Part shown: piece after piece, positions 1 through 39,419 of the stretch | Layout of the letters: each line of letters begins with the position of its first letter | Numbering within the stretch: position 1 is the first letter of the stretch | Assembly (NCBI GenBank): GCA_003153495.1 | Contig: PLYU01000265.1 | Coordinates: forward strand, 1-39,419 | DNA length: 39,419 nucleotides | Reading direction: 5' to 3' | DNA from: Myxococcales bacterium | GTDB taxonomy: Bacteria; Myxococcota_A; Polyangia; Polyangiales; Polyangiaceae | Notes under the pieces: generated by a model | Told to the model about the DNA's origin: nothing | The model's database searches: none | What the model saw: only the letters and a program-made list of their open reading frames with translations | Position numbers and translations under genes: made by a program

Positions 1-214
1 GCGCCCCGAGCCTGACCCCGCATCACCCGCCTCCCAGAGGAGCAAGAAGAAGCAGCGAGCTGCGTGAACAGCCCACAACCCGTCCAGCCTGCCCCGCAGC
101 CGGACACCCTCTACGCCTGCTTCAGCTCGCGACGATCGGAATTCTCCGGATCCCCACGATCGTCAACAATTGCCTATTCAGACCGTAGTGGGCGCATGCT
201 TGAAGGGACTTCCG

Positions 215-642
215 ATGAACACGTTCTTCCTGTCCGTTGACCTCGATCTTGAATCCAGACAAGATCTCACACCGCTGGTAACAGATCTCGGGGACGCCGT
301 GCTCGTCATGTCGTCCGAGGTGTCGAATGCCACCCATCGCGCGACTCTAGAGCTATCTGGCGACACAGGCGGTGCGGAGGGCTCGATCCTGAGATTTGTT
401 GAGCTGATAAAATGGCCCTTCCGGCAAGGTCCAGGAAGCTATGGGACGACGCTACGGCCAGAGAGTTCAATATCGGGGTCCAGGCCGGTGCTGATACGCA
501 TGCGTTCGAGTTGCGAGTAACGCCTCCGACGCTGCGATGTGTCGCCGAGGTGGGCGGTGCGGTCGTGATTACGGTGTACGGAGGGGACGGCAGGGAAGGC
601 GCCCGCCCTGGGGTGGCTGAGCCTCCGCTCGGCCAGGTGTAG
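215..642 (+). pseudogene. Hypothetical protein gene with a -1 nt frameshift
   Basis: Two overlapping frames together read as one protein of about 141 residues. The first half starts at ATG 215 (MNTFFLSVDLDLES), with a good Shine-Dalgarno GAAGGGA at 202-208. It runs to ...VELIKW near 411. The sequence then continues only in the neighbouring frame from about 412 (LPARSRKLWDDATAREFNIG...) to the stop at 642. Adding one C to the CCC run near 413-415 joins both halves into a continuous protein. The composition, with acidic strands and a late VITVYG strand, resembles small hypothetical beta-rich proteins, but I cannot name the family. It is either a real pseudogene or an assembly error; no other copy is present to decide. 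Confidence 0.6.
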
Positions 643-1124
643 TGTCCCTCCCACCGCAGCCTCACCATCCTGTCCCCGCCAGGGGGCGTCGTCCCCGAGT
701 GGAGACGATCGCGCGCTTCCTCCGTGAATCTCTCGCGCTCGGCGCGATCGCTTCGCGCGACGAACCGGTATGATTCCGACGCGATGAGACTGCGTGGCGC
801 CCGCGCAGCGCACGATCGTGACCTCGCGGTTCAGCACGATCCGGTCCAACCTTGAGGAAGCGAGCGACGTTCTAGGCGTTCCAGAGACAGTCGTCGGCGT
901 CATGGCGGGGAGGGGTGCTCATCGGGTCGTCTCGAGGTCCGCCGTCTCGGCAGAAAGGGCACGCCTCGTTTGTCTGCCGATCTTGGCGGAAGCTGCGGAC
1001 AAAACGCTGCGCGCGACGAGTTGTGTGAAGATCGATTTCATGGAAGGTCGCACCGACGTGAGAGCGGCCTCAAGAGGCGAGCCCGGCTGATCTTTCGACG
1101 GGGTGGCGGACATTCTCTTGCCGG
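643..1124. other. Gene-free stretch
   Basis: No frame on either strand gives a protein with recognisable motifs or a convincing start. The open frames here look like chance products of high GC content. No tRNA-like fold, direct repeat array or mobile-element end was seen. Confidence 0.5.
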
Positions 1125-1152
1125 TTGACAGGAATGTCCTGTGAGCTAGCCT
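1125..1152 (+). promoter_or_regulatory. Promoter with internal palindromic operator for the DUF4160/DUF2442-XRE pair
   Basis: A perfect -35 hexamer TTGACA is at 1125-1130. A poor -10 (TAGCCT, 1147-1152) follows after 16 nt. A perfect palindrome, ACAGGA-ATG-TCCTGT (1128-1142), overlaps the -35 box and spacer. This is where an autorepressor of the downstream XRE type would bind. The predicted transcript would start almost at the GTG of 1160, so the first gene may be translated leaderless. Elements are seen directly; the regulatory role is inferred. Confidence 0.5.
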
Positions 1153-1159
1153 TCTACCC

Positions 1160-1459
1160 GTGGCGAAGGTCCGAGCCTTCGAGCTCCCCGGGTTCGACCT
1201 GTGGTTCAACTCGGAGGACCACTTGCCGCCGCACTTCCATGTCGAGAAGGCGGGTGACTGGGAGATCAAGGTTCACTTCATGCGTCATCCCGACGAGATG
1301 CTCGAGACGGTCTGGCCGAAGAATCCGAAGAGGAAGGGCAACCAGCCCCGACCGGGGGAGCTTCGCGCGATCACGGGCAAGGCCGAGGAGCATCGTGCCG
1401 AGCTTCTGGAAGAGTGGCAGCGGGGAGTTCACGTGAAGGATCCAGGACCCGCGAGGTAG
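1160..1459 (+). CDS. DUF4160 domain protein
   Basis: This is a 99-residue protein starting with GTG. It matches the DUF4160 family: an N-terminal strand motif (FELPGFDLWF), then the characteristic histidine block LPPHFHVEKAGDWEIKV at about residues 21-37, and a helical C-terminus. DUF4160 genes commonly sit directly before a DUF2442 gene, and the pair behaves like a toxin-antitoxin or defence-linked module, although the biochemical role is not established. Here the next gene, 4 nt downstream, encodes DUF2442 fused to an XRE helix-turn-helix, which supports an operon. No Shine-Dalgarno is visible before the GTG, consistent with the close promoter at 1125-1152. Confidence 0.85.
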   Translation: MAKVRAFELPGFDLWFNSEDHLPPHFHVEKAGDWEIKVHFMRHPDEMLETVWPKNPKRKGNQPRPGELRAITGKAEEHRAELLEEWQRGVHVKDPGPAR

Positions 1460-1463
1460 AGCC

Positions 1464-2339
1464 ATGGAGAGCGTCGAGATTCTGGTTTCCGATCACGCCA
1501 GGGCGAAGGTCGTGCGGGCGCTGGGGGCGCTGCCGGGGATGCGCTTCACGACGGATGCGTCGCGGCGCTCGGGGCATCGGCTGTTCATCACGTTGCTGGA
1601 GGACCTGGAGACGGAGGCGGGTCGTCGGGAGCTCGGGCGGCTCTACCGGGTCGCGGTCAAAGGGATGCGCGATGTTCCGATGGTCTACATCGGGAAGACG
1701 TTCGCCGAGCCCATGAGCCACCTGGCGTTGCAGGCGTTTGCGCGCTGGTCGCACATCGTGGAGCGGGAGCCGTTCATTGCGTCGGAGCCGGAGGCGGTTC
1801 GCCGGATGGTCCTGGCGCACGGCAAGGGGGCGGAGAAGGAACTGATCGCGTCGGTGGCGATCGAGGATGAGAAGCTGGTCGTGTGGAGCTGCGAGCCGCG
1901 GCGGTTCGAGGTTCCGGTGGCCGAGATGCCGGCGCTCGCGCGGATGTCCGGACGGGTGCGGGCGAACTTCGAGCTGAGCGCGAGTGGGAGCCGCATCCGG
2001 TGGCCGGAGGCCGATGTGGACATCAACCTGGACACGATCCGCGAGCATGCGGATCCGGAGGTGCGTCGGGAGCACGAGGCGCGGGCTCGGCAGGATGCGA
2101 CGCGTTATGCCGACGCGATCCGGCGACTTCGGGAGGAGCGCGGGTTGAAGCAGTCGGACGTCGAGGGGTTGACCGATCGGCAGGTGCGTCGGCTCGAAGA
2201 GGGAGGGACGGTGCCGCAGATCGAGACGTTGAAGAAGCTGGCTGCGGCGCACGGGATGACGATCGAGGATTACTTGGGGGAGCTGGCGAAGCGGAGTCGG
2301 AAGGCGCCGCGGCGGGTGCCAAGGTTGCGGCGTCGCTAG
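1464..2339 (+). CDS. DUF2442 domain protein with C-terminal XRE helix-turn-helix
   Basis: This is a 291-residue protein. Residues 1-125 are a helical N-terminal region of no recognised family. Residues 130-195 look like DUF2442 (strand-rich, ending GSRIRWPEADVDINLDTI). Residues 210-275 form a Cro/C1-type helix-turn-helix (IRRLREERGLKQSDVEGLTD, then VRRLEEGGTVPQIETLKKLA). The tail is Arg/Lys rich. The ATG lies 4 nt after the DUF4160 stop with GAGGT just upstream, so the two are likely co-transcribed. By analogy with XRE antitoxins it probably binds DNA and represses its own promoter; the palindrome at 1128-1142 is the natural target. The stop shares the palindrome CTAG (2336-2339) with the stop of the convergent hydrolase. 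Confidence 0.8.
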   Translation: MESVEILVSDHARAKVVRALGALPGMRFTTDASRRSGHRLFITLLEDLETEAGRRELGRLYRVAVKGMRDVPMVYIGKTFAEPMSHLALQAFARWSHIVEREPFIASEPEAVRRMVLAHGKGAEKELIASVAIEDEKLVVWSCEPRRFEVPVAEMPALARMSGRVRANFELSASGSRIRWPEADVDINLDTIREHADPEVRREHEARARQDATRYADAIRRLREERGLKQSDVEGLTDRQVRRLEEGGTVPQIETLKKLAAAHGMTIEDYLGELAKRSRKAPRRVPRLRRR

Positions 2340-3019
2340 TGCACGAGGACCGGGAGAAGGAACTGGGAGATCCGCGTGGCCGCTTCCGCCGCGGCTCGCT
2401 GAAGGACGAGGTGAGGGGCGTCGAGCACTTGGCTCTGCAGGTCGGGGCGAAGGCGATGCAGCGGGTCCACGGACTTCAGGCCCACCAGACGGTCGCGTTT
2501 CCCGGCGAGGTACAGCGTGGGCACGACGCTGGCTGCGAACTCGGCTGTGACGTCGACCGAGGCGACCTCTCGAAGTCGGTGAGCTAGCACGGCGGGGTCG
2601 ACCGATTCGATGGCCGTGCGGACGTCGTGGACGTCGGCGTCCGTGGCGTCCATGCCGAGCATCGCCCAGCGCAGCGCGACATCGGGAAGACGGACGCGGA
2701 AGAGCGGGGCCCCGAGGGTGGCGCCGATGCGTGCTGTGAGGGTGCGAGCGCGAGCGAAGGAGGCGACCAGGACGAGGGCGCGGACCTGGTCGGGGTACCG
2801 GGTGGCGAGGAGGATGCCGAGGGGACCGGAGAAGGACTCGGCGACGACGGCAAACGGGCCACGAGGGATGTCGAGTTCGGCGAGGAGGTCCTGGTAGCCG
2901 AGAGGGCGGTCCGGGGGGAAGGACACCGCGCGGGCGTCGAGGGCGGGATCGAGATGGGGCAGGAGGGGGTCGAAGAGCCGGCCGGTGCCGTCAAGTCCGG
3001 GGAGGAGGAGGGTCACCAT
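2336..3019 (-). CDS. Alpha/beta-fold hydrolase
   Basis: A 227-residue protein with a compact alpha/beta hydrolase fold. It opens with MVTLLLPGLDGTGRLF, the oxyanion-loop region. The nucleophile elbow is AESFSGP at about residues 60-66, where Ala replaces the usual first Gly. An acid follows in YLAGKRDRLVG and the catalytic His in LDAPHLVLQ near the C-terminus. There is no signal peptide, so it is probably cytoplasmic; the substrate is unknown. The ATG at 3019 follows the stop of the upstream TPR gene after one base, so translation is probably coupled. A longer in-frame start upstream would add Pro/Arg-rich sequence that is a shadow of the TPR gene. Confidence 0.85.
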   Translation of the reverse strand: MVTLLLPGLDGTGRLFDPLLPHLDPALDARAVSFPPDRPLGYQDLLAELDIPRGPFAVVAESFSGPLGILLATRYPDQVRALVLVASFARARTLTARIGATLGAPLFRVRLPDVALRWAMLGMDATDADVHDVRTAIESVDPAVLAHRLREVASVDVTAEFAASVVPTLYLAGKRDRLVGLKSVDPLHRLRPDLQSQVLDAPHLVLQRAAAEAATRISQFLLPVLVH

Positions 3020-3020
3020 G

Positions 3021-3989
3021 TCAGGTGGGGGATGCGCCCCGGGAGGCCATCTGGTTCGGCAGGTCGCGCGGCTCCTTCCAGGTCGGGTAGAGGCTGAGCA
3101 ACCGCCGGAGCGACGAGGCATCGGCCCGCGTGCGCGCGAGGTGGTAGCGAATCATGAGCCTCTGCGTGCCCCGGCTGCGTGAGGAGCGACGTCCCGGAAG
3201 CCGCTCCTTCGACCGAGCGTCGCTGAGGGTTTCCGAGCGCACGAACACGCACTCGGAAAGGCGCCCGCCGAGGCTCCAGAGCGCGCTCCAGAATGCGGGT
3301 TCGTCGAACGTCGCGCTCGGGAGAAAGAACCAATCGCCGTACGACAGCTCGACCGACCCGTGCGATCGGGCGATTCGGTCCCACGTTCGGAGAACGGCTG
3401 CTCCGTCCCCTCGCGCGCCGTGGACGCGGGCGGCGCACAGGAGGCCGCGAACCCCGCGCACGCGCGAGACGACGTTCGACTCCTGCTGGGCGTGCCCACG
3501 CGCCAGGAGTTCGTCCGCAGTCCAGACCGGATCTGTCTCGTCGTAGACGCGGGTCGCCCCGTGCTCGTTCAGCGTGGTCAAGTCGTCTCTGGCGCACTGG
3601 TCTTCCGGGTCGAGCGCGAGTGCGCGCCGCAGGGCCATGCGAGCGTGCCGGCCGTCTCCCATTCGATCCTGCATGCTTCCGATTTCGCGCCAGCTAGCGG
3701 CTTGACGAGGGTCGTGGCGAAGCGAGCGGCGGTAGGCGGCGATCGCCGCCCGTGGGGCGCCGTTCCAGTCGTGGACGTCTCGCACGACGTAGCAGGCCTG
3801 GCTCAACGTCCGGCGATCGGTCGCGGTCTTTGCGGTGGCGGCGAACGCGTCGAGCGCGGGGCACAATCGAGTGCGAAACCATGCGAAGCCTTTCGCGTGG
3901 ACGTCGGCGACGCCGGCACGCGCGGTCCACAGGACGATCCTGCGCGCTTGCGTCCGTGCGTGGGCTCGACGGACGGACGATGCCCTCAT
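3021..3989 (-). CDS. TPR-containing hypothetical protein
   Basis: A 322-residue protein. At least one clear TPR pair lies around residues 85-140 (AIAAYRRSLRHDPRQAASW, then ARMALRRALALDPED). The following region is helical and Trp/Arg rich, with no catalytic motif seen. The start is the ATG at 3989, which overlaps the stop of the upstream 106-residue gene as ATGA. The gene is followed one base later by the hydrolase start, giving a three-gene operon on the minus strand. TPRs suggest protein-protein contacts, but the partner is unknown. The first 20 residues are very Arg rich, so the true start could be slightly internal. Confidence 0.7.
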   Translation of the reverse strand: MRASSVRRAHARTQARRIVLWTARAGVADVHAKGFAWFRTRLCPALDAFAATAKTATDRRTLSQACYVVRDVHDWNGAPRAAIAAYRRSLRHDPRQAASWREIGSMQDRMGDGRHARMALRRALALDPEDQCARDDLTTLNEHGATRVYDETDPVWTADELLARGHAQQESNVVSRVRGVRGLLCAARVHGARGDGAAVLRTWDRIARSHGSVELSYGDWFFLPSATFDEPAFWSALWSLGGRLSECVFVRSETLSDARSKERLPGRRSSRSRGTQRLMIRYHLARTRADASSLRRLLSLYPTWKEPRDLPNQMASRGASPT

Positions 3990-4306
3990 GTACGCTCTCG
4001 CCGCGCCTTGTCTGGCTCGCGGCGGATCTCCGTCCAGTACTCGACGCGAACGTCCTCGTCGATCTCCACCGGGAGGTTGCTCACGTAGAGGCGGTCGGCG
4101 CCGTCGCGACGGGGCCCGGAGATCCAGTACTGCTCGAGGGTCTCCAGGTCGAAGTAGTTGGCCTTGTACCCGCCCTTTTGGCTCTGGAAGGCCTTCCCCG
4201 CGTAGTAGAGCGTCTTGCCGGTCTTCGAGAAGGACACGCGTCCGATGCGAGCCGGACCGGACAGGCTCTCGCTCTTGCACTCGACGTACATGATTCTCGG
4301 TTTCAT
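3986..4306 (-). CDS. Conserved 106-residue hypothetical protein
   Basis: The protein starts MKPRIMYVECKSESLSGPAR and contains SFSKTGKTLYYAGKAFQ, KANYFDLETLEQYWISGP and a late VEIDEDVRVEYW. This is a widely spread small soluble family whose members I recall being mislabelled as 1-deoxy-D-xylulose-5-phosphate synthase. The length and motifs bear no relation to that enzyme. Its function is unknown. It is the first gene of the minus-strand operon with the TPR protein and the hydrolase, overlapping the former by 4 nt. The start is chosen at ATG 4306 because the conserved MKPRIMY begins there. Confidence 0.8.
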   Translation of the reverse strand: MKPRIMYVECKSESLSGPARIGRVSFSKTGKTLYYAGKAFQSQKGGYKANYFDLETLEQYWISGPRRDGADRLYVSNLPVEIDEDVRVEYWTEIRREPDKARRERT

Positions 4307-4391
4307 GGTGGTTCGGGGGCGATCAGCGCGAGGCTGCGGGTGATTATCGCACTGCCGACCGTCCCCTGTTGAGCCGACCGCTGCGCGGCGA

Positions 4392-4434
4392 AGATCCGAG
4401 TGTGGGGCGCGCCTTCTGCGACGGTCTCGGATCT
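4392..4434 (-). terminator. Inverted repeat, possible terminator
   Basis: Perfect 9-bp arms AGATCCGAG (4392-4400) and CTCGGATCT (4426-4434) are separated by 25 nt. The repeat lies just downstream of the minus-strand HTH gene and before the next gene on that strand. There is no T tract, so intrinsic termination is uncertain. Confidence 0.35.
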
Positions 4435-4443
4435 CTTGGCGGG

Positions 4444-4764
4444 CTACGACCCTCCCTTGCGCTCGGGGGGCGTGCCGGGTGGTGCGGGGTCGGCATGCTT
4501 CGCGCGTGTCGCCGGAGGTGCGGCCGGCTCGCCGTTCGAGACGGCGACACCCGGCGAGACCGGAGCCAGACGCTCTTGAGGCGCCCTCGGTTTGCTCTGG
4601 CCCCTCTTCCTCCGGACGTGACTCAGGTGCTTCTGGAGGGCCGCCGCGCTCACGGGGATGCCGCGGTCCGACAGCATCTTGGCGATGTCCGCCAGCCGGT
4701 ACCCCTTGGCTCGCATCCCGAGGATGTGGGGAACGAGCATCCGGATGGCTTCGGTCTTGGTCAC
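4444..4764 (-). CDS. Small helix-turn-helix protein, plasmid-accessory type
   Basis: A 106-residue protein. Residues 1-53 form a compact helical domain (AIRMLVPHILGMRAKGYRLA, then IAKMLSDRGIPVSAAALQKH), which reads as a resolvase or TraK/MobC-like helix-turn-helix. The rest (54-106) is a disordered Pro/Ala/Arg/Lys-rich tail. Such domains occur in plasmid mobilisation and partition accessory proteins and in transposon-borne regulators. No relaxase, recombinase or transfer gene is nearby, so it may be a leftover of an integrated element. It stands alone on its strand, with the RCC1 lipoprotein genes diverging from it. Confidence 0.55.
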   Translation of the reverse strand: MTKTEAIRMLVPHILGMRAKGYRLADIAKMLSDRGIPVSAAALQKHLSHVRRKRGQSKPRAPQERLAPVSPGVAVSNGEPAAPPATRAKHADPAPPGTPPERKGGS

Positions 4765-4921
4765 CTCGTCTGCCGGGTGGTCGGGCAGCGCGTCGATGGC
4801 GCGCTAAGGGTCGGAGCGTTCTTCGGGGTGACCGTGGCGCCCGAGTGACGCGGCCGCGCGAGGCGCGCAGCGGGCGACGCGCCGTTGCGCCTCGTCGACC
4901 CGCCACCTACAGTCCGCGCCC

Positions 4922-7558
4922 ATGCGGGGAGCCGAGGCGCCGGCACATCGCTGCAGGCGGCTGGCCGTCGGCAAGCTGTTCGCCTGCGTCGCGCTGCTCG
5001 CGGCAGGGTCCACGGCGGCCTGCGGTGGGACGCCGGCATCTGGAGGGACCCTGGATCCGGCGGCGCAGCCCGACCGGCCCTACGACGTCACGGCGACCGC
5101 CGGCACCCTGGAGGCCGTCGTCCACGTCGAGTGGCGCGGCCCGACGGCCCGGTCGGCCGACGGCTTCGTCCTGTTGCGCGACGGTGTCGAGCTCGCCGAG
5201 GTCTCCGCGACCACCCTGCGCTACGACGACGCGCAAGCCGAGGCCGGCACGCCCGGCGTCCCGTCGCTGACCACGTCGTCGAGCACGCGCACCGACGGGG
5301 TGATGCTGACGTGGTCCGTCGCCCCGGCGGTGCCTGGCGCCTCGCATCGCTACGCCGTAACCGCCCGCTTCGGCGCGGTGCTGAGCGTGCCGTCCGACTC
5401 GGCCGTCGGCTTCCGGGCCGCGCCGGGCATCGTCCGGTACGACCTCGAGCGCGAGGATCTCGGGACGTGGCAGCCGCTGACGTCCGCCTCGAGCTACCTG
5501 GACGTGTCCGCGCCTCTCGGCGCGATCGACCCGGGCAGCGTCGACGCGCGGCCGTACATCGTTCCCCTCGGGGCGGTCACGCTGGTCGCGACCGGTGCCA
5601 GCGCTCAGCCCGTCGCGGCCCAGTACCGGGTGCGCGCGGTCGGCCCCGACGGACCGGGACCGGCCTCGGCGCCGGTGCGCGGCGCTCGGGGGGTCGGCCC
5701 GCTGACCTACCAGTGGGAGCGCTCGTCCGCCGACGCCGACGGCGACTACGCGCCGCTGCCCGACGTGACCGGACCCTCCTGGTACGACGCCGACCTTCCC
5801 CCCGGGGCGGCCCGCTACTACCGCGCTTCGCTCCACGCGGACGGCGCGGCCGACGCCGTCACCGCCGGCGCGCGCGCTCAGACCGAGCCGGCCATCGCGA
5901 AGGTGGCGGCGGCCGAGAACCTGAGCTGCGCGATCCGCGTGGACGGCTCGGTCGCGTGCTGGGGCGGCCACGGCCTCGCGCCCTTCGCGCTGGGTGGCGT
6001 CCCGCTCGACGCGGCCGCGTTGCAGGCCTACTCCGACGTGGCGATCGGCGACAGCCACGCCTGCGCTCTCCGCGCGGGCAGCGGGCTCGTTCACTGCTGG
6101 GGGGGCGCGTCGCTGACGCCGCCCGTCCCTGCCGATCCGTCGACCGAGGCGTTCCGCGAGGTGGCCTCCGGCTCGCACTTCACCTGCGGCGTGCGCGCGA
6201 GCGACGGCACGCTGGCTTGCTGGGGGGAACCGCCCACGGGACCGGGCGGCTCGTTCCTGCACGTGGCCGCGGCGGGACAGAGCGTCTGCGCGATCCGCGC
6301 GGCGGACGGCAAGGTCGTGTGCTGGGGCGGCTACGGGGTTCCCCCACCCCAGGGTCCCTCGCAGGACGCGGTCACCGAGGTGTCCACGAACTACGCGGGC
6401 GGCACGTGCGCGGTGCGGGCGACCGACGGGCGCGCGGTGTGCTGGGGCTCCACCGTCGACAACCCGCCGAGCGACCCCGTGCATGGCATCGCGGTGGGCT
6501 CGGATTTCGCGTGCGCGCTGCGCCGAGCCGACGACACACCGGTGTGCTGGGGATCCTCGGTGCCCGACGGCGCCGGAGGGGTGACGAGCCAGCGGTCGCT
6601 CGGGCTCGCCATCGGCACGCGCCACGGTTGCTCGATCCTCGTGGGGGGCAAGGTCGCGTGCTTCGGGGAGAACGGCACGGGCGAGGCGCCGTGGCTGCCG
6701 CGCTCGGGGCGCTTCACCTCCGTCTCGGGCGGCTCGGTGCCCTGCGCGACCGACGCGGGCGGGCACGTGCACTGCTGGGGCGCGAGCGCGTGGCTGCTCG
6801 CCGGGACCCCGCCGGGGGCGAGCGATGTCACGACGGCGGTCTCCTCGAGCGACCCCTACGCGTGCGCCCTCGACAGCCAGGGCAGCCCGCGATGCTGGGG
6901 GTACAGTCCGTACGATCCTCCCTCGGCGCCGCTCGCCCCCCCGGCAGGTGCGCTCTTTCGTGCCCTCTCGGTCGCGGACCGCGGCGGCTGCGGGATCGGC
7001 GCGTCCACCGGGACCCTCGCGTGCTGGGGAAGCCTCGGCGCCCTCCCCGCGGACTTCGGCAGCGAGTCGTTCACCGCGGTCGGCTTCGGCGGCGGGCACC
7101 TCTGCGCGATACGCGCCGACAGCAAGCTGCGCTGCTGGGGGAGCAACGCCTTCGGTCAGGCGCCGGCCGGTCCCTCCGTCGACTCGTTCAGCGCCGTCTC
7201 CACGGGCCCCGCCTTCACCTGCGCCATCGGCGCCGCCGATCAGAGGCTCCGCTGCTGGGGCGGCGCGGCGCTCAGCGGCTCGACGGTCGACTCCTTCATT
7301 CCCCCCACCGGTCCGTCCGACGATCGCTACCGCGCGGTGGCGTCCGGAGACGCCCACGTCTGCGCGATTCGCAGCGACGACGGCAAGGTGGTCTGCTGGG
7401 GCCGCGCGTACGGTCCGACCGGCGCGTCGGTGGGCAGCTACACGTCGCTCTCCGCCGCGCACGACGGGACCTGCGGGGTGCGCGCCGGCGACGGCAAGGT
7501 GATCTGCTGGGGCGCCGGGCACTTTGGCCAGTCGGGCGACCCCGTGGTGCTGCCATGA
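4922..7558 (+). CDS. Secreted RCC1-repeat lipoprotein (first of tandem pair)
   Basis: An 878-residue protein. A signal peptide (LFACVALLAAGSTAAC) ends in a weak lipobox cysteine at about residue 37. Residues 50-310 hold fibronectin-III/Ig-like strands, including TYQWERSSADADGDY. The rest is 14 RCC1-type repeats, each with a Cys pair about 10 residues apart (CAIRVDGSVACWG, CALRAGSGLVHCWG and so on). Fourteen repeats would fit two seven-bladed propellers. The Cys pairs suggest intra-repeat disulphides in an oxidising compartment. RCC1-type repeats outside eukaryotes are abundant in secreted myxobacterial proteins of unknown role. The stop overlaps the next gene's start as ATGA. Confidence 0.9.
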   Translation: MRGAEAPAHRCRRLAVGKLFACVALLAAGSTAACGGTPASGGTLDPAAQPDRPYDVTATAGTLEAVVHVEWRGPTARSADGFVLLRDGVELAEVSATTLRYDDAQAEAGTPGVPSLTTSSSTRTDGVMLTWSVAPAVPGASHRYAVTARFGAVLSVPSDSAVGFRAAPGIVRYDLEREDLGTWQPLTSASSYLDVSAPLGAIDPGSVDARPYIVPLGAVTLVATGASAQPVAAQYRVRAVGPDGPGPASAPVRGARGVGPLTYQWERSSADADGDYAPLPDVTGPSWYDADLPPGAARYYRASLHADGAADAVTAGARAQTEPAIAKVAAAENLSCAIRVDGSVACWGGHGLAPFALGGVPLDAAALQAYSDVAIGDSHACALRAGSGLVHCWGGASLTPPVPADPSTEAFREVASGSHFTCGVRASDGTLACWGEPPTGPGGSFLHVAAAGQSVCAIRAADGKVVCWGGYGVPPPQGPSQDAVTEVSTNYAGGTCAVRATDGRAVCWGSTVDNPPSDPVHGIAVGSDFACALRRADDTPVCWGSSVPDGAGGVTSQRSLGLAIGTRHGCSILVGGKVACFGENGTGEAPWLPRSGRFTSVSGGSVPCATDAGGHVHCWGASAWLLAGTPPGASDVTTAVSSSDPYACALDSQGSPRCWGYSPYDPPSAPLAPPAGALFRALSVADRGGCGIGASTGTLACWGSLGALPADFGSESFTAVGFGGGHLCAIRADSKLRCWGSNAFGQAPAGPSVDSFSAVSTGPAFTCAIGAADQRLRCWGGAALSGSTVDSFIPPTGPSDDRYRAVASGDAHVCAIRSDDGKVVCWGRAYGPTGASVGSYTSLSAAHDGTCGVRAGDGKVICWGAGHFGQSGDPVVLP

Positions 7559-10164
7559 TCGTGCCGCGCCCTCGCGCGAGCTTCACGCGTCGAGTCGCGA
7601 AGGCGGCTCGCCCGGTCGCGCTCCTCGCGCTGGGCGCCGGCTGCGGTGCCCGCACCTCGCTGAACGCGAGCGACGCCGGCGGCGAGCCGGCGCCGGCGAG
7701 CCCGGCCCTTCGCCCGCCGCCGAGAGAGGTGTCGGCGACGCAGACCCTCGAAGCCGAGGTGCGGGTGACCTGGCTCCCGCCCGTCGACGCCCGCCCGAGC
7801 GAGTATCGCGTGCTGCGCGACGGCTCGGTGATCGCCGCCGTCGCGGCCCCGGTGTCGGTCTACGACGACACGGCCGTGAGCCCCGGCGCGCTCGGGGCGC
7901 CCGCGCAGCTCACCGCCTCGCAGGGCACGCGCACCGACGGCGTCGAGCTCCGCTGGTCACCCCCGGCCACGGCGCTGCCCGGAGACGCCCACGGTTACTC
8001 GGTCGTGGCGATCTACGGCGACTGGCCGAGCGCCACGCCGCCGCCCGTCACGGGCAGGCGCGCCGCGCCGCAGGTCGTCGGCTACGATCTGAACCGCGAC
8101 GGCGACGCGCAGTGGTCGCCGCTCGACGATGTCCAAGACTACGTCGACACCGGGGCGCCCGCGGCGATCTTCCAGGCAGGCACCGCGCGGGCCACCGCGT
8201 ACGTCGTACCCGAGGGGGCGGTGGCCCTGCACGTCGACGACTCGACGAGCGCCGACGCGCCGGTCGACTACCGCATCCGGGCGCGCAGCGCGTCGGGCGC
8301 CGGCGACAGCACGCCCGCATCCACCGGCTTCCGCAAGCTCGCGCCGCTCGACTACCAGTGGCAGCGCTCCGCGGGCGACGGGGACGCCGCGTACGCCGAC
8401 CTGCCGGGCGTGACCGGCGTGGCCTGGTACGACGCCGGGATCCCCGCGGGCGTCGCGCGCTACTACCGCGCGCGTGTCTCCGCGGCAGGCTCCACCGGCG
8501 TGTACAGCGCGCCCGCGCGCGTTCAAAGTCAGCCCGGCGTCGCGCAGGTGGCCAGCGGCGGCTTGTACACGTGCGCGATCACGATCGACGGCCACCTGGT
8601 CTGCTGGGGCGACAACGCGTACGGACGTGCGCCGCCGGGGCCCTCGACCGATGCGTTCACGAGCGTCGCCGCCGGCAGCTACAGCGCCTGCGCGATCCGC
8701 ACCGACGGCCACGTGATGTGCTGGGGCGCCAACGACCAGGGCGAGGCGCCCTCCGGCCCCTCCTCCGGCGTCTACAAGGCGATCGCCCAGGGCGCCGGAT
8801 TCAATTGCGGCATCGCGCTCGACGACACGGTGCTCTGCCAGGGCCAGTTCAGCCAGCAGCAGGCCGACGTCCCGACGCCCCCCGGCGCGTTCAGCGCGCT
8901 CGCCGCCGGCGACGACACGGTCTGCGGCGTCCACACCGACGGCCAGGTCGATTGCTGGGGTCGGATCGGCGGCTTCGCCCCACCGCCCGGCCGCTTCGCA
9001 GCCATCGCCCTGTCCGACGACTTCGACCGATTTGCGGTGACGGCCGACGGCAGCCTGCGCAGCTGGCGGTGGGACAGCGCCCCCGAGGGCGACGTCCCCC
9101 CCGGGTCGGAAGGGCTCGCGTTCACCGAGGTCGCGCCGTACTGCGCGCTCGAGAAGGGCGGCTCGCTCTTCCGCTGGGGCGTGCCGTCTCGGGTGCCGGG
9201 GCCGCCCCAGGGAGCGGCCGTCTACAAGCGGCTCGCCGGCCCATGCGCGGTTCGCGACGACGACAAGCTCGTGTGCTGGGGCGACAACTCGGTCGGCCAG
9301 TCGCCGGTTCTGCCCTCCGGCGACGCGTTCGTCGACGTGGCGGTCGCGCTCGACAAGGTGTGCGGCCTGCGCCAGGACGGGACGCTGCAATGCGCGGGGA
9401 CCAACGGGTACGGCTCGGCCACGCCGCCGGCGGCGCCCGGCCAGCGCTACGTCGCGGTCGCGGCCGGGTCGTATAGCAGCTGCGCGATCCAGGACGATCA
9501 GCAGCTCGTGTGCTGGGGCCAGGGCCTGACCGACTTCGGAGCGCCCTACGCACTGCCGCCGGACGGCGCGGCGGCCGACCGCTTCACCGCCGTCGCAGCG
9601 GGCACGTCCCACACCTGCGCGCTGCGCACGGACGGCAAGGTGCTCTGCTGGGGAGACGACACCTTCCACCAGGCGCCCGCCGGCCCGTCGGCCGACAGCT
9701 ACGTGCAGCTGGTCGCTGGCGACGCGCACACCTGCGCTCTCCGGAGCGACGGGACGCCGGTGTGCTGGGGCGACGGCGGCGCCGCGCAGGTCCCCTCCTC
9801 GGCCACGGGGTGCGTCGCGATCGCCGCGGGCTTCGGCCACACCTGCGCGCTTCGCAGCGACCACCGCATGGTGTGCTGGGGCAACGACAGCCAGGGCCAG
9901 GCGCCGGCCGGCCCCACCGACCTTCCCGGCGTGACGGCGCTGGCGGCCGGCGAGACGTACACCTGCGGCCTGCACGACGACGGGCGCTTCCAGTGCTGGG
10001 GCACGGGGCTGCGCGGCGAGGCGCCGGGCGAGCCTTCGCGCGGCGCTTACCGCGTCCTGCGCGCGGGCGCGCATACGACCTGCGGCATCCGCACCGACGA
10101 CCGGCTGATCTGCTGGGGGCTGGGTTACCAGGGTCAGGGCGGCAGCCAGCTCGTGCCTCCCTGA
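7555..10164 (+). CDS. Secreted RCC1-repeat lipoprotein (second of tandem pair)
   Basis: An 869-residue paralogue of the preceding gene with the same layout. The lipoprotein signal is LLALGAGC (Cys near residue 29). Residues 50-330 form the Fn3/Ig-like region ending in YQWQRSAGDGDAAY. Then come 14 RCC1-type repeats (CAITIDGHLVCWG onward, with CALRTDGKVLCWG and CALRSDGTPVCWG among the best). Repeat 5 has lost both cysteines (FAVTADGSLRSWRW) and repeat 6 the second one, whereas most others keep both. Paired loss supports disulphide pairing within a repeat. The start is the ATG overlapping the upstream stop. The same reading frame stays open through the upstream gene, but that part is a shadow. 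Confidence 0.9.
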   Translation: MIVPRPRASFTRRVAKAARPVALLALGAGCGARTSLNASDAGGEPAPASPALRPPPREVSATQTLEAEVRVTWLPPVDARPSEYRVLRDGSVIAAVAAPVSVYDDTAVSPGALGAPAQLTASQGTRTDGVELRWSPPATALPGDAHGYSVVAIYGDWPSATPPPVTGRRAAPQVVGYDLNRDGDAQWSPLDDVQDYVDTGAPAAIFQAGTARATAYVVPEGAVALHVDDSTSADAPVDYRIRARSASGAGDSTPASTGFRKLAPLDYQWQRSAGDGDAAYADLPGVTGVAWYDAGIPAGVARYYRARVSAAGSTGVYSAPARVQSQPGVAQVASGGLYTCAITIDGHLVCWGDNAYGRAPPGPSTDAFTSVAAGSYSACAIRTDGHVMCWGANDQGEAPSGPSSGVYKAIAQGAGFNCGIALDDTVLCQGQFSQQQADVPTPPGAFSALAAGDDTVCGVHTDGQVDCWGRIGGFAPPPGRFAAIALSDDFDRFAVTADGSLRSWRWDSAPEGDVPPGSEGLAFTEVAPYCALEKGGSLFRWGVPSRVPGPPQGAAVYKRLAGPCAVRDDDKLVCWGDNSVGQSPVLPSGDAFVDVAVALDKVCGLRQDGTLQCAGTNGYGSATPPAAPGQRYVAVAAGSYSSCAIQDDQQLVCWGQGLTDFGAPYALPPDGAAADRFTAVAAGTSHTCALRTDGKVLCWGDDTFHQAPAGPSADSYVQLVAGDAHTCALRSDGTPVCWGDGGAAQVPSSATGCVAIAAGFGHTCALRSDHRMVCWGNDSQGQAPAGPTDLPGVTALAAGETYTCGLHDDGRFQCWGTGLRGEAPGEPSRGAYRVLRAGAHTTCGIRTDDRLICWGLGYQGQGGSQLVPP

Positions 10165-10220
10165 GAGGCAAGCGCGTCGACCGCAAGCGTCACGCACCCA
10201 TTGTGGGAGGAGGTTCGGCG

Positions 10221-10271
10221 ATGGTTTCTCTCAGCTGCACCTGCAGCGTGGCTGTTGTCGGCGAGGGCTGA
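10221..10271 (+). CDS. Possible 16-residue peptide
   Basis: ATG 10221 is preceded by a very strong Shine-Dalgarno (GGGAGGAGG, 10205-10213, 7-nt spacing). The frame reads MVSLSCTCSVAVVGEG and stops at 10271. There is no neighbour that would make it an obvious leader peptide. G-rich strings are common at this base composition, so this could be chance. Confidence 0.25.
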   Translation: MVSLSCTCSVAVVGEG

Positions 10272-10358
10272 CAGGGAGGCGCACGCGAAGCACACAGCCA
10301 TGGCCCGCTCGAGCGAGACCGCGATGCACCTCCCCGCTCCGCCGTGATAGGCGCTCGA

Positions 10359-10529
10359 TCACACTGCAACGCGAAACCGCTCGCCGATGGCCGAGCAGTA
10401 TCGCTGCAGCGTGGAGACCTTCACGTCGCCCCCGGCCTCAAGCTTGCTCACGACGGACGCCGATGTGCCCATCCGGGCAGCGACCAAATGGACCACGTTT
10501 TCAGTCCGAGCGGAAGCCGCGAAGGTCCT
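10359..10529 (-). pseudogene. Remnant of an XRE-family antitoxin (HTH domain only)
   Basis: Minus-strand codons read RTENVVHLVAARMGTSASVV, then SKLEAGGDVKVSTLQRYCSA, then IGERFRVAV and a stop at 10359. This is the classic C-terminal half of an XRE helix-turn-helix antitoxin: the recognition helix MGTSASVVSKLEAG followed by the LQRYCSAIG helix. The frame is closed by a TAG at 10530-10532, directly before the first helix, and no start codon with a ribosome site is visible. The N-terminal part and any partner toxin are missing. It lies on the same strand as, and downstream of, the ParE-type pair. Confidence 0.6.
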
Positions 10530-10600
10530 CTAACGTCTTCTATGTGAACTCGCCGGCCCTTGCTCGCCCGAGGCACCAAGCGGTACCTACTCGCCCAAGT

Positions 10601-10891
10601 TCACAGCCGAGGGGAGCGCCCACGGAAGGCGCTCCAGACGGCCAGGACGAACACGCGGTCGTTCTGGACCTCGTAGTAGAGATGGTAGTGGCTCCGCTCC
10701 AGCAGGAGCCGTCTCACCGTCCTGGCACCCGCCGTGTAGCTGGCCCCGATGCCCGGCGTTTCGCCGAGGGTCAAGAGAGCACGGTCGAGTTCATCCGTGA
10801 AGAGATCGAGGGCAGCCCGCCGATGTTCGCGCCACCAGGTGTCGATGTCCTGCGCCTGAGCGTTGGCCTCGGCGGAAAGCTCGACCTTCAC
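10601..10891 (-). CDS. Type II toxin, RelE/ParE family
   Basis: A 96-residue protein with the ParE/RelE layout: an N-terminal strand and helices (MKVELSAEANAQAQDIDTWW), a central IGASYTAGARTVRRLLLERS, and late strands HYHLYYEVQNDRVFVLAVW ending in Arg-rich GRSPRL. The RRLLL...YHLYYEV pattern is typical of ParE. The start is GTG at 10891, overlapping the antitoxin stop (GTGA), so translation is coupled to the antitoxin. The target (gyrase or ribosome-bound mRNA) cannot be told from sequence. Confidence 0.9.
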   Translation of the reverse strand: MKVELSAEANAQAQDIDTWWREHRRAALDLFTDELDRALLTLGETPGIGASYTAGARTVRRLLLERSHYHLYYEVQNDRVFVLAVWSAFRGRSPRL

Positions 10892-11151
10892 CGGCTTGCG
10901 GCTCGGGCTCTCAGTCGCTGCACTACCTCACGAGCGTCGGTCGTACAGCCCGCCTTCACGTCTGCGAGACCACGCTCGATGGACGCATGTAGCCGTGCCC
11001 GCTCTTCATCGTCCAGGTAATCGCCGCCACGGGCGAGCACTTCATCGACGGGGAGCAGCTCGACCACTTCGCCCTCGGGAAGCTCCGTGGGTTCGTCGAG
11101 CACGAGGCGCCCCTTGTGAACGTGAGCCTTGAGCGGTTGCATCGCTTTCAA
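10888..11151 (-). CDS. Antitoxin partner of the ParE-type toxin
   Basis: An 87-residue protein whose N-terminus (LKAHVHKGRLVLDEPTELPEGEVVELLPV) resembles a swapped-hairpin AbrB/MazE or AF2212-like DNA-binding domain. The C-terminus (EERARLHASIERGLADVKAG, then REVVQRLRARAASR) is a toxin-wrapping helix of the kind seen in ParD-like antitoxins. GAAGGGAG lies about 7 nt before TTG 11151, so TTG is the more likely start than the ATG at 11142. The gene overlaps the toxin by 4 nt. It would be expected to autoregulate its operon. Confidence 0.8.
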   Translation of the reverse strand: MKAMQPLKAHVHKGRLVLDEPTELPEGEVVELLPVDEVLARGGDYLDDEERARLHASIERGLADVKAGCTTDAREVVQRLRARAASR

Positions 11152-11409
11152 GGGTAGCTCCCTTCGAGGCGGGAGGCACGCCGGTTTCTTCGGCGGCCTC
11201 GGCGTCGAGAACGGTCATCAAGTCCTCGATGTTCACGGGAGGGAGAGCCGCGTCTTCACTTGCTGTCGAGCAGCCCTGGATGAACTGCTCAGCGTCCACG
11301 TGAGCACCGGCACGCGCTGCGGTGATGCCCTCGTCGAGCGCCTGATGCAGTGTTTGACGTTCAGCGCCTGGATCTGCGAGTTGAACGCCAGCGGCTTGCC
11401 GTTCGTCCC
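11152..11409 (-). pseudogene. Frameshifted antitoxin remnant
   Basis: Immediately after the GGDEF gene the minus strand reads GTNGKPLAFNSQIQALNVK (11409-11353). A one-base shift is then needed to continue with TLHQALDEGITAARAGAHV and DAEQFIQG. Joined, this resembles a small antitoxin of the type with a residue-rich helix followed by an EGI-A-ARAG-VD-E-F tail. No start codon is present, and the following sequence loses similarity before the intact antitoxin at 11151. I read it as a decayed toxin-antitoxin gene. The family assignment is tentative. Confidence 0.4.
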
Positions 11410-11410
11410 T

Positions 11411-13549
11411 CTACCGCGCCCCCGCCGCCATCTTCCGCGATGCCGGCGCCCGCCACGCCGTGCACCGGTTGCGCCCCGATCGCTTCGACACGTAGAGCGC
11501 CTCGTCGGCTGCCTTGAACAGGCTCTCCCAGTCGAGCCCCGCCTCCGGCATCGTGGCGATGCCGATCGAGCAGGTCACCGAGAAACCGCCCTGGGACGCG
11601 CGAAAGCTCGTCTTCTGCAGCTCCTCGCGGATCCGCTCGGCCAGCAGCATCGCGCCCTTCTCCTCGGTCTGCTCGCAGAGCACCACGAACTCCTCACCCC
11701 CGAAGCGGGCGACGACGTCGGTGGCCCGCTTCTGCCGCTTGAGCACCTCGCCCAGCGCCTTGATGACCAGGTCGCCGACGTCGTGCCCGTAGGTATCGTT
11801 GACCTTCTTGAAGTGGTCGATGTCCAGCACCAGGAGCGCCAGCTTGCGGTCGAAGCGCGCCGCGGCCGCGACCTTCTGCGTCGCCGCGTCGAGCATCGCG
11901 CGCTTGTTGAAGAGGCCCGTCAGACCGTCGGTCGTGGCCATCGTCTCCAGCTTGGCCACCATCCGCGCGTTCGACAGGCTCACGGCGAGGTGGCTCGCGA
12001 GCACCTCGAGCGTCGGGCGCACCGAGTCGCCGAAGGCGTGGCGGCGCTTCGCCCCGAGCACGAGCGTGCCGAGCGCGCGGTCGTGGATGACCAGGGGCAG
12101 GACGAGGAGGCTGGGGTGCGCGGGCCAGGGTACGCGCTTGCTCAGCACGACCTTGTTCGCCCCCTCGTGCTCCCCGCGGTAGGGCAGCGGGCAGCGGTTC
12201 TGCACGACCATCGAGACGAGCCCCGCGTTGTGCGAGAAGCGGATCCCCACGAGATCGTCGATCTCGCCTCCCGCGCTCTTGGCGGCGACCACCTCGTGCG
12301 TCCTGGTCTCGGCCTCGTAGACGGTGACCGCCGCGAGATCGAAGCTCGCGATCTCGCGCGCCGCCTTCACCCCGGCGTCGACCACGTCCTTCTCGCTGAG
12401 CGCCGCCCCGAGCGCCTGCGCGGCGCGGTACAGCTTGCCCTGCTCGACCTTCGCCCGCTCCAGCTGCAAGAAGACGCGCTCGTTCTGGATCGCGCGCAGG
12501 CAGAACCGCGCGGCCTGGCCGGCGACCTCCTCCTCGTGCGGGGTGAACGGGTCGTTCTCGAGCCGGTCGATGGCCAGGACCCCGCGCAGCGTCTCGCCGT
12601 CGAGCAGCGGGATCGCCGTCAGCGCGCGCACGGGGCAGGGGCCGTCGTAGTACGGCACCTTGAAGCTGGGCTTGAGCGACTGGAGCGAGACGCGCGCGCG
12701 CCTCGCGAGGACGGCGCCGAGCACCCCGTCGCCGGCGGCGAACGGCGCGTCGTGGACGCTCTCGGACGCGGTGGACAGCTCGCTGATGCGCAGGTGCGTC
12801 CCGGCGTCGTTGAGCCAGAGCAGCACGGCGGTGTGCAGGTCGAACGACCGGCGCAGCAGGTCGAGCGCGTAGTGCACCGACTGGTGGATCTCCTCGACGC
12901 TGGCCCGCGCGAGGCGATCGCTGCGGACGTCGTCGCGGTCGTTCGGCTCGCCCGCCCCGAGCAGCCGGTAGCTGCGGGCGTCCTCCTTGATCCGGACGAG
13001 CTGCGCCTCGATGCGCGCGCGCGCCGTCGCGCGGACGCGGGCCACCTCGGCGCGCAGGAGCGTCAGGTTCAGCAGGGCGAAGGCGCCGACGAAGCCGGTG
13101 TGCGTCGCGAAGCCGGTGGCGTCGGTCTCGCGGAGCGTCACGAAGCGCAGCGCCGCCTCGAGCCCGACCATCCACGCCACCACGACGAGCGCCGCCCCGG
13201 GGCGCGCGAACGCGGCCACGAGCGTGACCAGCACGTAGAGGGCAGGGGAGAGTCGCCCGGTCAGGCCTCCGTCGTATCGAAGCAGCACGGCCTCCAGGGC
13301 GACCGACAGCAGCGCGCCGAGCTCCACGTCGAGCAGCACGCTGGAGTCGCCTGTGTGGGTCACCTTCCGCCGCGCGCGCGTCCCGAGGACGACGGTCCAC
13401 GCCGCGAGGGCGGCCGCCTGGGCAGGCCCGAAGGGCGCCGTGGCGCCGCCGCCGACGACGTAGGCGGCCAGCGCACATGCGACGGCGAGGCCGTGCCCAC
13501 GCCGCACCAGCCCGCGCATCGCGAGCGCGACCCCGACGAGCGGTTCCAT
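11411..13549 (-). CDS. Membrane GAF-GAF-GGDEF diguanylate cyclase
   Basis: A 712-residue protein. The first about 170 residues hold several hydrophobic segments (LAVACALAAYVVGGGATAPF, LSPALYVLVTLVAAFA). Two GAF-like domains follow (about 215-365 and 380-550), then a GGDEF domain (about 555-700). The active site is GGEEF at residue 617. An RATD sequence five residues before it is a complete product-inhibition I-site (RxxD). The metal-binding DIDHFKKVNDTYGHDVGD motif is intact. It should make cyclic di-GMP from two GTP at the inner membrane, under control of ligands bound by the GAF domains, with feedback inhibition. The gene stands alone, divergent from the rhomboid gene. Confidence 0.92.
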   Translation of the reverse strand: MEPLVGVALAMRGLVRRGHGLAVACALAAYVVGGGATAPFGPAQAAALAAWTVVLGTRARRKVTHTGDSSVLLDVELGALLSVALEAVLLRYDGGLTGRLSPALYVLVTLVAAFARPGAALVVVAWMVGLEAALRFVTLRETDATGFATHTGFVGAFALLNLTLLRAEVARVRATARARIEAQLVRIKEDARSYRLLGAGEPNDRDDVRSDRLARASVEEIHQSVHYALDLLRRSFDLHTAVLLWLNDAGTHLRISELSTASESVHDAPFAAGDGVLGAVLARRARVSLQSLKPSFKVPYYDGPCPVRALTAIPLLDGETLRGVLAIDRLENDPFTPHEEEVAGQAARFCLRAIQNERVFLQLERAKVEQGKLYRAAQALGAALSEKDVVDAGVKAAREIASFDLAAVTVYEAETRTHEVVAAKSAGGEIDDLVGIRFSHNAGLVSMVVQNRCPLPYRGEHEGANKVVLSKRVPWPAHPSLLVLPLVIHDRALGTLVLGAKRRHAFGDSVRPTLEVLASHLAVSLSNARMVAKLETMATTDGLTGLFNKRAMLDAATQKVAAAARFDRKLALLVLDIDHFKKVNDTYGHDVGDLVIKALGEVLKRQKRATDVVARFGGEEFVVLCEQTEEKGAMLLAERIREELQKTSFRASQGGFSVTCSIGIATMPEAGLDWESLFKAADEALYVSKRSGRNRCTAWRAPASRKMAAGAR

Positions 13550-13643
13550 CCGAGCATGGCTTTATCGCGCGGCCGCGGCCGCGGCCAAGAAAGGCGCGGC
13601 CCCGTTCGCAACGCCGGCGAAGCTGGCTTATGAGACCCACACC

Positions 13644-14582
13644 GTGTCCCTCTCGCCGCAGCCCCGGCCCGTGTACGTGGAGCCGCCTAACGACGACCGG
13701 CTGGTGCCGCCCCGGTGGCTCGACCAGGCCCCCGTGACGCGCTCGCTGCTCGCGCTGAACGTGGCGATGTTCCTTGTGCAGAGCGCGCTCACCCGGCTGG
13801 TGACCGACCTCTCCTCGCGCGCGGCCCTGGCGCTCGGCGCGAGCTACGCCTTCGCGACCGTGGGCGAGCACCGGTGGGAGACGCTGGTGACGGCGTGCTT
13901 CCTCCACGGCGGAATCATCCACCTTGCGTTCAACATGGTGGCCCTGTGGCAGGCCGGGCCGATCGTGGAGCGAGCGGTCGGTTCGGCCCGCATGGCGCCC
14001 CTCTATCTCGTCGCGGGCGCGCTCGGCAACGCCCTCAGCGTCGCCCACGGGTGGCTCGCGGGCGAGGAGGGCTTCACCGTCGGGGCCTCCGGGGCCATCA
14101 TGGGCGTCATCGCCGCCGCGCTCGTCGTCGGCTGGCGCGTGCAAGGATGGCGCGGCCCCCTCACGCAGGCGATGGCGCGATGGCTCGGCTTCGTCGCCGT
14201 CTTCGGGGCGCTCTCGGGCATGACCGGCGGGCGGGTGGACAACGCCGCGCACCTCGGAGGTGCCATCGCGGGCGCGGCGATCGCCACGACGTGGCGGCGT
14301 GGCTTGCGCTACTCCGCCCGGGCGACCGTAGCCATCGTCGCCGGCTGCGCCGCCGTGCTCGTCGCGTGCATCGCCGTCGTCGCGGCGCACGATCGGGAGG
14401 ACCGCTTCGCGACGATGACGGTCCAGGACCGCGCCCAGCTCACGGCGGTCGCCCTGGCCAGCGGCCGCTGCCGCGACGCGTACCAGGGGCTGCTCGCGCT
14501 CGAGCGGCTCCGCCCCGCGTCCCCGCTCTCCCGATCGCTCCGCGAGGAGGTCGAGGCGACCTGCGGCCGCCTCGTCGATTGA
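13644..14582 (+). CDS. Rhomboid-family intramembrane serine protease
   Basis: A 312-residue polytopic membrane protein starting with GTG. It has the rhomboid core: HGGIIHLAFNMVALW at about residues 91-105, the nucleophile in GASGAIMG (Ser149) and the catalytic His203 in DNAAHLGGAIAG. About six transmembrane segments are followed by a further hydrophobic helix (ATVAIVAGCAAVLVACIAVV). A soluble C-terminal domain of about 70 residues follows, containing two cysteines. It would cleave transmembrane substrates within the inner membrane. The substrate is unknown. The kinase gene follows after 52 nt in the same direction. Confidence 0.92.
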   Translation: MSLSPQPRPVYVEPPNDDRLVPPRWLDQAPVTRSLLALNVAMFLVQSALTRLVTDLSSRAALALGASYAFATVGEHRWETLVTACFLHGGIIHLAFNMVALWQAGPIVERAVGSARMAPLYLVAGALGNALSVAHGWLAGEEGFTVGASGAIMGVIAAALVVGWRVQGWRGPLTQAMARWLGFVAVFGALSGMTGGRVDNAAHLGGAIAGAAIATTWRRGLRYSARATVAIVAGCAAVLVACIAVVAAHDREDRFATMTVQDRAQLTAVALASGRCRDAYQGLLALERLRPASPLSRSLREEVEATCGRLVD

Positions 14583-14634
14583 CGACCATCCGCCGCGCCG
14601 GGCAAGCCCGCGCGTACACGCGTACAATGGGACG

Positions 14635-16542
14635 ATGCGGTCGCCCGACTCGGTCGTCACCATTCCCGACACCTCGCTCGCATCCGGCGCGGCCGCGCCT
14701 GCCCAGGAGGTCCGCGTCACGGCGCACTTCACGGAGCGGTACACCATGGGCGAGTCGCTCGGAGAGGGGGGCATGGGCGTCGTCCGCGCCTGTCGCGACC
14801 TGCGCATCGGACGCGAGGTGGCCCTGAAGACGACGCGGGTGGAGCACGCCGAGCGCGGGGACATCATCTCGCGCTTCGTCCGCGAGGCGTGCGTGCAGGG
14901 TCAGCTGGAGCACCCGGCGATCGTCCCGGTGTACGATCTGGACCGCGACCCCGAGGGCAACGTCTACTTCACGATGAAGCGCGTGCGCGGCGCGACCTTC
15001 GAGCAGATCGTCCTGGCTCTGCGCGCCCGCGACCCGGGCGCGGCGCGCCGGTTCTCGAGGCGCAAGCTGCTGGTGGCCTTCGCCAGCGTCTGCCAGGCGC
15101 TGCAGTTCGCGCACGCGCGCGGGGTGATCCACCGCGACCTGAAGCCCGGCAACGTGATGCTCGGAGACTACGGAGAGGTGTACGTCCTCGACTGGGGGCT
15201 GGCCAAGCTGCCCCCGGCGTCCGATCCCGGCGCGCCGGCCGACTCCGCAGCGGTAGCCGGCGATGGCGACACCGCCCCGCTCAGCGGGCAGACCCAGCGC
15301 GGCGCCGCCATGGGGACGCCCGGGTACATGGCGCCCGAGCAGGTGCGGGGCGAAGACGTGGACGCGCGGACCGACGTCTACGCGCTCGGCGCCATCCTCT
15401 TCGAGCTGCTGGCGCTCGAGCCGCTGCACCCCAGGGCGTCGCGCGAGGCCACTTACGTGGCGACCCTCCTGGGGCCGGATGCGCGCCCGAGCGTCAGGGC
15501 ACCGGGCCTGGACATTCCCCCCGAGCTCGACGCGATCTGCGTGCGCGCGACGGCGGTTGCCCCGAAGGATCGCTTCGAGAGCGTCCGCGAGCTGCTCGAC
15601 GCCATCGAGCACTACCTCGACGGCGACCGCGACCTGCAGCGCCGCCGCGAGCTCGCGCTCCACCACGCGAAGGCAGCGGCAGCCCACGCCGAGCGAGCGC
15701 TCTCGGGCAAGGACGACGCGAGCGACGCGCGAAGCCGCGCCCTGCAGGACGTGGGCAGAGCGATCACCTTCGACCCCTCGAACGCCGAGGCGCTGCGGAC
15801 GCTGGTGCGCCTGCTCACCGAGCTCCCGCGCGAGATCCCCGCCGAGGCACGCGTGGAGCTGGCGCGGGCCCACACGCGCAACCTGACCACCGGCGGTCGC
15901 GCCGCCGGCTTCGCGTTCCTGACCTGGTTTCTCTTCACCCCCCTCGCCATGTGGATGGGGATCCGGAGCTGGCACGCCGCCCTGCTGATCACGACGGCGT
16001 GGCTGGCCGCCGCCGTGGTGAGCTTCCTCGGCGCGCGGCGGCCGGAGCCGAGCGGTCGGCCGGGGCTGCCCATCCTGCTCTCCGGGTCGCTGGCGATCGC
16101 GTGTACGGCGTCGCTCTTCGGCCCCTTCTTCTTCCTCCCGGGGCTCGTCGTCATCTACGGGATGATGTTCACGCTCGTCCCGCCGGAACCCTCGCGGCGC
16201 TGGATCGTCTTCGGCCTGTGCCTCCTCGCCGTCGTCGTCCCCGCGCTGCTCGGCTGGGCCGGCGTCCTGCCGCAACCGTACGAGCTGACGCAGGACGCCA
16301 TCATCATCCACGCGGGGATGCTCCACTTCCCGCCCGTCCCCACGGTCATCTTCCTCCTGCTCACGAGCATGGCCGTGGTCGTCACCGCCTGCTCGATGAC
16401 AGCGACGGTCCGCGACGCGCTCACCAAGGCCGAGGAGCGCCTGCACGTACAGGCGTGGCAGCTCCGGCAGATGCTGCCGCGCGAGGCTCACCTGAGCGTC
16501 CCGCCGGCAGCCGACTCCACGACCCGCGGCCCGTTGGTGTAA
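14635..16542 (+). CDS. PknB-type Ser/Thr protein kinase with polytopic C-terminal domain
   Basis: A 635-residue protein. The kinase domain (about 36-330) has a glycine loop GEGGMG, Lys65 in VALKTT, the catalytic HRDLKPGN (His166-Asp168) and DWG (Asp186) in place of DFG, common in this kinase group. It ends in GTPGYMAPEQ. A helical region with a TPR-like stretch (about 340-420) is followed by five or six membrane segments (for example LLITTAWLAAAVVSFLGA and TVIFLLLTSMAVVVTACSM). Soluble kinase first and membrane domain last is less usual than the single-helix PknB layout. A TACAAT element 7 nt before the ATG hints at a leaderless transcript. It probably phosphorylates cytoplasmic targets from the membrane. 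Confidence 0.92.
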   Translation: MRSPDSVVTIPDTSLASGAAAPAQEVRVTAHFTERYTMGESLGEGGMGVVRACRDLRIGREVALKTTRVEHAERGDIISRFVREACVQGQLEHPAIVPVYDLDRDPEGNVYFTMKRVRGATFEQIVLALRARDPGAARRFSRRKLLVAFASVCQALQFAHARGVIHRDLKPGNVMLGDYGEVYVLDWGLAKLPPASDPGAPADSAAVAGDGDTAPLSGQTQRGAAMGTPGYMAPEQVRGEDVDARTDVYALGAILFELLALEPLHPRASREATYVATLLGPDARPSVRAPGLDIPPELDAICVRATAVAPKDRFESVRELLDAIEHYLDGDRDLQRRRELALHHAKAAAAHAERALSGKDDASDARSRALQDVGRAITFDPSNAEALRTLVRLLTELPREIPAEARVELARAHTRNLTTGGRAAGFAFLTWFLFTPLAMWMGIRSWHAALLITTAWLAAAVVSFLGARRPEPSGRPGLPILLSGSLAIACTASLFGPFFFLPGLVVIYGMMFTLVPPEPSRRWIVFGLCLLAVVVPALLGWAGVLPQPYELTQDAIIIHAGMLHFPPVPTVIFLLLTSMAVVVTACSMTATVRDALTKAEERLHVQAWQLRQMLPREAHLSVPPAADSTTRGPLV

Positions 16543-16555
16543 GCTTGCGCCCCCC

Positions 16556-19156
16556 ATGCCTCTCGAGCATCGCCTTCACGCGCGATGCGGCTGCGCCTCG
16601 ATCGGCTCTCTCGAGCAGGCCGCTGCCGCTGCTCGCCCGTTCGCCCTGCCGTCGAGCACCCGCCACTTCGAGCGAAGCCGCCCGTTCGCCATCGACCACG
16701 TCGCCCTCGACGTCGCGCTCGACGTGCCGAAGAAGAGCATCCGCGCGACCGCGACGCTCGACGCGCGCCGCGTGGACCCGGCGGCCGGCGAGCTCGAGCT
16801 CGACGCGGTGGGCTTCGACGTCAGCGCCGTGACCCTCGACGGCAAGAGCGTCGCCTACGTCTACGACGGGCGCACGCTGCGCGTGGCGGTCGACTTGCGC
16901 AAGGGCGCGGTGCGCGTCGGCGTGACGTACCGAGCGACGCCGCGGCGTGGCCTCTACTTCCTCGAGCCCGACGAGTACTACCCGGACCGGCCGCGGCAGG
17001 TCTGGTCCCAGTGCCAGGAAGAGGACGCGCGCCACTGGATCCCCTGCCACGACAGCCCCGGCATGAAGGCGACGACCGAGATCGTCGCCCATGTGCCGCC
17101 CGGCTGGTACGCGCTCTCCAACGGCGCGCTCGTCTCGAAGGACGAGCCGAGGGAGGGGGCCTGGACGTACCACTGGAAGATGGACGAGCCGCACTCGAGC
17201 TACCTGGTGACGCTCGTCGCCGGCGAGTTCGCCCGGATCGAGGACTCGGTGCGGGTCGGGGACCGCGACGTGCCCGTCGTGTACCTCGTCCCCAGGGGGA
17301 GGGAAGACGACGGGCGGCGCGCGTTCGCCCGCACCCCCGAGATGATCCGGCACTTCGGCGAGGTTACCGGCGTGCCTTACCCGTGGAACAAGTACGCGCA
17401 GGTCGTCGTGAGCGACTTCATCTTCGGCGGCATGGAGAACACGACGGCCACGACGATGTACGAGCACGTCCTGTTCGACGAGCGCGCGAGCCTCGACGTG
17501 AGCTCTGACGATCTGGTCGCCCACGAGCTGGCCCACCAGTGGTTCGGTGACTACGTGACGTGCCGCGCCTGGTACGAGGGGTGGCTCAACGAGGGGTTCG
17601 CGACGTTCTTCGAGCACGTGTGGCGCGAGAAGCGCCTGGGGCGCGACGAGTACGCCTACGGCCTGAAGGCCGACCTCGAGGTCTACCTGGCCGAGGCGCA
17701 CGACCGCTACCGGCGCGCGATCGCTTGCCAGGACTACGACGCCCCGCTGGACCTCTTCGATCGGCACCTCTACGAGAAGGCGGGCCTGGTGCTGCACTCG
17801 CTGCGCGTCGAGCTGGGCGACGCGCTCTTCTGGCGGGGCGTGCACGCCTACCTCACCGGCCACGCGCACGGCGTCGTCGAGACGCGCGACCTGCAGCGCG
17901 CGATGGAGGAGGTGAGCGGCCGTAGCCTCGGGCGGGCCTTCGAGCAGTGGGTGTACCGGCCGGGCCACCCCGAGGTCGAGGTCGCCGTCGCGTGGAGCGA
18001 CGGGGCGCTGACGGTGGACGCGAAGCAGACGCAATCGATCGCCGATGGCGTGCCGGCGGTCTTCGAGCTGCCGCTCGATCTCGACCTGGCGGACGCCGAC
18101 GGCAAGGTCGAGCGGCGGACGGTCCGCATGACCGACAGGCAGCAGTCGTTCGCGCTGCCGACGTCCGCGCGGCCGTCGTTCGTCGTGGTCGACCCCGAGG
18201 CGCGCGTCGTCGGCGAGCTGCGCCTCAAGGCCCCCGGTGACATGCTGCGCCGGCAGCTCGCGGAGGCCCCCACGGCCCGCGGACGCTGGCTCGCGGCGCA
18301 GTCGCTCGGCAAGCTCGACGACCCGGCGACAATCGAGGCGCTCGGGCGGGCGCTGTCGGACGAGCAGCAGTTCTGGGGGACTCGCGGCGAGTGCGCCGCG
18401 GCGCTGGGGAAGATCCGGGCGCCGGAGTGCTTCGAGGCGCTGAAGGGCGCGCGCCGGACGGGGCACCCCAAGGTGCGCCGCGCCGTCGTCGCGGCGCTCG
18501 GGCGGTTCCGCACGACCGAGGCGATGGCGGCCATCGAGCCGCACGCGCGGCGCGACGACAGCTACCTCGTCGAGGCCGAGGCGGCCCGCGCGCTCGGGCG
18601 CACGCGACAGGCGGCGGCGTTCGACGTCCTCGTCGACCTGCTCGATCGTCCGAGCTGGTTCGACGTGATCCGCGCCGGCGCCATCGAGGGACTCGCGGCG
18701 CTGCGCGACGAGCGCGCCCTCCCGCACCTCGCCGCACGCTCCCGCCCGGGGCACCCTCAGCGCGCGCGCCGCGCGGCGGTCCTGGCCTTGCCCAAGATCA
18801 CGGGCGACCGCAAGACGCGCGAGGGGCTCGAGCTCCTGCTCGACGACCCCGACCCGATCCTCCGCATGGAGGTCGTCCGCGCGCTCGGCGACATGGGGGA
18901 CACCCGGGCGCGGCCCGCGCTGCGCGAGCGGCTGGAGACTGACCTGGACCCGCGCGTCCGGCGCCGCATCCGCGAGGTGACGCGCGACCTGACCGAGCCA
19001 CGGCGGGCGGCGGACCAGCTGCGCGAGGAGATCGAGCGCCTGCAGGTCGAGCACAGCGGCCTGAAGGCGCGGCTGGCCCGCCTCGAGGCCGGGCTCGGGG
19101 GGTCGAAGGGGGGGCCGCGGAAAGAGAAGAAGAAGGGAAAGGGGAAGAGAAAGTGA
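16556..19156 (+). CDS. M1-family metallo-aminopeptidase with C-terminal HEAT repeats
   Basis: An 866-residue protein. The M1 domain spans about 40-560. It contains the exopeptidase motif GGMEN and the zinc site HELAHQWFGDYVTCR (His323) with the third ligand in NEGFATFFEH, the HExxH-x18-E arrangement. After a beta domain, residues about 560-800 form HEAT repeats, such as TIEALGRALSDEQQFWGTR and KVRRAVVAALGRFRTTEAM. They replace the usual helical ERAP-type C-terminal domain. The end is a coiled coil (LREEIERLQVEHSGLKARLA) and a Lys-rich tail (KEKKKGKGKRK). No signal peptide is seen. It should remove N-terminal residues from peptides; specificity is unknown. The stop overlaps the next gene as GTGA. 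Confidence 0.92.
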   Translation: MPLEHRLHARCGCASIGSLEQAAAAARPFALPSSTRHFERSRPFAIDHVALDVALDVPKKSIRATATLDARRVDPAAGELELDAVGFDVSAVTLDGKSVAYVYDGRTLRVAVDLRKGAVRVGVTYRATPRRGLYFLEPDEYYPDRPRQVWSQCQEEDARHWIPCHDSPGMKATTEIVAHVPPGWYALSNGALVSKDEPREGAWTYHWKMDEPHSSYLVTLVAGEFARIEDSVRVGDRDVPVVYLVPRGREDDGRRAFARTPEMIRHFGEVTGVPYPWNKYAQVVVSDFIFGGMENTTATTMYEHVLFDERASLDVSSDDLVAHELAHQWFGDYVTCRAWYEGWLNEGFATFFEHVWREKRLGRDEYAYGLKADLEVYLAEAHDRYRRAIACQDYDAPLDLFDRHLYEKAGLVLHSLRVELGDALFWRGVHAYLTGHAHGVVETRDLQRAMEEVSGRSLGRAFEQWVYRPGHPEVEVAVAWSDGALTVDAKQTQSIADGVPAVFELPLDLDLADADGKVERRTVRMTDRQQSFALPTSARPSFVVVDPEARVVGELRLKAPGDMLRRQLAEAPTARGRWLAAQSLGKLDDPATIEALGRALSDEQQFWGTRGECAAALGKIRAPECFEALKGARRTGHPKVRRAVVAALGRFRTTEAMAAIEPHARRDDSYLVEAEAARALGRTRQAAAFDVLVDLLDRPSWFDVIRAGAIEGLAALRDERALPHLAARSRPGHPQRARRAAVLALPKITGDRKTREGLELLLDDPDPILRMEVVRALGDMGDTRARPALRERLETDLDPRVRRRIREVTRDLTEPRRAADQLREEIERLQVEHSGLKARLARLEAGLGGSKGGPRKEKKKGKGKRK

Positions 19157-19938
19157 GCGGGTCGCCGATTCGCGTCGAGCAGCGCGGCCCGGTGGCCGTG
19201 TGGACCCTCGACCGGGCGGACCGGATGAACGCGCTGGATCGCGAGACGCTGCTCGCGCTGGGCAGGCTCGCCCGGGAGGCGGCGACGAGCGAGTCGACGC
19301 GCGCCATCGTCGTGACCGGGGCGGGCGGCAAGGCGTTCTGCGCCGGCGCCGACCTCAAGGAGCGGCGGGGGATGAGCGAGGGCGAGGTCCGGGCGCAGCT
19401 CGACCTGTACCGCTCCGAGCTCGGCGCGCTCGACCGGTGCCCCAGGCCCGTCGTGGCGGCGATCAACGGGGTCGCGCTCGGCGGCGGGCTCGAGCTCGCG
19501 CTGTGCTGCGACCTGCGCGTCGCCGCTGCGCACGCGCTGCTGGCGCTACCGGAGACGTCGCTCGGCATCATCCCCGGCGCGGGGGGTACCCAGCGGCTGC
19601 CGCGCGTGCTCGGCGAGGGGCGGGCCAAGGAGATGATCCTGCTGTCGCGTCGGCTGGGGGCGGCCGAGGCCCTCGCGTGGGGGCTCGTCAACCGGGTCGT
19701 GCCGGCCGGGGTGGACGTGGTCGACGACGCCGTGGAGTGGCTCCGGCCGATCGCGGATGGCGCTCCGGTCGCGCAGAGCGCCGCGCTCGAAGCGATCGAC
19801 CGCGCGCTCGACGTGGAGCTCGACCTCGGCCTGACGTTGGAGAGGGCCGCTTACGAGAAGACGCTCTCGACCGAGGACCGCGTCGAGGCGCTCGCCGCCT
19901 TCGCAGAGAAGCGCAAGGCCCGGTTCCGCGGGAAGTGA
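19153..19938 (+). CDS. Enoyl-CoA hydratase, methylglutaconyl-CoA hydratase-like
   Basis: A 261-residue crotonase-family enzyme. The first oxyanion segment is FCAGADLKERRGMSEGEV, which closely follows the AUH/LiuC-type signature. The second is NGVALGGGLELALCCD. Both catalytic glutamates are present: in GGLELA and in LPETSLGIIPGAGGTQRL. This favours hydration/dehydration between 3-methylglutaconyl-CoA and HMG-CoA in leucine and isovalerate metabolism. In myxobacteria a LiuC-type enzyme also serves an alternative isovaleryl-CoA route. The carboxylase beta subunit about 100 nt downstream fits the same pathway. It starts at GTG overlapping the aminopeptidase stop. A general enoyl-CoA hydratase is possible. 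Confidence 0.88.
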   Translation: MSGSPIRVEQRGPVAVWTLDRADRMNALDRETLLALGRLAREAATSESTRAIVVTGAGGKAFCAGADLKERRGMSEGEVRAQLDLYRSELGALDRCPRPVVAAINGVALGGGLELALCCDLRVAAAHALLALPETSLGIIPGAGGTQRLPRVLGEGRAKEMILLSRRLGAAEALAWGLVNRVVPAGVDVVDDAVEWLRPIADGAPVAQSAALEAIDRALDVELDLGLTLERAAYEKTLSTEDRVEALAAFAEKRKARFRGK

Positions 19939-20038
19939 GGCGTCGCGGTAGGCATCGCCGTGCGGCCCTTCGGGTCGCTTCGAGTCCGTGCTACATCGGG
20001 GGACGCGCCGGCCTCGCGCCGGGCGCGCCTGCTCGCTC

Positions 20039-21571
20039 ATGTCGCTCGACCGAAAGCTGAAAGAGACCCTCGCGCGCGTCGAGTCGGGCGGCGCCGACAA
20101 GTACCACCAGAAGGGCGCGAAACAGGGGAAGCTCTTCGCGCGCGAGCGCATCGCCCGCCTCGTCGACCCGGGCAGCCTGGTCGAGGACGCCGCCCTCGCC
20201 AACAGCGCCGACGAGGCCCTGGCCGCCGACGGAGTCGTCACGGGCACCGCGACGGTCGGCGGACGGGCCGTGGCCATCATGGCGAACGACTCGACGGTCA
20301 AGGCCGGCTCGTGGGGCCGGCGGACCGTCGAGAAGATCCTGCGCGTCCAGGAGACGGCCGCGCGCCTGCGCGTCCCGATGCTCTACCTGGTCGACAGCGC
20401 CGGAGCTCGCATCACCGACCAGGTCGAGATGTTCCCGGGGCGCCGGGGCGCCGGGCGCATCTTCTACAACCAGGTGCAGCTGAGCGGGCAGGTCCCGCAG
20501 GTGTGCCTGCTCTTCGGCCCGAGCGCGGCCGGGGGCGCGTACATCCCCGCGTTCTGCGACGTCGTCGCCATGGTCGAGGGCAACGCCAGCATGTACCTGG
20601 GCAGCCCTCGCATGGCCGAGGTGGTCATCGGCGAGAAGGCGACGCTCGAGGAGATGGGCGGCGCCCGCATGCACTGCAGCGTGAGCGGCTGCGGCGACGT
20701 ACTGTGCAAGACGGAGGACGACGCGATCTCGTTCGCCAAGCGCTACCTGTCGTATCTCCCGTCGCACTTCGAGCAGTCGCCGCCGGCCGCGCCCGCGCGG
20801 GCCCCCAGGCCCGGCGGCAAGGCGATCAGCGACATCGTCCCGGCCGACGAGAACAAGCCGTTCGACATGATGGCCGTCATCGACGAGCTCATCGACGAGG
20901 GCTCCTGGCTGGAGATCAAATCGCTCTTCGCGCGCGAGATCGTCACCGGGTTCGCCCGCATCGGGGGCCGCGCGGTCGGGATCGTCGCCAATCAGCCGAA
21001 GTGGCTCGGCGGCGTGCTGTTCGTCGACAGCGCCGACAAGGCAGCCAGGTTCATCTGGCTGTGCGACGCGTTCGGCGTTCCCCTGGTCTACCTCGCCGAC
21101 GTGCCGGGGTTCATGATCGGGACGAAGGTCGAGCGGCAGGGCATCATCCGCGCGGGCGCGAAGCTGATCGCGGCGGTGAGCGAGGCCACCGTGCCCAAGA
21201 TCAGCGTGATCGTCCGCAAGGCCTACGGCGCGGGCCTCTACGCCATGTGCGGCCCGGGGCTCCAGCCCGACGCCTGCATCGCTCTGCCGACGGCGTCCAT
21301 TGCCGTCATGGGCCCGCAGGCCGCCATCAACGCAGTCTACTACAACAAGATCCAGGACATCCCCGAGGGCCCCGCGCGCGACGCCTACGTCGGCAAGCTG
21401 CGCGACGAGTACCGCTCGGACATCGACGTCCTGAAGCTGGCGAGCGACATGGTGATCGACGCCGTGGTCCCGGGCGACCGCCTGCGCGACGAGATCCACG
21501 CCCGCCTCGAGCGCAGCGCGCACAAGCTCGAGGTGCGCCCCCGCAAGAAGCACATCGTCCCGCCCGTGTGA
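20039..21571 (+). CDS. Acyl-CoA carboxylase beta subunit (carboxyltransferase)
   Basis: A 510-residue carboxyltransferase with two crotonase-like halves. It has the N-terminal KYHQKGAKQGKLFARERI pattern, the first acyl-CoA region (SAGARITDQVEMFPGR, FGPSAAGGAYIPAFCD) and the second biotin region (DVPGFMIGTKVERQGIIRAG, VRKAYGAGLYAMCG). The length fits the propionyl/acetyl-CoA carboxylase type. The neighbouring methylglutaconyl-CoA hydratase suggests 3-methylcrotonyl-CoA or a broad acyl-CoA as substrate. It transfers carboxyl from biotin carried by a separate alpha or BCCP subunit, which is not encoded here. The start is ATG 20039, where the conserved N-terminus begins. Confidence 0.9.
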   Translation: MSLDRKLKETLARVESGGADKYHQKGAKQGKLFARERIARLVDPGSLVEDAALANSADEALAADGVVTGTATVGGRAVAIMANDSTVKAGSWGRRTVEKILRVQETAARLRVPMLYLVDSAGARITDQVEMFPGRRGAGRIFYNQVQLSGQVPQVCLLFGPSAAGGAYIPAFCDVVAMVEGNASMYLGSPRMAEVVIGEKATLEEMGGARMHCSVSGCGDVLCKTEDDAISFAKRYLSYLPSHFEQSPPAAPARAPRPGGKAISDIVPADENKPFDMMAVIDELIDEGSWLEIKSLFAREIVTGFARIGGRAVGIVANQPKWLGGVLFVDSADKAARFIWLCDAFGVPLVYLADVPGFMIGTKVERQGIIRAGAKLIAAVSEATVPKISVIVRKAYGAGLYAMCGPGLQPDACIALPTASIAVMGPQAAINAVYYNKIQDIPEGPARDAYVGKLRDEYRSDIDVLKLASDMVIDAVVPGDRLRDEIHARLERSAHKLEVRPRKKHIVPPV

Positions 21572-21588
21572 GAGAGTGACGCGAGCGC

Positions 21589-24330
21589 ATGCGTCGACCC
21601 TGGCCCGCCGCGTCGCGCCTCGTCCCCTTCTTCGTCGCCCTGCTCTCGACGCCGGCCCCGTCGGCCTCGGGCGGGCCGCCGCCCCGGACGGGAGGGGCCG
21701 CGCTGGTGAGGCTCCTCGGGGACCGGGCGGCCGAGGCGTTCGCGCCGCGGGGGGCCCCTGGCGTCGGGGCGCTCGTCAGGCTGCCCGCCGGCGTGCGCGG
21801 CGCCGACGTGGGGCTCCAGGAGCTGACCCCCGGAATCGCGCGTCTGTGGGGGTCGCCCGCTCGGATCCTGGCGTTCGCCGACGCTCATCCGGGCCTGGCT
21901 CTGGAGCTCGCGCCGCCGCTGCACCCGCTCCTCGACACGGCGTCAGGCTACGTCGGCGCCACGGCCGCGATCGAGAACGGCCTCGACGGAGCGGGCGTCC
22001 TCGTCGGCATCGCCGACACCGGGCTGGACGTGACGCACCCCGACTTCCTCGACGCGCAGGGGCACAGCCGCGTCGCCTGGCTGCTCGACCTGTCATCTCC
22101 GCCGCTCGGCATCCACAAGGACCTCGAGCAGAAGTACGGCTCCACCGACGCGTCCGGACAGGTCGTCGCCGGGGCGGTGTGGTCCGCTCAGGACATCGAC
22201 GCCCTGCTCTCGTCGGGGGCGACCTCGAAGCTGCCGCGCGACGAAGCGGGCCACGGGACGCTGGTGACGTCGTGCGCGGCCGGCAACGGGCAGTCCGGGC
22301 ACTCGCTCTATCGCGGGATCGCTCCCGCCGCGGGGATCATGCTCGCGCGCATCACCGACGGCGCCAGCGCGGAGATCGGCAACGACGAGTTGCTGCGTGG
22401 GGTCGCCTTCCTCTTCGACCGGGGCGACGCGCTCGGCAAGCCGGTGGTGGTCAACCTCTCGATCGGCACGGATTTCGGTCCTCACGACGGCACGATGGCC
22501 TGGGAAGAGACGCTCGCGAGCTACGTCGGCCCCGGGCATCCGGGGCGCGCGATCGTCGCCGCGGCGGGCAACAGCGGCTCGATCGTGGACACCCCCGTGC
22601 ACCAGAACGTCCACGTGAGCGCGGGCACGACGATGAGCGTTCCGATCCGCACCCAGGGGTCGCAGGGCGGGGGAGTGCAGGTCTGGGTGGCCATGCACTC
22701 GGGAGCCTCGCTGAGCGTCGGCCTCGACGGGCCCGACGGGACGTGGATCTCGCCGGTCGACGGGGCCGGCTCGGCGGGCAAGAACGGCGGCGGCTACAAC
22801 GCCAGCGTCTACAACGGGAGCGAGCCCGCGAGCAGCCCGGTCCCCGCGCGGTCGCGCGGCGCGGTCGTCGTCTGGCAGGGGGCGTGGCCGGGAGGAACGT
22901 ACGCCGTCACGCTCTCCGGCACGGGGACGGCGGATCTCTACGTGCAGGGTACCGGAGACGTCGGCGGTACGGTCGGCTTCGTCGACGCCGTGCGAGAGGG
23001 CACGATCAACCTGCCCGCGACCAACCCGTCGATCATCGGCGTCGGGTGCACGATCAACAAGACGTCGTGGCGCAGCATCGACCAGGTGCCCGTCAAGCTC
23101 GCCGTCCCGCTCCTGGACGCGGCGGGCGCGACGCCGGTCGCCGGCGCGTCGAGGGCCGCCGTCGGCGGCGAGCCGTGCTGGTTCTCGAGCTCGGGGCCCA
23201 CCCTGACGGGAGTGCCGAAGCCCGAGATCATGGCGCCCGGGGCGGCGGTCGTGGGGGCCCTGTCGACGCAGGCGGTGCCTCCGGCCGCGTCCAGCATCTT
23301 CACGAACTGCTCCTGTCCGTCGGGCGACGTGGCTTCGCCGTCGTCGGCGTGTCCTCAGCCCACCTGCCAGGAGATTGACCCGCTTCACGGCGCCGAGTTC
23401 GGCACCTCGCTGTCGGCTCCCATCGTGGCCGGCGCAATCGCCGTGATGTTCCAGCACGACCCGACGCTCACGCAGGACCAGATCGTGGCCGCGCTCCAGG
23501 GCGGCTCGCACCGCCTTCGCTCCGCCGGGTCCGCTTTCGACGACCAGGCGGGCGCGGGGGAGGTGGACGTGCTCGGAGCCGTTGCCGCCGTCGACCGACT
23601 GCGGGACCCGCGCCTGGCGCTGCCGGATCGCCGGGAGAGCTGGATGACCCTCGGCGCGGATCAGTGCCTGGCCGACGGCTCCACGCCGATCGTGGCGATC
23701 GTCCAGCTGAGGGCGGCACGCGCCGGCTCGTCCGCCCCTGCCGCGGCCGACGCGTTCGGCGACGGGCGGCTCACGGCGTACGCCCTCGTCGACGGCGCGC
23801 CGTACGGGGGCGCCGTGCAGTCGCTCGTCCGGCGCGGTCCGGGCGTGTGGCTCGCCACGGTGCGCCTGCCGGCGGGGCTGGGCGGCTCGAGCCTCACCGT
23901 CGGGGCGAGGTTCGACGGCGTGGACGTGGTGGACCCGAGGTCGGTGCCGATCGCCACCGACGCGTGGAACGCCGTCTACGCGCCGAGCATTCGGGGTGGC
24001 TGCGGCGTCGCGGAGAGCGGGCGCGGCGAGGTCGACGGCGCGCTCGGGCTCGCCGCTCTGTTCGCCGCCGCCGTGCTGCGAAGGCGTCGGAGCTACTCCG
24101 CGGCCACCGTCAACAGCCACCCGTGCGGCTCCCACTCGCCCTGGCCAGGGTCGAACGCGTGCTCGGTGCTGCCGACGTTGGCGCCCACGACAAGCACCCT
24201 GTCGACGCCGTCGAGCGCCTCGACGGTCATCGACGCGCTCGTGCCGCGGTCGAGCGAGCCGATGGGGACCTCGGCGAGGGTGCGGCCCGCCGCGTCGAGC
24301 TTGAGGACCGCCCAGCGCATCCGACCGTAA
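21589..24330 (+). CDS. Secreted subtilisin-like (S8) protease with MYXO-CTERM-type sorting tail
   Basis: A 913-residue precursor. It has an N-terminal signal peptide (SRLVPFFVALLSTPAPSASG) and an S8 triad: Asp143 in GIADTGLDVTHPDF, His222 in EAGHGTLVTS and Ser607 in FGTSLSAPIVAG, with the oxyanion Asn in AAAGNSGS. A jelly-roll-like insert lies between His and Ser. Around residues 803-834 lies GGCGVAESGRG, a hydrophobic helix and RRRR, a MYXO-CTERM-like anchor with its cysteine (Cys805). Such tags normally end the protein, yet this frame continues 78 residues antisense to the convergent gene. A single base change at 24096 (TAC to TAG) would restore the stop. The natural end is therefore probably near 24093. 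Confidence 0.9.
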   Translation: MRRPWPAASRLVPFFVALLSTPAPSASGGPPPRTGGAALVRLLGDRAAEAFAPRGAPGVGALVRLPAGVRGADVGLQELTPGIARLWGSPARILAFADAHPGLALELAPPLHPLLDTASGYVGATAAIENGLDGAGVLVGIADTGLDVTHPDFLDAQGHSRVAWLLDLSSPPLGIHKDLEQKYGSTDASGQVVAGAVWSAQDIDALLSSGATSKLPRDEAGHGTLVTSCAAGNGQSGHSLYRGIAPAAGIMLARITDGASAEIGNDELLRGVAFLFDRGDALGKPVVVNLSIGTDFGPHDGTMAWEETLASYVGPGHPGRAIVAAAGNSGSIVDTPVHQNVHVSAGTTMSVPIRTQGSQGGGVQVWVAMHSGASLSVGLDGPDGTWISPVDGAGSAGKNGGGYNASVYNGSEPASSPVPARSRGAVVVWQGAWPGGTYAVTLSGTGTADLYVQGTGDVGGTVGFVDAVREGTINLPATNPSIIGVGCTINKTSWRSIDQVPVKLAVPLLDAAGATPVAGASRAAVGGEPCWFSSSGPTLTGVPKPEIMAPGAAVVGALSTQAVPPAASSIFTNCSCPSGDVASPSSACPQPTCQEIDPLHGAEFGTSLSAPIVAGAIAVMFQHDPTLTQDQIVAALQGGSHRLRSAGSAFDDQAGAGEVDVLGAVAAVDRLRDPRLALPDRRESWMTLGADQCLADGSTPIVAIVQLRAARAGSSAPAAADAFGDGRLTAYALVDGAPYGGAVQSLVRRGPGVWLATVRLPAGLGGSSLTVGARFDGVDVVDPRSVPIATDAWNAVYAPSIRGGCGVAESGRGEVDGALGLAALFAAAVLRRRRSYSAATVNSHPCGSHSPWPGSNACSVLPTLAPTTSTLSTPSSASTVIDALVPRSSEPMGTSARVRPAASSLRTAQRIRP

Positions 24331-25394
24331 TCCTCCCACACGGCCTCGACGCGGAGCTTCGCGCCGGCAGGGGCTCCTGCGTGATCGACCTCGACGTAGC
24401 TCGCACCCGTCGGGGCGACGGGGCCGGGAGAGGCGAGGCGGCGCGCCTGCGCGGGCCAGGGCACGCGCCACGCCAACCGGGGAGGGGGGGCCATCGAGGC
24501 GCGCGCCAGCGCGAAGCGGGCGAAGACGTCGTCGAGGGTGGAACCCTTCCAGAGAGCGTCGCGCAGCGAGACGCGCAGGACGTCGAACCCGGTCGGCGCC
24601 CGGGCCCAGGGCCAGGCGTCCGGCGGCGTGCGCGTCGGCGCCAGCGCCCAGAGGCCGACGACCAGCGCCCCGGGCTTGCCGCCGAAGGAGCCGTCGAGCC
24701 AGTCGAAGAAGAGGGCGGCGCCGCGGTCGAACGAGGCGGACCGCGGGTCGACGACGGCCCGCTCGGGCTCGGACTGGAATGTCCGCGCGTCGTCGTCCGG
24801 CGACGCGCAGGGCGTGGCGAGCCGCGCCAGCGTCTCGGCCTCGGCGCGGGCGCTCCCGTCGTCGGTGGCGGGCGCGGCGCTCCAGATCGAACCTCGCGCG
24901 ACGGCCCGGGCGAGGGCGAGGTCGAGGTCGCACCCGGTCGGAGTCGCGCGGTCGACGAGGGCGAAGCTCGACGCGCGGTCGAACCGCGTCAGCGGATCAC
25001 GCGCGTCGAGGGCCGCCGCCGCGCCGCCGTCGACCGAGTCGACGAGGTATACGCGCCATCGACCGTCCGCCGCCGCTCCGGGCGGGGGCGCCCCGAGGAC
25101 CCCCGTCAGGGCGCGCCACGCGCGATCGGCGGCCTCGAGCGCGGCGAGGGCGAAAGAGGCGTGCGTCCCCGGGGCGGCGTACACGCAGATCGGGTGCGCG
25201 AAGGAGCAGGCGTGCGACCACGCCTCCGACCCTGCCGGTCGGCCTCCAGCCGCGATCGGCGCCGCCTCCGGACGCCTCGACCCGACGCCGCCCGGTCGGT
25301 CGCGCCCCGGCGCCCGGGTCGCGATGGCCGTCACGGCGAGGGAGAGTGCGAGGGCGAAGCGGCGCAAGGGATTGCCTGGGGAGCTCGAGCCCAT
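24093..25394 (-). CDS. Secreted hypothetical protein
   Basis: A protein of about 433 residues starting at ATG 25394. It has an N-terminal signal-like helix (RRFALALSLAVTAIATRA). The mature part has CSFAHPICVYAAPG with two cysteines, an ALEAADRAWRAL helix, RWRVYLVDSVDGG strands and a helical domain (RGAALFFDWLDGSFGGKPGA). A final beta domain of about 100 residues ends in HGWLLTVAAE. It resembles uncharacterised exported proteins of myxobacteria, with a possible metallohydrolase-like core but no HExxH motif. The family is unknown to me. The stop TAG (24093-24095) falls where the convergent protease should end. The start is divergent from the 25442 gene; a second in-frame ATG lies 9 nt upstream. 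Confidence 0.75.
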   Translation of the reverse strand: MGSSSPGNPLRRFALALSLAVTAIATRAPGRDRPGGVGSRRPEAAPIAAGGRPAGSEAWSHACSFAHPICVYAAPGTHASFALAALEAADRAWRALTGVLGAPPPGAAADGRWRVYLVDSVDGGAAAALDARDPLTRFDRASSFALVDRATPTGCDLDLALARAVARGSIWSAAPATDDGSARAEAETLARLATPCASPDDDARTFQSEPERAVVDPRSASFDRGAALFFDWLDGSFGGKPGALVVGLWALAPTRTPPDAWPWARAPTGFDVLRVSLRDALWKGSTLDDVFARFALARASMAPPPRLAWRVPWPAQARRLASPGPVAPTGASYVEVDHAGAPAGAKLRVEAVWEDYGRMRWAVLKLDAAGRTLAEVPIGSLDRGTSASMTVEALDGVDRVLVVGANVGSTEHAFDPGQGEWEPHGWLLTVAAE

Positions 25395-25424
25395 TTGACA
25401 CATTCTTTGTCAGCCCCGTATAAA
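25395..25424 (+). promoter_or_regulatory. Near-consensus sigma-70 promoter
   Basis: TTGACA (25395-25400), an 18-nt spacer and TATAAA (25419-25424), followed by the first ATG at 25442. Five of six -10 positions and all -35 positions match. It is AT-rich for this genome. The -35 box touches the start of the divergent gene on the other strand. Confidence 0.7.
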
Positions 25425-25441
25425 TCGTTAGGCACTCACGA

Positions 25442-25990
25442 ATGGCCGCCCCTTCGTTCGACTCTGCGCAAGCGGTCCGCTTCGATCTTCCGCGCGGCTC
25501 CGTGCGCGCCGGGAGCGGCGGCGAGACCGTGCTGGTCGTTCCTTCGGCCGCCCTGGCGGAGCTCGCGCGCTCGGCGCCCGCGGCGGCCGCCGAGGCGTTC
25601 GCGCGCGCCCTGGGCTCCGCGATCGGCCGTCGCGCGGTCGCCCGCATGGGCGACGCCCGGGCCGCGTCGCTCGAGGAGTTCGTCACCCAGCTGGCGGGAG
25701 AGGTCGCGCTCGCCGGGCTCGGCGTGCTCGCGATCGAGCGCTGGGGTCGCGCGCTGGTCGTCGTGGTCGAGGGGTCGCCTCTCGCCGGAAGCCTGATGGC
25801 GCCCGTCGTGGGGTCGGCGCTGGAGGCTGCCACGGGGCGCAAGGTCGCCTGCGCGCTTCTCTCGCGCGACGGCGAGACGACGCGCATCCTGATCGCGAGC
25901 GACGGCGCGGCGGCCCGGGTCCGCGGCTGGATCGCGTCCGGCACCCCGTGGGGCGACGCGCTCGGTAGGCTGCACGGGGGCAACCGGTGA
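25442..25990 (+). CDS. Hypothetical protein, first gene of a two-gene operon
   Basis: A 182-residue soluble protein with alternating strands and helices: AQAVRFDLPRGSVRAG, TVLVVPSAALAELARSAPAA, a helical stretch with LGSAIGRRAVARMGDARAAS, the hydrophobic WGRALVVVVEGSPLAGSLMA, and a C-terminal VRGWIASGTPWGDALGRLHG. The shape suggests a small ligand- or protein-binding fold, possibly V4R-like or roadblock-like, but no diagnostic residue is visible. The following gene starts inside its stop (GTGA), so the two are translationally coupled. The strong promoter at 25395-25424 drives it. Function unknown. Confidence 0.75.
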   Translation: MAAPSFDSAQAVRFDLPRGSVRAGSGGETVLVVPSAALAELARSAPAAAAEAFARALGSAIGRRAVARMGDARAASLEEFVTQLAGEVALAGLGVLAIERWGRALVVVVEGSPLAGSLMAPVVGSALEAATGRKVACALLSRDGETTRILIASDGAAARVRGWIASGTPWGDALGRLHGGNR

Positions 25991-26715
25991 GCAAGGCGAG
26001 CATGATCTCGAAGCTGGAGGGGCTTCTCGCTCGCGTCCGCACTCGCGCGTCGGAGGGCCACGACCTCCTCCACACGATGCCCGTCCCCGCCTACGATCCC
26101 GCGGCCTCGCTGGGCGCGCCGGCGCCGCCGTCCGCGAAGGCTGCTCTGGCCGATTCGGCGCTCGAGCCGGAGATCACCGTCGACTTCGAGGTCCAGGAGA
26201 CCGTCATCGACCTGAGCGAGCCCTTCGACGACGGGCCGGTCGCCCGCCCGCTCGACAGTCGTGAGCGGATCGTCGCTTCGGAAGCGAGCGCCGTCGGCGG
26301 GCCTCGACCCGGCGGGGACGAGCTGCTCGACGACGAGCTGGCTGGGCCGCCGTCGTCGTCGCGCAGGGTCATCGCCGACGAGCCCGAGGAGCAGCTGTCG
26401 GAGATGGCGTTCGGCGCAGCCGATCCGCCGCTCCCGCGTCACACTCCGCCGCCCGAGTCGGGCCGGTTGCCCGCGGCTCCCGAGGCCGATCTCGACGCCG
26501 ACGTCACGGGGGTGCGCCACACCGCCCCGACGGTTCCCCCCGGCGGCGACGCGATGCTCGCGCCGGACATCGCTCCGCGCTCCTTGACGCCGCAGGTGAC
26601 GCGCGCCTTTCTCGGGGCGAGCCAAGGGGTCGCGAGCGTGCTCGGCCAGGCGCAGTCGTTTGCGCCGAAGACTTTCGTCGAGCTGCTCGACGCGAGCCTG
26701 GCGCTCGGCTCATGA
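25987..26715 (+). CDS. Hypothetical low-complexity protein, second gene of the operon
   Basis: A 242-residue protein starting at GTG within the upstream stop. Residues 1-35 are a basic helix (SKASMISKLEGLLARVRTRA). Residues 36-195 are Pro/Asp/Glu/Ala rich and probably disordered, with short acidic motifs (EITVDFEVQETVIDLSEPFD). The last 40 residues are ordered again (SLTPQVTRAFLGASQGVASV, ending KTFVELLDASLALGS). This pattern fits a linker or adaptor that uses its two ends to bind partners, one of which could be the upstream 182-residue protein. That is inference. No known family is recognised. Confidence 0.7.
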   Translation: MSKASMISKLEGLLARVRTRASEGHDLLHTMPVPAYDPAASLGAPAPPSAKAALADSALEPEITVDFEVQETVIDLSEPFDDGPVARPLDSRERIVASEASAVGGPRPGGDELLDDELAGPPSSSRRVIADEPEEQLSEMAFGAADPPLPRHTPPPESGRLPAAPEADLDADVTGVRHTAPTVPPGGDAMLAPDIAPRSLTPQVTRAFLGASQGVASVLGQAQSFAPKTFVELLDASLALGS

Positions 26716-27086
26716 ACGGCCGATAGCGTCGCGCTGGCTGCGACGGCTCGCTGCCGCGTACGGTCGTCTCTCGTTCGTCACATCTCGTCGCGGCCCGCGC
26801 GTGCTGGGCCCATCATGTCCGCGCGGATGGGAACAACGTTCGAGGCCGTCAGCTTCACCGTCGTGGGTCACGGCTTCGCCGGTCACAAGGGCCTGGTGGG
26901 GCTGGGTGAGCCGGCTCGCCGAGGGACGCGTGTTTCCCGTTCACGCGGCGATGCTCCATCGGCAAGCCTCGCCTGCGAACGAAAGCTCCAGCAGTCCGCT
27001 GAAGGCGAACACCCGTCACGCTCTCGCGCGTTCGGCCGAGGTGAGAAGGCCAAGGGGACGAGTGTACGCCACCCTCGTCGTCAGCC
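26716..27086. other. Gene-free stretch
   Basis: There is no convincing gene on either strand. Frames across it give low-complexity Arg/Ser-rich products with no family features. No strong hairpin or tRNA-like element was recognised. It separates the two-gene operon from the converging receiver gene. Confidence 0.45.
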
Positions 27087-27480
27087 TCAGGCAGCCGCTG
27101 GCGCCCGCCGCTCACGGAGCGCTCGATCGAGGACATCGAGGAGAGTCTCGGCGTACTCAGGGGTTCCCTTTTTTGAGAAAATACGGCGTCCCCATGCGCC
27201 CGGCAACCGCTGGCAAGTCATCTCTCCCCGACACGAGTACGATGGGGATTCTCTCCTCCCCGGCGTCGTGGAGAAGCATCCGATGAGCCATTTCGGGACC
27301 ATCGAGCACGGGCATGTCAACGTCCAGCAAGACGCAATCGGGCAAGGGCCCTGCGTCCAGAGACTTCAGCCCCTGCTCGCCGTTATATCCCGTTTGGATC
27401 CGGTGCCCTACCGACTCTAGAAGGTCGGTGGAAGCGGCGACGGTCGCCGCGTCGTCATCAACGATGAGTACGTTTGCCAT
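27087..27480 (-). pseudogene. CheY-like receiver, frame broken at an A6 tract
   Basis: The ATG at 27480 begins MANVLIVDDDAATVAASTDL, a receiver domain with the acidic pocket (DDD), the phospho-acceptor in LLDVDMPVLDGPEM, the switch Ser in LVSGRDD and the conserved Lys in YFLKKG. In the written frame it stops at 27157 (KKGNP, then stop), losing helix alpha-5. Dropping one A from the A6 run (T6 on the plus strand, 27169-27174) restores TPEYAETLLDVLDRALRERR and a stop at 27087, a normal C-terminus. The gene would then be a stand-alone response regulator of 130 residues. It may be a mutation, a sequencing error or slippage at the A tract. A sigma-54-like element lies upstream at 27524-27539. Confidence 0.75.
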
Positions 27481-27523
27481 CTTTTTCGAGTTCCTGGCTC
27501 GACCACGTGCGGGACACGTCAAC

Positions 27524-27539
27524 TGCATCTTCCGTGCCC
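27524..27539 (-). promoter_or_regulatory. Candidate sigma-54 promoter for the receiver gene
   Basis: The minus strand reads GGGCACG-GAAG-ATGCA. GG and GC are separated by exactly 10 nt, as in -24/-12 promoters (consensus TGGCACG-N4-TTGCW). Two consensus positions differ. The expected transcript start is near 27513, leaving a 33-nt leader before ATG 27480. Confidence 0.45.
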
Positions 27540-27558
27540 CCGAAGTGGCTCACCTCGT

Positions 27559-28086
27559 TCACGCCAGGGGCGGCCTCGTAGGGCGCTTGCCCTCGATGGG
27601 ACCGCCCCTCGCGACCCGCTCGGCCTCGCGAAGCGAATCGCCTTCCGGACCGTCGAGCGCCTTGCTGGCCTTCTCGCCGAGCGCGCCGGACCGCCCCTTG
27701 CTGGCCGACTTCGTGGCGGCTTCGTCGTATGCACGCGTGGCGCTGTAGCTGCCTTCCCCTTCGAGGGCGCTCGTCTCCGCGCCCGTCCGCTCGCCGGCAG
27801 GTCGCGCCGCCTTTTCCATCTCGGCCGCCAGTGCGAAGTCGAGCGCGCTGATGCCGCCGACGTCATGCGTGGTCAGGTCGACCACGACCCGGTCGAAGAC
27901 GTTGCGCCATTCGGGGTGATGGTCCTGCTTCTGCGCGGCGAGCGCGCAGGTCGTCATGAAGCCGAACGCTTCGGCGAATCCTCCGAACGTGTACTCGCGG
28001 TGCAGCTTGCCATCGATGCGGGCCCAGCCCGACAGCTTCTTCAGTCGGGTCTCGATCTCGTCGTCGCTCAGTCGGGGAGTCTTCAT
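27559..28086 (-). CDS. Pterin-4a-carbinolamine dehydratase fused to a small stress-protein-like tail
   Basis: A 175-residue protein. Residues 1-95 are a PCD/DCoH domain: LSDDEIETRLKKLSGW, then the active-site HHPEW (in AAQKQDHHPEWRNVFDRVVV) and LTTHDVGGISALDFALA. This enzyme dehydrates 4a-hydroxytetrahydrobiopterin during recycling of the pterin cofactor. Residues about 105-165 (EGEGSYSATRAYDEAATKSA, KASKALDGPEGDSLREAE) match a short motif otherwise found as independent small bacterial proteins of the YxAxxxYxxA...ALDGPEG type. The fusion is unusual. The start is ATG 28086, with GAAGG 8-12 nt upstream. A divergent promoter region shared with the 41-residue gene lies at 28100-28154. Confidence 0.85.
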   Translation of the reverse strand: MKTPRLSDDEIETRLKKLSGWARIDGKLHREYTFGGFAEAFGFMTTCALAAQKQDHHPEWRNVFDRVVVDLTTHDVGGISALDFALAAEMEKAARPAGERTGAETSALEGEGSYSATRAYDEAATKSASKGRSGALGEKASKALDGPEGDSLREAERVARGGPIEGKRPTRPPLA

Positions 28087-28099
28087 GCGTCGCCTTCGA

Positions 28100-28115
28100 A
28101 GCATGGTTCGTGCCG
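28100..28115 (-). promoter_or_regulatory. Weak candidate sigma-54 promoter for the pterin dehydratase gene
   Basis: The minus strand reads CGGCACG-AACC-ATGCT with correct GG-N10-GC spacing and two mismatches to consensus. The implied start (about 28089) would be only 3 nt before the ATG, which would cut off the Shine-Dalgarno at 28095-28099. The transcript would then be leaderless, so this site is the least certain of the five. Confidence 0.3.
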
Positions 28116-28138
28116 CGGCGCCGAGCTGAAGGTCGAAG

Positions 28139-28154
28139 TGGCACGCGTATTGCG
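28139..28154 (+). promoter_or_regulatory. Strong candidate sigma-54 promoter for the 41-residue gene
   Basis: TGGCACG-CGTA-TTGC matches every fixed position of the -24/-12 core with GG-N10-GC spacing. Only the base after TTGC (G rather than A/T) departs. The predicted transcript start is near 28165, giving a leader of about 39 nt. Confidence 0.65.
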
Positions 28155-28168
28155 GCGTCCGGATCGAT

Positions 28169-28187
28169 CGGAGGCAAGACGCCTCCG
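28169..28187 (+). promoter_or_regulatory. Leader hairpin before the small gene
   Basis: CGGAGGC (28169-28175), loop AAGAC and GCCTCCG (28181-28187) form a 7-bp stem. It ends 2 nt before the AAAGGAG ribosome site (28190-28196). It may affect mRNA stability or access of the ribosome. Seen directly; role inferred. Confidence 0.4.
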
Positions 28188-28203
28188 TCAAAGGAGTCAC
28201 GAT

Positions 28204-28329
28204 ATGAGCTGCAAACGAATCGTTCTCGGGACGTGGCTCGGCGTGCGCAGCCAGGTGGATGCGGACGTCGATACGTCCGGGACGTCGGCTAAGCGGGCCA
28301 AGTCGTATATTCAGTCGGCGAGCAAGTAG
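28204..28329 (+). CDS. 41-residue small protein of unknown function
   Basis: ATG 28204 lies 7 nt after a near-perfect Shine-Dalgarno (AAAGGAG, 28190-28196) and is the first ATG after the predicted sigma-54 start. The peptide begins MSCKRIVLGTWLGVRSQVDA and ends KRAKSYIQSASK. It is basic, with one Cys and no membrane helix. The start, the consensus promoter at 28139-28154 and a bidirectional hairpin 27 nt after the stop (28357-28382) form a complete small transcription unit. I recognise no family. Its neighbours (pterin dehydratase fusion, Dps) suggest a stress-linked role, which is inference. Confidence 0.6.
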   Translation: MSCKRIVLGTWLGVRSQVDADVDTSGTSAKRAKSYIQSASK

Positions 28330-28356
28330 TCGTAGGGGCGGGCGTCGGCCGCACGC

Positions 28357-28382
28357 ACGATCCCCGGCTCACCGGGGATCGT
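28357..28382. terminator. Bidirectional hairpin terminator
   Basis: ACGATCCCCGG, loop CTCA and CCGGGGATCGT form a perfect 11-bp stem. It sits between the convergent 41-residue gene and the membrane-protein gene. The stop codon of the latter (28369-28371) lies in the loop. There is no T tract on either side. Confidence 0.55.
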
Positions 28383-28773
28383 CGTACGGATTGTCCAGCG
28401 GCACGTCCACCCTCTGCCGCGGAACCTGGGCTCGATGGACCACCCGGGGCGCCGGCTTTGCTCGTGGTCGATCTGGCGGGGCGGCCGTCGCGGGGGCGGT
28501 CGCGATCGTGCTCGGGGCAGGGATCAGCGAGACGGTGGTCGAGCTTGCAGTTCCTTGCAGCTCAAGGACCCCCGTCCTCGCGCTCGGCGATCCGTCAACG
28601 GACATCAGCGAATGGATCAGGAGCAGAACAGCCCCGCCGGCCGCGCCGATGACCAGCAGAGACGCCAGCATCGCCTTCGGGGACAGGGCGTTTGGCTGCG
28701 ACGCCGTACGTCCGTCACGTGGTCTCGAAGGCCGCGGCCCCGTCTCGTAGCGTTCAGCAAATTCGCCTGACAT
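28369..28773 (-). CDS. Small single-pass membrane protein, Pro-rich
   Basis: A protein of about 134 residues from ATG 28773 (MSGEFAERYETGPRPSRPRD). One membrane helix (MLASLLVIGAAGGAVLLLIH) at about residues 32-51 is followed by a Ser/Thr/Ala linker, a Pro/Arg/Lys stretch (PPDRPRAKPAPRVVHRAQVP) and the end DVPLDNPYDDPR. Tails of this kind (Pro-rich, ending NPYD) occur behind the membrane helix of myxobacterial kinases, so this may be a cut-down relative without a kinase domain. The frame is open further upstream, where another hydrophobic stretch (LHTVALFLLLMVAGVNMTM) occurs. The start is therefore uncertain and the protein may have two helices. Confidence 0.55.
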   Translation of the reverse strand: MSGEFAERYETGPRPSRPRDGRTASQPNALSPKAMLASLLVIGAAGGAVLLLIHSLMSVDGSPSARTGVLELQGTASSTTVSLIPAPSTIATAPATAAPPDRPRAKPAPRVVHRAQVPRQRVDVPLDNPYDDPR

Positions 28774-28924
28774 GGTCATGTTCACACCAGCGACCATGAG
28801 CAGCAAGAACAGGGCCACCGTGTGCAGCGGCGTCCGGGCGGCCGGGTCTGCCGGCGCTCCAAGCACGATAACTGCACGAGCGCGTTCCATGCCGGGCCGG
28901 TCTGCAGAGCTCGCGTCGGGACGC

Positions 28925-28940
28925 TGGCACGACCGGTGCT
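28925..28940 (+). promoter_or_regulatory. Candidate sigma-54 promoter for dps
   Basis: TGGCACG-ACCG-GTGCT matches the -24/-12 core except for one base in the -12 box, with GG-N10-GC spacing. The expected start (about 28951) gives a leader of about 23 nt containing the AAGGAG ribosome site before ATG 28974. Confidence 0.6.
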
Positions 28941-28973
28941 GGTAAAGCCATCGGACCAACGAAGGAGCTATCC

Positions 28974-29456
28974 ATGTACACCACCAAGAACGATCTCCCC
29001 GAAGCAGCGCGCCTCAAGCTGGTCGAGCTGTGCAACGCCCGTCTGGCAGATGCCATCGACCTCCAGACGCAGTGCAAGCAGGCGCATTGGAACGTGAAAG
29101 GCCCGGACTTCATCGCGCTCCACGAGCTCTTCGACAAGGTGAACGTCGATGTCGAGCAGTACGTCGACACCATCGCCGAGCGCGCCGTTCAGCTGGGGGG
29201 CACGACCGAGGGCACCTCTCGCGCAGTGGCCAAGCGTTCGACCCTTCCCGAGTACGGGGCCAAGGGCGGCCGCGGTCGCGACCACGTCGAGGCCCTGTCC
29301 ACGGCGCTGGCAGCGTTCGGAAAGGCCGTGCGGCAGGCAATCCACCAGAGCGGCGAGTATCACGACGCTGACACTGCGGACATCTTCACCGAGGTCTCGC
29401 GTGGCACCGACAAGTGGCTGTGGTTCGTGGAGGCGCACCTGCAGGCTGATCGGTGA
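28974..29456 (+). CDS. dps: Dps-family DNA-binding ferritin-like protein
   Basis: A 160-residue protein with the Dps four-helix core. The ferroxidase-site residues lie in QTQCKQAHWNVKGPDFIALH (His, then the Asp of the KGPDF segment) and ELFDKVNVDVEQYVDTIAER. The helix VEALSTALAAFGKAVRQAIH and the end TDKWLWFVEAHLQ are typical of the family. It should form a dodecamer that oxidises and stores iron, protecting DNA from peroxide. The N-terminus is short, so DNA binding through a Lys-rich tail is limited. AAGGAG precedes the ATG. A sigma-54-type promoter lies at 28925-28940. The DoxX-like gene follows after 78 nt. Confidence 0.93.
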   Translation: MYTTKNDLPEAARLKLVELCNARLADAIDLQTQCKQAHWNVKGPDFIALHELFDKVNVDVEQYVDTIAERAVQLGGTTEGTSRAVAKRSTLPEYGAKGGRGRDHVEALSTALAAFGKAVRQAIHQSGEYHDADTADIFTEVSRGTDKWLWFVEAHLQADR

Positions 29457-29461
29457 GCCGT

Positions 29462-29477
29462 CGGCACGGACGGTGCA
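29462..29477 (+). promoter_or_regulatory. Candidate sigma-54 promoter for the DoxX-like gene
   Basis: CGGCACG-GACG-GTGCA has GG-N10-GC spacing and two mismatches to consensus. It begins 6 nt after the dps stop. The expected start near 29488 leaves a leader of about 47 nt. Confidence 0.45.
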
Positions 29478-29534
29478 GTTCACCGCAGAGAGTCATTGTA
29501 CCGACTTGAACACGTCGAACCGGAGAGTTCAGCC

Positions 29535-30014
29535 ATGACTACAGCAACGATCGATCCCCACCCCGCAATCGGCCGGACCCCTCGGTCCGCTTCCCTGCGG
29601 ATCACGACCGTGGCCCGCGTCCTCATGGGCCTCGTGTTCGCCGTCTTCGGCCTCAACGGCTTTCTTCACTTCATCCGGCAGCCCGCGCCACCTCAGCCCG
29701 CCATGGAGTTCTTCGGGGCGCTCGTCGTCACGGGCTACATGCTCCCGCTGGTCATGGGGACCCAGCTGCTCGTCGGGGCGCTCCTGCTCTCGAACCGCTT
29801 CGTCCCCTTGGCGCTTGCTCTCATCGCGCCCATCATCGTCAACATCATGGCGTTCCATCTCGCACTCGCCCCGTCCGGCCTCCCGCTCGCGTTCGTCGTG
29901 CTCGTGCTGGAGCTATTGCTGGCCTGGTCGTACCGCGAAGCCTTCCGCCCGATGCTCGCGCAGCGGGTCGCTCCGCCCTCGGGGATCACCAAGAGAGCCG
30001 CGGCGGCGAGGTGA
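29535..30014 (+). CDS. DoxX-like integral membrane protein
   Basis: A 159-residue protein with four hydrophobic helices: VARVLMGLVFAVFGLNGFLH, then ALVVTGYMLPLVMGTQLLVG, then LALALIAPIIVNIMAFHLAL, then LAFVVLVLELLLAWSYREAF. This is the DoxX/DUF4064-like four-helix membrane layout, with the FGLNGFLHF loop common in the group. DoxX relatives take part in membrane redox or oxidative-stress complexes in some bacteria. The ATG at 29535 is preceded by GGAGAG (29522-29527). It follows dps, with its own sigma-54-like element, so it may be both co-transcribed and separately controlled. Confidence 0.85.
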   Translation: MTTATIDPHPAIGRTPRSASLRITTVARVLMGLVFAVFGLNGFLHFIRQPAPPQPAMEFFGALVVTGYMLPLVMGTQLLVGALLLSNRFVPLALALIAPIIVNIMAFHLALAPSGLPLAFVVLVLELLLAWSYREAFRPMLAQRVAPPSGITKRAAAAR

Positions 30015-30125
30015 TTGCCGTCGAGCGCCTTCATCCGTAGCCGCGCAGCCATCGGCTTCGGTGTCGTGGGCAGCGAGGACGTCCGTCCACGCGGGCGACA
30101 GGTTCACGTCGACCAGAATCTTCAC
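29913..30125 (-). pseudogene. Truncated DUF5615 PIN-like toxin
   Basis: GTG 30125 overlaps the stop of the DUF433 gene (GTGA). The protein starts VKILVDVNLSPAWTDVLAAH, the first strand and helix of a DUF5615 (PIN-like) toxin with its first catalytic Asp. Similarity stops after about 22 residues. The open frame then runs through unrelated Arg-rich sequence into the 3' end of the DoxX-like gene. The remaining acidic residues of the PIN fold are missing, so the toxin should be dead. Confidence 0.6.
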
Positions 30126-30349
30126 TGCGCGAGGGGGAGCTCGACTTCCTCGGCGCGCCACGCCGCGTACGCGAGGGCCGCGTTGATGTCGTCGGGCTCG
30201 AGGTACGGGTACGCGGCCAGGATATCGGCGGAGGTCTTCCCTGCGGCGAGCATGCCCACGATGGTACCCGCGGTCATCCGCACTCCGCCGATGCACGGAC
30301 GACCACCCATCACCTGGAGGTCATGCGTGATTCTCGAGAGAGCGTCCAT
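30122..30349 (-). CDS. DUF433 antitoxin-like protein
   Basis: A 75-residue protein: MDALSRITHDLQVMGGRPCI with the typical GxPCI turn, then GGVRMTAGTIVGMLAAGKTS and ILAAYPYLEPDDINAALAYA. This is the DUF433 winged-helix fold, commonly the antitoxin of a DUF433-DUF5615 pair. The start is ATG 30349; a longer in-frame start (30376) adds Arg-rich residues not typical of the family. Its toxin, immediately downstream, is truncated, so this may be an orphan antitoxin kept or decaying. Confidence 0.85.
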   Translation of the reverse strand: MDALSRITHDLQVMGGRPCIGGVRMTAGTIVGMLAAGKTSADILAAYPYLEPDDINAALAYAAWRAEEVELPLAQ

Positions 30350-30479
30350 GCGTGAACGGTACCACGGGAGCCGCAAGCGCGTGGCGCGGATGATGCGCGC
30401 GCTGGGCCCCCGGGCGAGGGCCTATCGCGCGATCGTGACGATCGACCCCGGACAGCGTGGCGGCAACCCTCGGACGCCC

Positions 30480-31493
30480 TTACTTGATGCCGACGACCAT
30501 CGAGTCTGGCCCCACGAGGGGCTCCACACGCGTCGCGGAGAAGCCCGCCTCTTTCATCCAGCCGGAGCAGTCCGCGCCGGTGTAGTCGAAGCCGCCTGGC
30601 GTCTCGATGAGCATGTTCAGGCTCATCAAGAGGCCGAAGGAGTTCTTCGTCCGCGCGTCGTCGATGATCGCCTCGTAGACCACGAGCGCACCGCCGCGAG
30701 GAAGGGCGTCGAAGGCCTTCCGGATGAGCATCTTCTTGGTGGCCAGATCCCAGTCGTGAAGAATGTGTCCCATCAGCACGACGTCGGCCTTGGGGAGTTC
30801 CTGCTTGAAGAAGTCACACGGGACGAACGCGACCCGATCGGCGACGCCGGTCGCCTTGACGTACTCCTCGAAGATGGGCGCCACTTCGGACAGATCGGCC
30901 CCCGAGCCCCTCAGGTGGGGGTTGGCGAGCGCGATCTGCGCGGCCAGGTCGCCCTGCGCCGTGCCAACGTCCACGAAGGTTCGATGGTCCTTCCAGGGGA
31001 AGGCTCGCGCGATCGTCATGTTGGCGCCGTGGCTGAGGCCCGTCATGGCGCGGAGGAACTCCTTGAGCCGCGCCGGGTCGGCGTAGAGGGTCTCGAACAG
31101 GCCGGGCCCGCCGCTCTTGATCTCGTTCTGAGGGGCCCCCGTTCGAAGCCCTTCGGTGAGGTGGCCCCAGAAGGGGTAGAGGCGATGGTTGGCCATCTCG
31201 AGGATGCCGCCGACGTACGAGGGCTTCTTGCGATCGAGAAACAGGTCCGTCTCCGGCGTGTTGCCGTAGGTGTCGCCCTCGCGCTTCAGGAAGCCGAGCG
31301 ACACGAGAGCGTCGAGGAAATCGCGGGCTGAGCGCGGGTGGAGCCCGAGGCGCGCGTAGAGCGTCTCGAAGCGCTCGCCGCCCTGCGCGAGCTCGGTGAA
31401 GAGCCCCATTTCGATGGCGCTGAGGAGCGCTTTGGACGCCCAGAACGCGAGTCCGGTTTGCAGGATCTTCTCGGGGGTCGGGTGGCCTTGCAT
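30480..31493 (-). CDS. SAM-dependent O-methyltransferase (acetylserotonin OMT-like)
   Basis: A 337-residue protein. The N-terminal dimerisation winged helix (about 1-100) contains [20 protein letters not shown] and the family pattern [19 protein letters not shown]. The C-terminal Rossmann domain has SAM motif [17 protein letters not shown], an acidic residue in SGADLSEV, and the catalytic-base region [10 protein letters not shown]. This fold methylates hydroxyl groups of small aromatic or polyketide substrates. No biosynthetic cluster is present, so the substrate is unknown. The start is ATG 31493 with AAGGAGAG upstream. The gene is a single unit on this strand after miaA. Confidence 0.88.
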
Positions 31494-31646
31494 GATCTCT
31501 CCTTGTGGAAGGAGGCATCTTCGAACGTGCGGACCCGTTGTCAACCTTTGCGTGTCCGCAAGCTGACCTTCAGCCCATCATCTTCATCGATCGCTCGCTC
31601 GGTTCGGGGACCGTACCTCGACGCCTCTATCGCCCCCCTGAGTCGA

Positions 31647-31758
31647 GCGCCCGGAGGGTGAGCGTCTCCGAAGGGGGCGAGCTCGTAGCGCCCCGACTGG
31701 ACGGTCCGGACGGCACGCGCCGTCCGAGCCCCCGAGGAGAGGCTCACCCTCCGGGCGC
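31647..31758. repeat. Long inverted repeat overlapping the end of miaA
   Basis: Perfect 17-bp arms: GCGCCCGGAGGGTGAGC (31647-31663) and its complement at 31742-31758. Imperfect pairing continues inward (GGGGGC at 31672-31677 with GCCCCC near 31728-31733). An inner hairpin GGACGGC-ACGC-GCCGTCC sits in the loop. The right arm contains the miaA stop. It could be a terminator for miaA or a REP-like element. Confidence 0.6.
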
Positions 31759-32653
31759 GTGCGCCTCTCCCCCGAGCCACGTGACGTCCGCGTGGTTCAG
31801 CCACGTCCGCTGTCGGCGCGCGAACACCCGCGTGGCTCGCACGATGGCCTCCTCGAGCTCCTCGCGGCGCAGGTCGCCCGCGAGCATCGACCTCACCTGA
31901 GCGTAGCCGACGCTGCCCATCGGGCGGGAGTCGCCGAGCCCGCGCGAGACGAGCCCCTGGACCTCGTCCACCCACCCGTCACGGAGCCACGCCCTCGCCC
32001 TGGTGCGGATGCGTTCGGTCAGCGTGGCCGGATCGCACGTCAGCGCGACGAGAGTCGCGGGGTGGCGCGCCGTGGCGAAGCCGTGGCCCCGCTGCAGCGC
32101 GCTCATGGATTGCCCGGTCAGCTCGTGGACCTCGAGCGCGCGGCTCACGCGAACCAGATCGTTCGGGTGCAGGCGCGCCGCGCTCTCGGCGTCGACGCTG
32201 CGCAGGCGCGCGTGCAGCGCGCTCCGTCCTTCGCGCTCGGCGATGGCGCGGTGCCGCTGGCGCACCTCTTCGCTCGCGGCCGGCGTCTCCGCCAGGCCGT
32301 ACAGCAGCGCCTTGATCCACAGGAACGTGCCGCCGCACACGACCGGCACACGGCCTCGCGCGCGGACGTCCACGATCGCGGACGCAGCGCGCTCCGCCCA
32401 CGCCGCCGCGTCGATGTGCTCGCCGGGGTCGATCGCGCTGACGAGGTGGTGCGGGGCGCGCGACAGCTCCTCGGTGGTCGGCTTGCCTGACCCTACGTCG
32501 AAGCCGCGATAGACCTGGACGCTGTCGGCGCTCACGACCTCGCCGCCGAGCGCCCCGGCCAGCTCGACGGCGAGCGACGTCTTGCCGCTCGCCGTCGGCC
32601 CGACGACGACCAGAAGGTCCCCGGGTCGGCTCTGCGCCAGGCGCAGCGCCTGC

Positions 32654-34447
<1,794 letters not shown>

Positions 34448-34456
34448 CGGCCTTTC

Positions 34457-35095
34457 CTACCGCTCCTCCACGGCCTCGCGCGGCCCGTCGAAGTACTCGC
34501 GCGAGCGGCGGCGCGTGAGCGCCACCACGACGAGCGCGCTCGCCAGGAGGCGGAACCCGAAGAGGACGGGGGTGGCCGCGTGCAGCATCGCCGATGTCTT
34601 GCGCGCCATGTCGTCCGCCCGCACGCGCTCGGCGGGATGCTCGTGGAACTGCTCGTGGAGCTGCGCCGCCTGCTGCGCCTCGAGGACGCGGAGCTCCGCG
34701 TCGGAGACGTCGCGGAGGAGCCAGTAGCCGGCGGCGTACACGCCCGTCTGGGCCAGGACGAGCTGCACGAGCGCGGTGCGGGCGCCCCTGCTTCCACCCA
34801 GCGCCCGGATGGCGAAGACGAACACCGCTCCCCCGAGCAGGAACGTCGCCACGCCGAGCGGCCAGCCGCGCTGCTTCGCCGCGTCGAGCGCCTGGACGTA
34901 TGCGCGCACGCGCGAGACGAGCGCCGTGCGGTCGTCCTCGTCGGCGATTCCATCGCCCTGGGCCGCGATGTCGACGGACCCCCGGTAGAGGGCGACCGTC
35001 GTCCATCCGCTGCGCAGATCCTTGGTGCCGAGCGCGAGGGCGCCGAGCAGTGCGAGCACCAGATACCAGGGACGCTTGCGCTCGGCGGCAGGCAT
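34457..35095 (-). CDS. Hypothetical multi-pass membrane protein
   Basis: A 212-residue protein with about four hydrophobic helices: WYLVLALLGALALG at the N-terminus, VATFLLGGAVFVFAIRALGG, TALVQLVLAQTGVYAAGYWL, and a late FGFRLLASALVVVALTRRRS. A soluble loop sits between the first and second. The start is ATG 35095 (MPAAERKRPW); the frame is open upstream but reads as RND-gene shadow. It lies 9 nt upstream of mutL and 56 nt after the RND transporter gene. No family is recognised, and a link to mismatch repair is not implied. Confidence 0.7.
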   Translation of the reverse strand: MPAAERKRPWYLVLALLGALALGTKDLRSGWTTVALYRGSVDIAAQGDGIADEDDRTALVSRVRAYVQALDAAKQRGWPLGVATFLLGGAVFVFAIRALGGSRGARTALVQLVLAQTGVYAAGYWLLRDVSDAELRVLEAQQAAQLHEQFHEHPAERVRADDMARKTSAMLHAATPVLFGFRLLASALVVVALTRRRSREYFDGPREAVEER

Positions 35096-35151
35096 GGCTT
35101 CGAGTGCGGGCAATAGCACGGGAGGGCGCGGCGCGGCAGCCGGCCGCCGGC

Positions 35152-38100
35152 TCACTTCCTGGCGCGTCGAAGCACGAGCGCGGCGAGGGCGGGCAGCACC
35201 CCGAGCGTGGCCAGCGTCGACGTGATCAGCCCGCCGGTGACGGCGATCGCCAGCGGCCGCTGCAGCTCCGCGCCCGCGCCCATCCCCAGGGCGAGCGGAA
35301 GGAGACCCGCCAGCGTGGCGAGCGTGGTCATGACGACGGGTCGAAGCCGCCGCTCGGCGGCCTGGGTCACCGCGCGCTCCGCGCTCTCTCCGGAGTCGCG
35401 CGCGCGCTCCGCCTCCTCGAGGAGCAAGACCCCGTTCTTCACGACGAGCCCGACCAGGAGCACGCAGCCCATCAAGGAGGATGCGTTGAGCGGCGTGCGC
35501 GTCGCGAGCAGCGCCGCGATGGCCCCGACGATGGCGACGGGTACCGAGGCGAGGACGAGGGCGGCGAGGGACAGCCGACGGAACTGCGCCGCCAGGACAG
35601 CGAGCACGAGGGCGATCGCGAAGGCGCACACCACCGCGAGCTGCTGCAGCGTGTCGCGCTGACTCTGCGTCTGCCCTCCCATGACCAGGCGGTAGCCGTG
35701 GGGCATCGCCACCGCCCGGGCCGACCTCTCCACTTCGTCGCCGAGCGAGCCGAGGTCGCGGCCTTCGCGGTCGGCGGTGACCGCGACCATGGGCTGCAGC
35801 GCCTCGTGCAGGAGGACCGACGGGGTGGTGTCCATCGCGGGCTCGGCCACGGCATCGAAGAGCGTCGTCTTGCCGCCGACCGAGAAGGGCATCGCGAGCA
35901 CGCGCTCGGGATCGAAACGCACCGGATCGGGGTAGCGCACGCGGACCCCGATCAGCCGGTCGAAGCGGCGGATGTTGCCCACGTTCACGCCCAGCAGAGC
36001 CGTCTGTAGCTGCGCGCCGACGGCGTCGGGCGTCGTTCCGAGCAGGGCGATGGGATCGCGTCGCATGACGAGTCTGAGCTCGGGCGCGCCCCGCTCCAGC
36101 CCCGCGTACAGATCCACCAGGCCGGCCATGCCCTTGATCCGGTCAGCCACCTCGCCTGCGATCCGGTGCAGCTCGCTGTAGTCCGGCCCGAAGAGCTTGA
36201 CCTCGATCGGCCGCGGCGCCCCGGCGAGGTCGTTGAGAACGTCCTGGAGAGCCTGCACGAACTCCACGCGCACCTCGGGGTACTTCCGCGCGAGTCGCGC
36301 GCGAAGATCGGCGATGATCTGTTCGGACGAGCGGTGCCGCTGCGAGGCTGCGACGAGGCTCACGGCGATGTCGCCGCGGCTGAGATCCGTGGCGGCCGCG
36401 GGGCCCAGCTCGGCGCCGAGGCGTCGGGAGAAGGTCCGGACCTCGGGTGTCACGCGCAGCTCCGCCTCGAGGCCGCGCGCGTACGCCTCGGTCGTCGCCA
36501 GCGAGGTGCTCGCGGGGAGGAAGTAGTCGAGGACGAACGCCCCTTCGTCCATCTGCGGCAAGAACCCCCGATCGAGCATCGGCCAGAGCGTGCCACCGCC
36601 CACGACCAGGCCGGCGAGCGCGAGGGAGGCGAGGAGCGGTCTCGGCACGACGACCCGGAGCAGCCGGTCGTACCCTCGCACCATCGTGCTGCTCCGGGCG
36701 CGCGCGTGATTCGAGAGCGCCGGGGCCGCCGCGAGCGGTACGAGCACGAGGGCCACCACCATCGACACGAGGACGGCGGCGGTCACGGTGAACGCCAGCG
36801 CGCGGAAGAAGTCGCCCACGACGCCGGACAGGAAGGCCAGCGGGACGAAGACGACGACGGTGGTCAGCGTCGTCCCGATGATGGCAGGAGCCAGCTCCGA
36901 CGTCCCGGCGACGGCCGCCGCCGCCACGTCCATCCCCGCGTCGCGCCGTCGCACGATCGCCTCGATCACGACGATCGCGTCGTCGACCACGAGGCCGATC
37001 GCTACGGCCATCCCGCCCAGCGACATGAGGTTGAGCGTCTGGCCGCCCAGCCGCATGGCGAGGAGCGTGATCGCGAGCGTGAGCGGGACCATGAGGCCGG
37101 CGAGCAGCCCGGCGCGCAGATCACGCAGGAAGACGCCTATGACCGCCGCGCAGAGCAAGATGCCGAGGACGATGGCGTCCCGGACGCTCGCCATCGACTC
37201 GCGGACGAGCCGCGCCTGGTCATAGACGGGGGTCAGGGTGACGCCCGGGGGTAGCGACTGCCGCAGACCGTCGGCCGCTTCGAGAGCGCTCGCCACCACG
37301 TCGGTGGTGCTCGCGCCGGGCAGCCGCGTCACGCTGAGGACGACCGTCTCGCCGCGCGGTCCGCCGATGCGCACGAGGCGGTCGGCGTGGCCGTCGGCCA
37401 CCTCGGCGACCGACGAGAGGGGGACGGCGACGCCGTCGGGCGCCGTGGCCACCGGCATCTCCCGGATGTCGGCGAGGCTCTTCGGCTGCCCGTCGCTCAT
37501 CACCGTGACCAGCTGGCGGTCGCGGTCGATCCGGCCGACGGCCGACAGCCCCATGGCCGTGCGCAGGCGGTCCGCCACGCCGTCCGGCGTCAGGTGCAGA
37601 GCGGCGGCCTCCTCCGGGCGGACGACCACCTCGACCTCGCGGACGTCGCCTCCGAGCACTTCGATCCGCCCCACGCCGCGCACGCCGGCCAGCGCTGGCT
37701 TCACGACGAGGTCCGCCAGCTCGCGCAGCTCGCGCGGGTCGGCCGGGCCTGACAGGTTGAAAGTGACGATCGGGAACGACCCGGTGGTGACCCTGTCGAC
37801 GACGATCTCCGCGCCAGCCGGGAGCTCCGACCTTGCCTCGTTGACGCGCGACTCCACGAGCTGAAGCGCCCGCCACATGTCGGTGTCGGGGGAGAACTGG
37901 AGGGAGATCTCCGTCGCGCCGCGGATTGTCTTCGAGCGAATGCGCTGCATCCCGAGCACGGTCGCGAGCGATTGCTCCAGGGGCCGGGTCGCCGTGGCCA
38001 GGAAGACGTCGGCCGGGGCGCCTCCGGCGCGCGCGACTACGACGATCCGGGGGAACTCGACCTCCGGGTAGATGCCGCTGGGCATCGAGAGAGCCGACGC

Positions 38101-38178
38101 CACGCCGAGCGCGACGAGAACGGCCGTCGCGAACCACGTTGCCGCAGCGCGCTTGCGGATCCGCTCGAGGAGGCTCAT
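35152..38178 (-). CDS. RND-family efflux transporter, inner-membrane pump
   Basis: A 1008-residue protein with the AcrB/CusA layout: a first helix (TWFATAVLVALGVASALSMP), a periplasmic porter domain (YPEVEFPRIVVVARAGGAPA), and a core helix carrying the paired acidic residues (GLVVDDAIVVIEAIVRRRDA). A second porter domain and a final helix bundle (SLMGCVLLVGLVVKNGVLLL, VMTTLATLAGLLPLALGMGA) follow. It should exchange protons for substrate across the inner membrane and pass it to an outer-membrane channel. Metal versus organic substrate cannot be settled. The start is ATG 38178, overlapping the stop of the upstream fusion-protein gene (ATGA). Confidence 0.94.
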   Translation of the reverse strand: MSLLERIRKRAAATWFATAVLVALGVASALSMPSGIYPEVEFPRIVVVARAGGAPADVFLATATRPLEQSLATVLGMQRIRSKTIRGATEISLQFSPDTDMWRALQLVESRVNEARSELPAGAEIVVDRVTTGSFPIVTFNLSGPADPRELRELADLVVKPALAGVRGVGRIEVLGGDVREVEVVVRPEEAAALHLTPDGVADRLRTAMGLSAVGRIDRDRQLVTVMSDGQPKSLADIREMPVATAPDGVAVPLSSVAEVADGHADRLVRIGGPRGETVVLSVTRLPGASTTDVVASALEAADGLRQSLPPGVTLTPVYDQARLVRESMASVRDAIVLGILLCAAVIGVFLRDLRAGLLAGLMVPLTLAITLLAMRLGGQTLNLMSLGGMAVAIGLVVDDAIVVIEAIVRRRDAGMDVAAAAVAGTSELAPAIIGTTLTTVVVFVPLAFLSGVVGDFFRALAFTVTAAVLVSMVVALVLVPLAAAPALSNHARARSSTMVRGYDRLLRVVVPRPLLASLALAGLVVGGGTLWPMLDRGFLPQMDEGAFVLDYFLPASTSLATTEAYARGLEAELRVTPEVRTFSRRLGAELGPAAATDLSRGDIAVSLVAASQRHRSSEQIIADLRARLARKYPEVRVEFVQALQDVLNDLAGAPRPIEVKLFGPDYSELHRIAGEVADRIKGMAGLVDLYAGLERGAPELRLVMRRDPIALLGTTPDAVGAQLQTALLGVNVGNIRRFDRLIGVRVRYPDPVRFDPERVLAMPFSVGGKTTLFDAVAEPAMDTTPSVLLHEALQPMVAVTADREGRDLGSLGDEVERSARAVAMPHGYRLVMGGQTQSQRDTLQQLAVVCAFAIALVLAVLAAQFRRLSLAALVLASVPVAIVGAIAALLATRTPLNASSLMGCVLLVGLVVKNGVLLLEEAERARDSGESAERAVTQAAERRLRPVVMTTLATLAGLLPLALGMGAGAELQRPLAIAVTGGLITSTLATLGVLPALAALVLRRARK

Positions 38179-39269
38179 GGCGCGTCGACGATGGGTGAGC
38201 CGGTCGCGAGGCCGAGGACGTGGTCGACCGCCACTCGCTCCCCCTCGGTGAGCCCGCCGACGACCTCGACGCGCTGGCCGCCTCGCCAGCCGACCTGGAT
38301 CTGCCGGACCTCCGCCTTGCCCGCCTGGCAGACGACGAGCTCGGCGCCGTCGGCGACGGCTCCCCGGATGGCGGCGGCGGGGACGGTCAAGACGCCCTCG
38401 CGGCGCCCGGTCGCCACCGTCGCGGTGGCGAAGGCGCCCAGGGTCGGGGGCGATTTCGCGTCGAGCGCGATGCGGATCAGGCCCAGCCCCGTCGCCGGGT
38501 CCAGCGCGGCGGAGCGCGCACGGACGGTCCCCGCGAGGGCATCGCCGCCCGACGCCAGAAAGACCCGGACCGCCTGGCCCGGGGCGATGCCGAGCATCTG
38601 GCGGTCGGTCGCGTCCGCGTCGAGCTCCGCGAGCTCGGGGGCCGCCAGCTGGACGACCGGCGTCGCCGCGGTGCCGTCGACCAGCGCGCCTGCTCCCCGC
38701 CAGACGCGGGTCACGATGCCCCCGAAGCTGGAGCGCACCTGTACTCGTCCCAGCGTGCGACGGGCCAGATCGGCCGCGGCGGTCGCGGCGCTCACCGAGG
38801 CGCGGGCCTCCTCGGCCCTGGCTGTGGCGTCGTCCAGCTCCTGGCGCGCCGCGATGCCGCGGCCGACCAGCTGGCGGGTGCGCTCGAGCGTTGCATCCGC
38901 GTTGGCCGCACCGACCTTCGCTTGCACGAGGGCGGCGTCGGCCTGCCTGAGGGCGTCGCGCGACGCGCCCTCGTCGATGAGAGCGACGACCGCGCCGGGC
39001 GGAACGCGATCACCCTCGTGTACGGTCACCTCGACGACCCGCCCCGCGACCTGCGACGCGACCGGCAGGTCGCCGCCGGGGGGAGCGGCGACGCGTCCGC
39101 GCAGGATCTGCGTGACGTCGATCGCCTCTCGCCTGTCCATCTCGCACCGCACGGCCACGGCGATGGGCTCCTCTCGCTCCTCGGCGGGAGGAGGCCGGCA
39201 GCCCGTAGCGACGAGGCTGGTCGCCAGCGCGCACGCGAGCTCGAGCCTGGCGCCGCGCGGCGAGGTCAC
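38175..39269 (-). CDS. RND efflux periplasmic adaptor (membrane fusion lipoprotein)
   Basis: A 364-residue lipoprotein: a signal with lipobox LVATGC at the N-terminus, a lipoyl-type hairpin half (VASQVAGRVVEVTVHEGDRV), a long coiled coil (about 95-165, ALVQAKVGAANADATLERTR), the second lipoyl half (VRSSFGGIVTRVWRGAGALV) and beta-barrel domains (VLTVPAAAIRGAV, VVGGLTEGERVAV). It bridges the RND pump to the outer-membrane channel. The start is GTG 39269, overlapping the upstream channel gene's stop (GTGA). A longer in-frame ATG (39302) would lie inside that gene and spoil the signal peptide. Confidence 0.92.
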   Translation of the reverse strand: MTSPRGARLELACALATSLVATGCRPPPAEEREEPIAVAVRCEMDRREAIDVTQILRGRVAAPPGGDLPVASQVAGRVVEVTVHEGDRVPPGAVVALIDEGASRDALRQADAALVQAKVGAANADATLERTRQLVGRGIAARQELDDATARAEEARASVSAATAAADLARRTLGRVQVRSSFGGIVTRVWRGAGALVDGTAATPVVQLAAPELAELDADATDRQMLGIAPGQAVRVFLASGGDALAGTVRARSAALDPATGLGLIRIALDAKSPPTLGAFATATVATGRREGVLTVPAAAIRGAVADGAELVVCQAGKAEVRQIQVGWRGGQRVEVVGGLTEGERVAVDHVLGLATGSPIVDAP

Positions 39270-39419
39270 GGGGCCCCCAGCGCGTGCTCGACGTCCGCCC
39301 ACGCGTCGGCGCGCGCCGACTCGGCCTCCGCGGCGGAGACCCGGGCGTCGACCAGCATCCGCTCGGAGTCGAGCACCGCGACGAGCTGCGCCCGGCCCAG
39401 CGCGTAGGCCTCCTCGGTC
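39266..39419 (-). CDS. Outer-membrane efflux protein (TolC-like), C-terminal end only
   Basis: The last 51 codons of a gene that begins beyond the right edge. The peptide reads TEEAYALGRAQLVAVLDSER, then MLVDARVSAAEAESARADAW, then ADVEHALGAP. This is the typical final coiled coil of a TolC/OprM-type channel (Y-LG-A-L--VLD-ER--L-AR). It is the first gene, in transcription order, of the three-gene tripartite efflux operon, and its stop overlaps the adaptor's GTG start. Confidence 0.85.
   Translation of the reverse strand, partial: TEEAYALGRAQLVAVLDSERMLVDARVSAAEAESARADAWADVEHALGAP

Follow-up and report, generated by a model that had tools for sequence, protein, structure and literature searches.

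Putative sigma-54 promoters at a small stress locus of a Myxococcales genome, one with the start-codon spacing of a putative leaderless class widespread in Polyangia

Sigma-54 promoters are well known, and so are leaderless mRNAs. The dps gene of Escherichia coli is under sigma-S/OxyR control, whereas sigma-54 is the regulator proposed for dps in the present locus. A 2011 survey showed that sigma-54-like sites are informative only when orientation and distance are considered, and it binned the distance by 100 nt (PMC3162934). The title of that survey presents sigma-54 as a controller of the bacterial exterior. A 2025 survey includes Polyangia, and a keyword search of it returned no discussion of start-codon distance (PMC12316311). 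In Myxococcus xanthus, rpoN deletion is reported to be lethal (PMC12316311). In Deinococcus-Thermus, leaderless genes are reported to have -10 elements that adjoin the ORF (PMC12340547). A search of the open literature, with subscription journals mostly outside it, gave no earlier report that joins sigma-54 with leaderless mRNA in myxobacteria.

The window (the whole 39,419-nt stretch of DNA analysed) carries five copies of the string GGCACG-N5-TGC within 1,954 nt (Table 1). Exact string matching recovered 5/5 copies at the coordinates and strands given in the first-pass annotation, and the single further copy that it mentioned in the window lies at 6762-6775. The annotation had described each site as pointing at a gene start, and all five are indeed correctly oriented and lie a short distance 5' of a start codon. 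At 5/5 sites a GG and a GC dinucleotide stand 10 nt apart in a TGGCACG-N4-TTGCW context. In this consensus, the GG-N10-GC spacing, the gene-ward placement and an activator-rich clade, the locus resembles sigma-54 -24/-12 promoters with NtrC activators. The preferred reading, to which we give a probability of roughly 0.7, is that all five elements act as promoters for RpoN (sigma-54) and together serve a small stress locus, one of them belonging to a leaderless class.

Table 1. Features of the locus, with supporting matches and predicted transcript ends.
Feature	Position	Strand	Evidence	Prediction
Receiver, single-domain response regulator, 107 aa	27157..27480	-	Pfam Response_reg 4.8e-15	
Sigma-54-like core GGGCACGGAAGATGCA, receiver gene	27524..27539	-	exact match	+1 ~27513, leader ~33 nt
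Pterin-4a-carbinolamine dehydratase	27559..28086	-	Pfam Pterin_4a 2.2e-29	
Sigma-54-like core CGGCACGAACCATGCT	28100..28115	-	exact match	+1 ~28089, leader 1-4 nt
Sigma-54-like core TGGCACGCGTATTGCG, best in window	28139..28154	+	15.5 bits	+1 ~28165, leader ~39 nt
41-aa ORF	28204..28329	+	ORF listing, sequence; strong SD (AAAGGAG)	
Perfect 11-bp hairpin ACGATCCCCGG-CTCA-CCGGGGATCGT	28357..28382	.	terminator-like, no T run	
Convergent ORF, 196 aa as listed from TTG	28369..28959	-	no family assigned	
Sigma-54-like core TGGCACGACCGGTGCT, dps	28925..28940	+	14.1 bits	+1 ~28951, leader ~24 nt with AAGGAG
dps, 160 aa	28974..29456	+	Ferritin 1.1e-21; NCBIfam Dps 5.3e-57, over cut-off	
Sigma-54-like core CGGCACGGACGGTGCA, DoxX-like gene	29462..29477	+	exact match	+1 ~29488, leader ~47 nt
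DoxX-like membrane protein, 159 aa	29535..30014	+	DoxX 0.0023, below Pfam cut-off	

Under the sigma-54 reading, RNA polymerase would form a closed complex at the -24/-12 element, to be opened by an activator ATPase, and transcription would start about 12 nt past the -12 GC. The leaders were computed with the C of the -12 GC counted as -12. Four mRNAs would carry predicted leaders of 24-47 nt; the SD-like sequence in them is clear before dps and the 41-aa gene, and weaker before the receiver and DoxX-like genes. The predicted start of the pterin dehydratase transcript lies 1-4 nt 5' of the ATG, so this mRNA would be effectively leaderless. The actual transcription starts, the sigma-54 dependence and the leaderless translation in the locus are what we infer from the sequence.

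An approximate sigma-54 matrix, modelled on the published Barrios consensus, was used for the scan that the first-pass annotation had recommended, and it was run on the window. The two top scores of the 39 kb fell in the cluster, at 28139(+) (15.5 bits) and 28925(+) (14.1 bits); the former is also the only match to TGGCACG-N4-TTGC with 0 mismatches in the window. The remaining three sites scored 11-12 bits (27524(-) 11.1, 28100(-) 11.9 and 29462(+) 11.1), near the 12.4-12.6 bits of the coding-sequence matches 28817(-) and 27290(-). Such scores would suit the tentative alternative that 28139(+) and 28925(+) are the only promoters and that the other three sites are chance matches, with their genes read from elsewhere or by read-through; conservation of the element, shown for dps only, points the same way. 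This alternative has to contend with the short distance and correct direction of all five sites before a start codon, and with the 28115(-) site, whose spacing is exactly the leaderless one that is enriched across the class. We therefore hold it to be possible but clearly less probable than five promoters. A search of 27100-30100 gave no sigma-70-like site, and the five upstream regions gave no clear common repeat that could be a shared enhancer. The 29462 core starts 6 nt past the dps stop, and it is also able to form a short hairpin just 3' of dps.

The promoter comparison among orthologues was made for dps only and gave a divided result. Dps of Myxococcales bacterium palsa_1153 (L213) is 73% identical to the window Dps, and its gene is preceded by TGGCACAACACATGCT, a 32-nt leader region with AAGGAG and the ATG, a layout that agrees with that of the window within two bases. 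Labilithrix (L220) has a weaker element at the corresponding position 5' of dps. Sigma-54-like sites also precede the dps homologues of genomes G128 and G173, where the ATG comes 12 and 11 nt past the element, and G106 has a second Dps behind a leadered sigma-54-like site. The upstream site is absent from most dps homologues of the family, and three other homologues at 78-81% identity are without the element (in L208 the DNA upstream is partly N). The spread of these elements, set against the majority of homologues that lack them, suggests that sigma-54 control of dps recurs in the group and is not universal.

A DNA search with the whole locus in relatives matched mainly dps-coding DNA and found no conserved locus, and no conserved neighbourhood appeared when the neighbour genes of the window were looked for in homologous dps loci. 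The closest Dps homologues (L208-L287), at 58-81% identity, belong to Planctomycetota, Verrucomicrobia, Gemmatimonadetes and Myxococcales records. The presence of this Dps in records of several phyla suggests that it is frequently exchanged.

The first-pass annotation had ranked the site at 28100-28115 as the weakest of the five on the ground that its mRNA would be almost leaderless, and distances were therefore counted across the family. The counts reversed this verdict. The geometry is strongly enriched as a sigma-54 class in the clade, and 28100-28115 is the most informative of the five sites. The gap from its core to the ATG is 13 nt, matching the class-wide peak. The ATG at 28086 is probably the true start of the pterin dehydratase gene, because the alignment to the NCBIfam model begins at residue 1. 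The protein also has a low-complexity C-terminal tail of ~80 aa outside the Pfam domain (27559-27800).

The pattern TGGCAC-N6-TGCW followed by an ATG at a set distance was counted in 108 genomes of the family, with the reversed pattern as control. The ATG stood at 11-14 nt in 1,089 matches against 245 for the reversed pattern, at 6-9 nt in 164 against 151, and at 21-24 nt in 294 against 186. Genome by genome, the count at 11-14 nt exceeded that at 21-24 nt in 102 of 108 and fell below it in one. Among the 150 matches listed, the most frequent gap was 12 nt (66). The forward/reversed ratio at 11-14 nt was 4.4 in the family, 5.9 in the rest of the order and 7.0 in the rest of the class; it was 2.8 in the rest of the phylum, weaker than within the class. 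For the class statistics, whole-genome counts replaced samples of ~0.4 Mb. In samples of that size, G154 and G095 each showed little excess at 11-14 nt, so lineages differ. In the own genome, 9/20 TGGCACG-N5-TGC sites have an ATG at 11-13 nt, and the genes include those for UspA, a glycine-zipper protein, OmpA and a lipoprotein-like protein.

There is no excess at 6-9 nt; it sets in at the distance at which +1 of a sigma-54 promoter is expected. Since this holds class-wide, Polyangia appear to make leaderless mRNAs widely by means of sigma-54. The placement at the pterin dehydratase gene would then be a class-wide habit, with the -12 element 11-14 nt from the ATG in hundreds of genes. At 30 loci (the first match per genome), inspection by eye showed that the ATG mostly opens a plausible protein, about half of them with a signal peptide or lipobox, and FlgG-like and CBS starts occur too. 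It could be objected that the 11-14 nt class is not leaderless, with the true start codon further downstream or +1 further upstream from another promoter. The start codons were read from sequence, and some ATGs among the 30 loci may be wrong. The absence of an excess at 6-9 nt and its presence at 11-14 nt are nevertheless what a fixed distance from -12 to +1 predicts. The N-termini at such ATGs (signal peptides, FlgG-like and CBS starts, and a pterin dehydratase whose model aligns from residue 1) also speak against the objection, and we consider it unlikely.

Not all matches were accepted as promoters. Some are coding motifs, and among those listed outside the class, some share the translation WHIECSAMSM (by eye). 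In a genome of the same phylum (G368), a near-identical sigma-54-like site and its ATG, TGGCACGACGYTTGCA...CGACTCGATG, recur in a dispersed repeat after a shared GTCCGCTCGGATACCGTGGGA block. The repeat is found on many contigs, such as L288, L289, L290, L291, L293 and L294. These sites were rejected as a gene family, since the repeat is dispersed and no conserved ORF goes with it; it inflates part of the phylum-level count. The repeat is perhaps a mobile element carrying promoter-like sequence.

The scanned MAG comprises 4.77 Mb in 382 contigs and is 78% complete. The string GGCACG-N5-TGC has 104 copies (55+49) in its 4,769,816 bases, and the reversed-motif control has 167 (82+85). Because the exact string lies below its reversed control, copy counts alone are no evidence, and the idea that the string is rare genome-wide for functional reasons had to be given up; only the cluster and the placement are informative. 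Counting of the loose motif was also rejected as evidence, since at two mismatches the window count equals the chance level. A stretch of 1,954 nt would be expected to hold 0.043 copies at the genome density. The number of five-site clusters expected genome-wide at the observed density is ~1.4e-5, a figure that ignores the selection of the string after the sequence had been read. The cluster of five in 1,954 nt is far beyond chance. That a GC-rich string recurs here by chance, with no promoters at all, is very improbable, since the genome-wide deficit against the control and the chance-level two-mismatch count, which would agree with it, are opposed by the 1.4e-5 expectation, the placement at starts and the conserved dps element.

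A search of 184 genomes of the order gave no homologue of the 41-aa ORF behind the best site of the window. This ORF had no Pfam or NCBIfam family, and its transcript had no Rfam match. The hairpin lies 3' of this ORF and overlaps the 3' end of the convergent ORF, and the fold z for 28165-28395 is -3.7. If real, the 41-aa ORF is a one-gene unit of ~220 nt. The hairpin between the two ORFs resembles a two-way terminator without a T run. Profile searches gave no family for the convergent ORF. Read from its TTG, the 5' end of this ORF would overlap the dps promoter, so that transcribing either could disturb the other.

Neither rpoN nor a sigma-54 DNA-binding domain was found in the MAG (78% complete). 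The rpoN gene was found in 37/37 relatives searched, so the missing gene is likely a gap in the assembly. The own genome also has 33 Pfam PF00158 matches for sigma-54 activators, ~20 of them strong. The annotation of the five sites as sigma-54 promoters thus gains from the consensus, spacing, clustering and placement of the sites, the dps element in an orthologue, rpoN in relatives and the ~20 activators.

Genes behind such sites in the own genome encode UspA, HPF with a cold-shock domain, CBS, OmpA, glycine-zipper and lipoprotein-like proteins. On one contig (C38), sites stand before two UspA genes, and an NtrC-type activator is encoded there too. This activator is 52% identical over 456 aligned residues to the activator at the dps locus of G128. 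In the G128 locus, sigma-54-like sites precede dps, a DUF2383-like ferritin-like gene, a second gene called ferritin-like from resemblance alone, a small ORF and phospholipase-D-like and argC-like genes, with the ATG 12-15 nt past the element, and an NtrC-type activator is present too. The region 815-19994 of C38 (L117) is a stress island with two UspA genes, a slipin/stomatin-like gene, a ClC-CBS channel and G6PD (names partly by eye), and a histidine kinase is followed there by the NtrC-type activator. An NtrC-type protein like that on C38 would be the candidate activator for the window, the activator and its signal both being inferred, and that the C38 protein itself may serve the window promoters is a guess. 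The "RpoN-controlled stress module" of the first-pass annotation is plausible because UspA, HPF/cold-shock and CBS genes also stand behind sites in the own genome, two of them on C38; the absence of the dps element from most homologues counts against the sigma-54 reading.

The locus can be likened to stationary-phase and stress regulons (Dps, UspA, ribosome hibernation factors), with Dps in the window and UspA, HPF-cold-shock and CBS proteins behind own-genome sites. Exported lipoproteins behind such sites fit the view, stated in the title of the 2011 survey, that sigma-54 controls the exterior (PMC3162934). Unlike typical sigma-54 promoters, a large share here stands 11-14 nt from the ATG and would leave no leader. 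As reported for Deinococcus-Thermus, a core element lies at a fixed short distance from the ATG, and the mRNA would start at the start codon (PMC12340547). The element there is a sigma-70-type -10 (PMC12340547), whereas in Polyangia it would be a sigma-54 -12 that needs an activator ATPase.

We consider it probable that Polyangia systematically use sigma-54 for leaderless mRNAs, which would combine activator-gated transcription with leaderless translation for a large set of exported lipoproteins and stress proteins, and that the present locus mixes leaderless and leadered genes. The literature search gave no report of a bacterial class that combines sigma-54 promoters and leaderless mRNA as a rule. 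If Polyangia do so, the genes of the most tightly gated bacterial sigma factor would also escape Shine-Dalgarno control of translation, for instance in stress, a condition that may favour leaderless initiation. The spacing would then offer a simple and precise predictor of sigma-54 regulons and of true start codons in Myxococcota genomes.
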